Part shown: in pieces, positions 1 through 64,000 of the stretch
Numbering within the stretch: the first letter of the stretch is position 1
Layout: each line of letters begins with the position of its first letter
Notes under the pieces: model-generated
What the model was told of the DNA's origin: nothing
Database searches by the model: none
What the model saw: the letters and a program-made list of their open reading frames with translations, nothing else
Translations under genes and position numbers: made by a program
NCBI GenBank assembly: GCA_017432685.1
Contig: JAFRIR010000125.1
Location: 1 to 64,000 of the forward strand
DNA length: 64,000 nucleotides
DNA from: Flexilinea sp.
GTDB lineage: Bacteria; Chloroflexota; Anaerolineae; Anaerolineales; Anaerolineaceae
Direction of reading: 5' to 3'

Positions 1-58
1 GAGAAATAATTTTGCAGCTGAAACAATGCTGACCAAAGGTACGAAAGGAATTGACAAA

Positions 59-244
59 ATGGCAAAATGTGAAGCATGCGGTAAAGCGACAACTTTCGGT
101 CACGCCCGAAGTTTTTCACAGCGCGCGACAAACCGGGCATTTCACCCGAACCTTCAGCGCGTCACCGTTATGGAAAACGGGAAGATGGTGAAAAAGACAT
201 TGTGCGCCAAGTGCATCCGCACCCTGGCGAAAAGCGCAAAATAA
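59..244 (+). CDS. rpmB: 50S ribosomal protein L28
   Basis: Structural protein of the large ribosomal subunit, 61 residues, typical for L28. The start MAKCEACGKA is the usual L28 N-terminus, and the body carries the family pattern SxRxTNRxFxPNLQ. Two C-x2-C pairs (CEAC near the N-terminus, CAKC near the C-terminus) mark it as a zinc-binding type L28. An upstream in-frame ATG at 26 exists, but AAAGGA at 44-49 sits well placed before the ATG at 59, and L28 proteins start at this MAK. The gene stands alone and is followed at once by a strong terminator. Confidence 0.93.
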   Translation: MAKCEACGKATTFGHARSFSQRATNRAFHPNLQRVTVMENGKMVKKTLCAKCIRTLAKSAK

Positions 245-270
245 GCGATTGATTTCATAAAAGAGAAAGC

Positions 271-302
271 AAGGGGCTGTCGCAAAGACAGCCCTTATTT
301 TT
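271..302 (+). terminator. Rho-independent terminator after rpmB
   Basis: GGGCTGTC (274-281), loop GCAAA, GACAGCCC (287-294), followed by a T-rich run (TTATTTTT). It lies 30 bp downstream of the rpmB stop codon. Confidence 0.85.
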
Positions 303-428
303 GTGATAAAGCAGAGAATGATTGGCTAAATCAGTGATAATTTCATCAAAAGTTTTCAAAGAATCGGATCGAAGGTTTCCTCTCGGTAAGAGTTGCAGAG
401 CAGGAGCCGCGCCCACCTTGCAGCAGTA

Positions 429-3400
429 TTATTCTTGTTTGACGCCTATGACGATGTGGTGATCGTCGCTTTCCCGCGTTTTTATGGTCTGCAGGGAATA
501 AGGTGTTGGCTGTCCGTTTCGCAGCTTGTGAAAGAGCAGCGCCATCGGCTCAGCCTGACCGATCCGGTGCAGCAGGTTGTCCTTGTCGGTTGCTTCTCTG
601 ACCTTGTCCCTGTCCTCATCACAGACAGTCTCCAGCAGTTTGCTGCGGGCTTCTGTAAAGAAGTCGATCCCGCCGGGGCGGATCTCGAGCTTGCCGTCCC
701 CGCCTGTAAAGAATTCCAAATAATAGTCTGTTGCCAGGTCTACATAGAAAATGCTCTCAAAGTTGCTGGTCAGCGCTTTCGAGATACTCATACAGGTCTT
801 TCGGATTTCCGGCGATACCATTGACTTTTCCTTCGCACGTTCGATCAGGAAGCGGTCGAAGTCCGCAGGCGGCACAGGCTTGGAGAAGTAATAGCCCTGT
901 ACCAGGTCGCAGCCCATGGCTTTGAGCACCAGATATTGCTCCTCGGTCTCCACACCTTCTGCCACTACGGGAACGTGCAGATAGTCCGCAATGTCAATGA
1001 TCAGCTCGATCATGCGCACGTCCCGATTCTCTCCGAAGGCACTGCGAACGAAGCTCATATCCAGCTTCAGAGCATCGATGGGCAAGTGAGACAGCATCCC
1101 AAGCGATGAATAGCCGGTTCCGAAGTCATCCATCTCAATTCGAAAACCCATGCCCATCCCGCGCAGCTCCTTGGCCGTAGAAATCACCTGGGCTGAATCA
1201 CCTGTATAGGCAGACTCCGTGATTTCCAGAGCGAGGTCATTTGCGCTGAGTCCATATTCATTCAGGATCTCCTGGAAGATATTTTTCAGATTTGGTGTCA
1301 GCATGTCGATGCGGGACACATTCACAGAAACCGGCACGGAATAACCAAGCCGATCTTTCCAATCCCGAATCCTCGCGGCAGCTTCGCGCCACACATACTG
1401 ATCAAGATCCAGTATGAGGCCGTTGTTCTCCAGCAGCGGAATGAACACTGCCGGACTGATCATTCCCAGTTCAGGATGATCCCAGCGTACCAGAGCCTCC
1501 GCACTTGCGAGCAGTGGTTTGTCGGTGCGAATGTCAAACTTGGGCTGGAAGTATACCATGAAACGGTTATTTCTCAGTGACGGCTTGAAGTCCTCCAATA
1601 AGCGTGCCCTGTACAGTTCAGCCTCGTGCATCTCGTTGTTGTAGATCCCGACAGGTTTTAAATAACCGCTCTTGACTGCATTCGCAGCAGTTTTGGCATA
1701 ATCAAATCGGCGTTCGATTTCAAGCATCTTGTTTACGTTTGCATAGACGCCCAGGCGCAGCCGCACACGGTTCTCGGAAACGTCCTCGCCGGTCAGACCA
1801 TCTGATGCTTTGTCCAATATCGTTTCATAATCTTCCCTGTGCGGGCAATAGATGAGGAAGGTGTCTGCGCCTCGGCGGCAGCCTACGCCTCCTAACTCAC
1901 GGGAAATCTGACGAACCCTGGCGCCGATCCGGGCAAGAACACTGTCTCCGTACTGCTTTCCATAGCGTTCGTTGAGAACATGGAAATCGTTGACATCCAG
2001 GACAACGGCATCCATTGGCATATCGGTGTAGTGCTGATCGTACATCCGGACGTAACGGAGGAAGTAGTCCATGTTGAAAAGATTTGTCAGGCTGTCGCGC
2101 TCGGTCGTCTCAATGATGTTCCGCTTCTCTGAAAGCTCAATACATCGATTCACACGTGCCTGAACGATCTCCACTGTGGGATAGGGTTTGGGGATAAAGT
2201 CCATCGCACCGTATTTCAAGCATTCGACCTCTGCACTCTGGTCTGCGGTCATCACGATAACAGGAATATCCTTTAGTTCTTTTTCTTCTTTCATTACCTT
2301 CAGCACTTCCATACCGCTGAGCCGCGGCATCTGAAGATCAAGCAGGACAATAGCTAAATCCTCGCGATGAGCCTTGATCACCTCCAGAGCTTCGATGCCG
2401 TCGGAAGCGTACAAAACTTCATAACCATATGAGAGCATATTCCCAAGTATCATTTGATTGATCTGCTCATCCTCAACAATGAGAATATGCCGTTTGAGCC
2501 GCAGGATGTCTGTGTTATCATTTACTGCAAAGAGAGGTTTCGCTGCAGTTTCAAAGTCATCCCGGGTGGCAGCTCCCATGCCTTTGAGCAGCTGTTTCTC
2601 CTCATACATCAAAGAATCCGCCCGTTCAAACACATCATGGAAACGGGTATCCTTGCCCGGCTGGTAATCTGAAAGACCACCCGAGATAACTACATCCTCG
2701 GCGCTGATGTGTGCCACGGAACGATCATGAAGAGCCAGCAGCAGTTCTTTGCGGATCAGGTAATCCCGTCCTGTCAGGATCACAACGAACTCGTCGCCGC
2801 CTGTTCTGAATACCGGGCTGTGCTGGAAGATGTCACAGATCATCTGGCTGGCTTTGATGATGTACTCGTCACCTGCCTTGTGTCCAAGGGTATCGTTGAT
2901 TTTCTTTAAACCATTCACATCGCAGACAACGACAGCAAATCTCTCCTCTGTCTTCTCCGCGATCGCCCTGTCAAAGTCTTTTTCGCGCAGGAGAAATGCA
3001 TGTTTGCTTTTTACGCCGGTCAAGGGGTCTGTGAAAGCGACTGTGGTTGCCTGATCACGTTCCTCAACTGCTTTTTTCTCCCACTTCTGCTGGGATTTAT
3101 AGTTAGCGAGAAGTACGATGAGCGAAAGGCCAAAGAGGCCGGTGATAAGCAGTCCGCTGAGGTTATCCGAATTATGGAGCCGATTCCGCTGAAGTTCTAT
3201 GAACTCCTTTTTGTCCAATGCGAGCATCTCACTGTCTGCCGTGCCATCCATATAGCTGTAGATATCATCGATAACAGCATCCCCCCGGCTTTCACTTGTA
3301 CGCTCTGTCAAGGTCATCGCCATGAGAACGATGAACGCCAGCAGCGCCATCCAGACGATAATTGCTTTACCGAATTTCCTTGCGTGATCCTTGCGGATGA

Positions 3401-4799
3401 CCCGGTTGAAAAATAAGAGACCTATCAGCGTCCAGACTGTCATTAGCGCATAGGTTTCTGTCTCGATCGTATGGTCATAGAAGAAACTGGGGAACAGAAG
3501 GAATACCAGGAAAATGGCCAGAATGATCATGCAAATGCCGCTGAGGATCCGATTTTTCAGGCTGCCTTCCTGTTTTGATGCTTTAAAAACTGCTGCAGAG
3601 GCAAACCCGTAAAGTATGGTCGCTCCGATCGTGGTGGTGTCCACGATCCAGCCTATTGGCGTTCTGCCCAGGAATGGAATCGGAAGGGAAATCAGCAAAA
3701 TCAGGATGATGGAATTTTCGGGTATCTGTTTGTCGCTGAGCTTTGCATAGTGCTCAGAGAGGATCCCGTCCTGGGCCACGGCATAGCACAGGCGGCTGAC
3801 GGTGCGCAGCATGCCGATCAGACTGGTAAGTATGAGGGCCAGAAGGGACGCCATCAGAATATAAATGCCCGGGTTTCCAAGGTAATAGTGTGCGGCATAG
3901 AAAGCAGGCAGTCCTGCAATCCCTTCAAATTCATCCAAACGACGAATATAATCCAACCAACCGGAGCAGCCCTCCGGGTAGGCTGAAATACTCATCAGGA
4001 TGATAAAGATGTACAGCAGGGTGGTGACAACCAGGGAGATCACAAGGACGCGGAACATATTGCTGTGCTTGAACTTATATTCTGCGGCAGAGTGAGAAAC
4101 GCTTTCAAAGCCGATAAAAGCCCATGGTGATATGAAAGCAATGCGCAAGACTTGTCGAAGAGCGTTCTTGTCCGGAAGAAAGGCTGGTTCCATCGTCATT
4201 CCGCTGGAATGATGCCCCAGCATGGCTGCTACAAAACATACGGTGATGCCGACGGTAAAGGTCAGTACAAGTATTTCCATGCATCGGGCTATAGCTTTTT
4301 TGCTTTTTATACATAACAATCCGACAAGTCCGATCACGATGATGGTTGTCAGAACTTCGCCCAGATAAACCTCATACCCAAAGACCGTATAGAGATAGCC
4401 AAACCGCAGTATGCCCTGCAGAAAGTATCTTGTAAACAAGGGAATGCTTGTGGCATTCGCCCAAAAGATGGCAATGTAGACCAGAAACATGAACCATGCC
4501 GCCAGAAAGGCACGGTCATAGCCAAATATGTACTTCACATAGTTATAGAGACCGCCGGTACCGGGGTAGCGATTCGCCAGAAAGTGATAGTGGTGGGCGA
4601 CCATCAGCATCATGATGAACCCAATCAGCAGACCGAGAATCGAGCCCAGCGGACCTGCCTGAGAGAGATAGGTCTGGCTGGTTACAACAAGCGCCCCCCA
4701 GCCAATGGCGCTGCCCACAGACAATGCCCAAACGGCCAGAGGTGAAAGATAAGGCTGCAGGCCGCTGCCCTTGTTACCGACGGTTGTCTGTTTTTCCAC
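429..4799 (-). CDS. APC permease fused to GGDEF, REC, degenerate GGDEF and EAL domains
   Basis: A 1456-residue fusion (1481 from the upstream ATG at 4874). Numbering below is from that ATG. Residues about 40-520 are an amino acid/polyamine permease-type membrane domain with many hydrophobic segments. An extra membrane segment at about 571-591 leads to an intact diguanylate cyclase domain (GGDEF at 692-696). Next comes a response-regulator receiver domain (acidic pocket E801/D802, phospho-acceptor D846, K896). A second GGDEF domain follows whose signature is GADTF (1002-1006), probably catalytically dead. Then a complete-looking EAL phosphodiesterase domain (EAL 1126-1128, DDFGTGYSS at 1249) and a ~120-residue PAS-like tail. 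I prefer the GTG at 4799 because GGAGG lies 7 nt upstream; the ATG at 4874 has no ribosome site. The product probably adjusts c-di-GMP in response to a transported or bound ligand; ligand and net activity cannot be read from sequence. Confidence 0.88.
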   Translation of the reverse strand: MEKQTTVGNKGSGLQPYLSPLAVWALSVGSAIGWGALVVTSQTYLSQAGPLGSILGLLIGFIMMLMVAHHYHFLANRYPGTGGLYNYVKYIFGYDRAFLAAWFMFLVYIAIFWANATSIPLFTRYFLQGILRFGYLYTVFGYEVYLGEVLTTIIVIGLVGLLCIKSKKAIARCMEILVLTFTVGITVCFVAAMLGHHSSGMTMEPAFLPDKNALRQVLRIAFISPWAFIGFESVSHSAAEYKFKHSNMFRVLVISLVVTTLLYIFIILMSISAYPEGCSGWLDYIRRLDEFEGIAGLPAFYAAHYYLGNPGIYILMASLLALILTSLIGMLRTVSRLCYAVAQDGILSEHYAKLSDKQIPENSIILILLISLPIPFLGRTPIGWIVDTTTIGATILYGFASAAVFKASKQEGSLKNRILSGICMIILAIFLVFLLFPSFFYDHTIETETYALMTVWTLIGLLFFNRVIRKDHARKFGKAIIVWMALLAFIVLMAMTLTERTSESRGDAVIDDIYSYMDGTADSEMLALDKKEFIELQRNRLHNSDNLSGLLITGLFGLSLIVLLANYKSQQKWEKKAVEERDQATTVAFTDPLTGVKSKHAFLLREKDFDRAIAEKTEERFAVVVCDVNGLKKINDTLGHKAGDEYIIKASQMICDIFQHSPVFRTGGDEFVVILTGRDYLIRKELLLALHDRSVAHISAEDVVISGGLSDYQPGKDTRFHDVFERADSLMYEEKQLLKGMGAATRDDFETAAKPLFAVNDNTDILRLKRHILIVEDEQINQMILGNMLSYGYEVLYASDGIEALEVIKAHREDLAIVLLDLQMPRLSGMEVLKVMKEEKELKDIPVIVMTADQSAEVECLKYGAMDFIPKPYPTVEIVQARVNRCIELSEKRNIIETTERDSLTNLFNMDYFLRYVRMYDQHYTDMPMDAVVLDVNDFHVLNERYGKQYGDSVLARIGARVRQISRELGGVGCRRGADTFLIYCPHREDYETILDKASDGLTGEDVSENRVRLRLGVYANVNKMLEIERRFDYAKTAANAVKSGYLKPVGIYNNEMHEAELYRARLLEDFKPSLRNNRFMVYFQPKFDIRTDKPLLASAEALVRWDHPELGMISPAVFIPLLENNGLILDLDQYVWREAAARIRDWKDRLGYSVPVSVNVSRIDMLTPNLKNIFQEILNEYGLSANDLALEITESAYTGDSAQVISTAKELRGMGMGFRIEMDDFGTGYSSLGMLSHLPIDALKLDMSFVRSAFGENRDVRMIELIIDIADYLHVPVVAEGVETEEQYLVLKAMGCDLVQGYYFSKPVPPADFDRFLIERAKEKSMVSPEIRKTCMSISKALTSNFESIFYVDLATDYYLEFFTGGDGKLEIRPGGIDFFTEARSKLLETVCDEDRDKVREATDKDNLLHRIGQAEPMALLFHKLRNGQPTPYSLQTIKTRESDDHHIVIGVKQE

Positions 4800-4894
4800 T
4801 GTATTTCCTCCGATCACTGCATTCGGGATAATTCTTTGCACTTTAATCCTGAATACATTATAAGAAAATCCCATGGCAAAAGCAAGGGGGTAAA

Positions 4895-4932
4895 CAAAAA
4901 AAATGAGATTGCGGCAATCCCTTTTTTATTAT
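4895..4932 (-). terminator. Weak hairpin and T-run after the EamA gene
   Basis: On the minus strand GATTG-CCG-CAATC is followed by TCATTTTTTTTG, about 35 bp beyond the EamA stop. The stem is only 5-6 bp, so the call is tentative. Confidence 0.4.
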
Positions 4933-4960
4933 CATACGATTCGGATACAGCGCTAAAAGT

Positions 4961-5887
4961 TTATGGTTCCTTCCGATTCTCTGATCTGCTGCCGGAAGGA
5001 AGTTGAACAAGAATGATAGCTGCAAACATCACGGTACAGCCCAGCAATTCCCGTGGTGTCATCCGTTCATGCAGGAGGATCGCGCCTCCTAATACCGCAA
5101 AAACCGATTCCAGGCTCATCAGCAGGGATGCAACGGTGGGGTCGGTGAATTTCTGGGCCACCATCTGCAGGGTATAACCGACCCCGCCGGACATAATGCC
5201 GCAGTAAAGAATAGGAATTGCGGCTGAGCGTACCTGATCCCATGAAGGAGTCTCCATGAGAAAAGCGGCAATGGCCGATATTACTGTAGTAGTCAGGATC
5301 TGGATGGCGGAAATCTGCAGCGGGTCACCCAACTGAACAAAATGGTCACAGCACAGGATCTGCCCGCTGAACATGACGGCGCATAAAAAGAGAAGCAAAT
5401 CACTGTGTGCGAGACGGAACCCTTCCGTCATGCACAGCAGATACATACCGACAACACTGATGAGGACCGCGATCCAGACCAGCGGGCTGTTCTTTTTTCT
5501 GAATAACACAAAATTGATAATCGGAACCAGCAGAATATACATGGCTGTGATGAATCCGGATTTCCCGGCGGAGGTGGAGACCATCCCGATTTGCTGAAAG
5601 ATACTGGCCGCTGCAAGAAATATACCGCAGCATATCCCGCCGAGGATCGTGTTTTTACTGCGGATCCGCGCTGCTTGCGGGTCGGTTTTTGTGATGTTTC
5701 TTTTCTCTCTGTTTTTTTCTATGAGGACGGCAGCGCCGATCACGACAGCAGCCAATCCCATCCGGACAGCTGTGAAGGTGAGCGGTTCAATGCTTTCCAT
5801 GCCTTTCCGTTGAAAGGCAAAAGCCATTCCCCATATCATCGCTGTCAAAATCAGCAGCAGATTCCCCAGCGTTTGTTTGTTTTTCAT
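4961..5887 (-). CDS. EamA/DMT-family transporter (RhaT-like)
   Basis: A 308-residue inner-membrane protein of the drug/metabolite transporter superfamily. It has about ten hydrophobic segments in two homologous EamA halves. The N-terminal WGMAFAFQRKGME and the later half with SLESVFAVLGGAILLHE are typical EamA signatures. Length is normal for the family. These carriers export metabolites or amino acids; the substrate cannot be inferred. The ATG at 5887 has AGGTGG about ten bases upstream. It lies in the same direction as the permease/c-di-GMP fusion but is separated from it by a weak terminator, so co-transcription is doubtful. Confidence 0.85.
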   Translation of the reverse strand: MKNKQTLGNLLLILTAMIWGMAFAFQRKGMESIEPLTFTAVRMGLAAVVIGAAVLIEKNREKRNITKTDPQAARIRSKNTILGGICCGIFLAAASIFQQIGMVSTSAGKSGFITAMYILLVPIINFVLFRKKNSPLVWIAVLISVVGMYLLCMTEGFRLAHSDLLLFLCAVMFSGQILCCDHFVQLGDPLQISAIQILTTTVISAIAAFLMETPSWDQVRSAAIPILYCGIMSGGVGYTLQMVAQKFTDPTVASLLMSLESVFAVLGGAILLHERMTPRELLGCTVMFAAIILVQLPSGSRSENRKEP

Positions 5888-5926
5888 TGAAATAAAACCA
5901 CCTGAAAATTAAAATCTCTCGTATCT

Positions 5927-6020
5927 ATTCAGAACGAAGCACACGGAGACTGCTCTTGTGCTGCCGCGAAGCCGGCACGCAAGGGCTGTATCCTGTGTTG
6001 CGCTGTTAGGCACTGAACAA
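5927..6020 (+). repeat. Intergenic palindromic repeat, copy A
   Basis: Contains the family core AGCACACGGAGACTG ... GCGAAGCC ... CTGTATCC-GTGTTGCG and ends with TGAACA. Five further copies lie at 24040, 32140, 46504, 49957 and 53944. The two halves can fold into a long imperfect hairpin with the CGAAGC segment at the tip. Confidence 0.8.
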
Positions 6021-6121
6021 GTTGCAATCTATCGATACAAAATTATAACCATTCAGATTCTGAAACAATGTTTCTGTCCTTAGAATGGTTACCCGTGATG
6101 CTGTTTGGAAAAATACAGCGC

Positions 6122-6149
6122 TTGACACTGTACGATAAACATATATAAT
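6122..6149 (+). promoter_or_regulatory. Sigma-70-type promoter for the DUF6273 gene
   Basis: TTGACA at 6122-6127 and TATAAT at 6144-6149, spacer 16 bp, about 40 bp before the ribosome site of the gene starting at 6198. Confidence 0.7.
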
Positions 6150-6197
6150 TTATTTAACAAGAATAATACTATATTTGCAAAGCGGAGGGTGAACGTC

Positions 6198-7895
6198 ATG
6201 AAGAAGCAAATCCTGTTTTTTTTGCTGACAGCAGCATTGCTTTTTGCTGTGCTTCCGGTACAGGCTGGAGAGGAACTGTTTTGGTCAAATATGAATGATT
6301 CGCCGGTGAGGAACCGTCCGCCGTTGTATAAAGTCATCAATGTCGGTGAGACTGAAGAACCGGTGCTGGTTCAGCGCATCCGGACCTATCATTGGAACAG
6401 TGGTGAAGGCGCAGAACCGGGGACGATCAGCGTTTATGAAGGAGAAACTGAAATCGGCTCCTGGAAGGCTGTCGGCCGCAGTGGTTATGGCGCCTCAAAT
6501 GTGTATTGGGATGCGCTGGTGGATGTGATTTTCTCGCCGGGGCACAGTTATACCATCAAAGATTCGGACCTGGTCAGTATGAGCTATAACGAAGCCTCTG
6601 ATAACTGCGGTATGTTTGAAGTTTACGGAGTCAGGCCGGTCCCGGAGGGATATATTGTTGCTTCACCGCAGAAAACTGCTTCCGAGCCTTCGGTAACGGA
6701 GGTCCCGATTACCCTTGTTACCCAGAATTCCGTCTCCCAGGAGCCTGTTTCACGGAATTCTGTTGTTTCCGGAAACAGTAACGCTTCAGCTGTTTCATCC
6801 ACGGCTATGATCCCCGTGGATACGTTCCAGTTCGGCCGTTATGAACAGGATAACAATTCGGGGAATGGTACGGAAGCGATTGAATGGCAGGTGCTTACCG
6901 TATTGAAAGACCGCCAGCTGGTTGTCAGCCGTTATATTCTGGATTACCGGAATTTCTCCGACAGCATCAATGGTTCCCAATGGGATTCCAGTGCAATGCG
7001 CACATGGCTCAACGGTGATTTTTACAACAATGCTTTTACTGCAGCTGAGAAAAACAGTATTCTTCTGGTTACAAACAGCAATCCGAACAATGAACGTTAC
7101 GGAACACCGGGCGGGAGTCAGACGCAGGACAGAATTTTCCTGCTGAGCATTGATGAGGCAAATCGCTATTTTACTTCATCCGGATACCGGGTGACAAGAC
7201 CGACTGCTTCTGCACAACAGAAATATGATTCTTCCTTCGGTTTGGATTCTTCCGCATGGCTGCTGCGATCCCCGGGAGCTATGGAAAACACCTCCGCATT
7301 TGTAAACGGGGACGGTTCGGTCAATTATGAAGGGTCTTATCAAAATCTGAGCGGCATTCCTACGGAATATGCGGTGCGTCCTGCTTTTTGGATGAGTACC
7401 GGACCGGCCTGTCTCACGGTCAAATATATCGGCGGAAGCTGCCTTTCGCAAGTACCGACTGATAAAAAATGTTACAAAAAGGGTGATAAGGTGACGGTGC
7501 TCTTTGATCCGGTGGAGTATGTGCCGGGGCTGATCTTCAACGGGTGGGACCGAACCGGTGATGGTACTGCCGACCACGGTTATTACTATAACAGCTTCAT
7601 CATGCCGGATCGGGATGTGGAGTTGACGGCTATCTGTTATCGACCTTACCAACCCCAATATAATAATCAATATTATGATGGCACGATCATTGATGATAAT
7701 CCGCAGGAACGTACGCCAACTGATCCAGATCGTGGTTCGGCGCTGTATCCGGATTATGATGTGGAACCGATCTACGATTATATCCCGGATTATTCCTATG
7801 ACCCGGACTATTCGTATGTTCCGGACAATGATTATAGTCCGAATTATAATATTGTTCCGGATGGACAATGGTGGAATATGAACGGCGTAGGGTAA
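6198..7895 (+). CDS. Secreted DUF6273-domain protein with InlB-like repeat and Tyr/Asp-rich tail
   Basis: A 565-residue exported protein. A signal peptide (MKKQ, hydrophobic core, cut near VQA-GEE at about 23) is followed by a ~130-residue beta-rich region that I do not recognise, then a Ser/Thr/Val-rich linker. A DUF6273 module comes next: FGRYEQDNN, IEWQVL, RTWLNGDFYNNAF, FLLSIDEANRYF, WLLRSPG and VRPAFWM are its usual landmarks. An InlB/Listeria-Bacteroides-type repeat follows (KKGDKVTVLF...FNGWD...MPDRDVELTA). The last ~75 residues are rich in Tyr, Asp and Pro. Start: ATG at 6198, nine bases after GGAGG; the in-frame GTG at 6189 overlaps that site. Probably a cell-surface protein of unknown function. 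Confidence 0.85.
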   Translation: MKKQILFFLLTAALLFAVLPVQAGEELFWSNMNDSPVRNRPPLYKVINVGETEEPVLVQRIRTYHWNSGEGAEPGTISVYEGETEIGSWKAVGRSGYGASNVYWDALVDVIFSPGHSYTIKDSDLVSMSYNEASDNCGMFEVYGVRPVPEGYIVASPQKTASEPSVTEVPITLVTQNSVSQEPVSRNSVVSGNSNASAVSSTAMIPVDTFQFGRYEQDNNSGNGTEAIEWQVLTVLKDRQLVVSRYILDYRNFSDSINGSQWDSSAMRTWLNGDFYNNAFTAAEKNSILLVTNSNPNNERYGTPGGSQTQDRIFLLSIDEANRYFTSSGYRVTRPTASAQQKYDSSFGLDSSAWLLRSPGAMENTSAFVNGDGSVNYEGSYQNLSGIPTEYAVRPAFWMSTGPACLTVKYIGGSCLSQVPTDKKCYKKGDKVTVLFDPVEYVPGLIFNGWDRTGDGTADHGYYYNSFIMPDRDVELTAICYRPYQPQYNNQYYDGTIIDDNPQERTPTDPDRGSALYPDYDVEPIYDYIPDYSYDPDYSYVPDNDYSPNYNIVPDGQWWNMNGVG

Positions 7896-7916
7896 GATCG
7901 AGAGAACGCTGATTAG

Positions 7917-7966
7917 TAAAGTGTGAGTGGGTCGGTTTTATGCCGGCCCACTCACACTTTGTTTTG
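7917..7966. terminator. Bidirectional terminator between convergent genes
   Basis: A 16-bp stem, AGTGTGAGTGGGTCGG against CCGGCCCACTCACACT (one G-T pair), with A/T runs on both sides. It separates the DUF6273 gene from the convergent lysine operon. Confidence 0.85.
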
Positions 7967-7987
7967 GTCTGACTGCCAAACCGTCAG

Positions 7988-9310
7988 CTATTTCTTTTCG
8001 ATTACCGCGCTGTAGATGCTGCGAATGGCGGCTTCGTAGTCTTCTTCCGCGACACCGACGATGATGTTCAGCTCGCTGGAACCCTGGTCGATCATGCGGA
8101 TGTTGACGTTGGCGTCTGTGATAGCCTGGAAGATGCGGGCTGCGATGCCTTTGTAATAAGCCATTCCCTGACCGACGATGGCGATGAGGGCGATGCCGTC
8201 CTCTACATAAAGCGTATCCGGCTGGACGGCTTCCTGTATTTCTGCCAGCACCTGATCACGGACCGGTTCCAGATCTTCGGTGCGTAAAATCAGGGACATG
8301 GTGTCGATCCCGGAAGGCAGATGTTCAAATGACAGACCGTGGGCAGCGATGATGTTGAGGATCTTGGCGGTGAATCCGACTTCACTGTTCATCAGATCCT
8401 TTTCGATCAGGATGGAGCTGAAGCCTTTATGCCCGGCGATACCGGTGACACTGCCCGGGTCGGCATTTTCCGGAAGATGCGGGATGATGAGAGTACCCGG
8501 GTCTTCCGGATCATTGGTGTTGCGGATGTTGATGGAAATATTCGCCTGTTGGACGGGGAAGACCGCATCTTCGTGCAGGACGGTCGCGCCCATGTAAGAA
8601 AGCTCCCGCAGTTCCCGATAGGTGATGATGCGGATCTGACGCGGGTTTTCAACGATACGGGGATCGGCGGCCATCATGCCGGAGACGTCGGTCCAGTTTT
8701 CATAAATATCTGCATGGACAGCGCGGGCGACGATGGACCCGGTGACGTCCGAACCGCCGCGGGAGAAGGTGTGGATCTTCCCGTTGGGAAGGGAACCATA
8801 GAACCCCGGGAGCACTGCGCGGAAGGTGACGGTGAGAACCTTTTTCAGGTCTTCTTTGGTTTTCTGGAAGTTCAGCGAACCGTTTTCGTTGAAGTGGATG
8901 TAATCTGCCGCATCAATAAATTTGTAGCCCAAATGGCAGGCAAAAACTTTCGCGCTCAGGTACTCTCCCCGGCTGGCCATATAGTCTTTTTCGGGCTCTT
9001 TCAGCAGATGCTGCCGGATCGTTTCGATTTCGCTGTCGATGTCAAAATCCAGTTCCAGATCGCGGATGATCTCCGCGAAACGTTCCCGGATCTGGTTCAG
9101 GGACGGTTCAAAATCTTCACCTTTGACTGCGGCGTTGTAGCATTGATAAAGAAGATCGGTGACCTTGATGTCATCGGAAGATCGTTTTCCCGGAGCTGAG
9201 ACGACGACATAGCGCCGGTGCTGGGATTGTTTGATAATAGCGGTGACTTTGCGGATCTGGTTGGCGTCCGCCATGGAGGTGCCGCCGAATTTCAAAGCGA
9301 TGGTTTTCAT
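7988..9310 (-). CDS. lysC: Aspartate kinase
   Basis: Phosphorylates aspartate, the first step towards lysine, threonine and methionine. 440 residues. The N-terminal KFGGTSMADANQ is the ATP-site signature, FSRGGSDVTGS lies in the substrate loop, and two ACT domains occupy roughly residues 300-440 (for example GMAYYKGIAARIF and VNIRMIDQGSSELNI), implying allosteric feedback. AGGAAAG lies upstream of the ATG. It is the last gene of the lysine-riboswitch operon, 68 bp after the M20 deacetylase gene. The monofunctional form with no homoserine dehydrogenase domain fits a lysine-dedicated enzyme. Confidence 0.93.
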   Translation of the reverse strand: MKTIALKFGGTSMADANQIRKVTAIIKQSQHRRYVVVSAPGKRSSDDIKVTDLLYQCYNAAVKGEDFEPSLNQIRERFAEIIRDLELDFDIDSEIETIRQHLLKEPEKDYMASRGEYLSAKVFACHLGYKFIDAADYIHFNENGSLNFQKTKEDLKKVLTVTFRAVLPGFYGSLPNGKIHTFSRGGSDVTGSIVARAVHADIYENWTDVSGMMAADPRIVENPRQIRIITYRELRELSYMGATVLHEDAVFPVQQANISINIRNTNDPEDPGTLIIPHLPENADPGSVTGIAGHKGFSSILIEKDLMNSEVGFTAKILNIIAAHGLSFEHLPSGIDTMSLILRTEDLEPVRDQVLAEIQEAVQPDTLYVEDGIALIAIVGQGMAYYKGIAARIFQAITDANVNIRMIDQGSSELNIIVGVAEEDYEAAIRSIYSAVIEKK

Positions 9311-9378
9311 TACTTACGTCTTTCCTGAGTCAGTAAAACTTTTCCGGCTCACTGGTTAGATTTTTTTTTGAAGTGACC

Positions 9379-10563
9379 TTATCTTACATCTGACTGCTGA
9401 GCACTGATCACTGAACACTGGTCACTTAAATATTGCTCTATTATATCAGCATGCAGGGCGGCAAGCCGGACGATTGTGAGCGGTTCGGGCAGGAATTTCG
9501 GGTTGTGCAGCGGGGCGCTGCAGCCTGCGCCGATGTGGAAGAAAGAGCCTTTTGCCGCGTCGATGAAACACCCGAAATCTTCCGTGGTCATGGTTGGATG
9601 TTCAAGAACACGGACGTTTTCGGGACCGAACAGGGCTTCAGCGGTTTTCTGGACATGACGGGTCTCTGCTTCGGTATTGACGATCCCGGCATAACTTTCC
9701 GTAATGCGTATTTCAGCTGTTGTACCGAACGAGTCTGAAATTTCCCTGATTGTTTTCTCGAAGATATTTTTCAGTTTTGCCCGGTCTTCCGGTCCGAGGG
9801 TGCGCATGATGCCGGAAAATTCTGCTTTGTTTGCAATGATGTTCCCTGCTGTTCCTGCATGAAGCATCCCGATGGAGAGGATCGCAGGATCTTTGATGTA
9901 CTTTGCGGGCAGAGAACGCAGTTCTGTGATCATGACAGCAGCGGCTGCCAGGGCATCGATTCCCTTTTCCGGCTGAGCGCCGTGAGCAGAACGGCCGTGG
10001 ACGGTGACCGTGAACATGTTGGATGCGGCATAAAATTTCCCGTACCGTACTCCGATCACACCCGCGGGCAGGTCCGGAGCAACATGAGCTCCGAAAACTG
10101 CTTCGACACCATCCATGCAGCCGGCTGCGATCATACGGGCAGCTCCGCCGGAACCTTCTTCATCCGGTTCAAAGAAGAATTTCACTGTTCCCGGGAGCGT
10201 TTCACGATCTTCGGTAAGGAGCATGGCGGCACCGAGCGCGGCGGTTGTGTGGACGTCATGCCCGCATGCATGCATGACACCCGGGGTTTCGGAAGCGAAC
10301 GAAGAGCCGCTGTCTTCGCTGACCGGCAGTGCGTCCATGTCTGCCCGAAGGGCGATGACAGGACCGGTTCTGCCGCCGGTCAGTGTACCGACGATGGCGG
10401 TTTCCGTAACACGCTGCGTTTCGATCCCGAGACTGTGAAGGGTCTTTTCCACCAGTTCCGCAGTGCGGTATTCATGGTTTCCCAACTCCGGATGCCGATG
10501 AATCTGCTCACGGATCGCAAAAAGTTCCGGAATATATGATTCAGCTCTTTCAAAAGTGTTCAT
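9379..10563 (-). CDS. M20D amidohydrolase, probable N-acetyldiaminopimelate deacetylase
   Basis: A 394-residue zinc-dependent M20D peptidase-family enzyme. Metal-site landmarks are visible: HACGHDVHT, FFFEPDEEGSGGA, the lid-domain VHGRSAHGAQPEKG and HIGAGCSAPLHNPKF. The family also includes hippurate and IAA-amino-acid hydrolases. The setting, downstream of dapH and overlapping lysA by ATGA (10560-10563), argues for deacetylation of N-acetyl-LL-diaminopimelate. The last ~12 residues are encoded by a heptanucleotide array (9399-9426), so the C-terminus has probably been changed by repeat insertion. The N-succinyl/acetyl aminotransferase of the pathway is not in the window. Confidence 0.85.
   Translation of the reverse strand: MNTFERAESYIPELFAIREQIHRHPELGNHEYRTAELVEKTLHSLGIETQRVTETAIVGTLTGGRTGPVIALRADMDALPVSEDSGSSFASETPGVMHACGHDVHTTAALGAAMLLTEDRETLPGTVKFFFEPDEEGSGGAARMIAAGCMDGVEAVFGAHVAPDLPAGVIGVRYGKFYAASNMFTVTVHGRSAHGAQPEKGIDALAAAAVMITELRSLPAKYIKDPAILSIGMLHAGTAGNIIANKAEFSGIMRTLGPEDRAKLKNIFEKTIREISDSFGTTAEIRITESYAGIVNTEAETRHVQKTAEALFGPENVRVLEHPTMTTEDFGCFIDAAKGSFFHIGAGCSAPLHNPKFLPEPLTIVRLAALHADIIEQYLSDQCSVISAQQSDVR
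9399..9426. repeat. Heptanucleotide tandem array inside a coding 3' end
   Basis: Four units: GAGCACT, GATCACT, GAACACT, GGTCACT. The complement matches the CAGTGAT-type units of the dapB-dapH array at 12562. It encodes part of the C-terminus of the M20 enzyme. Confidence 0.7.
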
Positions 10564-11819
10564 TCAAATTTGAACTCTTTGTCTACATCCAGTGTCGCAA
10601 AGTAATCCTGAACGCTCTGCGCCCGGCGGATCATTTGAAGCGTCCCGTCAGCGTGCATCAGGTACTCCGCGCAGCGCAGCCGCCCGTTATAGTTATATCC
10701 CATGGCGTGACCGTGGGCGCCGGCATCATGGATCACCAGCACATCACCGATTTCGGTGTGCGGAAGCGGACGGTCAACGGCGAATTTATCGTTGTTCTCA
10801 CAAAGCGCTCCGACCACATCCACCGTTTCGGCTGCAGGCAGGTCTTCTTTGCCACTGACTGTGATGTGATGGTAGGCGCCATACATGGCCGGTCGCATCA
10901 GGTCGGCAGGAGAGGCATCCACTCCGACATATTCTTTCCAGATGTGTTTTTTCCCGACAACAGTTGTCAGCAGGTAACCATGCGGGCCGGTGATAAAGCG
11001 GCCCATTTCGGTATATAACGGCAGTTCGATGCCGTTTGAACGCAGCATTTCTTCGTAAACCAGTCGCACGCCTTCACCGGCGGTTTTGATGTCAACTGCT
11101 CTTTCACCGGGACGATAGGGAATGCCGATGCCGCCGGCCATGTCAACGAAAGACAGTGTGATGCCGAGCGTTTCCCGAATTTCGAGTACAAGCCCGAAGA
11201 GTTCCCGCGCCAACGCCGGATAATAGCCCTGTTCCAGTGAACAGGATGTCAGCATGGCGTGAATACCAAGATGTGAGGCTCCCTTTTCTTTCAGTGTTTT
11301 GAGCGCCTGAAACAGCTGGTCCTTTTTCATGCCGAATTTAGTGTCGTACATATGCCCCATGATGGCGTTGGTTGCATAATTGAATTGCCCCGGGTTATAG
11401 CGGCAGCAAACTGTTTCGGGAATGCCGCAGGCATTTTCCAGGTTTTCGATTTGAGTCAGGTCATCCAGGTTGATGATCGCGCCTGCTTCCCTCGCAGTGC
11501 GATATTCGGCTGCCGAGGTCTCATTGGAGGTGAACATGATGCGCTGTCCGCTGATGCCGCTTCCCTTTGCCAGCAGGATCTCCGGAATGGAGGAACAGTC
11601 TGCCCCGCAGTTCATTTGCTCCATGATGCGCAGGATGGCGGGCGTCGGAGTGGCCTTGACAGCAAAATATTCCCGGAACCCGGGGTTCCAGCCAAAGGCA
11701 TTGTTGACAGCGCTGACCGTCTCACAGATCCCCGCTTCATCATAGACATAAAAAGGCGTTGGGTGTTTCCCGACCCAATTCTGTACCTGTTCAAAAGAAA
11801 ATGGGAGTGATTTCTCCAT
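10560..11819 (-). CDS. lysA: Diaminopimelate decarboxylase (divergent subgroup)
   Basis: PLP-dependent fold-type III decarboxylase giving L-lysine from meso-DAP. 419 residues from the ATG at 11819. FAVKATPTP carries the Schiff-base lysine, with DMAGGIGIPY, EMGRFITGPHGY and LCENNDKF as counterparts of the family's GGG, EPGR and CESxD motifs. HAMLTSCS replaces the usual HVGSQ, so this is a divergent branch. GGAGGT lies eight bases before this ATG; an upstream ATG at 11879 would read through a heptamer array and is unlikely. It overlaps the next gene by four bases (ATGA), so translation is probably coupled. Location after dapH supports the lysine role over other group-IV decarboxylases. Confidence 0.88.
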   Translation of the reverse strand: MEKSLPFSFEQVQNWVGKHPTPFYVYDEAGICETVSAVNNAFGWNPGFREYFAVKATPTPAILRIMEQMNCGADCSSIPEILLAKGSGISGQRIMFTSNETSAAEYRTAREAGAIINLDDLTQIENLENACGIPETVCCRYNPGQFNYATNAIMGHMYDTKFGMKKDQLFQALKTLKEKGASHLGIHAMLTSCSLEQGYYPALARELFGLVLEIRETLGITLSFVDMAGGIGIPYRPGERAVDIKTAGEGVRLVYEEMLRSNGIELPLYTEMGRFITGPHGYLLTTVVGKKHIWKEYVGVDASPADLMRPAMYGAYHHITVSGKEDLPAAETVDVVGALCENNDKFAVDRPLPHTEIGDVLVIHDAGAHGHAMGYNYNGRLRCAEYLMHADGTLQMIRRAQSVQDYFATLDVDKEFKFE

Positions 11820-11839
11820 CTTTCCTGACCTCCTTACAC

Positions 11840-11860
11840 CTGAAACCTGAAACCTATAAT
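11840..11860. repeat. Heptanucleotide array CTGAAAC between lysA and dapH
   Basis: CTGAAAC, CTGAAAC, CTATAAT. The same unit (complement or phase variant) recurs at 39214 and 49087. It fills most of the 34-bp gap between the two genes. Confidence 0.65.
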
Positions 11861-12549
11861 TTCCGCAGCATGGATTCAAGCGCAGTCTTCTGCGAAGTTC
11901 CCGCGTCTTTTTCCTTGATTATGCGAGCGGGACAGCCTGCTACGACCATGTTGGCGGGAACATCTTCAATCACGACAGCACCGGCAGCCACGACTGCGTT
12001 TTCACCGATATGGACTCCTTCAATGATCACAGCGTTGGCTCCGATCAAAACGTTGTCTTCTACGATGACAGGAGTGGCAGAAGCAGGTTCAATGACGCCG
12101 GCTAAAACGGCACCGGCCCCCACATGACAGTGTTTGCCGACGGTGGCCCGTCCGCCGAGTACCGCGCCCATATCGATCATGGTGCCTTCACCGACTACTG
12201 CGCCGATGTTAAGGATGGCGCCCATCATGATGACGGCATTCGGACCGATCTCAACCTGTTCGCGGATGATGGCGCCGGGCTCAATGCGCGCCGGGATGCC
12301 TTTCAGGTCGAGCATGGGGATGGCGCTGTTGCGGCGGTCATTTTCGATGACGAGGTCTGTAATTTTGTCTTCGTTTGCTTTCAGAATCGGTTCCAGTTCT
12401 TTCCATTCTCCGAAGACGATCCTGTCTCCGGCACCGAAGACTTTTGCGCTGCCCCAGTCGATCGGTGCGGATTCTTTGACGTAAAGCTTGACCGGCGTTT
12501 TCTTTTCCGCGCTGCCGATGTAGTTGATAATTTCCTGTGCATTCATCAT
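11854..12549 (-). CDS. dapH: 2,3,4,5-Tetrahydropyridine-2,6-dicarboxylate N-acetyltransferase
   Basis: Acetylates tetrahydrodipicolinate with acetyl-CoA, the step that defines the acetyl branch of DAP synthesis. 231 residues. The N-terminal helical part ([19 protein letters not shown]) is the DapH/YkuQ type, followed by a long hexapeptide-repeat left-handed beta-helix ([41 protein letters not shown]). The acyltransferase end [16 protein letters not shown] is typical. AGGAT precedes the tandem ATG ATG at 12549/12546. The region upstream of this start is a long heptanucleotide array. Confidence 0.92.
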
Positions 12550-12561
12550 AATCGTTATCCT

Positions 12562-12687
12562 GTTGTCAGTTATCAGTAGTCAGAGGCCGGTGGCTGGTGG
12601 CCGGTGGTCGGTGGTCGGTGGCCGGTGGTCGGTGGCCGGTGGTCAGTAGTCAGTAGTCAGTGATCAGTGGTCAGTGGTCTGTTACCA
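12562..12687. repeat. 18-unit heptanucleotide tandem array (GTGGYCG/GTAGTCA)
   Basis: 126 bp read without a phase break as eighteen 7-mers such as GTTGTCA, GTAGTCA, GTGGCCG, GTGGTCG and GTGATCA. It lies between dapB and dapH inside the lysine operon. Confidence 0.85.
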
Positions 12688-12715
12688 AGGTTCATTTGCC
12701 CTCGAAAGGTGATTT

Positions 12716-12820
12716 TTCCTACTTCCTGCTTCCTGCTTCCTGCTTTCTCCTCCCTACTTCCTACTTTCTATTTTCTATTTTCTATTTTCTACTTTCTACT
12801 TACTACTTACTATTTATTCC
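12716..12820. repeat. 15-unit heptanucleotide tandem array (TTCCTGC/TTTCTAT)
   Basis: Fifteen 7-mers in one phase: TTCCTAC, TTCCTGC x3, TTTCTCC, TCCCTAC, TTCCTAC, TTTCTAT x3, TTTCTAC x2, TTACTAC, TTACTAT, TTATTCC. The last units overlap the dapB stop codon. Confidence 0.85.
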
Positions 12821-13559
12821 CCAGCAGGTCCTTCATATTATAAAGTCCCGGTTCTTTCCCTACCAGGAAAGCAGCAGCCTTCAGCGCGCCTTCTGCAAAG
12901 AGGTCCCGGTTTTCGGCTTCATGTTTGAGCGTGATCGTTTCATTCCCGTTGGTGATAATGATCTCGTGAGTACCGGCCTCATTGCCGAGACGCAGGGAAT
13001 GGATACCGATTTCCTGATGGCGTCGGCGACCGTTTTCATGACGACCGATGACAAACTCCGCATCGGTACGGGCTTCATGGATGGAATTTGCAAGCAGCAA
13101 AGCGGTGCCGCTGGGAACGTCCATCTTGCGGTTATGATGTTTTTCGACGATTTCAATGTCCGCATCCGGGAAGACTGCAGCGACTTTGCGGGCAATTTCG
13201 GAAAGTACCGCGATACCAACGGACATGTTGGCGGAAAAGAAGACCGGGATCTTTTCCGAAGCTTGTTTGATCAGCGACTTGTCCGCTTCTGTCTGTCCTG
13301 TGGTGGCGATGACGACCGGGAATTTCTTTTCAATGCAGTAATTCAGCAGCGCTTCGGTGGATTTCGGGTTGGAAAAGTCCACGACCACATCGACCGTTTC
13401 TTCAAATGCGTCAAGATTTGAATAAACGTCGTTGATGGGGTTCGTGCTGAATTCCGGACTGACCTGAGCCATCAGCCTGGCTCCGTATCTGCCTTCTTCG
13501 GCCATTCGGCAGACGACCTGCCCCATGTGTCCACCGGCACCGTGTACAAGAATTTTCAT
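12810..13559 (-). CDS. dapB: 4-Hydroxy-tetrahydrodipicolinate reductase
   Basis: Reduces the dapA product with NAD(P)H. 249 residues. HGAGGHMGQVVCRM is the dinucleotide-binding loop, VDVVVDFSNPKST and FPVVIATTGQT are conserved, and EIVEKHHNRKMDVPSGTA carries the catalytic His/Lys motif. TAGGAGT precedes the ATG, ten bases after the dapA stop, so the two are cotranscribed. The stop codon (TAG) lies within a heptanucleotide array. Confidence 0.94.
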   Translation of the reverse strand: MKILVHGAGGHMGQVVCRMAEEGRYGARLMAQVSPEFSTNPINDVYSNLDAFEETVDVVVDFSNPKSTEALLNYCIEKKFPVVIATTGQTEADKSLIKQASEKIPVFFSANMSVGIAVLSEIARKVAAVFPDADIEIVEKHHNRKMDVPSGTALLLANSIHEARTDAEFVIGRHENGRRRHQEIGIHSLRLGNEAGTHEIIITNGNETITLKHEAENRDLFAEGALKAAAFLVGKEPGLYNMKDLLGNK

Positions 13560-13569
13560 GACTTTACTC

Positions 13570-14460
13570 CTAAGCGATCAGACCGTGACCGCGCATAATG
13601 TTCAATAATTGCTGTTCATGGGCGCTTTCCATCGTTGTCAGCGGCAGACGAACATAATTTTCACAATATCCCATGGCTGCCATCGCGGCTTTGACCGGGA
13701 TAGGGTTGACTTCGCAAAAGAGTGCCTTGACCAGCGGCATCAGTTCGCATTGCAGGTCGGCGCTGCCTTCAATGTCGCCGTTGAAGAAGCGGGTGCAGAT
13801 CTCAACGGTTTGGCTTGGCATGACATTGGAGAGCACGGAGATCACCCCTGCGCCGCCCATGGCAAGGATCGGGGTGATCTGGTCATCATTACCGGACCAG
13901 ATATCCAGGCGGCCTTTGACGATACCGGCGGTTTCCACGATCTTGGCGATGTTGCCGTTGGCTTCTTTGATGCCGGTGATGTTCGGATGGTCTGCCAGCA
14001 CGTCATATGTGGAGGGTTCAATGTTGACGCCGGTGCGGGAAGGTACGTTGTAAAGGATCAATGGTTTATCGACCGCGTTGGCGATGGCGGTGTACATTTC
14101 GATCAGCCCGCGCTGGGTGGCTTTGTTGTAGTAAGGGGTGACGCAGAGCAGTGCATCATAGCCCAGTTCGCAGGCTTCCTGCGACAGACTGATGGCGTAG
14201 TTGGTGTCATTGGAACCGGTCCCTGCGATCATCGGGACCCTGCCAGCATTGCGCTGTGCGGCATAACGCATCACTTCGCGGTGTTCTTCGTCGGAAAGGG
14301 TGGAACCTTCGCCGGTGGTTCCGGCAATCACAAGGGCGTTGATGCCGCTTTCGATCTGCCAGTCGATCAGGCGTCCGAAAGCTTCATAGTCTACACCGGA
14401 AGCGGTGAGCGGGGTGACAAGGGCGGTTGCTGCACCGCGGAAAATAGAAGTGGTTTTCAT
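13570..14460 (-). CDS. dapA: 4-Hydroxy-tetrahydrodipicolinate synthase
   Basis: Condenses aspartate semialdehyde with pyruvate, the committed lysine step. 296 residues, a TIM-barrel class I aldolase. Visible motifs: GTTGEGSTLSDEE, the Tyr in ILYNVPSRTG and the Schiff-base Lys in ITGIKEANGN. First gene of the operon; the lysine riboswitch and its terminator end about 50 bp upstream of the ATG at 14460. Expression is therefore expected to fall when lysine is abundant. Confidence 0.95.
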   Translation of the reverse strand: MKTTSIFRGAATALVTPLTASGVDYEAFGRLIDWQIESGINALVIAGTTGEGSTLSDEEHREVMRYAAQRNAGRVPMIAGTGSNDTNYAISLSQEACELGYDALLCVTPYYNKATQRGLIEMYTAIANAVDKPLILYNVPSRTGVNIEPSTYDVLADHPNITGIKEANGNIAKIVETAGIVKGRLDIWSGNDDQITPILAMGGAGVISVLSNVMPSQTVEICTRFFNGDIEGSADLQCELMPLVKALFCEVNPIPVKAAMAAMGYCENYVRLPLTTMESAHEQQLLNIMRGHGLIA

Positions 14461-14507
14461 TGGTCAAACTCCAGTAAATGAAATGAACTTCCACTGCAAC
14501 TTTTGGG

Positions 14508-14746
14508 ATTAAAGAACCCGGCCGATACAATTGCATCGGCCGGGAAATCGTCTGAATTCAGCCTTTCGGCAAAATCCAACAATTAATTCATAGCTCTCCG
14601 CAACTGCGACAGTCAAACGGATCTTATCCGTTTGCCCAGGGAGGGTTCGCTGCTTCCTCCCTTCGTCGGCGGCCCCTTTCGCAACCGGCAACGGCTTTGC
14701 GATGCCTTTCACCGGAGTTACTCTTGACAACCGAGCCTCTATCCTT
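14508..14746 (-). promoter_or_regulatory. Lysine riboswitch (L box) with intrinsic terminator
   Basis: Reading on the minus strand, GATAGAGGCTCG (near 14743), TCAAGAGTAACTCC, GGTGAAAGGC, GAAAGGGG with GCCGACGAAG, and CTGGGC ... GACTGTCGCAG match the order of conserved L-box segments. It ends with the expression platform CCCGGCCGATGCAA/TTGTATCGGCCGGG (14517-14544) followed by TTCTTT. The downstream genes are all lysine-pathway genes. A covariance-model search was not possible here. Confidence 0.88.
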
Positions 14747-14770
14747 TAATTGCAATATTCAGTTGTTACT

Positions 14771-14799
14771 ATCAAACCACAAAGCCCGTTTTTTGTCAA
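14771..14799 (-). promoter_or_regulatory. Probable promoter of the lysine operon
   Basis: On the minus strand TTGACA (14799-14794), 17-bp spacer, then TTTGAT (14776-14771), about 30 bp before the riboswitch. The -10 element is weak. Confidence 0.55.
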
Positions 14800-14868
14800 C
14801 CTGCATTACAGAAATTTGCCGAAATTTATGACAGCCGGCCCGGTTCAGCAATCACTTTGGCGCGATTT

Positions 14869-14885
14869 TGTGACATTTTGTCACA
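14869..14885. promoter_or_regulatory. Palindromic CRP/FNR-like operator candidate
   Basis: TGTGA-CATTTTG-TCACA, a dyad whose arms read TGTGACA and TGTCACA, about 100 bp before the diguanylate cyclase gene. The classical CRP site has a 6-bp spacer, here it is 7, so the regulator is uncertain. Confidence 0.45.
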
Positions 14886-14966
14886 TCGTATCGTGTAGTC
14901 CCCGGTTTTTGTAATAAATTTGATATCTTTCCTGTGTAATAATTATATAATCCATTTCCGAATTAG

Positions 14967-16085
14967 ATGCTAAGAGGATTTATGTCTTTTAATAACCGAA
15001 TGAAACAATTTTTTACACCTGAAGTTCGGCCGGAAGTGCAGAAAGTGCTCGATAAAGAGACTCTGACAAATATGTACAGGATCTCACTGGCTGTTCTTTT
15101 CATTGAGATCATCTCACTCATTATTTTTATCGTAAATGCCATATCTCAATCTGAATTAAGTCATCACGATATTGTAAGTCTGGTCCTTGTTCTGTCTTTC
15201 ATGGTTGTTTGCTGTGTGGGATCATTGATGGCGCGGCAAATACTGAAGAAAGATGAATTACATCATAAAGCGGTTGAAATCGTTAAAATAATCTTCTTTA
15301 TCGGTTTTACCGCATGGGCGATTCTATCCGATTTCAGACATTACCGCGTCAGTGAACAAATGCTCACCTTTTTCGCTGTTGAGCTGGTGATGGTTTGTTT
15401 TGCGGCCTTTAAACCATGGCTTTCCGTGGTACTGATGGGCGGGGCGTATCTGGCGCTGTATGTCGTTTTAATGAAGTTTGATGGTGCAGCAAAAATTCAG
15501 CCCCTGAATTATTTTTCACTGTGTTTCCTTTCAATCTTCGGGATGATCCTGGCCTATCATGATCGCCTGGGTATGGTTTCAGACAGACTCGAACTGAAGG
15601 ATATTGCTGAAAAATATGAACAGCTAAGTCTGCATGACCAGCTGACCGGTCTGAGAAACCGGCATGCCCTCACGGAGGATGAACCAAGGCTGCTCAATCA
15701 TGTACTGTGTGTTTACATGATCGATATTGACTATTTTAAAATGCTCAATGACCGTTACGGACATCAGGTGGGTGACCAGATTCTTGTGAAAACAGCGGAA
15801 GTGCTGAATGATCTTTTCCCGGAATGTTACATTTATCGTTACGGAGGCGATGAATTCCTGGTTGTCAGTGAAAACAGCGAAGGAATATTACATAATAATG
15901 CGATCAATGAGTTTACATGGAAAAACAAACGCAGAAAAATCAGGGTCACACTATGCTGCGGATCTGCTGAAGGGATGCCTGTTTCACATGAGGATTTCAG
16001 CGATTTGATCAATAAATCAGATGCCGAATTGTATAAGGTGAAGAAAGCATCTCACGAAGGAAACGGTTATACGCAATATCAATGA
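14967..16085 (+). CDS. Membrane-anchored diguanylate cyclase
   Basis: Makes c-di-GMP from GTP. 372 residues: about six hydrophobic segments between residues 30 and 205, then a GGDEF domain (HDQLTGLRNRHAL, DIDYFKMLNDRYGHQVGD, and the active-site RYGGDEFLVV). The catalytic signature is intact. The membrane part is not a domain I can name. The start is uncertain: the ATG at 14982 (MSFNNRMKQ) has AGAGGA only three bases upstream, while the ATG at 14967 has no visible site. No partner genes adjoin it; together with the permease fusion it shows that c-di-GMP is used here. Confidence 0.88.
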   Translation: MLRGFMSFNNRMKQFFTPEVRPEVQKVLDKETLTNMYRISLAVLFIEIISLIIFIVNAISQSELSHHDIVSLVLVLSFMVVCCVGSLMARQILKKDELHHKAVEIVKIIFFIGFTAWAILSDFRHYRVSEQMLTFFAVELVMVCFAAFKPWLSVVLMGGAYLALYVVLMKFDGAAKIQPLNYFSLCFLSIFGMILAYHDRLGMVSDRLELKDIAEKYEQLSLHDQLTGLRNRHALTEDEPRLLNHVLCVYMIDIDYFKMLNDRYGHQVGDQILVKTAEVLNDLFPECYIYRYGGDEFLVVSENSEGILHNNAINEFTWKNKRRKIRVTLCCGSAEGMPVSHEDFSDLINKSDAELYKVKKASHEGNGYTQYQ

Positions 16086-16151
16086 TACGTTCTGTGAATT
16101 TACGTAATCGATTTGAAATCTGATCGCTTGGCTTTTGCTGCTGATTGAAAT

Positions 16152-16188
16152 AAACAAGGAAACCGTTTTTCACGGTCTCCTTGTTTTT
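16152..16188. terminator. Bidirectional terminator between diguanylate cyclase and cupin genes
   Basis: AAACAAGGAAACCG pairs with CGGTCTCCTTGTTT across a short T-rich loop, with T- and A-runs outside. It overlaps the cupin gene stop codon. Confidence 0.75.
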
Positions 16189-16531
16189 AAGCACGTCCGT
16201 AATCGTCTTCGAGGCGTTCGATGTCATCTTCCGGGCAGATACCCATTTGGGTCTCGATGAAGACAAGCGGCTGGTCTTCGGTGTTGTTTTCCATACGGTG
16301 AATGGTATATTTTGGGATGTTCAGCACGTCTCCCTTTTTCACCGGGAAGGTTTTGTCACCCAGCGTCATGAGGCCGCTGCCCTCGACGATCACCCAGACT
16401 TCTTCACGAAGCCTGTGCCGCTGCAGGCTCAGCCGTTTGCCGGGAAACACGAATATTCGCTTGACGCGATAGGTGGGTTCGAAAATATATTCTTCCCATC
16501 GTCCCCATGGCCGGTTATCAAAATCTATCAT
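16187..16531 (-). CDS. Cupin-domain mannose-6-phosphate isomerase (type II C-terminal-like)
   Basis: A 114-residue single-domain cupin. It matches the C-terminal isomerase domain of type II PMI/GMP proteins: NRPWGRWEEY, PGKRLSLQRHRLREE, WVIVEGSGLMTLGD, GDVLNIPKYTIHRMEN, FIETQMG. Metal-binding His/Glu residues are present. It is free-standing and lacks the guanylyltransferase domain. Likely role is fructose-6-P to mannose-6-P conversion or a related sugar epimerisation for envelope glycans. Confidence 0.82.
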   Translation of the reverse strand: MIDFDNRPWGRWEEYIFEPTYRVKRIFVFPGKRLSLQRHRLREEVWVIVEGSGLMTLGDKTFPVKKGDVLNIPKYTIHRMENNTEDQPLVFIETQMGICPEDDIERLEDDYGRA

Positions 16532-16668
16532 TTTTTACTCCTGTTATCAATTTTATCTACTATATAAGCTCACTTTTTTGTTTTCTTTGCAGTTAGGATA
16601 GAGCGCTTCGCAAGGCGCGGGAGTAAAGGTTCCTTGCCAGTCCGGTATCCTTCCCGCGCCGGATATTG

Positions 16669-16736
16669 TGGGGCACCTGTCACGTAAGGTACGGGCTTCG
16701 CCCGGTTTTAATCGTGACAGGAGCTTCGCCCCCACA
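16669..16736. repeat. Nested inverted repeat, long hairpin
   Basis: Outer arms TGTGGGG and CCCCACA, middle arms CCTGTCACG and CGTGACAGG, and a small inner hairpin CGGGC-TTCG-CCCG. These nest into one cruciform-like structure of about 70 bp. Confidence 0.65.
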
Positions 16737-16753
16737 CCCCGCTTGCCTTACGG
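16723..16753 (-). repeat. 31-bp dispersed repeat, copy 1
   Basis: The complement is CCGTAAGGCAAGCGGGGTGT followed by GGGGGCGAAGC. It matches 30708-30738 at 28 of 31 positions. It overlaps the right arm of the nested hairpin. Confidence 0.6.
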
Positions 16754-16817
16754 CACATATTAGGACTCACACGCATTAGCGATGAACACGTGTTACAAAA
16801 CACTGAAAAAATCGATC

Positions 16818-16873
16818 CTAACGTCAAAAATCTAACGTCTAACGTCTAACGTCTAATGTCTAACGTCTATTTA
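16818..16873. repeat. Heptanucleotide tandem array (CTAACGT)
   Basis: Eight units in one phase: CTAACGT, CAAAAAT, CTAACGT x3, CTAATGT, CTAACGT, CTATTTA. The last unit overlaps the stop codon of ddl. Confidence 0.8.
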
Positions 16874-17911
16874 TATCGCCGCCCGGACGATCATGTCGCA
16901 GAGATCGGCGTAGGCGATCCCTGCCTGGCGTGCTTCCTTCGGGAACAGACTGCCGGGTGTCATGCCGGGCAGGGTATTGGCTTCCAGGCAGGTGAAAGAG
17001 CCGTCGGCTTCCATCTTGAAGTCGATACGGGAATAAAAGCCAAGTCCCAGACAATTATGAATGCGCAGTGCCGCGTCTTTGAGAATTTCCGCGTGTTCAA
17101 CCGGGATATCCGCCGGACAAACTTCATCGGTCAGACCGGGCTGATATTTTTTCTCATAATCAAACCAGCCGGAAACCGGGATGATTTCAATGGGCTCCAG
17201 CGCTTTGCCGTCAAGGATGCCGACATCAAATTCACGACCGCCGAAATAAGCCTCACTCATCAGGTCTTCAGAGGTTTTCGATGCTTCTTCCAGTGCTGCC
17301 CGGACCTCTTCCTCATTATCGCATTTGAAAGTGGCGATGGAGGAACCGCCGCAGGTGGGTTTGACAAATTGCGGATAACCGAGAGCGCGGATTCGGTCCC
17401 AGTGCACGTCTTCCGGGTATATCATATGCTCCCAGCGGGCGGTGGGAATGCGGTTCGCTTTCATGAGGTGTTTGGCAACATCTTTGTTCATCGCCTTAAC
17501 GCAGGCATAAAAACCGGAACCGGTATAGCGGATATTCATCTGGTCAAAGGTGGCCTGAACCTGTCCGTCTTCACCGCCTTCACCGTGAAGTGCGATGAAA
17601 ACCACATCTGCCAGCCGGCAAACTTCCAGCACGTTCTGTCCGAAATTGCAGCCGGTGTCGGGCTTCCGTTCAGCCCGGACTTTATTCAGGTCCGGCGGCT
17701 CCGAAGGAACGCCAAGGGTTTTCGGCTGATATTCGGGAAGTTTTTTAAACAGAGATCCAAGCCCTGATGCCGGTTTTTCGATTCCGAGAAAAGAATCGAC
17801 CATCACGACTTCATGGCCTTTTTCAACCAGTGCATTTGCGATCATACAGCCGGAGGACAGGGAGACATCCCGCTCCGGTGAAATTCCACCTGATAATACG
17901 ACGATCTTCAT
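16871..17911 (-). CDS. ddl: D-alanine-D-alanine ligase
   Basis: ATP-grasp ligase making the D-Ala-D-Ala dipeptide of peptidoglycan. 346 residues. The N-terminal LSGGISPERDVSLSSG, ALHGEGGEDGQVQA, the ATP-grasp segments YPQFVKPTCGGSSIATFKC and SEAYFGGREFDVGIL, and the catalytic end FYSRIDFKMEADGSF..LEANTLPGMTPGSLFP are all present. The terminal specificity loop is of the usual D-Ala type as far as can be judged. It stands alone on the minus strand. Confidence 0.93.
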   Translation of the reverse strand: MKIVVLSGGISPERDVSLSSGCMIANALVEKGHEVVMVDSFLGIEKPASGLGSLFKKLPEYQPKTLGVPSEPPDLNKVRAERKPDTGCNFGQNVLEVCRLADVVFIALHGEGGEDGQVQATFDQMNIRYTGSGFYACVKAMNKDVAKHLMKANRIPTARWEHMIYPEDVHWDRIRALGYPQFVKPTCGGSSIATFKCDNEEEVRAALEEASKTSEDLMSEAYFGGREFDVGILDGKALEPIEIIPVSGWFDYEKKYQPGLTDEVCPADIPVEHAEILKDAALRIHNCLGLGFYSRIDFKMEADGSFTCLEANTLPGMTPGSLFPKEARQAGIAYADLCDMIVRAAI

Positions 17912-18013
17912 GAAATTATTCTCTCTTCGGTTTGAAAACCGGCTCCTTTTCCATTGTCAATGAGCAGCTTACATTCTGCTTAAGTTATATTTAGTGCATG
18001 AAACAAGCCAACT

Positions 18014-20068
18014 CTACGGGCATTCAATGCCATCCATCTCCAACATGTTTTTCCGCGGGATGAGGATCTCCACGCCCTGTTCCGGGAAGGTCTCGTACGG
18101 TTCATAGTAGCATAAGGTCGGGAGGGATACGTAGGTGACAAACAGGTCGTTTTCCTCGCTGAAGTCACCGCCGCTGCCCTGGAACTTGATGTGGAGCGGT
18201 TCGCTGATGATGGCAGCAAAACGCCGGGTTTTCAGGTCCCGGATGTACGGTTCAAAATAGGCCGCGTCATTGGACATGGCTTCGTCCATCATCCACTTCT
18301 TTTCATAATCGGCTATCAGCGGGATTTTTTGGACAGTCCCGAAGGTCAGCAGCTGCCGCTGGTCCATGAACAGGATCTCTTCGTCCGGGTGTTCGTCGAT
18401 CACGGTGCGGATCTTTTCGATCGCGTCTTCCGTGATTTCCGGTTTCGGGTAGATGCGCGGGACAGCGGTGCTCAGGTTTTCCCAACAGGGAATTAGGATG
18501 GCAGCCAGCAGAACCAGACAGACAGGGCTGTCAAGGCGGATCTTTTCAGTCAGCCATCCGCCAAACCCGGCTTTCCACGCAATTGAACTGACGATGAGCA
18601 TCAGGATCAGGAACATGTCCAGATTGTGCAGGTTTGAGCCGCCGCCAATCTTCACCGAAAAAATCAGACCCGCAAAAAGGAAAATGGCACTGCCCGCAAA
18701 CAGCAGCAGTTTCTGCCAGCCGTCCAGGTTCCACCGGCGCTGCCGGGTCCAGAGGATGAGCAGCACGATGAGCGGGAGAACTGCCAGCGCCAGCCCCAAA
18801 ACGATCCCGGGTTTGTAGGTCTCATTAGGCCACAGCCGGTCAAAAAGCAAGGCTTGCCGCCCGAGATAATACTGAAGCCAGGCAGGGGTGAAGATTTGCG
18901 GTACGGCTTCCATTGCTTCTGTGGCGGCTGCGGCGGCAGTGCTTTCCGGAACAGCTCCGGTCCCGATGCCGATGTGAAGCAGCCGGGAAAAAGTTTCCCG
19001 TTTCATGTAAATCGCTGCTCCGGCCAGTCCGGAAAGTCCGAGTACAATCGCCTTCCACCAGCGGGCCTTTTTTTCTGCTTCATTGCTGATGGCTTTCTGG
19101 TCCAGAAATGAGAGAAAGACCGCATAGGCGGAGGGCGCCGCGATCCAGGTGGATCGCGACATCACAGCATAGAATCCGGCTATGGCCGTTAGAATGCAGT
19201 TGAGGACGAGCGGTGTCCGGCTGCCGAGAGCCACCAGGATCGCTGCCAGCGTCAGCGGGGTATAGATCGGCCCCTGCATCAGGAACAGCATCGCCCAGAG
19301 GCTGAAAGCAATCAGTCGGAAGCCGCGGCTGTCCGATTGTTTCCGGAGCAATGTCCAGCCCAGCAGCGCGCAGGGAATGGTGAAGAGAATGTCATTCCAG
19401 ACGCGGGCTGTGACGATGTTCGTGCCCGGGAAGAGGTAAATCAGCCCCCACAGGCTCTGCCGTCCGATGTCGATATAGGCCGGGATCGTTTGATTCTGCG
19501 GAAAATCGTAGCGGGCTTTGCCGAAGAGCACGGAATAGTCCCACATGCGGTTGCCTTCCGACCAGCCGATGGAGAAGGGGTAGTTTGTGACATCGTGAAA
19601 CTGGGTGAGCAGCACAAAACCGGCGGAGAAAACCAGAGCGCAGACCAGCAGAGATCTGTAGTGAATCTCACTTTCCCGCTCCCAAAACCAGGCTGCCAGG
19701 ATGATGAAAAGGCTTGACAGGAAGATGCGGATCCACAGGCCGTGCCAGGGCTCGCTGGAGTGGATAAAATTATATAAAATGCCTGGAAAGAGACACAGGA
19801 AGACCGCGATAATGCGGCTGAAGATGAACGCGTGATTCTTCAGCTTTCTGGGCAGTGTGAGCCATTCATTTTTCCAGATCAGCGCCAGTGTGAAAAGTGT
19901 GCCAAACAGCAGCACCGCACAGATGATCAGGAAGGTGGGGACGATCTTCCCTTTGTTCAGAAATTCCGCATAACGGTCATAAATTGCTCTCCCGCATTGC
20001 ACGGAGCAGAAAAGCAGCAGTATGGTTTCGATGGTTTTGATAAGAGTTTGTTTACCATTTGTGTTCAT
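18014..20068 (-). CDS. Large multi-spanning membrane protein, GT-C glycosyltransferase-like
   Basis: 684 residues with about a dozen hydrophobic segments over the first ~520 residues and a hydrophilic C-terminal part of about 150 residues. The early extracytoplasmic loop contains acidic and aromatic residues (SIGWSEGNRMWDYS), in the position where GT-C lipid-linked-sugar transferases carry catalytic acid residues. I cannot assign a family or substrate. Its size and layout resemble four other proteins in this window (39294, 41206, 50119, 63398). The upstream intergenic space carries CTGAATC heptamers. Confidence 0.65.
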   Translation of the reverse strand: MNTNGKQTLIKTIETILLLFCSVQCGRAIYDRYAEFLNKGKIVPTFLIICAVLLFGTLFTLALIWKNEWLTLPRKLKNHAFIFSRIIAVFLCLFPGILYNFIHSSEPWHGLWIRIFLSSLFIILAAWFWERESEIHYRSLLVCALVFSAGFVLLTQFHDVTNYPFSIGWSEGNRMWDYSVLFGKARYDFPQNQTIPAYIDIGRQSLWGLIYLFPGTNIVTARVWNDILFTIPCALLGWTLLRKQSDSRGFRLIAFSLWAMLFLMQGPIYTPLTLAAILVALGSRTPLVLNCILTAIAGFYAVMSRSTWIAAPSAYAVFLSFLDQKAISNEAEKKARWWKAIVLGLSGLAGAAIYMKRETFSRLLHIGIGTGAVPESTAAAAATEAMEAVPQIFTPAWLQYYLGRQALLFDRLWPNETYKPGIVLGLALAVLPLIVLLILWTRQRRWNLDGWQKLLLFAGSAIFLFAGLIFSVKIGGGSNLHNLDMFLILMLIVSSIAWKAGFGGWLTEKIRLDSPVCLVLLAAILIPCWENLSTAVPRIYPKPEITEDAIEKIRTVIDEHPDEEILFMDQRQLLTFGTVQKIPLIADYEKKWMMDEAMSNDAAYFEPYIRDLKTRRFAAIISEPLHIKFQGSGGDFSEENDLFVTYVSLPTLCYYEPYETFPEQGVEILIPRKNMLEMDGIECP

Positions 20069-20105
20069 GATTTTTCTGGCTTTTTGAATTCCGGAATTTC
20101 GCTTT

Positions 20106-20147
20106 CTGAATCCTGAATCCTGAATCCCGCCTCCTGAATCCTTCTTA
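20106..20147. repeat. Heptanucleotide tandem array (CTGAATC)
   Basis: CTGAATC x3, CCGCCTC, CTGAATC, CTTCTTA, all in one 7-bp phase, between the divergent genes at 20068 and 20212. Confidence 0.75.
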
Positions 20148-20211
20148 TTGATGATAGAATAAACCTGTATGTAATTCTACCTTAAGGACAGGGCACTGAA
20201 CAAACAAAACG

Positions 20212-20649
20212 ATGAATGATGTAACGATATATACAGACGGAGCGTGCAGCGGGAATCCCGGCCCGGGAGGGTACGGGGTGATTCTGCAGTCCGGTAAGTA
20301 CGAAAAAGAGCTCTCTGGCGGTGAGCCGAGTACGACCAATAATAGGATGGAACTGATGGCCGTGATCGTCGGGCTGAAAGCGCTGAAGCGTCCCTGCACC
20401 GTGAAGCTTTACTCCGATTCGCAGTATGTGGTGAACATGGTGAAACAAGGCTGGCTGCAGAAATGGAAGCGCAACGGCTGGATGCGGAACAAGTCCGAAC
20501 CGGCGAAGAATGTCGACCTGCTCAAGGAATTGGACACACAGCTGCAGATCCATCAGGTTGAAATGATCTGGGTCAAGGGACACGCGGACAATCCTTACAA
20601 CAACCGTTGTGATGAGCTGGCGGTGGCGTATTATAAAAATAAGAAATAA
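20212..20649 (+). CDS. rnhA: Ribonuclease HI
   Basis: Degrades RNA in RNA-DNA hybrids. 145 residues. The four carboxylate positions are visible in [33 protein letters not shown] and NNRCDELA, and the basic handle [14 protein letters not shown] is present as in E. coli RNase HI. No clear ribosome site is seen before the ATG. The stop codon lies in an ATAAGAA heptamer run that fills the gap to xseA. Confidence 0.95.
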
Positions 20650-20662
20650 GAAATAAGAAATA
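20641..20662. repeat. Heptanucleotide run (ATAAGAA)
   Basis: Three tandem ATAAGAA units covering the rnhA stop codon and the following gap. Confidence 0.6.
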
Positions 20663-20772
20663 TGTCTGTCAGTGTAGTGCACACGGGGACAGATCTGGTG
20701 TTGACGCGAGACCGGTACAACAAGGCTGTACTCTGTGTTGCATCACAGAATTTTGGACAGGTGTATTTATTT

Positions 20773-22002
20773 ATGTTACACGGGATGATTATGGAGCAGC
20801 TGCCTTTTTTTGAAAATGAAGAGAAGGTCTTTACCGTCAGCGATGTCAACCGGCTGGTGGCCGGGGTGATTCATTCCATGCCGCCATTGCAGGACTGCTG
20901 GGTTGCGGGAGAGGTCTCGAAAGTCTCGATCCCGACCTCGGGCCATTGCTATCTTTCTCTCAAGGACAATAATTCGGAAATCAGGGCAGTGGTCTGGAAA
21001 AGCAACCTGAGCGCGAAAATCAGAGGATTGCTGACGATGGGCAATGCGGTTGAGGCGCACGGCTATGTCAGCGTATATGAACGGGGTGGGTATTACCAGC
21101 TTACGATCGATGCGGTGCGTCCAAAGGGACGGGGCAACATTTATGAGGAGCTGGAAAAACTGCGCCGCAAGCTGGCTGCTGAAGGTCTGTTTGACGAAGA
21201 AAATAAACAGCCGCTGCCGCGTATTCCTCAGACGATCGGTGTGGTGACATCGCCATCCGGTGCGGCGCTGCAGGACATCCTGAATACACTGCGCAGCCGC
21301 TGGCCGATGACGGAGGTTTGGCTGTCGCCGGCATCGGTTCAGGGTGATGGCGCTCCTCCGGAGATCATTTCAGCGCTGCTGAAGCTCTATGAACTGAAGC
21401 CGGATGTGATCATCCTGGCCCGCGGAGGCGGTTCAGCGGAGGACCTGTGGTGCTTCAACGATGAGGCGCTGGTGCGGACGGTGGCGGCATCGCCGGTGCC
21501 GATCATCACCGGGGTTGGGCATGAGGTGGATTTCACACTGGTGGATTATGCTTCGGATCACCGTGCACCGACCCCGACCGGTGCGGCAGTGGCGGCGGTA
21601 CCGTCCCTTGAAGATGTGCTGACTGACTTGCGGCAGCTGGAACAGCGGCTGAATTGGACGATGGAATCCGGGCTCAACCAGCGCTGGCAGGCGCTGGACC
21701 TTTTGGAGAAGCGTCTGTCTGCCCAGTCACCGGAGACGAAAATCCTGAATGAAAAACGGGCGCTGGCGCAGATCTCTGCCCGGCTTGAACAGCGGAAAAA
21801 GAATTACTTTGCTCTCAGAAAAGAGGCACTGTCCGGGCTGGAAAAGCGGCTGCTCGCCTTGAACCCGGAAAACGTGATGCGGCGGGGCTATGCCTTTGTT
21901 CGTCATGGAGAAAAAATCGTCACCTCAGCCGCGGACCTGCAAACCGGCGACCGCATCAACATCCGCTTTGTAGACGGGGATAACGATGCATTGATAGTGT
22001 GA
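20773..22002 (+). CDS. xseA: Exodeoxyribonuclease VII large subunit
   Basis: Catalytic subunit of exonuclease VII, which degrades single-stranded DNA. About 409 residues from this start. An N-terminal OB-fold (FTVSDVNRLVAGVIHS, WVAGEVSKVS) leads to the catalytic domain with IGVVTSPSGAALQDIL, the signature LARGGGSAEDLWCFNDE, GVGHEVDFTLVDYASDHRAPTPTGAA, then a long coiled coil. An in-frame ATG at 20662 would add 37 residues unlike the family; the ATG at 20773 follows CAGGTG by nine bases, and those at 20785/20791 are alternatives. The partner xseB lies 2.1 kb downstream, separated by an AT-rich insert. Confidence 0.93.
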   Translation: MLHGMIMEQLPFFENEEKVFTVSDVNRLVAGVIHSMPPLQDCWVAGEVSKVSIPTSGHCYLSLKDNNSEIRAVVWKSNLSAKIRGLLTMGNAVEAHGYVSVYERGGYYQLTIDAVRPKGRGNIYEELEKLRRKLAAEGLFDEENKQPLPRIPQTIGVVTSPSGAALQDILNTLRSRWPMTEVWLSPASVQGDGAPPEIISALLKLYELKPDVIILARGGGSAEDLWCFNDEALVRTVAASPVPIITGVGHEVDFTLVDYASDHRAPTPTGAAVAAVPSLEDVLTDLRQLEQRLNWTMESGLNQRWQALDLLEKRLSAQSPETKILNEKRALAQISARLEQRKKNYFALRKEALSGLEKRLLALNPENVMRRGYAFVRHGEKIVTSAADLQTGDRINIRFVDGDNDALIV

Positions 22003-22383
22003 TTTTTCCCGGATATGTCTATGAACAATGAATTTACTTATCAAAACTATAAAATCCAGTCTACTCTTTATGAATTATTGATTCCCCATGTGAAGAAGAG
22101 TACAATTTATTCGGATATCTCATGGAATAAAATAAAAAAGGAGTCAAAGACTCCTTGATTGGATCAACCTGGGCTCCGATTTCAATCTCTCCCGCAGCAT
22201 TTCAGCATAAGCAGCTAGCTCCACCTCCGGGGGGCAAAGTCACCAGGGTTTATGACCTGTCTTTGTTATACACGATTTTTAGTTTTTTTTCAAGCATAAA
22301 ATTCGGAAAAAAGAAAGACTCCAGTATAGACTCTTTCCTGTTGGCATCATTTAGATAACTTCTGATGGTATAAAAAAAGAATT
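22003..22383. other. Left part of the AT-rich insert between xseA and xseB
   Basis: 381 bp without a credible gene. A short hairpin AAGGAGTC-AAA-GACTCCTT occurs at about 22137-22155 but has no T-run after it. A less AT-rich patch at 22170-22260 may be a remnant of ancestral sequence; I recognise nothing in it. Confidence 0.5.
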
Positions 22384-22569
22384 TTAGTTTTTAGAATAAT
22401 CTATTCCTAAAATTCTGAGTACACAGCATAACATACTTATTTTTGCCTCAATCATGTCAATCTCATCAAATTCAAACTGTAAAATCGGACCATCCATGAG
22501 ACATTCCCAATGACTATCAAGTTCATTTTTGATTTCCAATAATTCTTTCCTTTGTTTTTCAGTTACCAT
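22384..22569 (-). CDS. Small hypothetical protein
   Basis: 61 residues, acidic and helical (KELLEIKNELDSHWE, EFDEIDMIEAKISML). AAGGG lies nine bases before the ATG. Base composition is AT-rich like the neighbouring dpnI cassette. No family recognised; it may be a chance reading frame. Confidence 0.4.
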   Translation of the reverse strand: MVTEKQRKELLEIKNELDSHWECLMDGPILQFEFDEIDMIEAKISMLCCVLRILGIDYSKN

Positions 22570-22759
22570 ATCAGATTACCCTTATCTTGTCAATATTACG
22601 AAGAGAAGCACATATTTATATCTATTCAGGAGATAACTTTCGGGACTGCCCTTTTTAGGGATATCCACAGAAGGATTTCTGAATAATTGCAATCGATCAA
22701 TAAATATATCATGCGAACTGTTATAATTTGTCATTATTTTCGAAAAAGAGGATCACTTT

Positions 22760-23083
22760 ATGAAAACTTTCATGTATGTTTATGTTGAATACTGCGATAG
22801 TGACTCATTTGGAGAAATGATCACAAAAGTATTTGCAACACGCATGGCAGCGCAAAAACATCTCAGAAAACGGGTTTTGGAGTTTTGCCAACATAACAAT
22901 GAAAATTTTAAAATCGAAACGATAAACGTTAATGAAAAATCTCTGAAGGATGTTTTACAAAAAATAGGACTGCAAATAAATGCAGAAGATTTTGTTGATG
23001 ATGATCAAGTTTTATTGATCAACGAAAAAAACTGTAATCATTGGAAAGTTATAGAATGTCCTGTTGAAGATGAAATCTGCTGA
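22760..23083 (+). CDS. Hypothetical protein paired with the DpnI-like gene
   Basis: 107 residues, rich in Lys, Asn, Asp and Glu, with no signal peptide or membrane segment. GAGGA lies a few bases before the ATG. It ends ten bases before the start of the DpnI homologue in the same AT-rich island, so the two are almost certainly cotranscribed. In pneumococcus the DpnI gene is also accompanied by a small gene of unknown role (dpnD), but I see no clear similarity to it. Function unknown; a modulator of the nuclease is one possibility. Confidence 0.65.
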   Translation: MKTFMYVYVEYCDSDSFGEMITKVFATRMAAQKHLRKRVLEFCQHNNENFKIETINVNEKSLKDVLQKIGLQINAEDFVDDDQVLLINEKNCNHWKVIECPVEDEIC

Positions 23084-23093
23084 TGAGGTATTT

Positions 23094-23858
23094 ATGAATT
23101 TACATTTCAATTCTGATTTATCTAAAAAATACGAAAATACTTCTCAAAAAATCAGAATTTTGAGCGAAAACTGGATAAGCAGTAATATGTATTGTCCCGT
23201 TTGTGGAAATAAAGAATTAACGCAGCTCCCAAATAATTCACCTGTAGCGGATTTTCAATGTGAAAAATGCGGTACTATATTTGAATTGAAAAGCCATCTG
23301 GGCATTATCGGAAAGAAAATTCCTGATGGAGCTTACTCCACCATGATGGAGCGTATCACCAGCAATACAAATCCGGACCTGTTTGTTTTGCAATATACAG
23401 AACAGATGAAAGTGTCTGATTTGTGTATCATTCCCCGTTTTTTCTTTACTCCGGAAATTATCGAGATGAGAAAGCCGTTATCACCGGAGGCAAGAAGAAG
23501 CGGCTGGGTTTCATGTAATATTCTCTATCAGAATATTCCGCTGCAGGGAAAAATTCCCGTAATCGCTAATGGGTATCCGTTTCGCTCGGAAGACGTAATC
23601 ACAAATTATAACCGTATCAAACAATTACAGAAGAAAAAGCTCGACTCCCGAGGGTGGATTCTTGACATTCTGAATTGCATCAACGCAATTGCGTCGGATG
23701 AATTTTCTCTGAAGGATTTGTATGAATTTCGGAATGTTTTACAGGAGAAATACAAAAATAATAACAACATCAATGCAAAAATCCGACAACAGCTTCAATT
23801 CCTGCGAGATAAAGGATTTATTGAGTTTCTTGGCGATGGATATTATCGAAAGGTCTAA
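23094..23858 (+). CDS. dpnI: DpnI-like restriction endonuclease (methyl-directed)
   Basis: 254 residues, the same length as pneumococcal DpnI as I recall it, a type IIM enzyme that cuts GATC only when the adenine is methylated. The N-terminal domain has the zinc-finger cysteines YCPVCGN and FQCEKCG and the nuclease residues D53, E64 and K66 (VADF...FELKS). DGAYSTMMERI, PEARRSGWVSCNI and SRGWILDILNCI are shared landmarks. The C-terminal winged-helix reader ends IRQQLQFLRDKGFIEF. I start at ATG 23094, after GAGGT, matching the family N-terminus. No DNA methyltransferase is visible nearby, as expected for DpnI-type systems. AT-rich composition unlike the flanking exonuclease genes suggests recent transfer. 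Confidence 0.93.
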   Translation: MNLHFNSDLSKKYENTSQKIRILSENWISSNMYCPVCGNKELTQLPNNSPVADFQCEKCGTIFELKSHLGIIGKKIPDGAYSTMMERITSNTNPDLFVLQYTEQMKVSDLCIIPRFFFTPEIIEMRKPLSPEARRSGWVSCNILYQNIPLQGKIPVIANGYPFRSEDVITNYNRIKQLQKKKLDSRGWILDILNCINAIASDEFSLKDLYEFRNVLQEKYKNNNNINAKIRQQLQFLRDKGFIEFLGDGYYRKV

Positions 23859-23947
23859 ACATACGGATTGATTTTCATCACTGATGATAATCAAAAATCT
23901 GTGCAACATCGTATTCCTGACCGGCTACCATTTATAATATCTCTTTG

Positions 23948-23982
23948 ATTGATTGATCCATAATTATATATGGTCAATCAAT
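23948..23982. repeat. Inverted repeat downstream of the DpnI-like gene
   Basis: ATTGATTGATCCATA and TATGGTCAATCAAT pair along 14 bp with a short AT loop. There is no clear T-run beyond it, so it could be an end structure of the inserted cassette or a weak terminator. Confidence 0.55.
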
Positions 23983-24039
23983 ATGCAACAATAATGATTT
24001 ATCACACAAAATGAGGCAATCACTATTTTTAATGATAGC

Positions 24040-24123
24040 TGTTCAGAACCTGGTGACGCACCTCAGAATACAGCTTTGCTTTGCCGGCTAAGCAGCGTCA
24101 GTGCTGTCTCCGTGTGCTTCATA
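24040..24123 (-). repeat. Intergenic palindromic repeat, copy B
   Basis: The complement reads AGCACACGGAGACAGC ... GCCGGC ... GTATTCTG-GTGCG ... GGTTCTGAACA, matching the family consensus. It lies directly upstream of xseB. Confidence 0.75.
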
Positions 24124-24151
24124 AAAGTTATGAAATTAAAGGAAGACGACC

Positions 24152-24346
24152 ATGAATGAAGAAAAGAAAAAGACAGAAACCTTTGAGACGGCTTACAAAA
24201 AGCTGGATGAGATCGTGAACCGGATGGAGAAGGAAAGCCTGCCGCTGGAGGAGGCTCTGAAAGCCTTTGAAGAGGGGCAGAAGACGGTGGAACAGTGCCG
24301 AAAGATGCTGGAAGAAGCGGAACTGAAGCTGAAAGATCTGCGTTAG
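24152..24346 (+). CDS. xseB: Exodeoxyribonuclease VII small subunit
   Basis: 64 residues, all helical, the usual size. TFETAYKKLDEIVNRME, LPLEEALKAFEEG and CRKMLEEAELKLKDL follow the family pattern. A purine-rich site (GGAAGACG) precedes the ATG. In many bacteria it directly follows xseA; here the two are separated by the DpnI island. The next gene begins 18 bp downstream. Confidence 0.92.
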   Translation: MNEEKKKTETFETAYKKLDEIVNRMEKESLPLEEALKAFEEGQKTVEQCRKMLEEAELKLKDLR

Positions 24347-24363
24347 ACGGAGCAGAACCAATA

Positions 24364-24816
24364 ATGGGCTCCATCTTCCAAAATCATGCACTGGTCGCCG
24401 CGCTGATCGCGATGGCCTCAGCCCAGCTGCTCAAACCCTTCCTCCATTACCTGATGTATCATGAATGGGACCCGGCGCAGATGTTCGGCTCCGGCGGTAT
24501 GCCGAGTTCCCACTCAGCCTTCGTCTGTTCCCTGGCGCTGGTGACCGGGATGCGGGCGGGATTCGACAGCGAGGTCTTTGCGGTGGCGGCAGTGTTCGGA
24601 ATCATCGTCCTTTATGACGCAGCCAACGTCCGTTGGCAGTCGGGACTGCATGCCCAGCGCATCAACCAGATCCTGCGGGAGCTGTTCCGCGGGCAGCCGA
24701 TCTCCGAAGAGACGCTCAAAGAAGTGATTGGACATACCCCCCGGCAGGTCTATGCCGGGGCGATATACGGCATGATCGTCGGTCTGTTGGTGGAAACGGT
24801 ATGGATGACGCGATAA
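24364..24816 (+). CDS. Divergent PAP2-family (YuiD/DUF212) membrane protein
   Basis: 150 residues with about four hydrophobic segments. It belongs to the acid phosphatase/vanadium-dependent haloperoxidase-related family: the conserved GSGGMPSSHSAFVCSL, YDAANVRWQSGLHAQ and GHTPRQVYAGAIYG motifs are present. The cellular role of the family is not settled; phosphatase-type activity on a lipid is a possibility. Start at ATG 24364, 18 bp after xseB; an upstream in-frame ATG at 24295 lies inside xseB and is not needed. Confidence 0.88.
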   Translation: MGSIFQNHALVAALIAMASAQLLKPFLHYLMYHEWDPAQMFGSGGMPSSHSAFVCSLALVTGMRAGFDSEVFAVAAVFGIIVLYDAANVRWQSGLHAQRINQILRELFRGQPISEETLKEVIGHTPRQVYAGAIYGMIVGLLVETVWMTR

Positions 24817-24843
24817 GGTGTCAGGTATCAGAAGACAGGATGC
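24816..24843. repeat. Degenerate heptanucleotide array (AGGTGTC)
   Basis: AGGTGTC, AGGTATC, AGAAGAC, AGGATGC. It parallels the array at 39214 (AGGATTC, AGGTTTC, AGGTTTC, AGAAGTC). It follows the stop codon of the YuiD-like gene directly. Confidence 0.5.
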
Positions 24844-24897
24844 GGCAGGGCTCTTTTCGGAACGGTTCTATGATAAAATATTATTGGAGCGGCGGTT

Positions 24898-26490
24898 ATG
24901 GGGATTTATCTGAATCCGGGAAATGAAGGATTTCGGCAAATAGTCACATCTGAATATGTTGACAAGTCCGGGCTAATTGCGCATATCAATCATGCAATCA
25001 ATACGACCAAAAATCTTATCTGTATCAGCCGTCCCAGGCGTTTCGGAAAGTCTTATGCTGCCCGTATGCTCTGTGCCTATTATGACCGGTCCTGTGATTC
25101 GGCTCAATTGTTCAGCCAATATCAGATTGCGCAGGATCCGTCTTTTCTGAAACATCTCAACCATTATCATGTTATCAGCCTGGATATAAGCGGTTTCATT
25201 TCTGAAGCGAGAATACAGAACATACCGCTGAAGGATCTCCCTTGGATCATTTCAAACAAAATTCTGAAAGATGTCATATCCGCATATCCGGATTTGGATC
25301 AATTTACATCACTGAATGATTGTTTGATAGAGCTTGTAAACCGTACAAAGACAAAGATTATATTCATCATTGATGAATGGGATGCGGTGATTCGGGAAAC
25401 ACAAACAGATGAAGAAGCGCAGAACCGTTTTTTCAGTTTGCTGCGGGGGTGGTTCAAGAACAGTAATTTTACGCCCGGTGTGATTGCTGCTGCTTATATG
25501 ACAGGGATCCTGCCGATCAAGAAAGACGGATCACAGTCCGCGATTTCTGATTTCGAAGAATATACCATGATCAAACCGAGAAAATACGGTCAGTTTGTTG
25601 GCTTCACGGAAAGAGAAGTTGCTGAATTGTGCAGACAAAAAGACGTCAGCTTCACGTTGATGAAACAGTGGTATGACGGATATACCTTCAAGGATGTGGG
25701 CTCTGTATATAATCCGAATTCTGTGATGAAGGCGGTGCGTTTTGAAGATTTTGATTCTTACTGGACGGAATCTTCCGCTGCGGAAAGTCTCATGAAATAT
25801 ATCAGTCAGGACTATAACGGTTTTACCAAAACGATTGCTGAGCTGGTGGGCGGTGTTGATGTACAGGTCAATACCAAAGGGTTTGCCAATGACCTGACAA
25901 CGTTTCGCGGGAAAGACGATGTGTTGACACTGTTGATCCATCTCGGGTATCTGTCTTATAATTCTGAGAACAGTATTGTCAGAATCCCCAACGAAGAAAT
26001 CCGTCTGGAATTCCAAAAATCGATACGTGAGGTTCATCATACTGCTACGTTGGAACGGCTGAAAGATAGCGATCAGTTGTTTATCGATACGCTGCAAGGC
26101 AATGAAACAGCAGTGGCAAAACAAATCGAAAAAATCCATAGTGAAGAAACTTCGCCGCTTCATTATAATAAAGAAGACAGTTTGCGCAGTGTCATAAAAC
26201 TGGCATATTATACATATAAGGATCACTATCTCCAATGGGAAGAATTGCCCTCCGGGGTGGGATATGCAGATATCGTCTATTTACCCAAAAAGGATTCAGA
26301 TTGGCCAGCATTGGTCATTGAATTGAAATGGAATCAATCTGCAGAAGGTGCGATCGACCAGATATACAATCGAAATTATCCGGATGTGTTAAAAAACTAT
26401 GGCAGTGATATTTTGCTTGTCGGGATCAATTATGACAAAAGCGCTCCGATCGAAAAAAGGAGACATACCTGTAAAATTGTTCGGATATAG
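24898..26490 (+). CDS. AAA-ATPase-like protein with C-terminal PD-(D/E)XK nuclease-like domain
   Basis: 530 residues. The N-terminal AAA_ATPase-like part has the variant Walker A SRPRRFGKS (about 44-52) and Walker B KIIFIIDEWDAV (about 155). The C-terminal domain carries VGYADIVYLP and ALVIELKWNQ, the D ... ExK arrangement of the PDDEXK_9 group. The family is abundant in anaerobes and gut bacteria with many paralogues per genome and no settled function; mobile-element or defence links have been proposed. The GTG/ATG context is weak; ATG 24898 gives the family N-terminus (lacking a signal peptide). Neighbours do not clarify its role. Confidence 0.85.
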   Translation: MGIYLNPGNEGFRQIVTSEYVDKSGLIAHINHAINTTKNLICISRPRRFGKSYAARMLCAYYDRSCDSAQLFSQYQIAQDPSFLKHLNHYHVISLDISGFISEARIQNIPLKDLPWIISNKILKDVISAYPDLDQFTSLNDCLIELVNRTKTKIIFIIDEWDAVIRETQTDEEAQNRFFSLLRGWFKNSNFTPGVIAAAYMTGILPIKKDGSQSAISDFEEYTMIKPRKYGQFVGFTEREVAELCRQKDVSFTLMKQWYDGYTFKDVGSVYNPNSVMKAVRFEDFDSYWTESSAAESLMKYISQDYNGFTKTIAELVGGVDVQVNTKGFANDLTTFRGKDDVLTLLIHLGYLSYNSENSIVRIPNEEIRLEFQKSIREVHHTATLERLKDSDQLFIDTLQGNETAVAKQIEKIHSEETSPLHYNKEDSLRSVIKLAYYTYKDHYLQWEELPSGVGYADIVYLPKKDSDWPALVIELKWNQSAEGAIDQIYNRNYPDVLKNYGSDILLVGINYDKSAPIEKRRHTCKIVRI

Positions 26491-26507
26491 TTGTAAGATA
26501 TAAAACA

Positions 26508-27542
26508 ATGAGAAAGATAATTCTGACGGGGATAATTGTTTGCTTATTGATTGCCGTTGGCGTTATTCTCTTTACAGTCAATCAAAAGAGCCGGGTGGAG
26601 ATGCACCTGCGGATGACGGAAATCAGCGCAGAGACATTGGCAGCGATCCCGACGGAAACTCTGCTGCCGACCGAGACCTCGCTCCCGACCGAGACGCCCC
26701 TTCCGCTCCCGGAAGCCACAGATACCCCGTCAGTCTCGCCTGAACCGACTGCTCTGCCGCTTCTCGACCCTGCGGACTGGCAGAACTGGCCGGAGCTGCC
26801 GGAGTTCATCTTCCCTGAGATCAAAGCGATGTACTTTGAAGGGATCACAGAAGGAAACGATCCGAACCGCTTCAGCAAGGTCGGTGACAGCAACACGATG
26901 ATGCCGTCCTTTTTCGGCTGTTTCGACTCCGGTGCCGATACCGGCTATGTTCTCGGTCCTTATGCCTGGCTGCAGGAAGCGATCAACCAGTTCCAGTGGT
27001 CTTTTTCCCGGAATTCCCGGGCGGCAAAGAACGGTGCGACGGCTTATGACATGGATGTTTACCACTGGTACGATGACGACATTTGCTGGCCGTATGAGTC
27101 TGCCCTGAGCTGTGAATACCGGCTGTTCACGCCCTCTATTGCCTTTATTGGGTTCGGTACCAACGATGCCCTGTATGAAATTGACCGCTATGAGGAACAC
27201 CTGCGCTCACTGGTGGAAAAAACGCTTTCGCGGAAAATCGTGCCGATCCTTTATTCCAAGGTGGACGATCTGGAAGGTGATGGCTCCTTCAACGAAGCAG
27301 CGGCTCGAATCGCAAACGAATTTCATGTTCCCTTCTGGAACCTCTGGAAACCGATGAGCGCCTTGCCCAACAACGGGCTGCGGGAAGGCGACGTTCATCC
27401 CACGGCAAATACCATCAATTTGTGTAATTTTTCAAACGCTGACCTGGAACAATTCGGCTGGACGGTGCGCAATCTTTCCGCGCTCAAGGCACTGGACCGG
27501 GTCTGGCGGCTGCTGAACGACCTTCCCCTTTATGGCGAATAA
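26508..27542 (+). CDS. Membrane-anchored SGNH/GDSL-like hydrolase
   Basis: 344 residues. One N-terminal membrane segment (about 5-25) and a Thr/Pro-rich stalk with PTETxLPTETPLP repeats place the enzyme outside the cell. The catalytic part shows SGNH blocks: KVGDSNTMMP with the nucleophile Ser, FIGFGTNDA with the oxyanion Asn, and EGDVHPTA with the Asp-His pair. The substrate is unknown; SGNH enzymes are often esterases acting on polysaccharide acetyl groups. The 3' end overlaps the Hsp70-like gene by 11 bp, pointing to coupled translation. Confidence 0.8.
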   Translation: MRKIILTGIIVCLLIAVGVILFTVNQKSRVEMHLRMTEISAETLAAIPTETLLPTETSLPTETPLPLPEATDTPSVSPEPTALPLLDPADWQNWPELPEFIFPEIKAMYFEGITEGNDPNRFSKVGDSNTMMPSFFGCFDSGADTGYVLGPYAWLQEAINQFQWSFSRNSRAAKNGATAYDMDVYHWYDDDICWPYESALSCEYRLFTPSIAFIGFGTNDALYEIDRYEEHLRSLVEKTLSRKIVPILYSKVDDLEGDGSFNEAAARIANEFHVPFWNLWKPMSALPNNGLREGDVHPTANTINLCNFSNADLEQFGWTVRNLSALKALDRVWRLLNDLPLYGE

Positions 27543-29082
27543 AGCTGCAATCGATTTCGGGAATTCCAACACCGTTATCGCGGTTTGGGATGAGAACGCG
27601 GGGCAGTCGGTGGTCTTGCCCATTCCTGCGTTGTGTGCTCCCGGGTCTTTCCTGATTCCCTCCCGTATTGCCTATGAGCCCGACGGCAGGTTTTTTATCG
27701 GCGGACAAATCGGAACATCTGCATCGCCTGAGGCGAAAGAATTCCGCTGGATGAAGCGCTACATCAATCTGTGCAGTCCTTACAGTTTGCGCATAGGCGA
27801 AAACCGTATCGATGCCCAGCGGGCAGCAGAAGATTTTCTGCATACACTGACAGCCGCCTTTTTTTCGGAAATTCGGGAAAGACCGGATGAGCTGATCATC
27901 AGCGTCCCGGTGGAATCATTTGAACATTACAGTGACTGGCTTCTCAGCGACATGAAACGCTTTGATGGCCTTCATCTGCGTCTGATCGATGAGGCAAGTG
28001 CAGCGGCCGCCGGCTATGGGTTGAACCTTCATCCCGGGGATACCTTGCTTGTTATTGATTTTGGCGGAAGTACTCTGCAGGCGGTCTGTGTTTCGGTGAC
28101 TGAAGAGGGCGAAAAAAAAGGGCGGTGCTGCCGGGTGCTGGGGAAGGCCGGCTGCAGCCTGGGCGGGATGGCGCTGGACCGCTGGGTCTTTGAATATGCC
28201 TTGAAACGGCTTGGTTTGTCTGAAAGTGACCGGGAAGTGAACCGGAATTCCGCTGCCCTGCTGCGTTATTGTGAGGCGGTCAAGCTCAGGCTTTCCAAAA
28301 AAGAAAGTGTGCTTTTCGATTTTTTCCCGGACCGTTCCTTTTTGCTGACCCGGGATGATTTGAGTGAATTGTTCAGGGAGAAAGGACTTTTTGTTTCGCT
28401 GAATTCCGTGCTTGAAGAAGCCCTGCGGGCGGCTGAGGACCACGGACTGGTGCGGGAGGCGCTGACAGCTGTGCTGCCGGTAGGCGGTTCATGCCTGGCG
28501 CCTGCTGTTCGTGAGTGGATGGCGGAACGTTTCCCTGCTGAGGTGTTGGCCTGGGGTGAACCGCTTGGTGCGGTCGCGCGCGGTGCGGCGGTGATCGCGG
28601 GCGGGATGCATATCTATGACTTTGTCCAGCACTCCTACGCGATCCGTTATACCGACCCGCGGACAGGAGAGTATGCTTTTCGGACAATCGTGCCGAGAGG
28701 GACGAAATATCCCTTCGGCCGGGTGACAGACCCCATGCGCCTGAAAGCGGCCTTTGACGGGCAGCAGCGTTTCGGAATTGCAATTTATGAACTGCTGGAA
28801 AGCCAACCCGGAAAAGCAGAGAGGAACGAGATTTTTTTCGATGAGGATGGTGCGGTGCATGTGCTGCCGCTGACGGAGGAGGAAGCCCGTTCAGAACAGC
28901 GTTTCTGGATGAATGAGCGCAATCCTTTGTTTCTCAGCAGCGGGGAGCCTGCTCAAAAAGGTATTCCCCGTTTTGAAATTTCCTTCGGGATCGATGCCAA
29001 CAAAATGCTGACAATCAGCGTGACCGACCTGACAGATAATCGGCAGGTCCTGAGTGCTTATCCCGTTGTGCGTCTGGTGTGA
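27532..29082 (+). CDS. Short Hsp70-like ATPase
   Basis: 516 residues. Nucleotide-binding-domain landmarks: AIDFGNSNTVIAV (phosphate 1), ELIISVPVES, LIDEASAAAAGYG, LLVIDFGGSTLQAV (phosphate 2) and VLPVGGSCLAPAVREWM (adenosine). The C-terminal ~130 residues look like a shortened beta-type substrate domain with RTIVPRGTKYPF and MLTISVTDL. It is much shorter than DnaK and lacks a helical lid. Cytosolic. It overlaps the SGNH hydrolase gene, an unusual pairing. Chaperone function is inferred only. Confidence 0.82.
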   Translation: MANKAAIDFGNSNTVIAVWDENAGQSVVLPIPALCAPGSFLIPSRIAYEPDGRFFIGGQIGTSASPEAKEFRWMKRYINLCSPYSLRIGENRIDAQRAAEDFLHTLTAAFFSEIRERPDELIISVPVESFEHYSDWLLSDMKRFDGLHLRLIDEASAAAAGYGLNLHPGDTLLVIDFGGSTLQAVCVSVTEEGEKKGRCCRVLGKAGCSLGGMALDRWVFEYALKRLGLSESDREVNRNSAALLRYCEAVKLRLSKKESVLFDFFPDRSFLLTRDDLSELFREKGLFVSLNSVLEEALRAAEDHGLVREALTAVLPVGGSCLAPAVREWMAERFPAEVLAWGEPLGAVARGAAVIAGGMHIYDFVQHSYAIRYTDPRTGEYAFRTIVPRGTKYPFGRVTDPMRLKAAFDGQQRFGIAIYELLESQPGKAERNEIFFDEDGAVHVLPLTEEEARSEQRFWMNERNPLFLSSGEPAQKGIPRFEISFGIDANKMLTISVTDLTDNRQVLSAYPVVRLV

Positions 29083-29118
29083 GAGCGGTTTTCGGCCCGC
29101 AACATCTATCCCTACATC

Positions 29119-30534
29119 CTATTTCCTGTCAACCAGCACCTTCCACGCCTGAATATAATCTTCCGCTTCCTGCCGATCCAAAGCTTCGGCGGCAAAACGC
29201 AGCAGCGGTTCAGTGCCGGAGAAGCGGCAAATCACCCAGCTGCTATCCTCAAAGTGAACTTTGCAGCCATCACTGCGGTCGATGCGCACGATTGCTTTGC
29301 TGAATTCCGGTGTAATACCTTGCTCATAGATTAACGCGCGAAGCTCTTCCTTGCGGGCGGGGGTGACACGGATGTCACCGTCGGCATAGATCCAGTTTCC
29401 ATACTGTCCGCAGATCTCATCATAAAGCGCTGACAGCTTTTTTCCTGTGATGGCTGTCATTTCTGTCACCAGCGCCGCTGCATAAATGCCGTCTTTCCCG
29501 GCAATGTGACCTTTTACTGTCAGACCACCGGAGGACTCTCCTCCGATAATGGCTCCGGTTTCAGCCATTTTTGCAGAAACATATTTGAAACCGACCGGGA
29601 CTTCATGGCATTTTTGTCCGAAGCTTTCCGCGACTTTGTCGAGCATATGAGTGGTGGAGTTATTGCGGACACAGTCCCCTTTCCAGCCACGGAATTTCAC
29701 CAGATAATAATATAGCAGCACCAGCAGCTGATTGGGATGGACGAAATTTCCTTTGTCGTCAATGATGCCGATGCGGTCTGCGTCACCATCAGTGGCGACA
29801 CCGAAGTCGCAGTGACGGTCGACGACCAGTTGTTCCAGCGGGATCAGTGTTTCTGCGGTTGGGGTGGGCAGCTTGCCGCCGAACAGGGTGTCATGCATGT
29901 CATGAATTACTTCCAGATCGCAGCGGCAGGTGGTCAGGACGGTCCGCAGCACGGACTGGCTGACTCCGTAGAGCGGGTCCAGTCCGATCTTCAGCTGGGC
30001 TTTTTTGATGGCATTCACGTCCACGGAATCCAGCACATAATCGATATATCCATTGGTCGGGTTTTCCTCGAGGATCAGCCCGTGTTGAATGGCTTCATCG
30101 TAGTCAACAGATGGAATCGCTTCCGGATCGGTTTCGGCTGCATATTTTTCCACTTCCCCGGTGACTTCCGGTGCAGCATCGCGGCCTCCGTAAGTGAACA
30201 CTTTCACGCCATTGTAGATTGCAGGGTTATGGGAAGCTGTGATAGCCATACCGTACTGTACCTGCCGTTCCCGGATCACGTACATGATCAGCGGCGTCGG
30301 TGAAGAGCGGTTGACCATATAGGTATGGAAACCGTACCCTGCCAGGACTTCAGCTGCCCAGTGCGCGGATTCCTTGGAAAGGAAACGTCGGTCATAGCCC
30401 ATGCAAATTTCCGTGCCGGCCAGACCTTGTGAGAGCATCAGTTTGCAAAGCCCCGCGGTCAGCAGCCGAAGGTTGGTTTTCGTAAAATCATCGGCAATGA
30501 CTGCCCTCCATCCACCGGTACCGAATTTAATCAT
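29119..30534 (-). CDS. Phosphoglucomutase/phosphomannomutase family protein
   Basis: Alpha-D-phosphohexomutase, 471 residues. FGTGGWRAVIADDF is the usual start, ITASHNPAIYNG contains the phosphoserine, ATDGDADRIGIID binds the metal, GGESSGG binds the sugar and CRFSGTEPLLRF binds phosphate. ATG 30534 has AGAGGG six bases upstream; the ATG at 30540 abuts that site and a longer frame to 30645 is unlike the family. It probably interconverts glucose-1-P and glucose-6-P or the mannose forms for envelope glycans. The end of the gene overlaps degenerate heptamers (TCCCTAC, ATCCTAT, TTCCTGT). Confidence 0.9.
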   Translation of the reverse strand: MIKFGTGGWRAVIADDFTKTNLRLLTAGLCKLMLSQGLAGTEICMGYDRRFLSKESAHWAAEVLAGYGFHTYMVNRSSPTPLIMYVIRERQVQYGMAITASHNPAIYNGVKVFTYGGRDAAPEVTGEVEKYAAETDPEAIPSVDYDEAIQHGLILEENPTNGYIDYVLDSVDVNAIKKAQLKIGLDPLYGVSQSVLRTVLTTCRCDLEVIHDMHDTLFGGKLPTPTAETLIPLEQLVVDRHCDFGVATDGDADRIGIIDDKGNFVHPNQLLVLLYYYLVKFRGWKGDCVRNNSTTHMLDKVAESFGQKCHEVPVGFKYVSAKMAETGAIIGGESSGGLTVKGHIAGKDGIYAAALVTEMTAITGKKLSALYDEICGQYGNWIYADGDIRVTPARKEELRALIYEQGITPEFSKAIVRIDRSDGCKVHFEDSSWVICRFSGTEPLLRFAAEALDRQEAEDYIQAWKVLVDRK

Positions 30535-30707
30535 GATCATCCCTCTTTCTGCTAACGGCAAAAACCAGACACAAAACCTAAAGAACAACGCCTGACACCC
30601 GAATTCAGCATCCTGACACGTGGAATCGGACATCTGCTTATCCATTATAACTTCAACCTGTCAGTTTAGAAGGGATCATCGCGAATGTGAGTGAGTCGGT
30701 ATATGAA

Positions 30708-30738
30708 CCATAAGGCAGGCGGGGTGTGGGGGTGAAGC
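30708..30738 (+). repeat. 31-bp dispersed repeat, copy 2
   Basis: CCATAAGGCAGGCGGGGTGT followed by GGGGGTGAAGC; 28 of 31 positions match the complement of 16723-16753. Confidence 0.6.
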
Positions 30739-30802
30739 ACTCTAATCCAATTGCAAAACATATAATTCAAGCTATCTCATAGTAGAAAAATGCAGCCTTG
30801 TT

Positions 30803-30831
30803 TGTGAATTCTTAAAATTTCTGATATAATT
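30803..30831 (+). promoter_or_regulatory. Promoter for the sortase-like gene
   Basis: TTGTGA at 30803-30808, 17-bp spacer, TATAAT at 30826-30831, about 70 bp before the start codon. Confidence 0.6.
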
Positions 30832-30903
30832 ATAAAATAATAGATAGTTGGTTAGAAATCAGAGATTTTGATTAATGCCGCATTGGAGAGAGGTGCGCAA
30901 ATC

Positions 30904-32076
30904 ATGGAGAGATCATCTGTTCCTCTTTGTTTAAGTAAATATTCTGTTCGTACGGTATTGTTTTTGCTTTCATTCATTACAATACTATGTGTTGTTTCTG
31001 TGTCCGGAGCCCAGATTTGGGAGGATTTCACGGTCTTTTATGACGGAAACGGGGCTGATTCCGGCAAAATAACAAAAGAAAAATACAAGTCCGGTACGAA
31101 TGAAATAACACTGAAGAAAAATGAAGCCTCTGAGGATAAAAAGGATACTCCTTTTGTACGGAAGGGATGCAGTTTTTTGGGATGGTCCCTGATCCCGAGT
31201 GGCGATGCGGTGATCACACCCATCCTTGCGGAAGGGAGCGTATGGGAACCGATGGATGTTCCGACTACCTGGTCGGAGGAGAAAAACGGGTTTGTCTTCT
31301 ATGCCCGCTGGGATTGCGGTGAGACCGCAACGCCGCAGCCAACGTCTGTTCCAACAGAAGCTTTGCTGATTGCCCCAACTGAGGCAACTGCAGCGCCAAC
31401 CACAAATAATGAAGCAAGCACCGGGCAGCCGATGTTGTTGCTGGCTCCCTCAGGACGGTCGTCTGCAAAGAGTGTTGAAGGGCTGGAATCAAAAGGATTG
31501 TCTTCCTCAGGCAGCAGCAGTCCGGCATTGCTTCCGTTGAAATTTACTTCAGACATCAGCGACATGATTCCACTCCCTGCCACCGGGATTACAACGGCGA
31601 TTGGTTTTCCCCGTTCCCAAAAACCGGCTGCCGTGCGCTATGAATCTGCTGCCATGGAGCTGCAGATCCCTTCGCTGGGCGTTACCAGCGAGATTGTTTT
31701 TGTCGAATTTGGTGAAGACTCTTACCCGCTCGAGTGGCTTGACACGGATACGGGACTGCTGGAAGGAACGAGTCTCCCCGGTGAGGGCTTTACCGTGCTG
31801 GCTGCGCATAATACGCTTGATGCAGAAACCGCGGGGCCTTTTGCTCTGATTTCCACGATGAGCGTTGGCGACCATATCTTTATCCGCAAGCATAATAACA
31901 AGCTGCTTATCTTTGAGATCTATGCCAATGAAAAGATCAGTGAATATGACTATGAGACCCTGTACAAAACAGGATTCCGATATGACGGTACACTGGCGCT
32001 TCTGACCTGTGAAGATGAACGGATTGAAGGGGGGTATGCCTCCCGCAGAATGGTCGCAGCAAGGCTGATCCCATGA
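30904..32076 (+). CDS. Sortase-like transpeptidase with InlB-type repeat and internal LPATG motif
   Basis: 390 residues. A hydrophobic signal segment (about 14-35) precedes an InlB/Listeria-Bacteroides-type repeat (VFYDGNGADSG ... FLGWSLIPSGD ... FYARWD, about 43-137), a Thr/Pro/Ser-rich stalk (about 140-215), the sorting-type motif LPATG at 224-228, and a C-terminal sortase domain. The catalytic residues are H302 (LAAHNTL), C369 (LALLTCE) and R381 or R382 (SRRMVAARL). GAGAGG lies before ATG 30904; a TTG at 30868 is an upstream alternative. Sortases join surface proteins to the wall; having a sorting motif in the same chain is odd. No separate LPXTG protein was found in the window. Confidence 0.82.
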   Translation: MERSSVPLCLSKYSVRTVLFLLSFITILCVVSVSGAQIWEDFTVFYDGNGADSGKITKEKYKSGTNEITLKKNEASEDKKDTPFVRKGCSFLGWSLIPSGDAVITPILAEGSVWEPMDVPTTWSEEKNGFVFYARWDCGETATPQPTSVPTEALLIAPTEATAAPTTNNEASTGQPMLLLAPSGRSSAKSVEGLESKGLSSSGSSSPALLPLKFTSDISDMIPLPATGITTAIGFPRSQKPAAVRYESAAMELQIPSLGVTSEIVFVEFGEDSYPLEWLDTDTGLLEGTSLPGEGFTVLAAHNTLDAETAGPFALISTMSVGDHIFIRKHNNKLLIFEIYANEKISEYDYETLYKTGFRYDGTLALLTCEDERIEGGYASRRMVAARLIP

Positions 32077-32107
32077 GGATCTCCGGGATTTTTCAAACCT
32101 CAAAACA

Positions 32108-32129
32108 AGACGCAGATGCGTCTTTTTTT
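32108..32129 (+). terminator. Terminator after the sortase gene
   Basis: AGACGC-AGAT-GCGTCT followed by seven T. It lies 30 bp after the stop codon and just before repeat copy C. Confidence 0.85.
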
Positions 32130-32139
32130 GTAGATTATG

Positions 32140-32215
32140 CGGCGCAGTACCGAGTACAGCTCTGCTTTGCCGGCTTTGCGGAAGCATCAGAGCTGTCCCC
32201 GTGTGCTCAGTGAAA
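32140..32215 (-). repeat. Intergenic palindromic repeat, copy C
   Basis: The complement reads AGCACACGGGGACAGCTCTG ... GCCGGC ... GCTGTACTCGGTACTGCG. It is the shortest copy, lacking the GTTCTGAACA end. Confidence 0.7.
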
Positions 32216-32254
32216 AGATGGATGCGAATTCTCTTCAAACTCATCGGGAAAAAG

Positions 32255-32284
32255 TTTGGCTGATTTTTGGAAACCAATTATAAT
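32255..32284 (+). promoter_or_regulatory. Promoter giving a probable leaderless transcript
   Basis: TTTGGC at 32255-32260, 18-bp spacer, TATAAT at 32279-32284. The ATG at 32291 sits where transcription should begin, and no ribosome site is visible. Confidence 0.5.
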
Positions 32285-32290
32285 CAAATT

Positions 32291-32866
32291 ATGAGACTGT
32301 CAGATGACGCATTAGTGTTGGTGGCGATCATGCCAAAGCCGCGTGATATGGATATTGCGCGGCTGTTGGGGTGGTACCGCATTCCGCTGAAAAGCGCCCC
32401 GAAGATCCTGCATCCGGATGCGATTGCGTTTTATCAGACCTCTGCCTTCAGTAAAGGGCATAAGAGCCGGATTGAGTGTTACGCGGAGGTCGCTGGTGTC
32501 GAGCTTACCACTCGGGCGGAGCTCTTCCGGGATGAACCGGAGCACCCAAGAGCAAGTGAAGAATATTTCAAGATCCAGCTGCGCGGCGTTGAAAGCCTGC
32601 CTCATCCGATCCTTGCGGATGAGTGGAAGCGTTTCACTTTTTTTTACACGACCGGGAGCCGTATCATGACAGCGGAGTCGATCCGGGGATTGGCGATGAA
32701 CGCGCGGGAACGGGGAGATGTCTGGCGAGTCCTGCGCGAACGGGAAGAGGTTTACGGGAGAACACAAGCCGGATCGGAAGAGGACTTCCCGGAAGAACTG
32801 CCGAAGGAGCTGCTGTTCCTGTTGGGAAATCTGACCCTTTCCGGACTGGATTTGGAACCAAAATAA
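32291..32866 (+). CDS. Conserved uncharacterised protein (LGWYRIPL family)
   Basis: 191 residues, soluble, no signal peptide. The stretch MPKPRDMDIARLLGWYRIPL, then HPDAIAFYQTSAF, ELTTRAELFRDEPEHPRA and YFKIQLRGVE, belongs to a family I associate with Chloroflexi genomes; its function is unknown to me. A longer frame begins at 32267, but the promoter TATAAT at 32279-32284 lies inside it, so ATG 32291 on a leaderless message is preferred. The dihydropyrimidinase gene starts 18 bp downstream, which suggests an operon. Confidence 0.72.
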   Translation: MRLSDDALVLVAIMPKPRDMDIARLLGWYRIPLKSAPKILHPDAIAFYQTSAFSKGHKSRIECYAEVAGVELTTRAELFRDEPEHPRASEEYFKIQLRGVESLPHPILADEWKRFTFFYTTGSRIMTAESIRGLAMNARERGDVWRVLREREEVYGRTQAGSEEDFPEELPKELLFLLGNLTLSGLDLEPK

Positions 32867-32884
32867 AACACACAGGAGGACCAT

Positions 32885-34303
32885 ATGAAAAAGATCATAA
32901 AAGGCGGAACGATCGTAACTGATTCCGCGATGTACGAAGCTGATATCCTGATCGACGGCGAAAAAATTGCCGCCATCGGACAGAATTTTGACGGACTGAG
33001 TGACGCGGAAGTGATCGATGCTTCCGGTATGCTGGTCCTCCCGGGCGGTGTGGATGCCCATGTCCATCTGGACCTGCCGATGCCGAACACTACGTCATCT
33101 GATGACCATTACACCGGGACAAAGGCAGCCGCTTTTGGCGGGACGACGACCGTTATTGATTTCGCGAACCATGATCTGGACTCCCTTGTGGACAGTTTCC
33201 ATGTTTGGGAAGAAAATTCGCAAGGTAAAGCTGCCGTGGATTATGGTGTTCACATGAATTACACCCGTTTTTCTCCGCAAAGCCTTGATGAAATTGCCAA
33301 ACTGCCGGAGCTGGGCGTGAACTCCATCAAAATGTTCACCGCCTATAACGGCCGTATGCGACTGCAGGATGGGGAGATGTACCAGGCGATGCGCAGGGCG
33401 AATGAACTGGGGATCATCTCCATGTTCCATGTGGAGAACGGTGATCTGATCGATCTTCAGGTTGCTGAAGCGTTGGCTGCCGGTCATACGGAGCCGATCT
33501 GGCATGCACGCACCCGTTCCAAGGATGGCACCGGCGGTGAGCTGCTCAACGTATGTATGCTTGCCAGAACCGCGGGAAATGCCCCGATCTATATCGTGCA
33601 TATGAACACCGCTGTAGAGATGGACGTATTGGCTTATGCCAAAGATCTTGGCATCAACGTTTGGGGAGAAACATGCCCGCAGTACATGATGTTCACGGAA
33701 GATGATATGCAGGGATGGGAAGGCGCGAAATTTGTCTGTTCTCCTCCGATGCGGGCCAAAGAAGACAACGAAGGAATCTGGGCTGCACTGGAAAACGGGA
33801 CTATTGATACAGTCGCGACGGATCACTGTCCCTTCATGTTTGATGGTACAAAAGAGATACTATATGAAGGAAAGCCCTTCAAACGCCCCGGAAAAGAGCT
33901 TGGGCGCGATGACTTCACAAAGATCCCCAACGGGCAGCCCGGTGTTGGTGATCGGCTGCCGGTGATGTGGACAGAAGGTGTGGTGAACGGGCGGATCTCC
34001 CCGATGCGCTTCGTGGAACTCATGTGCACCAATCCGGCAAAGGTTTTCAATATTTATCCGCAAAAAGGCACGATTCTGCCGGGGTCTGATGCCGATCTGG
34101 CAATTTGGAACCCAATGAAAAAATTGACCTACGGTGTGAAAGTCGCTCAGCACCGTACGGATTACAACCTTTATGAGGGCAAAGAGCTTACCGGCTATCC
34201 TGTCAAGGTTATGCTGCGCGGTGACGTAATCGTTGATAATGGTGAGTGGAAAGGAAAACGCGGTGCGGGACGTTTCCTGCATTGCAAACCGCTCAGTGAC
34301 TGA
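32885..34303 (+). CDS. hydA: Dihydropyrimidinase (D-hydantoinase)
   Basis: Zinc amidohydrolase that opens dihydrouracil/dihydrothymine or hydantoin rings in reductive pyrimidine breakdown. 472 residues, normal length. Metal and active-site landmarks: [12 protein letters not shown] (HxH), [12 protein letters not shown] with the carbamylated Lys, [29 protein letters not shown] lies seven bases before the ATG. It is followed after three bases by the first antiporter-like membrane gene, so it is part of a longer transcription unit (32291-37964). No dihydropyrimidine dehydrogenase or beta-ureidopropionase is seen nearby. Confidence 0.93.
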
Positions 34304-34306
34304 TTT

Positions 34307-35941
34307 ATGAATCTGATCTGGTCCGTCCCTGTCGGTGTTTTGCTTGCTTCGGGAGTGATCATCCTGCTGATCAACCGTGGCAGCTCCAACATCGGAGCCT
34401 CGTGGTTCATTGCAATCCTGGCGGGTGTTTTTGCCTGGGGATGGACCGTATATCTTTATTTTCGTCCGGATATAACCATTCTGCCGCTTTCTGAAGTTGT
34501 GTCGGCATACTCTGGTCAGACTGCCATTCCCGGACCTTTTTATGGTTCGAACCTGTTTGTCCTGGACGGTATCTCCTACCCGTATATGACAGCCATATCG
34601 GCTCTGCTTGTTTTTTTGCTTCTTACTTCCGCATCTTACATTGAGGCACAGACAGCACCCCGGGTGTGGTTTTTCTATCTGCTGATTGCTGCTATCGGTT
34701 ACCTTTCCGTATCTGCGAATGATGTCAGGTTTATCATTTATGGCTGGGTTGTTTTTGACGCGATCGACATGGCGGTGCAGTATATTCGGACCCGCCCGAA
34801 CAGCATTCCCCGCAGTTTTCTTTCAGCGGTTGGCGTCAGGTTTGTCGGAACGCTGCTGGCGGCCTCAAGTCTGGCATTGAGCATCTCCGAATCTCCATCC
34901 GATTTTCATGCCTTCATCAGCCTGAACGGTGGGGCTTACCTGTTTACTGCCTGCGCTTTGCGGATGGGTATCATGCCGGTTTCACAGCCTTACAGTGAAA
35001 TGTCGGATTCCCGCGCCGGTTTGGGAATGATGCTGCGGTTGGTTTCTGTCCTGACGGTGATGCCGGTGATGAGCCGGATTCCCCTTTCAGGATTGCAGCC
35101 GAACCTTGTGGTTTTGCTGTTTATTGCCGGTTCGTTCGCCTCACTTACCGGAGCGATTGGCTGGCTTCTTTCAGGAAATTCCATTTCCGGTATCACTTAT
35201 GCGGTATTGGCCATCTGCGGCATGACCTTTATCTGTGCACTTCGCGGAAATCAGGAAGCTTTGATTGTTTGGGGTGTTTCGATCGCACTGACCTGTGCTC
35301 CGCTGGCAATTTATCAGGTACGTAACACGTTTATGAATGTTCTGGCTTTCATGGTTGTGTTGTGTTTTTCCGGTTTACCCTATACTCCAAATGCTATTGG
35401 ATGGTTCGGGTTGGTTCATGAACCTTTCATGCTGCAGGATGCTGTCTTCATTATTGTGATGATTTTCCTGATTGGAGGGTCTGTTATTCACGTGTTTCGC
35501 TCGGAAGGACGGAAATTTTCAGAACTGGAACCCTGGATGCGCTCAGTTTATCCGATTGGTTTTGTTGCTGTGATCGCTACTCATGTTTTCATCGGTGTGA
35601 TCAGTTTTCGCCAGCCCTTCAGCCTTGGTGTCATCCCCGGTTCTGTGGCTGCCTTTCTCGGAGGAATCATGCTCCCGCTTTCGTTACGGTTTATGCCGGA
35701 AAGCCGGCGGACCCAGAACGCAGCTGCCTGGGGACAGGCGTTGATTTCCTTCTTCTGGAATGTTATGCAGCGGCTGATGGATATGGATTGGCTGCTCTTT
35801 ATCGGGAGTTGGTGTGGACGTTTTGTTCGGAAGGTTTTCTTGTCGCTGAGTTCTGTGCTGGAAAACAATGGTGGCCTGATTTGGGAATTCCTGCTGCTCC
35901 TCCTGTTGGTCGCGGCTGTGTTTGGCGGAGGGCTGCTGTGA
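34307..35941 (+). CDS. Complex-I-antiporter-like membrane protein (NuoL/M-like, divergent)
   Basis: 544 residues with about 14 hydrophobic segments, resembling the proton-translocating Mrp/NuoL/M/N family in layout. At the place of the conserved TM5 glutamate there is an aspartate (WVVFDAIDM, D151), and at the TM7 lysine there is an arginine (ALRMGIMPVSQPY, R219). These changes and weak overall similarity make proton pumping uncertain. The gene overlaps the next by four bases (GTGA). No hydrogenase, NADH-binding or Mrp partner subunits are in the window. Confidence 0.62.
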   Translation: MNLIWSVPVGVLLASGVIILLINRGSSNIGASWFIAILAGVFAWGWTVYLYFRPDITILPLSEVVSAYSGQTAIPGPFYGSNLFVLDGISYPYMTAISALLVFLLLTSASYIEAQTAPRVWFFYLLIAAIGYLSVSANDVRFIIYGWVVFDAIDMAVQYIRTRPNSIPRSFLSAVGVRFVGTLLAASSLALSISESPSDFHAFISLNGGAYLFTACALRMGIMPVSQPYSEMSDSRAGLGMMLRLVSVLTVMPVMSRIPLSGLQPNLVVLLFIAGSFASLTGAIGWLLSGNSISGITYAVLAICGMTFICALRGNQEALIVWGVSIALTCAPLAIYQVRNTFMNVLAFMVVLCFSGLPYTPNAIGWFGLVHEPFMLQDAVFIIVMIFLIGGSVIHVFRSEGRKFSELEPWMRSVYPIGFVAVIATHVFIGVISFRQPFSLGVIPGSVAAFLGGIMLPLSLRFMPESRRTQNAAAWGQALISFFWNVMQRLMDMDWLLFIGSWCGRFVRKVFLSLSSVLENNGGLIWEFLLLLLLVAAVFGGGLL

Positions 35942-36546
35942 GTCAGGCGTTGTTGATCCCTCTGATGGGTACGCTTTTGTGTGCTGCGGGCGGTCTTCTG
36001 TTGAACATCATGACCACGGTGCTGGTCAAACTGACCGGTCTGCTTCTGTTTTTTTTGGGCGGCTGTGTTTTGCTGCTGAGTGTCTGCTCTCCACAAATGT
36101 GTGCGGCTCTGTTGGTGAGCGGTGTTGGTGTGGCAGTTTTGCTTGGAACATCTCAGTTGGAAAATCCCCGGGAACATCAGCTTCCCATGCCGCGTGTAAA
36201 CATATTCTTCCGCATTGTTTTAGCGCTGATCAGCGGGATCCTGGCTTATACGGTTTCAGATATTCTTCATTATTGGATTCCTGTCAGGCAGACCGTTTTG
36301 TTTGCGGTCCTGTGGAACGCTTTGATGTGTCTGTTCAGCCTTTCACTGGATGATGTGTTGATCTATCGGTGTATGTATCTTCAGTCACTTTGTATTTCGT
36401 TCACGATCACCTATATCTATATGGAAAGTTCGGTGTTGGTTTTTGCCTTTTTTGCTGTTATCAACCTGTTAATGGCGTTTGGCGGTTCCGTATTATCACT
36501 TCCCAAACCTGAAAAGAGGTCAGAAGTTTCGGAGGATGCAGCGTGA
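35938..36546 (+). CDS. Membrane protein of the antiporter-like operon
   Basis: 202 residues with about seven hydrophobic segments. I do not recognise a family. It begins with GTG at 35938, six bases after GGAGG, overlapping the stop of the preceding gene (GTGA), and its own stop overlaps the start of the next (GTGA again). Tight coupling implies that the three products form one complex. By position it could take the place of small complex-I membrane subunits such as NuoJ/K, but no signature supports that. Confidence 0.68.
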   Translation: MSQALLIPLMGTLLCAAGGLLLNIMTTVLVKLTGLLLFFLGGCVLLLSVCSPQMCAALLVSGVGVAVLLGTSQLENPREHQLPMPRVNIFFRIVLALISGILAYTVSDILHYWIPVRQTVLFAVLWNALMCLFSLSLDDVLIYRCMYLQSLCISFTITYIYMESSVLVFAFFAVINLLMAFGGSVLSLPKPEKRSEVSEDAA

Positions 36547-37964
36547 GCGCAGCTACACTGTGGATCTACCTGCCGTTTCTCACCGGTGCTCTATTGCTGC
36601 TGTTTCCAAACGAAAAGCGTTTTTCCCGAATCGTCAGCCTGGCGCTGAGTGCGTTCCTTTCCGCAGTTGCACTGAGAGTACCCGTGAACAGCATGATCGT
36701 TGTGAACCGTTCTTCGCTGATTTTTTCCGCTTCGACGAGACTCCTTGGACGCACATTGTCCATCAGCCGTTCGGACCAGACGATTGTTGCCTTTTTTTAT
36801 GCATTTACTTTTTTGTGGATCTTTGGCAGCATGTTCGCCAAAATTTATAAATATTTTATTCCTATCTCTCTTATGAGTACGGCATTGATGGTTGCGGTGA
36901 TTTCGGTGCAGCCCTTTATTTACGGGATCTTCCTGTTGATGATTTGTGTGCTCATTTTTCTGCCGATGCTGCGCAATACGCAGATGAATAATGAGAACAT
37001 CATTGTCCGATTTCTGCTGTATCAGTTGCTTGGCATGATCTGTCTTGCCATCAGTGGACAGCTGACAGGAACGGTGGATATTAATCCTCAGGATAGTTTT
37101 TTGCTCAAGCGGGCTGTGATCCTCATATTTGTCGGTCTTTCCCTGTGGCTGGCTGTGTTTCCCTTTTTTAGCTGGATCGCCTCGCTGATGGAGCATGGCT
37201 GCCCGTTCATCAACGGTTTCGTGATCAGTCTGCTGCAGTTCTCTTCGTTGTTCATCCTGCTGGAGTTTTTGAAGGACCACATCTGGCTGCGTACCTACCA
37301 GCCGTTGTTTTCAGCGCTGCGTCTGGCCGGTGTTATCATGCTCGTTATCGCTTCGGTTTTAGCGTTGATCCAGACAAACCTGCAGCGAATGATGGCTTTT
37401 CTGATCACTGCGGAGAATGGCGTTTCGATTTTGCTAATCGGGATGAATTCTCATGAGGGAATCAATACTTTTCTGACAGGGCTTTTTATTCACAGCGTGG
37501 TCTGGCTGATCTGGGCAGTTTCTGTTAAGTTTATCGGCAGTGACTACGATCTTTCTCTCGAAAATATGCGCGGGCTGGTTCACAGACACCCGATCGTGTG
37601 CCTTGCCTTAATCCTTTCTCATTTTACGATATCCGGTATGCCGCTTTTGGCAGGTTTTGATTTGCGTTTGTCTTTGTTCACTGAATGTTTCAGGAAGTCG
37701 GGTTTGTTGGGTTGGACTGTGTGTATTGCTTCCGGCGTGCTGATTTTCAGCGGGATGCGTCTGATGTTCATTTTTTTGTCTCCGCTGCCGGAAAACAGTC
37801 CTGTGATGCAGCCTCCTGATGATCGTACCCGTTATGATTTGATCATGCGTCGGGGCCTTCTGATCGCATTGGTGGTTCTGTTGGTGTTGATGAGCTTTTT
37901 CCCGCCTGTCATGGAAACTTTCATCAGCGGGATCCGCAGCCAGTATGCGATGATGTTTTTGTGA
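36543..37964 (+). CDS. NuoN/NuoM-like membrane protein, divergent
   Basis: 473 residues, about 13-14 hydrophobic segments. The segment GLSLWLAVFPFFSWIASLM corresponds to TM7-8 of NuoM/N, where the family normally has a lysine and a PFHxW motif; here the lysine is gone and the His is Phe. RMMAFLITAENGVSILLIG resembles the conserved 'lAySSisqxG' region. Starts with GTG overlapping the preceding gene. Together with the other two genes it looks like a degenerate ion-pump membrane arm without catalytic subunits. Confidence 0.65.
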   Translation: MSAATLWIYLPFLTGALLLLFPNEKRFSRIVSLALSAFLSAVALRVPVNSMIVVNRSSLIFSASTRLLGRTLSISRSDQTIVAFFYAFTFLWIFGSMFAKIYKYFIPISLMSTALMVAVISVQPFIYGIFLLMICVLIFLPMLRNTQMNNENIIVRFLLYQLLGMICLAISGQLTGTVDINPQDSFLLKRAVILIFVGLSLWLAVFPFFSWIASLMEHGCPFINGFVISLLQFSSLFILLEFLKDHIWLRTYQPLFSALRLAGVIMLVIASVLALIQTNLQRMMAFLITAENGVSILLIGMNSHEGINTFLTGLFIHSVVWLIWAVSVKFIGSDYDLSLENMRGLVHRHPIVCLALILSHFTISGMPLLAGFDLRLSLFTECFRKSGLLGWTVCIASGVLIFSGMRLMFIFLSPLPENSPVMQPPDDRTRYDLIMRRGLLIALVVLLVLMSFFPPVMETFISGIRSQYAMMFL

Positions 37965-38016
37965 TAAATTTATTGTTTGGACAGTTATTTTATGATACGA
38001 AGGAATGATTCAGAGC

Positions 38017-39204
38017 ATGAGCAAAATTTTTGGAAACAGTGAGAAACATCCGGAAAAATGGGGCCTGGTCCTTTCCGGTGGAGGAACAAAAGGAGCCTAT
38101 GAAGTCGGCGTTTGGAAAGCGATCTGTGAGCTGAAAATACCGATCCGGGGAATTGCCGGGACTTCTATCGGTGCGTTAAACGCTGCTATGTTCCTCTGCT
38201 GTGACTTGAAACATATCGAAAGCATCTACCGGAACATCAACCTTACCGATGTGCTTCCGGTCAGCGGAGGAATCGATCCGACGAAAGATGTTTTTGATCC
38301 GGCAAATCTGCTGGCAGTAACGAAAGATTTTTTCCGGCAGCGGGGACTGGATAATGCGCCGCTGCGCAGAATGCTGGAAACGCATCTGGATATACAAAAA
38401 ATCTATGCTTCTTCCCTGGACCTGGGTATCGTGACCTACAATGTCCCGACACGGGAAGCTTTCCGACTGTTCAAAGAAGATATTGAGCCGGGAAAACTGA
38501 TCGATTATTTGCTGGCTTCGGCAAATTTTCCGATTTATAAAACACAGAATGTTGACGGAAAACAATTTTGGGACGGTGGTCTGTTTGACAATATGCCCTT
38601 CAATCTGCTGATCGAGCGGGGATATACCCATTTGATCGTAATCGATATCAATGGTCTCGGGCAAACCCGTAAAATGGAAAATGCGGAGAAGGTTTATCTG
38701 AACATGATCTCCGGCAGTGAAGACCTTGGCGGAACTTTTGAATTCAACCCTGAGCGTATTGCGCATAACATCGCTCTTGGTTACCTGGATACGATGAAAG
38801 CTTTCCACGGACTTTTCGGTAATTATTTCTTTTTTCGGCGCCCTGCATTTAATGACCTGCTGACAAAGTTTGATTTGGAAACGATTCAGGGTTTGGAAAA
38901 AGCAGGAAAACTTTATGGCATGGAACGGCTGCGAATCTATCGCGCGGAAGATTTTCTTACGGAACTGGAAAACCGATATGCAGAAGTGGAAAAACAATTT
39001 TCAGCGAAGTATGCTTCCAAGTCCAAAAAGCCTGGAATCAAGGAGCTTCGTAAACTGATGTCAACAGAGGAAGGGCTTCCGGCAGCTGTGCAATTTTTTA
39101 CCGAACAGCCAGCTCAGCATGCGGCACCTGTTGGGAATGCTATTCCGGATTTGCGTGATGCAGCCAAAGCGATCATTGCATTGAAGAATTATCGGAAACT
39201 GTAA
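38017..39204 (+). CDS. Patatin-like phospholipase
   Basis: 395 residues from ATG 38017. LVLSGGGTKGAYEVGVW is the oxyanion-hole glycine motif, GTSIGALNAA holds the nucleophile Ser (GxSxG), and FWDGGLFDNMP holds the dyad Asp (DGG). An upstream ATG at 38005 directly abuts GAAGGA and is less likely. The ~100-residue C-terminal extension is Lys-rich and not recognised. No signal peptide: a cytoplasmic or membrane-associated lipid acyl hydrolase. Confidence 0.9.
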   Translation: MSKIFGNSEKHPEKWGLVLSGGGTKGAYEVGVWKAICELKIPIRGIAGTSIGALNAAMFLCCDLKHIESIYRNINLTDVLPVSGGIDPTKDVFDPANLLAVTKDFFRQRGLDNAPLRRMLETHLDIQKIYASSLDLGIVTYNVPTREAFRLFKEDIEPGKLIDYLLASANFPIYKTQNVDGKQFWDGGLFDNMPFNLLIERGYTHLIVIDINGLGQTRKMENAEKVYLNMISGSEDLGGTFEFNPERIAHNIALGYLDTMKAFHGLFGNYFFFRRPAFNDLLTKFDLETIQGLEKAGKLYGMERLRIYRAEDFLTELENRYAEVEKQFSAKYASKSKKPGIKELRKLMSTEEGLPAAVQFFTEQPAQHAAPVGNAIPDLRDAAKAIIALKNYRKL

Positions 39205-39213
39205 GTTTGAAAA

Positions 39214-39248
39214 AGGATTCAGGTTTCAGGTTTCAGAAGTCAGCAATT
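39214..39248. repeat. Heptanucleotide tandem array (AGGTTTC)
   Basis: AGGATTC, AGGTTTC, AGGTTTC, AGAAGTC, AGCAATT in one phase. The complement is the GAAACCT unit seen at 11840 and 49087. Confidence 0.7.
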
Positions 39249-39293
39249 CTGCCTTTTACGGCGTATTGGTGAATCCTGATTCGGATCATAAAA

Positions 39294-41129
39294 ATGAAAC
39301 GGGCTATTCAGAACTTTCTTTATATACTTCCGGTTTGTGCCGGAATTGCGGCGCTGTTCGCTGTTCTTACCGGACAGTCTGAGGAGAAAAATGCATGGAT
39401 CCTGAGTTTTTCCAAATTCCGTGTGCTGCTGATCATTGCCGCTTTTGCTTTTCTTTTTCTTACAGCTGTGGTGTTTTTTTTCAGGAAGAAGAAGCAGGCT
39501 TATCTTTACGGTATTATTGGTTTTCTCGGATGTCTGAGTGCAGGAATCCTGTTGTTCTCCCGTTTTCCCAGTGATGACACCCGCAACCTGATCCCACTGA
39601 TCGCCGCACGGGCAATGCCTCTGCTTTTGGCTATGTTATGCGCCTGCCTGTTTTGGACTATTGCTCTGCGTGTCAGGCATGAGAGAGCTCCGTGTTATTA
39701 TGGCGCCTTTTTGCTGATCACTGCGACACTGGTCTATTGGGCTATTTCAAGTCACATTGACCGCTATGCCTGGCAGATCAATCTGCGGGGCAACACGTTG
39801 ATGTGTTTGAGCATGGTTCTTTCAGTATTATTGTGGACTTTCCTGCTGCAAAGTGAGGCGGAACGCAGGTGGAAAATCGCCGGAGGAGTGTTGTTTTTTG
39901 TGATCCTCGGGTATTGTGTGACCCGTTCGACAGGTATGTGGATGGGACGGGCGGAGACCCCTCCGAAAGCTTACTGGAATGAGTTGGCTGAAGCCTTTTT
40001 ACAGGGCAGGTTTTATCTGGAGCATCCTTCCGGCACTCATGATCTGACGTTTTATGATGGCAAATGGTTTGTACCGAATCCGCCGCTGCCTGCAATTTTG
40101 CTGATGCCTTTTGTTTTGCTCTCTGGATCTGCGGATGCCATCAACATGTGTGTTTACAGTGCGGTCCTTGCCGGGATCAATTCCGGTTTGTTTTTTTTGC
40201 TGCTGGTATTGGCCTTTACAAAAGAAGGCGGTCCTTTCAGCCGGGAGATGAAGCTTGTTGACGGTTCTTCCTTCCCGGGACAAATGCTGCAGATTGCCGG
40301 ATGGGTGACAGCGCTGTTCGTGTTTGGAACGGATCACCTTTGGCTGGGAACCACAGGGCAGATGTGGTTCATCAGTCAGCTGTTGGTGGTGACATTTACG
40401 CTTTTGGCCTGTATCTTTGTTGTGAGCGGATTTTCTCCGCTTGCTGCCGGGATCGCTCTGGGGATGGGTGTGCTTTCCCGCCCGAACATTTTCCCGGTCT
40501 GGCTCTGCCTGCTGGGACTGTGGCTGCATCAGCGGGCTGTATTTCCTCGATTAAAGTGGAAAGATACGCTTCTTTGGTGCCTGAAAAGCGGGATCCCGGT
40601 GGTCGTTGCTGTAGCTTTGCTGCTGCTTTACAACAAGCTGCGTTTCGATGAGTGGATGGATTTTGGTTATGTGACCATCAACGGGGCAGACTGGATCCTT
40701 GATGCGGTACAGAAATGGGGTATGTTCCATCCGCATTTTCTCAAGAACAATGCGGAAGTGATGCTGTTTGGACTGCCGGAGCTGGACTTTTCCGGAAAGC
40801 GCTTTTTCTTCCAGCCTCATGTGGCGGGATATTCCATTTTTGTTATGACGCCGGCTTTGATTTATGTGTTCCGTTCATTTCGGAAAAACTGGTTTGCGAT
40901 GGGGGCATGGATATCGGTGTTTTTGAGCGTCGGGATGCTGCTGCTTTATCATAATACCGGCGCTGAGCAGATCGGCTATCGCTATTTGTTGGATATAGCT
41001 GCTCCGCTCTGCCTGCTGACGGCTGATGGCCTGCGGGGAAAAGTCAGCTGGGTTTTCAAATTATTGACAATTGTTTCGATTTGTGTTTCTTTTGCCGGGA
41101 TCTATTGGTGGTATCTCGGGAGAGTGTGA
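39294..41129 (+). CDS. Large multi-spanning membrane protein, GT-C-like
   Basis: 611 residues with about 13-15 hydrophobic segments throughout. A loop near residues 245-275 (GTHDLTFYDGKWFVPNPPLPAI) lies outside the membrane and resembles the acidic loop of PMT/ArnT-type glycosyltransferases, but no catalytic motif is convincing. No ribosome site is clear at the ATG. It is followed after 76 bp by another large membrane protein gene in the same direction, possibly an operon for an envelope glycan. Confidence 0.65.
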   Translation: MKRAIQNFLYILPVCAGIAALFAVLTGQSEEKNAWILSFSKFRVLLIIAAFAFLFLTAVVFFFRKKKQAYLYGIIGFLGCLSAGILLFSRFPSDDTRNLIPLIAARAMPLLLAMLCACLFWTIALRVRHERAPCYYGAFLLITATLVYWAISSHIDRYAWQINLRGNTLMCLSMVLSVLLWTFLLQSEAERRWKIAGGVLFFVILGYCVTRSTGMWMGRAETPPKAYWNELAEAFLQGRFYLEHPSGTHDLTFYDGKWFVPNPPLPAILLMPFVLLSGSADAINMCVYSAVLAGINSGLFFLLLVLAFTKEGGPFSREMKLVDGSSFPGQMLQIAGWVTALFVFGTDHLWLGTTGQMWFISQLLVVTFTLLACIFVVSGFSPLAAGIALGMGVLSRPNIFPVWLCLLGLWLHQRAVFPRLKWKDTLLWCLKSGIPVVVAVALLLLYNKLRFDEWMDFGYVTINGADWILDAVQKWGMFHPHFLKNNAEVMLFGLPELDFSGKRFFFQPHVAGYSIFVMTPALIYVFRSFRKNWFAMGAWISVFLSVGMLLLYHNTGAEQIGYRYLLDIAAPLCLLTADGLRGKVSWVFKLLTIVSICVSFAGIYWWYLGRV

Positions 41130-41205
41130 TCATTGGTGCACAGATAGTGAGTCAACTGGTAAAAATATAATAAAATAAAAAATGAAACGAGGAAGGATTA
41201 ACAGA

Positions 41206-43431
41206 ATGCACAAGACTAAAAACACATTGCTGATAATAGCTGCGATCGTGATCGTCGGCTGTCTGCTTTATGTTCCGGGACTGACAAAGCTCGGCTTGTA
41301 TCGGGACGATTGGAACAACTTCTATAACCTCACGGTGAGGGGTCCGGAAACGCTGATCAAAGCCTATGGGGCGGATCGACCCGCGGATGGCTATCTGATC
41401 GCAGCCCTGTTCCGCTTGTTCGGGACAGATATAAAGGCATATTTCATCTGGAACCTGTGCTGCCGGATCCTGGGCTCGGTTTTCTTTGCCCTTTCGCTGC
41501 TGATCATTTGGCCGCGAACCCCGAAAATGGCGGGATTGGCAGGTGTGCTGGCAGTGGCGTTTCCCGGTTTTCTGCAGCAGATCGATGGCATTGCTTATGT
41601 GCCTCATCAGACAGCGATGCTTTTCTTTATGATCTCGCTCTGGCTGACAGCCATGGCCTGTGAACCGACACAGAAGAGCTGGAATGTGCTGTTTACCTTC
41701 CTTTCTATGATATTTTCTTTTGCGTATATGATGCTGATGGAATATTACATCGGCATGGAGATCTATCGCCTGGGACTGATTTATATGATGAACCGGGAAC
41801 AGGCGGGAAGAGGCAAACCGAGATCCTTTTTCCAGTGTCTGCTTTCTTATATTCCCTATCTGATCCCGATGGCCGGTTTCCTTGCCTGGCGGATATTTTT
41901 CTTTCAGGCGACCCGTACCGGTGCGGATGTGATGACAGAAATCGTGAACCCCTTCCTGACTCATCCGAAGCATGAATTGGCGGATACCGGTGTGCGGATC
42001 ATCAAAAGCGTCTGGAAACTTTTTGCCGGTGTCTGGGCCATTCCGGCGTATAACCTGATCAATGGACTGGATATGAAATCCTTTGTGAAGGATCTGCTTT
42101 TTGCGGTGATTATTGTGGCTGCTGCTCAGCTTTTCCTCCTGCTGATGCACCGCCGGAAGACTGAGGAATCCGTGCTTGATGCGGACAATGAGTCCGCGCA
42201 ATGGCTTTGGTATGGTTTGATCTGTGGTGCGATTGCTATCCTGCCGCTGGTGATTTCGGGTCATGATATCAATTTCACCTCCAGCCTGGATCGTTTTGCC
42301 TGGCCCGGGATGATCGGCGCGATCCTGTTCCTGACCGGGCTGATCGGTTCTTTTGAAAATCGCCTGCTCCGCAACGTTCTCACCATCGCCGCGATGCTCA
42401 TTTGTGTGTTTGTTCAGGTGGAAAACCAGATGAAGTATATCGATATCTGGAAAAATACACAGGATTACTGGCAGCAGCTGATTTGGCGGGCGCCTTCTCT
42501 GGAAGCAGGAACGACCATCGTGACCGGTGGGGCGATCCTGGCAGAAGAGGATTATGAGATTTTCTCACCTGCATCCATGATCTATTATCCTTATGTGGAT
42601 TCCTGGGCGCCGGTATCTGCCGAGATCCTCAGTGAAAATACAGCGCGGGATATACGCATGGGAGAAAAGGATTATCGTCAGGTGCGGGAAATTTATACGG
42701 AAAAGGACTATTCCCAACTGTTGGCTGTCTCGAAACCGGACGCGAATGCCTGCCTGCGGGTGATCGACGGGACGAACCCTATCTATTCCGTTCGGGATTA
42801 TTCCAAGATTCCGGAAATCGGTTCGTATTCCAAAACCGAACAGATCCTGACGAGCCCGGAATCTGCGGGTATTTATCCGTTCTTCCTTGGCTCTGAACAG
42901 GAACACGGCTGGTGTTACTACTATGAAAAGATGGAGCTGGCGCTCCAGATGAATGATCCGGAAACAGCAGCTGCACTTGCCGATGAGGCTGCGGAGAAAA
43001 ACCTTTCTTTCGGGGACAGCGTGGAGCTGATCCCGGTTATTGAAGCTTATGTACTTACCGGACGGGCAGATGAAGCTGCTGCGAAGGCAGAGCTGATGCG
43101 ACAAAATGATTATATGACACATCTGGCGCTGAATTATTTCAACGCCAAAGAAGACGCGGAGCTTTACAATGAAGTGATCGATGCGCTGAAAGGAAAAACT
43201 GCTGAACCTGAGGGTGAAGCAGCGGAACCTTTGGAAGTCTCTGTTACGGAAGGCACAGTTTCGGTTGGTACGGATCAAGTCCTGCCTGATGAAAGTGTTC
43301 AGGTTTCAACCGTCGAGACGGTGCCGGATGAAACAGATGAACAGGAAATGTCATTCGATGCTGCGGCTGATGAACAGCCTGAGATGGATGCTCCGGAGGA
43401 AGAAGCGCCTGAAGGATCAAGTCTGATATAA
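41206..43431 (+). CDS. Large membrane protein with soluble helical C-terminal domain
   Basis: 741 residues. About ten hydrophobic segments lie in the first ~420 residues; YRDDWNNFYNL after the first segment has the DD/DE-type acidic pair common in GT-C enzymes. The outer C-terminal half (from about 430) has helix-turn-helix pairs like a TPR (KMELALQMNDPETAAALADEA, AYVLTGRADEAAAKAEL) and an acidic tail of about 70 residues rich in Glu, Val and Thr. GAGGAAGG eight bases before ATG 41206 decides the start over ATG 41182. The function is probably in envelope glycan assembly, by inference only. Confidence 0.65.
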   Translation: MHKTKNTLLIIAAIVIVGCLLYVPGLTKLGLYRDDWNNFYNLTVRGPETLIKAYGADRPADGYLIAALFRLFGTDIKAYFIWNLCCRILGSVFFALSLLIIWPRTPKMAGLAGVLAVAFPGFLQQIDGIAYVPHQTAMLFFMISLWLTAMACEPTQKSWNVLFTFLSMIFSFAYMMLMEYYIGMEIYRLGLIYMMNREQAGRGKPRSFFQCLLSYIPYLIPMAGFLAWRIFFFQATRTGADVMTEIVNPFLTHPKHELADTGVRIIKSVWKLFAGVWAIPAYNLINGLDMKSFVKDLLFAVIIVAAAQLFLLLMHRRKTEESVLDADNESAQWLWYGLICGAIAILPLVISGHDINFTSSLDRFAWPGMIGAILFLTGLIGSFENRLLRNVLTIAAMLICVFVQVENQMKYIDIWKNTQDYWQQLIWRAPSLEAGTTIVTGGAILAEEDYEIFSPASMIYYPYVDSWAPVSAEILSENTARDIRMGEKDYRQVREIYTEKDYSQLLAVSKPDANACLRVIDGTNPIYSVRDYSKIPEIGSYSKTEQILTSPESAGIYPFFLGSEQEHGWCYYYEKMELALQMNDPETAAALADEAAEKNLSFGDSVELIPVIEAYVLTGRADEAAAKAELMRQNDYMTHLALNYFNAKEDAELYNEVIDALKGKTAEPEGEAAEPLEVSVTEGTVSVGTDQVLPDESVQVSTVETVPDETDEQEMSFDAAADEQPEMDAPEEEAPEGSSLI

Positions 43432-43446
43432 CCAGGGGATAATTTG

Positions 43447-44556
43447 ATGTGTTCTGAAAATTCTTTTCGTTTTGAACTTCAGGCCGAGGACGGACAGGCT
43501 CGTGCCGGTGTTTTCCATACGCCACATGGTGACATTCCTACACCGATTTTTGCACCGGTCGGCACTCAGGCGACGGTCAAGGCGCTAACCCCTGCCCAGC
43601 TTTCGGAATTGGGCTGTTCTCTGGTCCTTGCCAATACCTATCATTTGTTTCTGCGTCCGGGTGAGAACCTGGTCGCGGAGATGGGCGGACTTCATGAATT
43701 TATGCAGTGGCATGGTCCCATGCTGACGGATTCCGGCGGTTTTCAGGTCTTTTCTCTCGGTCCGCTGCGAAAAATTGATGAGGACGGGGTAACTTTCAAA
43801 AGCTATATCGATGGATCTATGCACCGCCTGACACCGGAGAGTTCCATCGCTGTCCAGGAAAAACTGGGCGCGGATATCATCATGGCTTTTGATGAGTGCG
43901 CAGATCCTTTTGACAAAGCTTATAACGAACGGGCAATGGCCCGGACCCATCGTTGGCTTGAGCGCTGCATTAAGGCCAAACAGCGGCCGGATCAGGCATT
44001 GTTTGGCATTGTCCAGGGTGGAATTTTCGCAGACCTGCGTGAGGAGTCGGCAAAGTTCGTCTCTTCCTTCGATCTGCCCGGATTTGCCATTGGCGGACTC
44101 TCCGTTGGAGAATCCAAAGAGGATATGAACAAAATGATGGAAGTTGTCACGCCCATTCTGCCTCAGGACAAACCGCGTTACCTGATGGGCGTCGGTTCAC
44201 CGGAAGATCTGGTCAATGGGATATGGAGGGGAATCGATTTCTTTGACTGCGTTCTGCCGACCCGTTTGGCACGGCATGGCGCAGCGATGACATTCCATGG
44301 ACGGATGAACATGGTCAATCAGCAGTACACGCATGATCCCCGGCCGATCGTGGAAGGCTGCGGCTGTTATGCCTGCCGGCATTTTTCCCGGGCTTACATC
44401 CGCCATCTGCTGCAGAACAAAGAAATGCTCGCAGCGACGCTGCTTTCGATCCATAATATCCATACGCTTGAAGAGCTGGTCCGTCAGGCACGTGCAGCTA
44501 TCCTTACCGGTTCCTATGATGCTTTCGCTGAAAATTTCCTCGCAAATTATCACTGA
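43447..44556 (+). CDS. tgt: Queuine/preQ1 tRNA-ribosyltransferase
   Basis: Replaces guanine-34 in GUN-anticodon tRNAs by preQ1. 369 residues. Catalytic Asp motifs MLTDSGGFQVFSL and FDCVLPTRLARHG, the substrate loop GIVQGGIFADLR and GLSVGE, and the zinc site CGCYACRHFSRAYIRHL are all present. AGGGGAT lies six bases before ATG 43447; a TTG three bases upstream is an alternative. No queuosine synthesis genes lie nearby. It follows the preceding membrane protein gene by 15 bp. Confidence 0.95.
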   Translation: MCSENSFRFELQAEDGQARAGVFHTPHGDIPTPIFAPVGTQATVKALTPAQLSELGCSLVLANTYHLFLRPGENLVAEMGGLHEFMQWHGPMLTDSGGFQVFSLGPLRKIDEDGVTFKSYIDGSMHRLTPESSIAVQEKLGADIIMAFDECADPFDKAYNERAMARTHRWLERCIKAKQRPDQALFGIVQGGIFADLREESAKFVSSFDLPGFAIGGLSVGESKEDMNKMMEVVTPILPQDKPRYLMGVGSPEDLVNGIWRGIDFFDCVLPTRLARHGAAMTFHGRMNMVNQQYTHDPRPIVEGCGCYACRHFSRAYIRHLLQNKEMLAATLLSIHNIHTLEELVRQARAAILTGSYDAFAENFLANYH

Positions 44557-44617
44557 TCTTGGCATTGGAACTTTTTTTGCTATGTATCGTTTAGGAATAC
44601 AAAGATAAGGAGGATTT

Positions 44618-45499
44618 ATGAAGAAATGTCTGATCCCGGTGTTGCTTTTGCTGGCACTGGTTTGTATAACGGGAACTGTATTTGCGCAAACCCCTGAACC
44701 GACACAGACACCTTATATCATCTATGTCGTTGTGACCGCGACCCCGACACCTGAGGAAGAAATGATCCAAAAAGTGACGGAAGCGCCTGTGGCAGAAGAT
44801 GTGACTATCGTGAGACCGACGGCTGTGGAACCAATCGCGCTGATCAATGACGGGGCGGATACGGTGTCCGGTGGCGAAGAAATCACCATTACAAACAGCT
44901 ATGCAAAAACAACAGATGAACTGGTGGAACGTGTTGTGGCTACTGTCATGGCTTCGGCGAATACAATGGCCGGCGGCAGTGGAACCGCACAGGATTACAG
45001 CGGAAACGGTGGCGCCATTGTGCATCTGAATGATGGTTCCACTTGTACGATGAATTTCCAGCTGGTCAGCGAACCGACTTATCCGGCCGGTGCGATCATC
45101 CCGCGCGGTGAAGTTTTCTGGAAGGAATGGAACATTCAGAACATCGGTACCTGTACCTGGGATGCAAGCTGGGAGTTCGTTTTTGACAGCGGCTGGCAGA
45201 TCGGCAATACTCGTTTTCATATGAACCGTACAACTGCACCCGGACAGGTACTGAATGTCCGTCTGGCTATGGTTCCGGATCAGAAACAGGATGGGAATTA
45301 CTATAGTACCTATGCGTTTGAGGCTCCGGATGGGACCCGTTACGGGACGATCACATCCTCTTATACGGTGAAATCCCCCTCTTATTTTGTGAAACCGACA
45401 GAGGTTCCGTGGAATAAAAAGCCCCAGCACGGCCGTCCGGCAGGACCGGAAGATTGGCCATGGGGACCGTGGCCCTGGCCTTATTTTCCCTGGTGGTAG
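44618..45499 (+). CDS. Secreted NBR1-Ig-like domain protein
   Basis: 293 residues. A signal peptide (about 1-23, VFA-QTP) is followed by a Thr/Pro stalk (TPEPTQTP, TATPTPEEE), an unrecognised linker and an NBR1-type Ig-like domain at about 150-255: PRGEVFWKEWNIQNIGTCTW, FDSGWQIG and PGQVLNVRLAMVPD are its landmarks. The last ~35 residues are Trp/Pro-rich (WPWGPWPWPYFPWW). These proteins are common in Anaerolineae and are taken to bind at the cell surface. AAGGAGG precedes the ATG. A terminator follows. Confidence 0.86.
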   Translation: MKKCLIPVLLLLALVCITGTVFAQTPEPTQTPYIIYVVVTATPTPEEEMIQKVTEAPVAEDVTIVRPTAVEPIALINDGADTVSGGEEITITNSYAKTTDELVERVVATVMASANTMAGGSGTAQDYSGNGGAIVHLNDGSTCTMNFQLVSEPTYPAGAIIPRGEVFWKEWNIQNIGTCTWDASWEFVFDSGWQIGNTRFHMNRTTAPGQVLNVRLAMVPDQKQDGNYYSTYAFEAPDGTRYGTITSSYTVKSPSYFVKPTEVPWNKKPQHGRPAGPEDWPWGPWPWPYFPWW

Positions 45500-45516
45500 T
45501 AACAACCATTTGAATC

Positions 45517-45545
45517 AAAAAGCCGCTCATTCGAGCGGTTTTTTG
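45517..45545 (+). terminator. Terminator after the NBR1-Ig gene
   Basis: CCGCTC-ATTC-GAGCGG followed by six T, preceded by an A-run. Confidence 0.85.
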
Positions 45546-45661
45546 AATATAACCTGATAAATCTTCTTTTCAATTCCGCATAAATGTGATATAAATTCAT
45601 ATGACGATGGTTTGCGGGATGCGCAGTTTCCCGCCCGGATTTTCAATAAAGGAGCATCATT

Positions 45662-46489
45662 ATGGCAGGGAAAAAAAGTGACCCTAAAAATTCATTGATC
45701 GATGTCGCGGCAGAATTGATCGGAAACAGCGGTATTGGGCTGGATACGGTTGTTGATTTGGCTGCAAATGCCGTCTCTGGCGCTTCCAAAAAGAGCGGAT
45801 CTTCGAAAAAGAAGCAAAGCAAAACCGACAGCCTGATTTCCAAATTGATCCCGGAAAAGACCGAATATCCACAGTTCAGCGAAAAAACCTATTGGGCAGT
45901 TCGGGAAAAATTCCAGAAGAGTATACCGGAAAAGGTCACTGCTTCCACGCTGACGAACGCGACCGGCTTGAAAACGGATACGATCAAAGCATCAGTCCTG
46001 CCTGCGCTGACTGTGCTTGGCCTGCTGAAAGATGGAAAACCTACTTCAAAGCTCAAAGCCTGGGTCAATGATGCGAAATATGAGGAAACCTGCGCAACGA
46101 TCTGCAGTGCCGTGTATCCCGCTTCCCTGACAAAGCTGCCTTTCAATACCGCGACTCAACAGGATGCCGTTATTTCCTGGTTCAAGAAAAACGCGGGAGT
46201 TTCTGAATCTGCCGCGAAAAAGATGATGGCAGTTTATTTGCTGCTTGCTGCTCCGAAGCTCAAGGCATCTGCCTCCGACAAGAAAGCTGCTGCCACGACG
46301 AAAAAATCGACTTCCACTACGAAAAAATCAGCAACACCGGATGCTGTCGTTGATTCTTTGAAAGTGACAACAAAAGCCGGAAAATCCACGATCACAGTCA
46401 AGATCATCGCTGATGAAGGGATAACGAAGAAAGCGCTTACCGAAAAATTCACATCTGCCGCAGCGGATGCGTTCAGTCAAATGAAATAA
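45662..46489 (+). CDS. DUF5343-like protein with Lys/Ser/Thr-rich linkers
   Basis: 275 residues, basic, no signal peptide. A core at about 70-165 (YWAVREKFQKSIPEKVTAST, LGLLKDGKPTSKLKAW, ATICSAVYP) resembles DUF5343, helical DNA-binding-like modules of unknown role. Two low-complexity segments flank it (SKKSGSSKKKQSK and AAATTKKSTSTTKKSA). The C-terminal piece (SLKVTTKAGKSTITVKIIA) is a small beta unit. AAAGGAG precedes the ATG. Base-rich tails suggest nucleic-acid contact, but this is inference. Confidence 0.7.
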   Translation: MAGKKSDPKNSLIDVAAELIGNSGIGLDTVVDLAANAVSGASKKSGSSKKKQSKTDSLISKLIPEKTEYPQFSEKTYWAVREKFQKSIPEKVTASTLTNATGLKTDTIKASVLPALTVLGLLKDGKPTSKLKAWVNDAKYEETCATICSAVYPASLTKLPFNTATQQDAVISWFKKNAGVSESAAKKMMAVYLLLAAPKLKASASDKKAAATTKKSTSTTKKSATPDAVVDSLKVTTKAGKSTITVKIIADEGITKKALTEKFTSAAADAFSQMK

Positions 46490-46503
46490 AAGCAAATTCG
46501 TAC

Positions 46504-46600
46504 CTGTTCAGGACCAGACCACGCATCACGGAATACAGCCCTGCTGTGCGGGCTTTGCCGCAGCATCAGAGCAGTCTCCGTGTGCTCTGTACTGAATGGA
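46504..46600 (-). repeat. Intergenic palindromic repeat, copy D
   Basis: The complement has AGCACACGGAGACTGCTCTG ... GGCAAAGCCCGCAC ... GGGCTGTATTCCGTGATGCG ... GTCCTGAACAGG, a full-length member. Confidence 0.8.
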
Positions 46601-46628
46601 TACGCAAATTCTATGATGTGGGATACAA

Positions 46629-46657
46629 AAGGCGGAGCAGTTCTCCGTCTTTTTTTA
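46629..46657 (+). terminator. Terminator downstream of repeat D
   Basis: GGCGGAG-CAGTT-CTCCGTC (one G-T pair) followed by seven T. It probably ends the transcript of the DUF5343-like gene. Confidence 0.75.
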
Positions 46658-46762
46658 CGGAACATTCAGAGTCATTTTTTCGTTTATCAATCAGGCATTT
46701 GGCGTTCTGCTTTGATTATCAGGTAGAATTAGAATGTGTTTAACGACGAAAAGAGGCAGAGC

Positions 46763-49045
46763 ATGAAGAAACAGTTGATTGTTTTTTTGATTATTCTCGC
46801 ACTTGTGTTTACTTGCGCTTTTGATGAGACGCTCAATACAGAAGAACAACCTCCATCCGGGGACGGTTACGTTGAGGTTCTATCGGAGCAAGGTATTGCC
46901 CCGCAGCTGCCTCCGGAAAATCAGGCTGATCCTGACACGGACGGTAACGATCAGTTTCAGCAGCAGGATATTTTTGAACAGCCTTCCGAGGACGATCAGT
47001 CAGACCAGTCTTCTCAGGAACAACCTGATGGTTCCGGACAAACGGTTGAACAGCCGGAACCGGTTTCGGATCCTCCCGCTCCTTCTTATGAGGGGATCGA
47101 AAGCGGCCAATTGGAGATCCTGCAATCACTATATAATGAAATGACCGTGACAGGCCGAACGTATTCCGGATGGTTTACTGATTACACACCATGTAATTGG
47201 CGGGAAATCACCTGCGAAGACGGGCAGGTCACAGGCCTGAAATTTGAAGGTGTCGGTTATTTCACCGTTTTCCCGTCATCCGTTCTTTCTCTGCATGATC
47301 TGAAGTCACTTGCTTTTATCGATACACTGATGAGAGGTCCGCTGCCGGATTCCCTTTTCGCTGATCTTCCGGAATTGGAAAAGCTCGAATTGCGCGGAAA
47401 CTACCTGACCGGTGAGATACCCTCCCTTCCGGACTCATATTCTCCGTTGAAGGAGCTCGTCATCAGCGATAACCGTGATGATGAAGATAACGGCAGAAAA
47501 GCACAGCTCCTTTTGCAGCCGGAATATGCGGATGTTGCTTACTTCCAGTTGAGTGAGTATGATTATCCGGATATTGATCTTGAACCGGGGCTGGATGGCA
47601 ATATCCCTGAAAATTGGTCAGCGCTGAGCTCGCTTTACAAAATTGATCTTTCCGGAAATCAACTGACGGGCAGCGTTCCGGATTCTTTTGCAAATCTCTA
47701 TTCACTGACGGCTTTGGATCTGAGCAATAATGGCGATACTTTCAGGATATCAGATTGGTTATATGATTCTTTATCCAATGCGGCTCAAAACTATCCGTCA
47801 ATTATTCTGGATGGTATTCAGAAACCGGTTGTTGAAGAGGTTCCGGTGGCTGATCCGGAACAGCAGGCAATTGAAGTTTCTGGCGTTGAAGAGCCAGGTC
47901 AGGAAAATAATTCTGAAGATACAATACAACCTGATTTTCAATTGATGACCTTGGAAAATCAGAATCCGGGTGTCACAGATCCTGTTTCACAGGAAGGATC
48001 AGGAACTGAAAGTGATTTTCAGGTACAGACATATCCTGATATGGTCCCGACCGAGACGCCCTACATCCCGCCGACAGAGATCCCGTATGTGGCTCCGACG
48101 GAAGTACCTAACATCCTGCCGACAGAGATCCCGTATGTGGCTCCGACGGAAGTACCTAACATCCCGCCGACAGAGGTGCCGTATGTGGCTCCGACGGAAG
48201 TACCCTATATCCCGCCGACAGAGATCCCATATGTGGCGCCGACAGAAGTGCCCTACATCCCGCCGACAGAGGTGCCGTATGTGGCGCCGACAGAAGTTCC
48301 TTACATCCCGCCGACAGAGGTGCCGTATATTGCACCGACGCAGGTGCCGCCGACAGCACAAACGGTTATTATCGTGGTTACAGCCACACCGGTTCCGCAA
48401 TGGTATACGGCAACACCGCAGAGCTATTATCCAACTCAGCAGCCCTACATTTATCCGACTGCTACGCCCTATTATCCGCTCTATTACAGCTATCCGACGG
48501 CAACCCCATACACTTATTACAATCCAAACTGGGTATATCCAACGGCAACATCTGCGTATAGTTATAACTATGTGCCACAGTATCAGTCTTCGACACAGGT
48601 TCCGACGATTTTGCCTACACAGGATCAGGCTGCATTACTTGGTTTCACCTACAAGTTGGAAGCGATGACGGAAAACAACATCCCGATGACCTGGCGCTAT
48701 ACCGGCATGCAGGAATATTCCATCGTTTACCTGGATGCCTCGGGCAATCTGTATCCGGCATTTGCTATGGAGTGGAAACCAGCCTCTGAGGTTTGTAACG
48801 CTTCTGTCTGCAACGGATCGGTGAGTGTGCCCGATGAGCTGCTGCAGCAGGGCAGGTTTTCCCTGCAGCTTCGCGTTCGGGATGCAGCGGGAAAGATCTA
48901 CCAGTCGGATCCGGTTGAAATGGAAGTCTCTCTGCCTCCTCAGCCAACACCGACACCTGCCCCGGAACAGCCAAAATCTCTGCTCGGTGGGTTCTTTGCA
49001 TGGCTTTTCGGTCCGATCATCCGTCTCTTCGGCGGAGGTAAGTAA
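46763..49045 (+). CDS. Secreted LRR surface protein with plant-type LRR cap and Pro-rich octapeptide stalk
   Basis: 760 residues. Signal peptide (MKKQLIVFLIILALVF), then a Gln/Asp/Glu-rich segment. A leucine-rich-repeat domain follows at about 115-350, opening with a cap like plant LRRNT_2 (LEILQSLYNEMTV, WFTDYTPCNWREITCEDGQV) and repeats such as LTGEIPSLPD and LTGSVPDSFANL. A stalk at 48047-48358 has thirteen 8-residue units (PTEVPYIP, PTEIPYVA and variants), followed by a Tyr/Thr/Pro-rich stretch (YPTATPYY). A beta-sandwich-like domain and a short hydrophobic C-terminus (GGFFAWLFGPIIRLFGGGK) complete it. AAGAGG before ATG 46763 fixes the start. Likely a surface adhesin or ligand-binding protein. 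Confidence 0.83.
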   Translation: MKKQLIVFLIILALVFTCAFDETLNTEEQPPSGDGYVEVLSEQGIAPQLPPENQADPDTDGNDQFQQQDIFEQPSEDDQSDQSSQEQPDGSGQTVEQPEPVSDPPAPSYEGIESGQLEILQSLYNEMTVTGRTYSGWFTDYTPCNWREITCEDGQVTGLKFEGVGYFTVFPSSVLSLHDLKSLAFIDTLMRGPLPDSLFADLPELEKLELRGNYLTGEIPSLPDSYSPLKELVISDNRDDEDNGRKAQLLLQPEYADVAYFQLSEYDYPDIDLEPGLDGNIPENWSALSSLYKIDLSGNQLTGSVPDSFANLYSLTALDLSNNGDTFRISDWLYDSLSNAAQNYPSIILDGIQKPVVEEVPVADPEQQAIEVSGVEEPGQENNSEDTIQPDFQLMTLENQNPGVTDPVSQEGSGTESDFQVQTYPDMVPTETPYIPPTEIPYVAPTEVPNILPTEIPYVAPTEVPNIPPTEVPYVAPTEVPYIPPTEIPYVAPTEVPYIPPTEVPYVAPTEVPYIPPTEVPYIAPTQVPPTAQTVIIVVTATPVPQWYTATPQSYYPTQQPYIYPTATPYYPLYYSYPTATPYTYYNPNWVYPTATSAYSYNYVPQYQSSTQVPTILPTQDQAALLGFTYKLEAMTENNIPMTWRYTGMQEYSIVYLDASGNLYPAFAMEWKPASEVCNASVCNGSVSVPDELLQQGRFSLQLRVRDAAGKIYQSDPVEMEVSLPPQPTPTPAPEQPKSLLGGFFAWLFGPIIRLFGGGK
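48047..48358 (+). repeat. 24-bp coding tandem repeat, 13 units
   Basis: Thirteen 24-bp units encode PTExPYxx octapeptides, many alternating as 48-bp pairs with near-identical DNA. It is a likely site of length variation. Confidence 0.85.
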
Positions 49046-49051
49046 TAAAGT

Positions 49052-49114
49052 ATGAATCAGAAATCTGAAGTCTGGCCGGGTTGGACCGAAACCTGAAACC
49101 TGAAACCTGATATA
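49052..49114. repeat. Heptanucleotide array (TGAAACC)
   Basis: Nine 7-mers in one phase: ATGAATC, AGAAATC, TGAAGTC, TGGCCGG, GTTGGAC, CGAAACC, TGAAACC x2, TGATATA. It fills the space between two genes and reaches the next start codon. Confidence 0.7.
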
Positions 49115-49926
49115 TGTTTGTCTATCTTTCGAAGCTGCTGCCGAATCTGATCTATCCCGCGGGTTTGATAACGCTCCTGCTGTTGGGAGGGCTGATTTTT
49201 TGCCGTTCGTCCAGGGCAAAGAACCGGGTGATGCTGCTGATTCTTCTGTTCGTCCTGATTTGCGGGAACAAGCTCCCCGGGTCTTACCTGATCCGTCGAC
49301 TGGAGCAGGCATATGAACCTTACAATGGGACGGAAACCGCCGATGCGATTGTGATCCTCGGGGGCGGTACAGTTACCCGCTCCGATCCTCGCAGGATCGT
49401 AGAGGTGAACGGGGCCGGGGACCGGGTGATCTATGCCGTACAGCTTTATCGTGACGGTGCAGCACAGAAGATTCTTGCCGGCGGCAGTTATATCAGCTGG
49501 CTTTCAGCGGAAGTCCGGACGGAAGAAGGGGTATCTTCACCTGCCTCAGAGATGGCTGAATTGCTGGCAATGTTCGATGTCCCTGAAGCGGACATCCTGA
49601 TTCAGGACCGATCTTTGAACACAGCCGAAGAGGCGGAAGAGGATGCGAAAATTCTCAAAGATCTCGGACTGAAGAAGATTATTCTGGTCTCTTCGGCAAC
49701 GCATATGCGCCGGGCTGTTCCCTTGTTTGAAAAACAGGGACTTGAAGTGATTCCCGCCCCGACCGATTACAGCTTTTCTGACAAAGAATGGGAAGACCTA
49801 TTGCATGTTGAATGGGAAAATTTATATACCTATATCATTCCCACAATCGGGAACATGCAGTCCCTGCAAAACGCACTGAAAGAGTACCTCGGTTATTTCG
49901 TTTATCATCTCCGCGGATGGATCTGA
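49114..49926 (+). CDS. YdcF/ElyC-like membrane protein (DUF218)
   Basis: 270 residues. Two N-terminal hydrophobic segments, then a DUF218 domain: ADAIVILGGGTV, AVQLYRDGAAQKILAGG, IQDRSLNTAEEAEEDAKIL, LVSSATHMRRAVPLFEKQG. ElyC-type members affect peptidoglycan lipid-carrier metabolism in E. coli; other DUF218 proteins have no known role. No ribosome site is visible because the upstream sequence is a heptamer array. It is monocistronic, followed by repeat copy E. Confidence 0.83.
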   Translation: MFVYLSKLLPNLIYPAGLITLLLLGGLIFCRSSRAKNRVMLLILLFVLICGNKLPGSYLIRRLEQAYEPYNGTETADAIVILGGGTVTRSDPRRIVEVNGAGDRVIYAVQLYRDGAAQKILAGGSYISWLSAEVRTEEGVSSPASEMAELLAMFDVPEADILIQDRSLNTAEEAEEDAKILKDLGLKKIILVSSATHMRRAVPLFEKQGLEVIPAPTDYSFSDKEWEDLLHVEWENLYTYIIPTIGNMQSLQNALKEYLGYFVYHLRGWI

Positions 49927-49956
49927 TAACATTGAAAAGTTTTGATTGATAGTTCC

Positions 49957-50050
49957 TATTCAGAACGAAGCACAAGGAGACTGTTCTGCTGATGACGCGA
50001 AGCCGACACAGCAGGGCAGTATTCTGTGATGCGTTATCCGGTTCCGAACA
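49957..50050 (+). repeat. Intergenic palindromic repeat, copy E
   Basis: Core AGCACAAGGAGACTG ... GCGAAGCCGACACAGCAGGG ... GTATTCTGTGATGCG ... GGTTCCGAACA, with the left end TTCAGAACGA as in copy A. Confidence 0.8.
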
Positions 50051-50105
50051 GGCACGACTGATAAACGAAATCCTTTATCCATTTCTGAATCTTTCATCCC
50101 TCTGT

Positions 50106-50111
50106 TATAAT
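50106..50111 (+). promoter_or_regulatory. -10 element with probable leaderless start
   Basis: TATAAT ends 7 bp before the ATG at 50119 and no ribosome site is present, so the transcript probably starts at or next to the A of the ATG. No strong -35 element is seen. Confidence 0.4.
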
Positions 50112-50118
50112 TGTCTTT

Positions 50119-52647
50119 ATGACGAAGTCGTGGGAGCATAAAAAAGGATCTGATTGGCTGATCCGGGGATGGTTTATCTTTACGGCATTGATTGCCGGTG
50201 TATGCCTATACCGGCTGGCTGTTATCGGTGAAAACTCACTGCACAGCGTTTTTCTCGGTTATTCCGCCTCCCGGCTGCTGATGATGGCAACTGCACTGTT
50301 GTGCTGCCTGATTGGAATTTATGGATCCATCGACCCCGACGGAAAAGCCTCTCGTATTGTCTCTGACCTTTCCCGGAAGCCTTTATATAAATACATCCTG
50401 ATCGTTTTGGCGCTCGCCTTTTCTCTTGGCTGGATCGTCGGCGGTTTCATGTCAGATGAAAGTTTTCATCCGTTTTTCCAGCGGATCGAACCGCTGCTGA
50501 TCCTGGGCACTGTCGTCAGCGGCAGCGGAGCATTGCTTCTTCAATATCTGAGCGTAAAAAGCAATGCTGTGGGCACGGAACAGCTCTCTGTCCGCAAAAC
50601 GGCTCTGCTTTATTTCCTGATCGGGTGTGCTCTCTATTTGTTTATCCGCCTGACCGGTGTGGGAATCGTTCCGGATGAGATGGATTGGCAGCCGACCGGG
50701 ATGGCTATCCAATATTGGGAGATATACCTTTCCGCCTGGATCGCGCTGGCAGCTTCTCTTCTGCTGCGTCTGCTGCATACGACAAAGCATCAACGGCTAA
50801 TGACCTGCCTTCTCTTCTTTGTCATCTGGGCTGCCGCTGCCGTCCTATGGGTCTCTATCCCTACGATGGAAGTGCTGAACCATAGTTATTTCATGGAAAT
50901 CACTGCACCGAACTATCTGCCCTATCCGGCATCGGACTGTGCCAATTTCGGACTTTGGGCGGAAAGTGTGCTTGCCGGACTCGGGTTCAAGACCGTTATC
51001 GCCTACCGTCAGTTTCTGATCATCGTCATCGCCTTTTTTGAGGCGGTCACGAATCGGGATTTGTTGAAGACTATCGACTGTCTGACGGTTACCCTGGCGC
51101 TGATCCCTGCCTGTATGTACCTGCTTGGGCGCCGGCTTCATTCCCATGGCGCCGGTATCCTGGCGGCCGGTCTGGCTGCACTGCGGGAATATAACACCAT
51201 TCTGCTCGCGCCTCATTACATGGTTTCAAGCTCGAAGATGTGGCTTTCGGATTTGCCGGCCATGCTTGGCTTGCTCGCGACAGTCTGTGCCGCAGTGGAC
51301 TGGTTCCAGAAACCGCGTTCTGTCTGGCGTATGCTGCTCACCGGCTGCCTGATGGGGCTGTGTGTCACGGTTCGTTCTCAATTCATCGCGCTTATCCCCT
51401 TCATCCCGTTCTTTTTCCTGCTGCGGAAAGGCCTGCCGTTTCGGGCTCGTCTGTTCCCCGCTGTCGGGTTTATGCTTGCCGCCTTGATGGTCATTGCGCC
51501 CTGGTTCATCCGCTCGAAGATCCTCACCGGTGATTTTATTCTGGATGAACCGGGGGTGCACAGCACAGAGCTGGCCCGCCGCTGGTCCGATGACGTGAAC
51601 AATGTTGTTTCCCGGAATCCCGGCGAAAGCGACGCGGAATATGCCGCCCGCAACAAGCAGCATATGATCGACTTTTTTTTCGAGAAACCCCTCTACGTCA
51701 TTCAGTTTACCGCTTCCCATTTCTTCGCCAATGAGATTTATGGCCTCACTGCCTTGCCTTTTGGAACGGATCCCGGACTGACCGTTCATGATGTCACAAA
51801 CACTGATTTCCATGATGTGGAAGGTCGTCTGCTTTCCGGAAAGAACGTCCCGGTAGTGCTTGCTTTTCTGGCGGTGATTGCCCTGGGTATGGGCGCTGCC
51901 TGGAAACGTGCGGGCTGGGCGGGGCTGCTGCCGATGCTCATGTGCTCTCTTTATCTTGGTATCACCAGTGCGGCCCGTTACTCCGGCTGGCGCTTTGCCC
52001 TGCCCGGGGATTGGTTCTTCTATTTTTACTTTGCCATGGGGCTTGGTGAAGCCGCCTGGCAGCTTGCTGCCGCTTTGAGCGCCAAACGAAGTGAGTTTTT
52101 GTCTGTTCCGAAGCTTGACACCGGGGCTCAGCCGCTTTATCCTGCTGCCATTGCCGGGATCCTTGCCCTGTTTCTTGTTCTCGGGACGGCTCCGGCTCTC
52201 TGCGGCAAAATCATCCCGCAGCAGGTCTTTCTGCAAGATACGGAACAGAATACCCGGGACCTTGAGATCGTAACAGCCGCTCTTCCTTCAGAAAAACAAA
52301 CATTGGATGCACTTCTCTCTGAACCGGGCGTTGAAGTGCTGAACGGGAGACTTATTTATCCTCGTTATTTTGAGAAAAATGAAGGCCTTTCCAGTGGACA
52401 TCCCTGGATCGCTTACCGCATCCGGGAATTCACCCGTCTCGGGTTTGTATTGTTGAATGAGGAAAATCATGACGTCATTTTGCCGCTGCAGACAGAACCG
52501 TCTTTCATCCCCAATGCCGCGGAGGTTTATGTCATCGGCCGGGATGTGGAGGATTATTTCCGGGCAGATGCCGTAATTATTCCGAACACCGCGTCAGATG
52601 CTGCACCGCGTATTCTGACATTTGAAAATCAGGAGGTACACCCATGA
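50119..52647 (+). CDS. Large membrane glycosyltransferase-like protein (GT-C/PMT-like)
   Basis: 842 residues with about 14-16 hydrophobic segments and a hydrophilic C-terminal part of ~150 residues. VPDEMDWQPTGM near residue 190 has an acidic pair after a membrane segment, as in PMT/ArnT-type enzymes, and a long outer loop spans about 470-560. It overlaps galK by four bases (ATGA). Expected to move sugars from a lipid carrier at the outer face, but the substrate is unknown. Confidence 0.65.
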   Translation: MTKSWEHKKGSDWLIRGWFIFTALIAGVCLYRLAVIGENSLHSVFLGYSASRLLMMATALLCCLIGIYGSIDPDGKASRIVSDLSRKPLYKYILIVLALAFSLGWIVGGFMSDESFHPFFQRIEPLLILGTVVSGSGALLLQYLSVKSNAVGTEQLSVRKTALLYFLIGCALYLFIRLTGVGIVPDEMDWQPTGMAIQYWEIYLSAWIALAASLLLRLLHTTKHQRLMTCLLFFVIWAAAAVLWVSIPTMEVLNHSYFMEITAPNYLPYPASDCANFGLWAESVLAGLGFKTVIAYRQFLIIVIAFFEAVTNRDLLKTIDCLTVTLALIPACMYLLGRRLHSHGAGILAAGLAALREYNTILLAPHYMVSSSKMWLSDLPAMLGLLATVCAAVDWFQKPRSVWRMLLTGCLMGLCVTVRSQFIALIPFIPFFFLLRKGLPFRARLFPAVGFMLAALMVIAPWFIRSKILTGDFILDEPGVHSTELARRWSDDVNNVVSRNPGESDAEYAARNKQHMIDFFFEKPLYVIQFTASHFFANEIYGLTALPFGTDPGLTVHDVTNTDFHDVEGRLLSGKNVPVVLAFLAVIALGMGAAWKRAGWAGLLPMLMCSLYLGITSAARYSGWRFALPGDWFFYFYFAMGLGEAAWQLAAALSAKRSEFLSVPKLDTGAQPLYPAAIAGILALFLVLGTAPALCGKIIPQQVFLQDTEQNTRDLEIVTAALPSEKQTLDALLSEPGVEVLNGRLIYPRYFEKNEGLSSGHPWIAYRIREFTRLGFVLLNEENHDVILPLQTEPSFIPNAAEVYVIGRDVEDYFRADAVIIPNTASDAAPRILTFENQEVHP

Positions 52648-53927
52648 ATATTGCCAGTGCTGTTGAAGCCATTCGTCAGGGTACATATGACGAAACGTTA
52701 TTAAAACTTTATCCGCGCTATACCTCGGATCCGGAAAAGTACAAAAGCCGCATAGAAGGACTGCTGAAGGCTTATACAGAGCATTTCACGGACCCGGAAG
52801 ACATTCATCTTTTCAGTGCTCCCGGACGCATTGAGGTCGGTGGGAATCACACGGACCATCAACATGGCAATGTTTTGGCTGCTGCCATTGACCGCGACAT
52901 GATCGCTGCGGCAGCGCTGAACGGAACGGAGAAGATCCGTGTTTTTTCCATCGGTTTCGGCGGTCTGGAGATCGATCTGAACGATCTGGAACCGCATGAG
53001 GATGAAAAGGAAACGACAGCTTCCCTTGTCCGTGGCGTCACTGCGGAGATCAAAAAAGCCGGGTTCCCGTTGAAGGGTTTCGATGTCTGCATTGCGTCCG
53101 ATGTCCCCGGCGGTTCCGGCATCTCTTCCTCAGCTGCCTTTGAGGTGCTCTATGGTGAGGTGCTCAACGGTTTGTTCTGTGAAGGAAAGCATTCCCCGGT
53201 GACATTGGCGAAGATCGGCCAGTATGCCGAACAGCATTACTTCGGCAAGCCCAGCGGACTGATGGACCAGACGGCTTCGGCGGTCGGCGGTTTTGTGGCT
53301 ATCGATTTCAAGGATACCGCCAACCCGGTCATTCGTCCGATCTCTACCGAAGAGCTTGGCAGACAATATGTGATATTTGTTATCGATACAGGTTCTGCCC
53401 ATGCTGATCTCTCCAACGTTTATGCCGGCATCCCGATCGAAATGCGCAAGGTGGCAGCTTATTTTGGAAAAGAAGTTTTGCGTGAGGTGGATGAAAACAC
53501 TTTCTGGGCTGAAATCGGCAAAGTTCGCAAACAGACGGGTGACCGGGCAGTGCTGCGCGCGATCCATTTCTTCGAAGAAAATCAGCGTGCCATCGATGAA
53601 GCTTCGGCGCTGGAACAGGGGAAGATCGATGAGTTCCTGCGCATTGCGAAGGAATCCGGCTTCTCCTCCTTTATCCACCTGCAGAACGTGATCATCAGCG
53701 GGCAAAAGGAACATCAGGATGTGGCCTTTGCCCTGGCAGTTGCGGAAAAAGCGTTGAAAGGCAGAGGCGCTTTCCGGGTTCATGGCGGCGGTTTTGCCGG
53801 TACGATCCTGGCAATCGTTCCGGTGGAAAACAGCGATAGCTTCAAACAGGAAGTCGAGGCTCAGCTATTCCCCGGCGCCTGCACGCTCATGTCCATCCGT
53901 CCTGTTGGCTGCGCCCAGGTGTTTTAG
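52644..53927 (+). CDS. galK: Galactokinase (GHMP family)
   Basis: 427 residues. The N-terminal galactose-binding signature GRIEVGGNHTDHQHG (usually GRVNLIGEHTDY), the ATP loop SDVPGGSGISSSAAFEV and the C-terminal FRVHGGGFAGTILAIVP are present. AGGAGG lies nine bases upstream, inside the preceding gene. GGNHTDHQHG is the variant of a galactokinase subgroup found in anaerobes; a related sugar kinase is possible. Phosphorylated galactose would feed UDP-galactose synthesis for the neighbouring glycosyltransferase. Confidence 0.87.
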   Translation: MNIASAVEAIRQGTYDETLLKLYPRYTSDPEKYKSRIEGLLKAYTEHFTDPEDIHLFSAPGRIEVGGNHTDHQHGNVLAAAIDRDMIAAAALNGTEKIRVFSIGFGGLEIDLNDLEPHEDEKETTASLVRGVTAEIKKAGFPLKGFDVCIASDVPGGSGISSSAAFEVLYGEVLNGLFCEGKHSPVTLAKIGQYAEQHYFGKPSGLMDQTASAVGGFVAIDFKDTANPVIRPISTEELGRQYVIFVIDTGSAHADLSNVYAGIPIEMRKVAAYFGKEVLREVDENTFWAEIGKVRKQTGDRAVLRAIHFFEENQRAIDEASALEQGKIDEFLRIAKESGFSSFIHLQNVIISGQKEHQDVAFALAVAEKALKGRGAFRVHGGGFAGTILAIVPVENSDSFKQEVEAQLFPGACTLMSIRPVGCAQVF

Positions 53928-53943
53928 GCAAAAGTTGTACCAT

Positions 53944-54037
53944 TTTCGAGCGGAGCACACGGAGACTGTACTGCTGGTGGCGCGAAGCCGCCACCGCAGG
54001 ACTGTATCTCGTGTTGCGTCATCCGGTTCTGAACAGA
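53944..54037 (+). repeat. Intergenic palindromic repeat, copy F
   Basis: AGCACACGGAGACTGTACTG, GGTGGCG-CGAAGC-CGCCACC as the tip hairpin, CTGTATCTCGTGTTGCG, GGTTCTGAACA. The tip stem is fully complementary in this copy. Confidence 0.8.
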
Positions 54038-54055
54038 TACATATGAAGAAGGAAT

Positions 54056-54796
54056 ATGCCTGATTTGATCAACTCGCTGCGGATGGCTTTTGGTTTCATG
54101 ACCGTTCTGCCCATCCCGCAGCGGAAAGAATGGAGTGATCTCGATTTCGGCACCTCAGCGGTGTTTTATCCGCTGACCGGTGTCATGATCGGGCTGGGCG
54201 CAGCTGCGGCGCTCCGTCTTTTTTCTTCTGTATTTGCAAGGCCGATCGCGGGATTTCTGGCGCTCATCGTCTGGATCCTGCTCAGCGGCGGGCTGCATTG
54301 GGACGGGCTGGCAGACTGTTTTGACGGTTTTGGTTGTTCAGCATCTCCGGAGCGGCGGCTGGAGATCATGAAGGACTCCCGGCTCGGTACCTACGGTGCA
54401 CTGGGCATCTTCTGTTCGCTGATTCTCAAATGGCTTTGTATTTGGCAGCTGCCGGATAATAAATTTCTGATTTTCTTCGCGTTGGTCGCTGCCGCTGCCC
54501 GCTGGTCGATGCTGGTTTTGCTCTCCCTGCCGCTTGCGAACCCTGACGGTATGGCGGCCATGCTCAGGCAGCATTGTCCGAAACGGGTGCTGCTTTATGC
54601 GCTGCCGGTCCCGCTCCTGCTGGCGTTTTTTTATGGACCTTTCGGTTTCCTGTATCTTCTGATCGCCATTTGCAGCGCGGCGCTGTTGGGCTTGATCGCG
54701 GAAAAGAAAATCGGCGGCATCAACGGTGACGTGCTGGGTTTCAGCATTGAGCTGGCTGAGATCGTTCTTTTGCTGGCTGCGCAGGTGATTCCATGA
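54056..54796 (+). CDS. cobS: Adenosylcobinamide-GDP ribazoletransferase (cobalamin synthase)
   Basis: Joins alpha-ribazole to AdoCbi-GDP in the last part of cobamide assembly. 246 residues, about seven hydrophobic segments. AFGFMTVLPIP, SGGLHWDGLADCFDGFGC, MKDSRLGTYGA and INGDVLGFSIELAEIVLL are the family landmarks, including the Asp-rich metal site. GAAGGA lies close before the ATG. It overlaps the following cbiR-like gene by four bases (ATGA). Confidence 0.94.
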   Translation: MPDLINSLRMAFGFMTVLPIPQRKEWSDLDFGTSAVFYPLTGVMIGLGAAAALRLFSSVFARPIAGFLALIVWILLSGGLHWDGLADCFDGFGCSASPERRLEIMKDSRLGTYGALGIFCSLILKWLCIWQLPDNKFLIFFALVAAAARWSMLVLLSLPLANPDGMAAMLRQHCPKRVLLYALPVPLLLAFFYGPFGFLYLLIAICSAALLGLIAEKKIGGINGDVLGFSIELAEIVLLLAAQVIP

Positions 54797-55572
54797 GACC
54801 GTGGCTCAGTGATCTTCCTTTCCGACTCGGGACCACTTCCTACATCATCCCGGATGACATCTTGCCAAATGTACGCTGGCTTGCCGGGAAGGTCAGAGAT
54901 ATTGAACTGGTTCTCTTTGACATTGACGAATACTGCAACATTCCGGACTCAGATCAGCTTTCGGAGCTGACCGAGCTGGCAGAGTCGCATGACCTGACCT
55001 ATACCGTTCATCTGCCGCTGAACCTCAATTTTTCGGACAGGGAACAGGATATCTCCATCGCAAAGGCGCTCAAGGTCATCAACGGCGCCCGTGTGCTGAA
55101 GCCCCGGGCTTATGTCTGTCACCTGGAGTGCAAAGATATTCCGGAGCGGGAAGGTGATGAGCTTCAGGAGTGGCAGGAGCAGCGGATCCGGGCGGTGCGT
55201 TCGCTGACGGAAAAAGCAGAAATATCAGCCGCGGAGCTGGCGGTCGAGAACCTGGAAAGCTACCCTATCGATTGGAACGAACCCGTGGTCCGCAGCTGCG
55301 GGACCCATGTCTGTCTGGATATCGGACATCTGTTTTTGCTGAAAATCGATCCCGTTCCGGTGATGAAGAAATGGTTCCCGCTCACTTCCGTGGTGCATCT
55401 GCACGGGATCGGTACGCGGGATCACCAGTCGCTTGGTCACATGAGTGTGAACACTGTTCGGAATGTTATTGGGACACTGATACAGGCTGACTTCCGCGGT
55501 GTGGTGACGCTTGAAGTTTTCAATGAGGAGGACCTGACCGGTTCCCTTGATATGATAGAGGCCTGTTTATGA
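54793..55572 (+). CDS. cbiR: Probable cobamide-remodelling hydrolase CbiR
   Basis: 259 residues, a TIM-barrel of the AP-endonuclease-2/xylose-isomerase-like superfamily. FRLGTTSYIIPDDILPNV, ELVLFD, YTVHLPLNLNF, AVENLESYP, VCLDIGHL, VVHLHGIGTRDHQSL and VVTLEVFN carry the expected metal-binding Glu/His/Asp residues. The GTTSYIIPxDILPNV start and the placement between cobS and cobU match what I know of CbiR, which removes the lower ligand of foreign cobamides so they can be rebuilt. Overlaps at both ends (ATGA) make it part of one translation unit. The assignment rests on context and remembered motifs. Confidence 0.75.
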   Translation: MRPWLSDLPFRLGTTSYIIPDDILPNVRWLAGKVRDIELVLFDIDEYCNIPDSDQLSELTELAESHDLTYTVHLPLNLNFSDREQDISIAKALKVINGARVLKPRAYVCHLECKDIPEREGDELQEWQEQRIRAVRSLTEKAEISAAELAVENLESYPIDWNEPVVRSCGTHVCLDIGHLFLLKIDPVPVMKKWFPLTSVVHLHGIGTRDHQSLGHMSVNTVRNVIGTLIQADFRGVVTLEVFNEEDLTGSLDMIEACL

Positions 55573-56192
55573 TTGATATGACGAATAAAACGAGTGGTGT
55601 TGCCGGTGAGTCATTGCCGAACCTTACGTTTATCCTGGGTGGTGCGCGGAGCGGAAAATCAGCGCTTGCGGAAGCCCGGGCACGGGAACATGGTGACAAT
55701 GTGATCTACTGTGCCACGGCTGAGATCCTTGATGAGGAGATGAAGGATCGCGTCAGACGGCACAGAGAACGGCGTCCACAGCCCTGGAGAACGGTCGAAG
55801 CTCCGCGCAAGGCGGCGGAGAAACTCGCGGATGCCATGAAAGCAAAAGCAGCCGATTGTGTTCTGTTTGACTGCCTTTCGGTGCTCAGCTCCAATGTGCT
55901 GCTGAGTTTATATGAAAATATCGGGGAGGCGGCTGCCTTTGAGGCGCTGTGCCGGCGGGAGCTGGACGCCCTGCTGCGGCTGGTCGCTGCTTACCCGGAA
56001 ACGCATTGGATCATCGTCTCCAATGAGGTCGGGATGGGGGTCGTCCCGGCTTATAAAATGGGCCGTACGTACCGTGACATGCTGGGCCGTGCCAATCAGG
56101 CCGTTGCGTCAAAGGCCGGGGAGGTGATCTTCATGATCGCCGGCATTCCGGTCAGAATTAAGGGCGCCTCTGAAAATTCATGCATAGAATGA
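55569..56192 (+). CDS. cobU: Adenosylcobinamide kinase / cobinamide-phosphate guanylyltransferase
   Basis: Phosphorylates and then guanylylates adenosylcobinamide. 207 residues. FILGGARSGKSALAE is the P-loop, CATAEILDEEM and RVRRHRERRPQPWRTVEAP hold the guanylylated histidine, LFDCLSVLSSN and VSNEVGMGVVPAYKMGRTYRDMLGR are conserved. The last ~10 residues past the family end are unremarkable. Alternative ATG at 55578. No cobT or cobC is seen, and no upstream corrin-ring genes, consistent with salvage rather than full synthesis. Confidence 0.94.
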   Translation: MIDMTNKTSGVAGESLPNLTFILGGARSGKSALAEARAREHGDNVIYCATAEILDEEMKDRVRRHRERRPQPWRTVEAPRKAAEKLADAMKAKAADCVLFDCLSVLSSNVLLSLYENIGEAAAFEALCRRELDALLRLVAAYPETHWIIVSNEVGMGVVPAYKMGRTYRDMLGRANQAVASKAGEVIFMIAGIPVRIKGASENSCIE

Positions 56193-56581
56193 AGCCGTAG
56201 AGTTTCGTAACAGATTACACGGATCGGCGAATACAGAATCTGTGGCAAACTGAAAAGTTTGACAATCTGGAACATCCACTTGAAAAGCAGCAAAAGCGAC
56301 GTAAAATGAAGACGCCCGGGAGGAGCGCCAAAGCATTCGCGGTGGGCACAAATCCGCTCTTGCGCTCATACCCCGTCTGTGCTGCACTTTGCTCAGGCGA
56401 GGCAGGGATTTTCGCTTGTTTCTCGTCCATGGGAAGTTTATGAAAAATCCGTTGAATTCAGGCCGGGGTTTTGGTATAATCTATATGTATCCTTATGCCT
56501 TCTCGGAGGTTAAGTTTTTCCGGGAATGTGCCGATACAAGTATGAGGAGCATAGGCTCTTAGAGAACGGGAGGTGAGCACA
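56193..56581. other. Intergenic region before the small gene pair
   Basis: 389 bp. The first ~250 bp hold nothing I recognise and no credible gene. The right end carries a consensus promoter (56452-56480) and a leader of about 90 bp before the next start. Confidence 0.5.
56452..56480 (+). promoter_or_regulatory. Consensus sigma-70 promoter
   Basis: TTGAAT at 56452-56457, 17-bp spacer, TATAAT at 56475-56480. Confidence 0.75.
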
Positions 56582-56773
56582 ATGGCTACGTCGAGTATCA
56601 CGAAGAACTTTGTTATATCAGGTAAGGAACAGGTCGAAGCATTTGCTGATGCGATTGAAGCCGCAGCCAATGACAAGACTCCTGTGCGCAAGGTCAGCGC
56701 AAGGGTCCTGACCGACCCGAAGGATATAGCAAAATTTATGCAGAAGAGGAAGAAAGCGAATGAAGCAAGATGA
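56582..56773 (+). CDS. Small MATSSITKNF-type protein, probable antitoxin-like partner
   Basis: 63 residues, cytosolic. MATSSITKNFVISGKEQVEA, FADAIEAAAND and DPKDIAKFMQKRKKANE resemble small proteins that, as I recall, precede GNAT-type acetyltransferase genes in Firmicutes. GGGAGGTG lies before ATG 56582, an excellent site; a start three codons upstream would overlap it. It overlaps the following gene by 14 bp. It may be what is left of a toxin-antitoxin-type pair. Confidence 0.7.
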   Translation: MATSSITKNFVISGKEQVEAFADAIEAAANDKTPVRKVSARVLTDPKDIAKFMQKRKKANEAR

Positions 56774-56924
56774 CAAATTTACTGTCATCAACATTCGTGA
56801 GTATTTGAAGAAGAATGCGGATGATGAGGAACAATTCGGAGAGGACGCTCTGAGGCAGTTACCCCGTTCGGTTCGGCGGTTTTTGTTGTTAAAAGCAGAG
56901 GGCAGATTCCCGAAGGGAGTCTGA
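56760..56924 (+). pseudogene. Truncated remnant of a GNAT-type partner gene
   Basis: 54 residues beginning MKQDDKFTVINIREYLKKN and GEDALRQL, which I recall as the N-terminal leader of a Firmicutes acetyltransferase paired with the preceding small protein. After about residue 34 the match stops (PRSVRRFLLLKAEG) and the frame ends within an inverted repeat; no GNAT core follows. Most likely a deleted or rearranged gene. Confidence 0.5.
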
Positions 56925-56989
56925 CTCCGCGGTAAATGACATCTGGTGCATTCAAAGGGGGAATCAGACTCCCTTTACGCGGTTTTTTG
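56914..56989 (+). terminator. Inverted repeat with T-run ending the small gene pair
   Basis: AGGGAGTCTGACT (56914-56926) pairs with AATCAGACTCCCT (56962-56974). CCGCGGTAAA and TTTACGCGG offer a second, overlapping pairing, followed by TTTTTTG. Confidence 0.6.
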
Positions 56990-57017
56990 TTGTATACGGT
57001 GGCCAAATCAGCCGTGA

Positions 57018-58318
57018 TTAAAGAGGAATCGCTACATTGCTGTAAAACTCCGTTCCTTTATGGCTGAACCGTGCAACGCCGCCGTAGCTCTCTGCGGTGG
57101 AGGCGACAGATGAAAGCCCGATGCCGGAACCCTTGCGGACGGTGGAAAGATATTTCTCACCCTCCTGTTTTACCACACCGTTAAAACTGTTGACCGCGAC
57201 AATATAGAGTTGAGCGGCGTTCTCTGTCAAAACGGTGATTTGGATGCGCTTTTCCTCCGCTTTGCGGCAGGCGGTGACGGCGTTGTCGAGAATATTGCCG
57301 ATCATGCTGCATATATCCACATCACTGACCGGCAGCGTTTCCGGCAGCCGCACCTGGACGGAGAAGGCGATTCCCTCCTGTGATGTGAGATGATCATAGT
57401 AATTCAGCAGCGCGTTCAGCGCTGTGTTAGAGCAGAAGTATTTTACCTCGTTTACCGGCATGGTGTCCACGAACCGATGGAGATAGGTTCCAACTGCGTC
57501 ATAGTTCCCGGCATCGTACAACTCGGAAAGCGTATGGATGCTGTGGCGGAAGTCGTGCCGGGCTTTTTCCGACTCCTTTATGTACCGCTGCTGGGCGGCA
57601 AACTGACTCTCCTGCCTCTCCCAAAAAAGGCTGTGTGCCTCCGCCTTTTTCTGCGTCATGATTCCTGAGACAGTGAAATAGAAGATGACGTGCATGAGCA
57701 GAAAGAGAAACAGGATCGCGGTAACAACGAGAATCATATAGATCGTCTGACCTGTGTCTCTGATCGCGGTTTCCTCAATGGGGAGCAACAGCATATTGGC
57801 GGTGAATACGATAATGGAGAACAGCAGCATTGTTTTCCAGACGCGATCCTGCTGTGCCTCCCGAACAATGTAGCTGCCGAATACCGCGTAGGGATAGGCA
57901 AGCGCAGCGGAGCACACGGTATTGAAGGCCAACTGGAGCAGCGGCGTATGCAGTCCCCCCCCCCCCCCGCCTCCCTGCTGAACCATAGCGCTCCGGAGCA
58001 GATGGCCATGTTCGACATAATTGACATCAGTGCAGCGGAGGCGCATAAGATGGAAAGCGACTGCCATGTCGTTGCCCGCTGGCAGCTGTTGTAGGCAAAA
58101 AAGCAGACCGCCAGCATCGGCAGCAGCACAAGGTTGCTGTCCATCACAAAGCGGTACTGGCCCCAGCCCAGCGCCAGCATCGCGGTGAGCATAGCTCCGC
58201 CGACAATTGCCAGCGTTTTGCGGCGGTTGTAGCGCAGCAGATCTTTCATAGGCAGAAAGCATAAAAAGGCCGGCGGCAGAAATGACAGATAATCCAGAAT
58301 GATCGTCAATATTCTCAT
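57018..58318 (-). pseudogene. GHKL sensor histidine kinase interrupted at a poly-G tract
   Basis: The N-terminal half reads from ATG 58318 (MRILTIILDYLSFLPPAFL, several membrane segments) to a run of 14 G on the coding strand (57955-57968). The rest continues in another frame: more membrane segments, the phospho-acceptor helix ARHDFRHSIHTLSEL, the N-box MIGNILDNAVTAC and GSGIGLSSVASTAESYGG, ending at 57018. One G more or two fewer would give one ~434-residue AgrC/VirS-type kinase. The start overlaps the stop of the LytTR regulator gene (ATGA), so the pair is one operon. Either a phase-variable gene in its off state, a true mutation, or a sequencing error in the homopolymer. Confidence 0.85.
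57955..57968. repeat. 14-bp poly-C/poly-G homopolymer in a coding region
   Basis: Six plus eight consecutive C on the plus strand (14 G in the kinase reading direction), exactly where the two reading frames of the kinase change over. Confidence 0.9.
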
Positions 58319-59055
58319 ACCATACCTCCCGTCCCTGCACCGTTCTCACGGATCTTTGTAAATTTGTAGTTCAGCCATTGCTCCCGCAGCTCATCCTTTC
58401 GTTTGACGCTGAGCGGAAGCACTGTCCCGTCCTGCAGCCGGCAGTGCCCGTCCTGCATTTGGGAGATTCGGTCCATATTGACGGCAACGCCTTTCATCAG
58501 CACCAGAAAGCGGTTGTCCAGATGGTTCATTGCCTCGGAGAAGGTCATGCGCGTCCGATACCGCTGACCGGCTTTGTCTGCGATGACAAGATAGTTCCCG
58601 TCCGTTTCCAGCGAAACGATGTCTCTATAAGCAAGACTGAACTTCCGCCGGTCATAGGAGAAGGAAAAACGACCGCCCCCGGTCGTGCTGAGCCGGAAAA
58701 TATGGTCCAATGTGCGGAACAGTTCCTCCCGTCCGCAGGGCTTGATGAGATAGGATGATGCGAACAGGGAAAAGGCTTCCAGCCGGAACGACTCGCTGGT
58801 GGTGAGAAAGACGATGTTCGTATTATCGTCTACAGCGCGGATGCTTTTTGCTGTCTCAATTCCGGAAATACCGTCCATGAAGATGTCAAGAAAGATTACG
58901 GCGTAGTGAAAAGGCGTATAGTTTTCCAGGAGTGCAGCACCGGCGGAGAAGCTGTCAAGATGCATCTCTATCTGATGGATCGTGCCGTATTCCATCAAAA
59001 ACAGCTCCAAATCTTGTTGGTCTAACTCGTCATCATCCACCATAGCAATGTTCAT
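58315..59055 (-). CDS. LytTR-family response regulator
   Basis: 246 residues. Receiver domain with the acidic pocket MVDDDELD, phospho-acceptor Asp in AVIFLDIFMDGISG and Lys in SYLIKPCGREEL. The LytTR DNA-binding domain at about 140-240 shows DIVSLETDGNYLVI, TFSEAMNHLD, FLVLMKGVAVNMDRI and LPLSVKRKDELREQWL. ATG 59055 follows GGAGGT by seven bases; a longer frame to 59094 is not needed. Paired with the GHKL kinase gene by an ATGA overlap. Such AgrA-type systems often control surface or peptide genes; the divergent large secreted protein at 59336 is a plausible target. Confidence 0.9.
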   Translation of the reverse strand: MNIAMVDDDELDQQDLELFLMEYGTIHQIEMHLDSFSAGAALLENYTPFHYAVIFLDIFMDGISGIETAKSIRAVDDNTNIVFLTTSESFRLEAFSLFASSYLIKPCGREELFRTLDHIFRLSTTGGGRFSFSYDRRKFSLAYRDIVSLETDGNYLVIADKAGQRYRTRMTFSEAMNHLDNRFLVLMKGVAVNMDRISQMQDGHCRLQDGTVLPLSVKRKDELREQWLNYKFTKIRENGAGTGGMV

Positions 59056-59110
59056 CCCTGTTACCTCCTTCGATTCGGCATAAAGCGGGACCACAAATCT
59101 TCATAATACG

Positions 59111-59116
59111 ATTATA
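59111..59116 (-). promoter_or_regulatory. -10 element of the two-component operon
   Basis: TATAAT on the minus strand, about 55 bp before the regulator start. The -35 region is not convincing. Confidence 0.35.
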
Positions 59117-59335
59117 GCAAAAGACAAATACCTTTGCCAGCCGATTTTCACTTGCAATCTGCCGATTCTCCCAGACCGATTATTTTTGGCGGGGAATGTA
59201 ATAAAATGATCTTGTTTTTAGAGAAAGGGGCTTTAAAGTGTACCCCTGTCAGGTTCGGCGTTTTTTTGTACGGACCATGGTTATACGACGGCTTATAAAA
59301 GCTGCGAATATAAGAAGCAAAGGAGATAACATCTT

Positions 59336-61681
59336 ATGAGAACAAAGAAACGGTTATTCAGCATTCTCCTCAGTTTTGCGATAGCACTTGGGTCAATAAC
59401 GAGCATAATCATTCCTGCATTTGCCGCTGAAGCAGCCCAGACTGGCGAAAATGGTTATATGAAGTTTTTTGTAGGGACGCTTGCTTACAAATATCAAGGT
59501 TTTTCTGTTCAAGGGAAGAATGGAGATTCCTGGTTGTCAACCACATTCGGAGATGAAGGTTTTGAATCGGCGATTCGGGTTGATGGTACTACCCAGAAGT
59601 TTGATTCTTTCGCCTACGGAAAAGAATACACAACGGGTAATGTTATCGCTTATATTACAGCAAGGCTGCAGGATCAAAAAGCATATATCGACTATACAAT
59701 TATCAACAATAACAACACAGAAAAAACAGTAAACATAGGTTCTTATGGGGATGTTCAGATCGGATCAAATGATTATGCGCCTGTAAGTGCAATTGATGCT
59801 GGAAGTATTCTGATGACAGATGGCACAAACGAGTTCCGGCTTATTCCGGGCAGCGGTGATCCTTTCACGACAACATGGTACGGCGGCTATTCATATGCGG
59901 GTAGCAAAGTATTTGAAGATCTGGACCCAAAGAATCCTATAACAAATCTCGACAGCGGTATCGCATGGTCGTGGACGATTACGATTCCCGCAAACGGGAC
60001 TGTGAAAAAAACGGCCATCCTTTCGGCAGGGGCTGCAACTACTTTTACAATCAGGTATAACGCAAACGGTGGTTCTGGGACAATGACCCCAACCGGAGCA
60101 GAATATAACACTACTGTTAAGCTTAAGAAAAATGAATTCGCGAAAGAAGGCTATCAGTTCGCAGGATGGGATACCAACAGTGCCGGAACAACTGTTGTGT
60201 ATGAAGATGAGGCAGAGATTACTATGCCGAATACGGATACAACCCTTTATGCGGTATGGAAGAACAATCCGGACATTACTGCAACGGCAACAGGTTTTGA
60301 AGGCACATATGATGGTGAGTCGCATGGTATCACCGTGAACGTGACTGACCCTGCCAGTGGTGCTGTGATCAAATACGGTAAGACCGAAGGCACTTATGAC
60401 CTGGATTCCAGCCCGGCCATTACGAACGTGGCTGACAGTCCGTTGACAGTTTACTTTAAAGTGACAGCGGAGGGTTACAAGGACTATACCGGAAGCGCTA
60501 TCGTGACCATCAGCAAGAAGGCTGCATCAGTAAAAGCAAAAGATCAGAACATTAAAATCGGCGATACAGTGCCCGACCTTTCTTCACCGGTTTTGGACAC
60601 GCATTACACGGTCACGGGGCTTGTGGGTGAGGATAAGCTGACGACTGATCCGACGCTGGCCTATTCCGCAGCGCCTGACAACACGAAAGCCGGGACTTAC
60701 ACCATTACGCCCAGCGGAGCAAGTGCGGGCGACAACTATACGATCAGCTATGAGACCGGTACGCTGACGATCAGCAACAAGCAGATACAGACGATCACCG
60801 CTGAAGATGTAACCGTAATCTACGAAGATGTAACCGTAATCTACGGCGACAAGGATAAGAAGATCACAGCCACTACCACCGGCGACGGCAAACTAAGCTA
60901 CGCGGTCAAGAGCGGCGATGCTGTAACCGTTGACAAGGATACCGGTGCACTGACCATCGTGGAGGCGGGTAATGCGGTCATTACTGTGACAGCCTCGGAG
61001 ACTGATACCTATGCACAGGCGACGAAAGATGTGACCGTGACGGTCGCTGAAGAAGAGAAAAAGCCACAGCAGCTGGCAGTCAAGCTCACTCATTACAAGG
61101 ATGACGGGTCATACGGCGTTCCCTCTGATATCGGGGAAACTGTCTGGAAGCTGAACTTCACGCTCAGTCTCAATGATGAGGAATACAGCTCTGCTGAAAC
61201 AGCGGAGCTGGCGGTGAAACCGGGCGAAAAAGAGCAGACGATCACGGTTCTGTTCCCGGCGGAGCTGGACATGGCAAAGCTGAGCAATGACTATAAGGTG
61301 ACTGTCAGCGGATATGAAACGACGGTAAAGGCAGATATTTTCATCAGCGAGTCTGCAGGGTCTCAGGATGTGCCGCGCTATGCGGTCTCGATCGGCGATC
61401 CGAGCTTCATCAACGATGAGGATGGGAACGTGGTGCTGACGCTGAAGGTCAAATGGAGCGGCGGGAAGCCCCAGCCGAAGCCGGAAGTGATCAAGGTGTA
61501 TGCGCTGCCGGAGGATGAGGTCGGCGCGTACCGGCTGAACGATGACGGGACGAAGGAATATCTGCTGTTTCACACCTATGCCATCTGCATGAACTATCTC
61601 GGCAGCGATGAGCTCTGCCGGGGTTACGAGCGCTGCTTCCACAAGGAGTCGCCTTACGTTAATCCCTTTGTAAAACCGTAA
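59336..61681 (+). CDS. Large secreted protein with InlB-type, MBG-type and Big-type repeats
   Basis: 781 residues. Signal peptide (about 1-30, AFA-AEA). A beta-rich N-terminal region of about 200 residues of unknown family is followed by an InlB/Listeria-Bacteroides repeat (IRYNANGGSGTM ... YQFAGWDTNSAGT ... TLYAVWKN, about 240-320). MBG-type modules follow (ATATGFEGTYDGESHGI; KAKDQNIKIGDTVPDLS ... AGTYTITPSGAS), then a Big-type unit (GDKDKKITATTTGDGKLSYA) and C-terminal beta domains. No LPXTG end. A 21-bp in-frame duplication (60803-60844) repeats EDVTVIY. AGGAG precedes the ATG. Architecture is typical of Firmicutes surface proteins, suggesting transfer. It is divergent from the LytTR pair. 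Confidence 0.82.
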   Translation: MRTKKRLFSILLSFAIALGSITSIIIPAFAAEAAQTGENGYMKFFVGTLAYKYQGFSVQGKNGDSWLSTTFGDEGFESAIRVDGTTQKFDSFAYGKEYTTGNVIAYITARLQDQKAYIDYTIINNNNTEKTVNIGSYGDVQIGSNDYAPVSAIDAGSILMTDGTNEFRLIPGSGDPFTTTWYGGYSYAGSKVFEDLDPKNPITNLDSGIAWSWTITIPANGTVKKTAILSAGAATTFTIRYNANGGSGTMTPTGAEYNTTVKLKKNEFAKEGYQFAGWDTNSAGTTVVYEDEAEITMPNTDTTLYAVWKNNPDITATATGFEGTYDGESHGITVNVTDPASGAVIKYGKTEGTYDLDSSPAITNVADSPLTVYFKVTAEGYKDYTGSAIVTISKKAASVKAKDQNIKIGDTVPDLSSPVLDTHYTVTGLVGEDKLTTDPTLAYSAAPDNTKAGTYTITPSGASAGDNYTISYETGTLTISNKQIQTITAEDVTVIYEDVTVIYGDKDKKITATTTGDGKLSYAVKSGDAVTVDKDTGALTIVEAGNAVITVTASETDTYAQATKDVTVTVAEEEKKPQQLAVKLTHYKDDGSYGVPSDIGETVWKLNFTLSLNDEEYSSAETAELAVKPGEKEQTITVLFPAELDMAKLSNDYKVTVSGYETTVKADIFISESAGSQDVPRYAVSIGDPSFINDEDGNVVLTLKVKWSGGKPQPKPEVIKVYALPEDEVGAYRLNDDGTKEYLLFHTYAICMNYLGSDELCRGYERCFHKESPYVNPFVKP
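60803..60844 (+). repeat. 21-bp in-frame tandem duplication
   Basis: Two identical copies of a 21-bp unit encoding EDVTVIY, with no differences, which points to a recent slippage event. Confidence 0.85.
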
Positions 61682-61687
61682 ATCAAA

Positions 61688-61728
61688 AGAGGGGCGGTAT
61701 ACGTTACGGGTACCGCCCCCTTTCGTTC
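61688..61728. terminator. Terminator between convergent genes
   Basis: GGGGCGGTA (61691-61699) pairs with TACCGCCCC (61711-61719), followed by CTTTCGTT. It separates the secreted protein gene from the convergent DUF1846 gene. Confidence 0.8.
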
Positions 61729-61738
61729 CCCTTTATCT

Positions 61739-63223
61739 TTATTTATGATAGAGGCGATTGATCTCGTAGCGCGGTTCGCAGGTCACGCTGATGCCGAGCC
61801 GTTTGAGCAGTTTTTCATCCTCGTCACTGATGATCACCGAAAAATGCGCTTCCGTGTCATTCAGGCGGCTGAGCTGTTCCTTGGCAACCTGAGCCATGGG
61901 GTTGGTCAGTGCGCAGATCGTCAGCGCCAGCAGTACTTCATCTGTATGCAGCCGCGGATTCTTGTGATGCAGGTAACGGGTCTTGAGATCACAAACCGGT
62001 TTCAGCACTTCGGTGGAGATCAGGTCGAAATGGTCATCGATCCCGCCCATGGTTTTGAGGGCATTGAGCAGGAGAGCCGCTGCTGCACCCAGATTATCCG
62101 AGGTCTTCCCGGTTACGACCCGCCCGTCGGGGAGCCGCAGGGCGCCGGCCGGTCCGCAGGTCATTTCCGCCTTGACCAGTGCCGCGGAAATTTCCGGACG
62201 GATCCCCGCAGTGATCCCGGCCTGTTTCATCAGCAGATCCAGCTTCCGAACCACTTCATCGCTGCATTTGCCCCGGATCCGTTCCACGGATGCGGTGTAA
62301 TAGCGGCGCAGGATCTCTTTATAAGAGGCTTCCCGGCAGGCTTCATCATCGACAATGCAGGATCCGATCATGTTCACGCCCATATCCGTCGGGGATTTGT
62401 AGGGGCAAACACCCTGGATCATTTCGAAAATCGTGCTCAGGACGGGGAAGATCTCCACATCCCGGTTATAATTCACCGCAAGTTCCCCGTATGCTTCCAG
62501 ATGATATGGGTCGATCATGTTTACATCGTTCAGGTCGGCTGTGGCCGCTTCATAGGCCAGGTTGACCGGGTGTTTGAGCGGCAGGGACCAGACCGGGAAG
62601 GTTTCGAATTTCGCATAACCGGCTTTGATCCCGCGCTTGTGCTCGTGGTAAAGCTGGGAAAGGCAGGTTGCCATCTTTCCTGAGCCGGGACCCGGGGCGG
62701 TGATGACCACCAGCGGCCGGGTCGTTTCGATGTAATCGTTTTTGCCGAGTCCCTCTTCAGACACCACATGGGCGACCTCGGAGGGGTATCCCTCGATGGG
62801 ATAGTGCCTGTAGCAGCGTATCCCCAGCGCGGTGAGACGTTTCAGAAAGTCATCTGCAGAGACCTGGCCGCTGTACCGGGTCAGGACCACGCTGCCGACG
62901 AAAAGGTCCATGCTGCGGAAGCCGTCAATGAGCCGCAGGACGTCGTCTTCATAGGTGATGCCCAGGTCGCCGCGCATTTTGTTTTGTTCGATGGCGTTGG
63001 CATTGATGGCGATGACGATTTCAACGTCATCTTTGAACTGCTGCAGCATGTGGATCTTGCTGTCCGGCAGGAAACCGGGTAGGACACGGGATGCATGATA
63101 ATCGTCAAACAGTTTGCCGCCGAATTCCATATAGAGTTTTCCGCCGAATTGCTCGATCCGTTCGCGAATGTGCTCGGATTGAATTTTTACATATTTTTCG
63201 TTATCGAAACCGATCTTCTTCAT
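61739..63223 (-). CDS. DUF1846 family protein
   Basis: 494 residues, the usual length. FDNEKYVKIQSEHIRERI, GGKLYMEFGGKLFDDYHASR, RYSGQVSADDFLKRLTALG, VITAPGPGSGKMATCLSQLY (a P-loop-like segment), VNLAYEAATADLNDVNMIDP and PTDMGVNMIG are conserved. The family is widespread in Firmicutes and other anaerobes, has a solved structure and no established function; a nucleotide-dependent role is suspected from the glycine-rich loop. The ATG has CGGAGT upstream. Neighbours give no clue. Confidence 0.9.
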   Translation of the reverse strand: MKKIGFDNEKYVKIQSEHIRERIEQFGGKLYMEFGGKLFDDYHASRVLPGFLPDSKIHMLQQFKDDVEIVIAINANAIEQNKMRGDLGITYEDDVLRLIDGFRSMDLFVGSVVLTRYSGQVSADDFLKRLTALGIRCYRHYPIEGYPSEVAHVVSEEGLGKNDYIETTRPLVVITAPGPGSGKMATCLSQLYHEHKRGIKAGYAKFETFPVWSLPLKHPVNLAYEAATADLNDVNMIDPYHLEAYGELAVNYNRDVEIFPVLSTIFEMIQGVCPYKSPTDMGVNMIGSCIVDDEACREASYKEILRRYYTASVERIRGKCSDEVVRKLDLLMKQAGITAGIRPEISAALVKAEMTCGPAGALRLPDGRVVTGKTSDNLGAAAALLLNALKTMGGIDDHFDLISTEVLKPVCDLKTRYLHHKNPRLHTDEVLLALTICALTNPMAQVAKEQLSRLNDTEAHFSVIISDEDEKLLKRLGISVTCEPRYEINRLYHK

Positions 63224-63272
63224 ATACTTACTCCGATCCGAATCTTATGTGATGATTAAAATTCTATCAATA

Positions 63273-63292
63273 ATGACCCCTTCAGGGGTCAT
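63273..63292. repeat. Perfect 8-bp inverted repeat
   Basis: ATGACCCC-TTCA-GGGGTCAT between the partial membrane gene and DUF1846. It has no T-run on either side, so it could be a weak terminator or a protein-binding site. Confidence 0.45.
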
Positions 63293-63397
63293 GGACTTCG
63301 CAAAAATATTTATTATTTTTTGTCTGCTTCCGCAAAGGCGGTGTTTCTGCTTAAAAAATATATCATAAAAATGGAAAAAATAAAAAGTCGGGAAACA

Positions 63398-64000
63398 TTA
63401 CTGTGACGTTGAAATGTGCGCGGGAAGGATAATTTCTTTGGTCAGGTCACGATCATAAACATAGATCCGGTATTCCCCGGTCTCAAGGATCCGGTTCGGT
63501 TCTCCCAGCAGTGTGGTGACCACGTCCTCGCTGACGTGAAGGTAACCGCTGCCGTCGAAGACAATGAAATTGTGAGAGCCTGTGCGGTACCATTCAGTCT
63601 TGCAAAACCAATTCTGCATTTCCAGATGATCCGGCTCTCCCAGCACCGGGACCTGTCCCCTGATGGCGCGGACTCTCACCTGGTCCTTCGCGGCTACAGT
63701 CGTGTGAGAGGCGTTCCAGAAATCGGCATATCCTTCGGTAAGACCGTTTTCTGAGAGAAATTTAGCCAGCCGATCCTGAGGTGTTTCCACTCGTTTGGTA
63801 ACGGGCGGTGTGAAAAACAGTAAACCAACAGAAAGAAATGCGGCCGCACAGGGCAGGAGCCGGAAATCGCTGCCTTTCGATTCCAGACTGCGGCAAATCA
63901 AAACAGCTGCGGCGAAGGGCAGCCAGGAAATGTAGCGGGCGCTGTCCGGAGCGGTGTAGATATCGGTGAAAAAGCAGACAAGGTACATCACCGAGATGCT
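63398..64000 (-). CDS. C-terminal part of a membrane protein (runs off the window)
   Basis: About 200 residues are visible; the frame is still open at the window edge, so the internal Met at 63991 is not a likely start. Two hydrophobic segments are followed by an outer hydrophilic part of about 130 residues (FLSENGLTEGYADFWNASH, GEPDHLEMQNWFCKTEWYRT). This tail resembles the extracytoplasmic ends of GT-C-like membrane proteins, as with the gene at 18014. Family and function not assignable from the fragment. Confidence 0.6.
   Translation of the reverse strand, partial: SISVMYLVCFFTDIYTAPDSARYISWLPFAAAVLICRSLESKGSDFRLLPCAAAFLSVGLLFFTPPVTKRVETPQDRLAKFLSENGLTEGYADFWNASHTTVAAKDQVRVRAIRGQVPVLGEPDHLEMQNWFCKTEWYRTGSHNFIVFDGSGYLHVSEDVVTTLLGEPNRILETGEYRIYVYDRDLTKEIILPAHISTSQ

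Follow-up and report, generated by a model that had tools for sequence, protein, structure and literature searches.

Introduction

Among the closest described systems are the SLC5-STAC kinases CbrA and CrbS, signalling proteins that begin with a whole LeuT-fold transporter (excerpts of PMC13022988, PMC7096432 and PMC5715377). CbrA is termed a rare 'transceptor' in the excerpt of PMC13022988, and according to that of PMC7096432 its activities show no significant change on ligand. Ks-Amt5, in which an ammonium-transporter domain is fused to a histidine kinase, likewise uses a transporter domain as a receptor, with inefficient transport and specific binding (excerpt of PMC8534201). In the 5TMR receptors it is a transporter-type membrane fold, i.e. 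that of ECF-transporter S-components, that serves as receptor, and these proteins do carry GGDEF/EAL domains (excerpt of PMC11109136). Among the matches listed in the open-access literature there was no paper on an APC-GGDEF fusion. Here we analyse such a fusion, encoded in the window, i.e. the whole stretch of 64,000 nucleotides under study.

Results

A single reading frame from permease to EAL domain

The gene has the following features:

429..4799, minus strand: whole coding sequence, GTG start at 4799, 1456 amino acids plus stop
4807..4811, minus strand: GGAGG, ribosome-binding-site-like, 7 bases ahead of the GTG (sequence read by eye)
3366..4799, minus strand: APC-fold domain, residues 1-478, 12 membrane helices; TM1 GWG 33-35, TM6 PWAFIGFE 225-232
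3033..3365, minus strand: coupler, residues 479-589, TM13, short outside loop, TM14 (hydropathy, predicted helices)
2580..3032, minus strand: intact GGDEF domain (GGDEF 667-671) without the RxxD inhibitory site (Pfam and motif alignment)
2145..2492, minus strand: REC receiver, residues 770-885, predicted phospho-acceptor D821 (Pfam and motif alignment)
1656..2102, minus strand: degenerate GGDEF, residues 900-1048, GADTF 977-981 (second Pfam stretch and motif)
870..1598, minus strand: EAL phosphodiesterase domain, residues 1068-1310, complete signature (Pfam, motif alignment, fold search)
432..794, minus strand: C-terminal tail, residues 1336-1456, possibly PAS-like (predicted strand/helix order)

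The minus-strand frame is open between an ATG at 4874 and position 429, and the plus strand across 429-4799 is interrupted by stops. The start codon is likely the GTG at 4799 with GGAGG just ahead of it, which gives 1456 residues. The Pfam search proposed by the initial annotation found every expected domain above its cut-off: AA_permease_2 (E 1.8e-27; 96.8 bits against a cut-off of 27), GGDEF in two stretches (8.3e-38), Response_reg (1.8e-22) and EAL (1.4e-62). The claim that one frame joins a permease, a GGDEF, a REC, a GADTF-type GGDEF and an EAL domain is thus borne out by the open 1456-codon frame and by Pfam. The coordinates given there were correct and the strand was missing; the residue called D846 was counted from the ATG and is D821 from the GTG.

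The assembly has 151 contigs and is 87% complete, and the gene is found at the end of one of them, adjoining an L28-like gene. This position would fit an assembly join or a frameshift between the permease and the rest. This candidate was rejected and its probability can be regarded as negligible: the frame runs open through the junction, the third-position GC is alike on both sides (0.598 in the permease part, 0.602 in the remainder), and the identical junction recurs in 42 of the 80 best-matching loci (named genomes), which were taken from other assemblies. Two of the other genomes with this architecture belong to the window's own genus, which answers the earlier suggestion to look for the architecture elsewhere. 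Among the 42 frames, four are truncated where their contig stops, and that of L051 has an altered first GGDEF motif. The fusion is real and not an assembly artefact.

The APC-fold module

The N-terminal module has the 12 helices of a LeuT-type fold. Across 100 fused modules 57 positions are at least 97% conserved, the break regions of TM1 and TM6 included; all 100 modules agree at G33, G35, N115, P225, W226, G230, F231, E232 and D387, and 99/100 have W34 and with it the TM1 motif GWG. TM1 and TM6 are the pocket-forming helices of the APC fold, and where we speak of a pocket the label comes from this role and from alignment to GkApcT. The core conservation as such is compatible with transport as well as with sensing. 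The outside loop, at 0.38-0.39 on average the least conserved part of the fused modules, was thought for that reason an unlikely ligand domain.

The window protein reads GWG where GkApcT has GTG and the two ordinary APC permeases compared have GSG. In other words, the small residue between the TM1 glycines that characterizes AA_permease_2 (GSG/GTG) is replaced by W in 99/100 fused modules. This residue is the usual APC carboxylate site, which is thus altered here. ApcT-type carriers have a proton-coupling lysine in TM5; in the fused modules none of the TM5 columns 176-190 contains a Lys or Arg (0/100 in each). NCBIfam returned solely below-cut-off matches to several APC families for this domain, thus no substrate is named.

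There are also stand-alone APC permease-like proteins with the TM1 GWG, about 450-505 amino acids long (11 rows, 10 genes). They share with the fused modules GWG (10/11), N115 (9/11), W226 (8/11), G230-F231, R336, G378-R379 and W384 (all 11/11) and D387 (10/11). We note that this clade departs from the GSG/GTG rule just as the fused modules do. Unlike the latter, the stand-alone proteins end after TM12 and have no output domain. The sequence differences concern few positions: W113 is found in 98/100 fused modules and P, S or C in the stand-alone rows; E232 in 100/100 against D in 10/11; H236 in 94/100 against Q in 11/11. Residues 113, 232 and 236 are sensor-side candidates, but may reflect descent alone. 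The stand-alone sample, 10 genes, is small.

The other difference from these ten relatives is the added TM13-TM14 coupler. TM13 is filled in 100/100 fused modules and TM14 in 97/100, and every one of the 11 stand-alone rows lacks both. Among the TM14 exceptions, three in number, L106 and L056 retain a hydrophobic stretch ahead of the kinase and L085 is short. TM14 is predicted, by hydropathy and secondary structure, as a single helix 530-589 that continues into the cyclase; the fold searches barely probe the coupler and the tail.

The c-di-GMP enzymes, the receiver and the tail

The first GGDEF motif is conserved in 48/48 alignment rows (46 of 75 stretches, the window and L010), and D627, N635, D636, G639, H640 and G643 are invariant there. 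L051 and the third protein of L058, left out of this alignment, have a changed motif, so that cyclase activity is not universal in the family (at least two modules). The RxxD product-inhibition site is absent: eight motifs of the type [F/Y]xHS stand in its place in 44/48 rows, FQHS in the window protein. The signature and the substrate/metal residues point to a diguanylate cyclase. The second GGDEF of the window protein, GADTF, is degenerate.

In the REC/EAL alignment (29 rows, i.e. 28 of 30 tailed stretches plus the window) EALVR, NVSR, KLD, EGVE and QG are kept throughout; DDFGTG is found in 28/29 rows (DDFGSG in 1/29) and EITES in 27/29 (EVTES and ELTES in one each). By this signature the EAL domain is a predicted phosphodiesterase. 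The initial annotation spoke of a full turnover module; both enzyme domains do look intact by motif, and the wording calls for some care. Its second input through REC is supported by a complete predicted phosphorylation site, made up of the acid pair 776-777, D821, T851 and K871. The phospho-Asp, Thr and Lys columns are identical in 29/29 rows and the acid pair is ED in 28/29 and DD in 1/29, as expected of a complete receiver with D821 as predicted phospho-acceptor.

The PAS-like nature ascribed to the C-terminal tail stands in part: its predicted strand/helix order, judged by eye, is compatible with PAS, and Pfam gave no match to the tail at E<=1. The tail was not found in 9 complete relatives of otherwise identical architecture.

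Reuse of the module with different outputs

At least 586 stretches encode a relative of the APC module, and we analysed the 80 that match best. Besides the window's architecture, the module is coupled to GGDEF alone, to a hybrid histidine kinase or to HD-GYP, and its relatives with other outputs come from many bacteria of the rumen and the gut. It is thus a reusable input domain. That its outputs include kinases, GGDEF-EAL and HD-GYP speaks for a sensory role; from sequence comparison, the APC-fused protein is most likely a receptor. The idea that a permease-fold input is joined to a c-di-GMP module is supported by this reuse as well as by the domain content; the coupling to amino-acid or polyamine uptake that was proposed along with it is hypothetical. 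The architectures were called by profiles grown from the loci, with a Pfam check on 15 APC-bearing proteins, the window protein and two more. In two of the scans few candidates were scored per genome, therefore their values of 1/400 and 21/250 are lower bounds.

When 103 modules were placed on a tree and given one of five labels (stand-alone or one of four outputs), the labels had to change no fewer than 14 times, as compared to 46.9 with shuffled labels. The tree was built by a quick method; of its 100 inner branches 25 are left open, and three end branches are flagged as long. It omits the broken L063, the cut L002 and the duplicates L023 and L084; of the window's own proteins it leaves out the copies cut at locus borders, each protein being entered once from elsewhere. 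Of the later-fetched loci it includes L113-L115 and L117 only. The window's genome has three APC-fused proteins, which account for all of its AA_permease_2 matches. The window copy falls apart from the copies of its own genus, so between-species exchange, or contigs placed in the wrong bin, have to be reckoned with.

Neighbouring genes

The two halves also occur as separate genes: beside 8 of 34 APC-GGDEF proteins there is a same-strand REC-GGDEF-EAL gene. A two-REC hybrid kinase lies on the same strand within 2 kb of 6/42 fused-type proteins; such kinase neighbours are found at a minority of the fused-type loci. In L040 a small gene encodes HSLKGS, by eye a histidine-phosphotransfer-like motif, and has phmmer relatives in L034, L083 and L019. 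Clustering of the reading frames of the 80 loci, in which single linkage joined antisense shadow frames, gave no pointer to a ligand. When the window frames of at least 200 amino acids, the sensor excepted, were compared with eight loci (L012-L015 and L108-L111) at E<=1e-20, an M20-peptidase-like frame alone matched (35% in L015). The lysine/DAP-type genes at 7988-12549 are thus not conserved neighbours in those eight loci.

Discussion

We favour, with a probability of roughly two in three, an APC-fold receptor ('transceptor') that would set c-di-GMP turnover and take a second input through phosphorylation of its REC domain. An external small molecule would bind in the pocket at the centre of the APC fold, and switching between the inward and the outward state would shift TM12-TM13-TM14. 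The long TM14 helix could relay this movement to paired GGDEF domains and so set c-di-GMP synthesis. The REC-GGDEF*-EAL half (the asterisk denotes the degenerate domain) would serve for breakdown and would be controlled through D821, phosphorylated by a kinase or a phosphotransfer protein acting as partner, and perhaps also through GTP on the degenerate GGDEF. A point against this reading comes from CbrA, the best-studied analogue, in view of its lack of a significant response to ligand (excerpt of PMC7096432).

That such a receptor also transports its ligand, as reported for CbrA, is a sub-case of this reading, with a likelihood contained in that of the whole, and we put it somewhat short of an even chance. 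CbrA binds and transports histidine (excerpt of PMC7096432), and many core residues are common to the fused modules and the stand-alone relatives. On the other hand, the sensor-side changes in TM3 and TM6 could mark a loss of transport, cf. the Amt domain of Ks-Amt5 (excerpt of PMC8534201).

The protein could also be a transporter in the first place, whose attached c-di-GMP enzymes and REC locally regulate uptake. We hold this to be unlikely. The retained core residues would fit, and the structural matches include a cyclic-dinucleotide precedent, namely KimA, a transporter of the APC fold to which c-di-AMP is bound; however, the hybrid kinase and HD-GYP on the same module look like outputs and not like regulators of a carrier, and both catalytic domains retain their motifs. 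The missing basic residue in TM5 also speaks against it, although this is a weak point because sodium or exchange could serve. Quite improbable is an APC domain that merely anchors or dimerizes the protein in the membrane, control being left to REC and the tail: REC does offer a full control site by its motif, but a mere anchor would sit badly with 57 positions so strongly kept, TM1 and TM6 breaks among them, while the outside loop drifts.

Taking the receptor reading further, the family may represent an undescribed large class of APC-fold bacterial receptors, for which we see about even odds. One ligand-binding module with its TM13-TM14 coupler would be plugged into a cyclase, a cyclase plus phosphodiesterase, an HD-GYP or a hybrid kinase and exchanged among unrelated gut bacteria. 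Through fixed TM3/TM6 changes, a former carrier would have come to sense a common rumen nutrient. Because one module occurs with several outputs and has close stand-alone relatives, the family lends itself naturally to comparing carrier and receptor and to tracing how one becomes the other. If the ligand were identified, it would tell us which nutrient sets c-di-GMP in bacteria of the rumen.

Comparison with known systems

The solved APC transporters AdiC, GkApcT (5oqt), y+LAT1, CAT4 and ApcT are 14-21% identical to the window module; they have no output domain, and GkApcT has GTG where GWG is found here. The second half matches PA0575, MorA, DosP and PdeA (GGDEF-EAL) and RocR (REC-EAL) by sequence and fold, whereas these solved constructs, which were compared as constructs and not as whole proteins, have no APC domain. 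The 5TMR receptors are smaller and of another fold, akin to a transporter subunit and not to a whole secondary carrier, and Ks-Amt5 belongs to the Amt family, with another ligand and a kinase output. CbrA and CrbS combine the SLC5 family, a STAC linker and a histidine kinase, as opposed to APC, two membrane helices and c-di-GMP enzymes. The window protein matches six Pfam families at E<=0.1, and these include APC but not SSF (SLC5); the two membrane helices stand at the place of STAC, which is not among the Pfam matches (Pfam may hold no STAC model). The two whole-carrier fusions that we found described feed histidine kinases, and the APC family studied here brings an amino-acid-carrier fold into c-di-GMP signalling.

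Domain architecture of the window protein

The gene lies on the minus strand at 429-4799, where the plus strand is interrupted by stops. Its frame is stop-free onward from an upstream ATG at 4874, and GTG at 4799, with GGAGG 7 bases before it, is the likelier start; this gives a protein of 1456 residues. Pfam found AA_permease_2, GGDEF (two stretches), Response_reg and EAL above the cut-off, and together with the motifs this agrees with the initial annotation, i.e. a permease (APC) joined to GGDEF, REC, GADTF and EAL. The phospho-acceptor named there as D846 is the correct residue, numbered so only from the upstream ATG; from GTG it is D821.

Features of the window protein (minus strand, 429-4799)
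Residues 667-671: GGDEF motif of the first domain
Residue D821: phospho-acceptor of REC
Residues 977-981: GADTF motif of the second GGDEF domain
Residue E1101: E of the EAL motif

Neighbouring genes, named by eye
26-244, plus strand: ribosomal protein L28, at the contig end, convergent with the window protein gene
7988-12549, minus strand: aspartate-kinase, M20 peptidase, PLP-decarboxylase and DapH/DapD-like acyltransferase cluster

The latter cluster, judged by eye, is one of lysine/DAP synthesis; a comparison with 8 loci showed no link between it and the window protein.

A family of APC fusions

The named-genome scan confirmed at least 586 related stretches, the best 80 of which were fetched as loci. 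These contain 42 APC-GGDEF-REC-GGDEF-EAL proteins (four are truncated at contig ends, and L051 has an altered first GGDEF motif) and 34 APC-GGDEF proteins (the GGDEF motif is altered in the third protein of L058). This recurrence answers the concern that the window fusion came from an assembly join: the architecture forms a family across named genomes, so an artefact is ruled out. Pfam confirmed the architecture in all 15 APC-bearing proteins tried, and in L156 a PAS_4 domain is inserted between APC and GGDEF. When genomes were searched again from the loci, 16 out of 16 had 1 to 4 matching stretches, fragments among them.

Across 107 loci, some duplicate copies included, there were also 11 APC-kinase frames (six of them cut), 5 APC-HD-GYP frames and two APC-only frames, i.e. 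L002, cut off at the locus end, and L063, whose remaining domains sit in another frame. The HD-GYP-type fusions (L064 1987-4377, HD_5 by Pfam; L065, L069, L070 and L074, by a profile grown from L064) represent a third kind of action on cyclic dinucleotides. The copies in L063, L116 and L118 are broken into pieces, being either decayed genes or assembly errors. L155 936-6305 is an APC-kinase-REC frame of 1790 aa, and for the roughly 800 residues after its REC Pfam gave nothing at E<=1.

Reuse of the module and split forms

A tree was built from 103 modules, 100 of them fused and 3 stand-alone. Five architecture labels require at least 14 changes on it, the least possible being 4 and the shuffled mean 46.9. 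The APC-GGDEF-REC-GGDEF-EAL label takes 10 changes, at least 5 of them forced by starred branches; the kinase and HD-GYP labels take 2 each.

Of the 34 APC-GGDEF proteins, 8 (L019, L035, L047, L053, L062, L079, L083 and L085) have a separate REC-GGDEF-EAL gene on the same strand, no more than 318 bases away, with a further GGDEF in two of these cases. As both halves are found as separate genes, the window protein resembles a fusion of an APC-cyclase with a REC-GGDEF-EAL response regulator whose GGDEF is degenerate.

Two-REC hybrid kinases are encoded within 2 kb on the same strand for 6 out of 42 fused-type proteins (L026, L028, L038, L040, L052 and L084) and on the opposite strand at L077 and L090; Hpt-like genes occur in 4 loci. 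These counts are lower bounds because many flanks are short, and the gene neighbourhoods hint at a phosphorelay to REC.

The window's assembly (87% complete) has three AA_permease_2 matches, all signalling fusions: APC-GGDEF (L010), an APC-hybrid kinase (L011, L110) and the window protein. No ordinary member of this Pfam family was found in it. HK-REC and REC-GGDEF-EAL genes lie upstream of the hybrid kinase; the row HK-REC, REC-GGDEF-EAL, APC-HisKA-HATPase-REC-REC on one strand of L110 (3503-10625) is probably one signalling operon.

Conservation of the domains

The first GGDEF motif is intact in 48 out of 48 chosen rows, and RxxD is absent from the 44 of these 48 that were listed. EALVR, NVSR, KLD and EGVE are each kept in 29 out of 29 rows, as are the D, T and K of REC. 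The second domain has no GGDEF in any listed variant (27 out of 29 rows).

In the APC core, G33, G35, N115, P225, W226, G230, F231, E232 and D387 are identical in all 100 fused modules, followed by W34 (99), W113 (98) and H236 (94). GkApcT differs in having T43 at the position of W34 and F231 at that of W226. None of the 100 has Lys or Arg at TM5 columns 176-190; ApcT-like carriers have a lysine at that site.

The stand-alone proteins (eleven rows, ten genes, L113 and L123 being one gene) keep R336, G378-R379 and W384 in 11/11, GWG in 10/11 (GCG in one), N115 in 9/11 and W226 in 8/11. In contrast to the fused modules, position 232 is D in 10/11 and G in one, position 236 is Q in 11/11, and position 113 is P, S or C. 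TM13 and TM14 columns are unfilled, and the L139 loop is partly filled. TM1 of the two ordinary APC proteins examined reads GSG, unlike the GWG of the fused modules. GWG is thus a trait of the parent clade rather than of sensing, since stand-alone rows carry it, and E232, H236, W113 and the TM13-TM14 coupler are the marks of the fused side.

Distribution

Record titles of the best 80 of at least 586 relatives include Lachnospiraceae, Ruminococcaceae/Oscillospiraceae, Erysipelotrichaceae, Acidaminococcaceae, Coriobacteria, Treponema and others. The source genomes are mostly MAGs, and the sample names of many refer to rumen or gut; genomes titled Lachnospiraceae bacterium AC2029 and Ruminococcus sp. 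YE71 are also among them. In AC2029's family the module occurs at E<=1e-80 in at least 21 of 250 genomes (AC2029 included), 23 of the 29 matches being in frames of at least 751 aa and 6 in frames of at most 545 aa. It is present in 5 of 147 genomes of the window's own family (the window's among them), which belong to a single genus, and, as a lower bound, only in the window's own genome in a sample of 400 from its phylum. In the tree the window copy branches with two copies titled Clostridia (SH-aLRT 98) and apart from those of its genus mates, which points either to exchange between species or to a binning error.

Proposed mechanism and known systems

The order of the domains, the conservation of catalytic and core residues, module reuse and split forms are observed, and beside them we set the following model. 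A small molecule occupying the putative APC pocket would shift the state of the APC domain, TM14 would relay this change to GGDEF, and phosphorylation of REC would set the EAL arm. Alternatively, the protein may act as carrier and signaller at once, or it may be a carrier that its attached enzymes control, for which KimA with c-di-AMP is a precedent.

Among the papers listed in our searches of an open-access library, none reported an APC-GGDEF fusion. Carrier-fused kinases are known, namely CbrA and Ks-Amt5, as described in PMC13022988 and PMC7096432, and in PMC8534201, respectively. The 5TMR receptors, whose fold is that of S-components, carry GGDEF and EAL according to PMC11109136.
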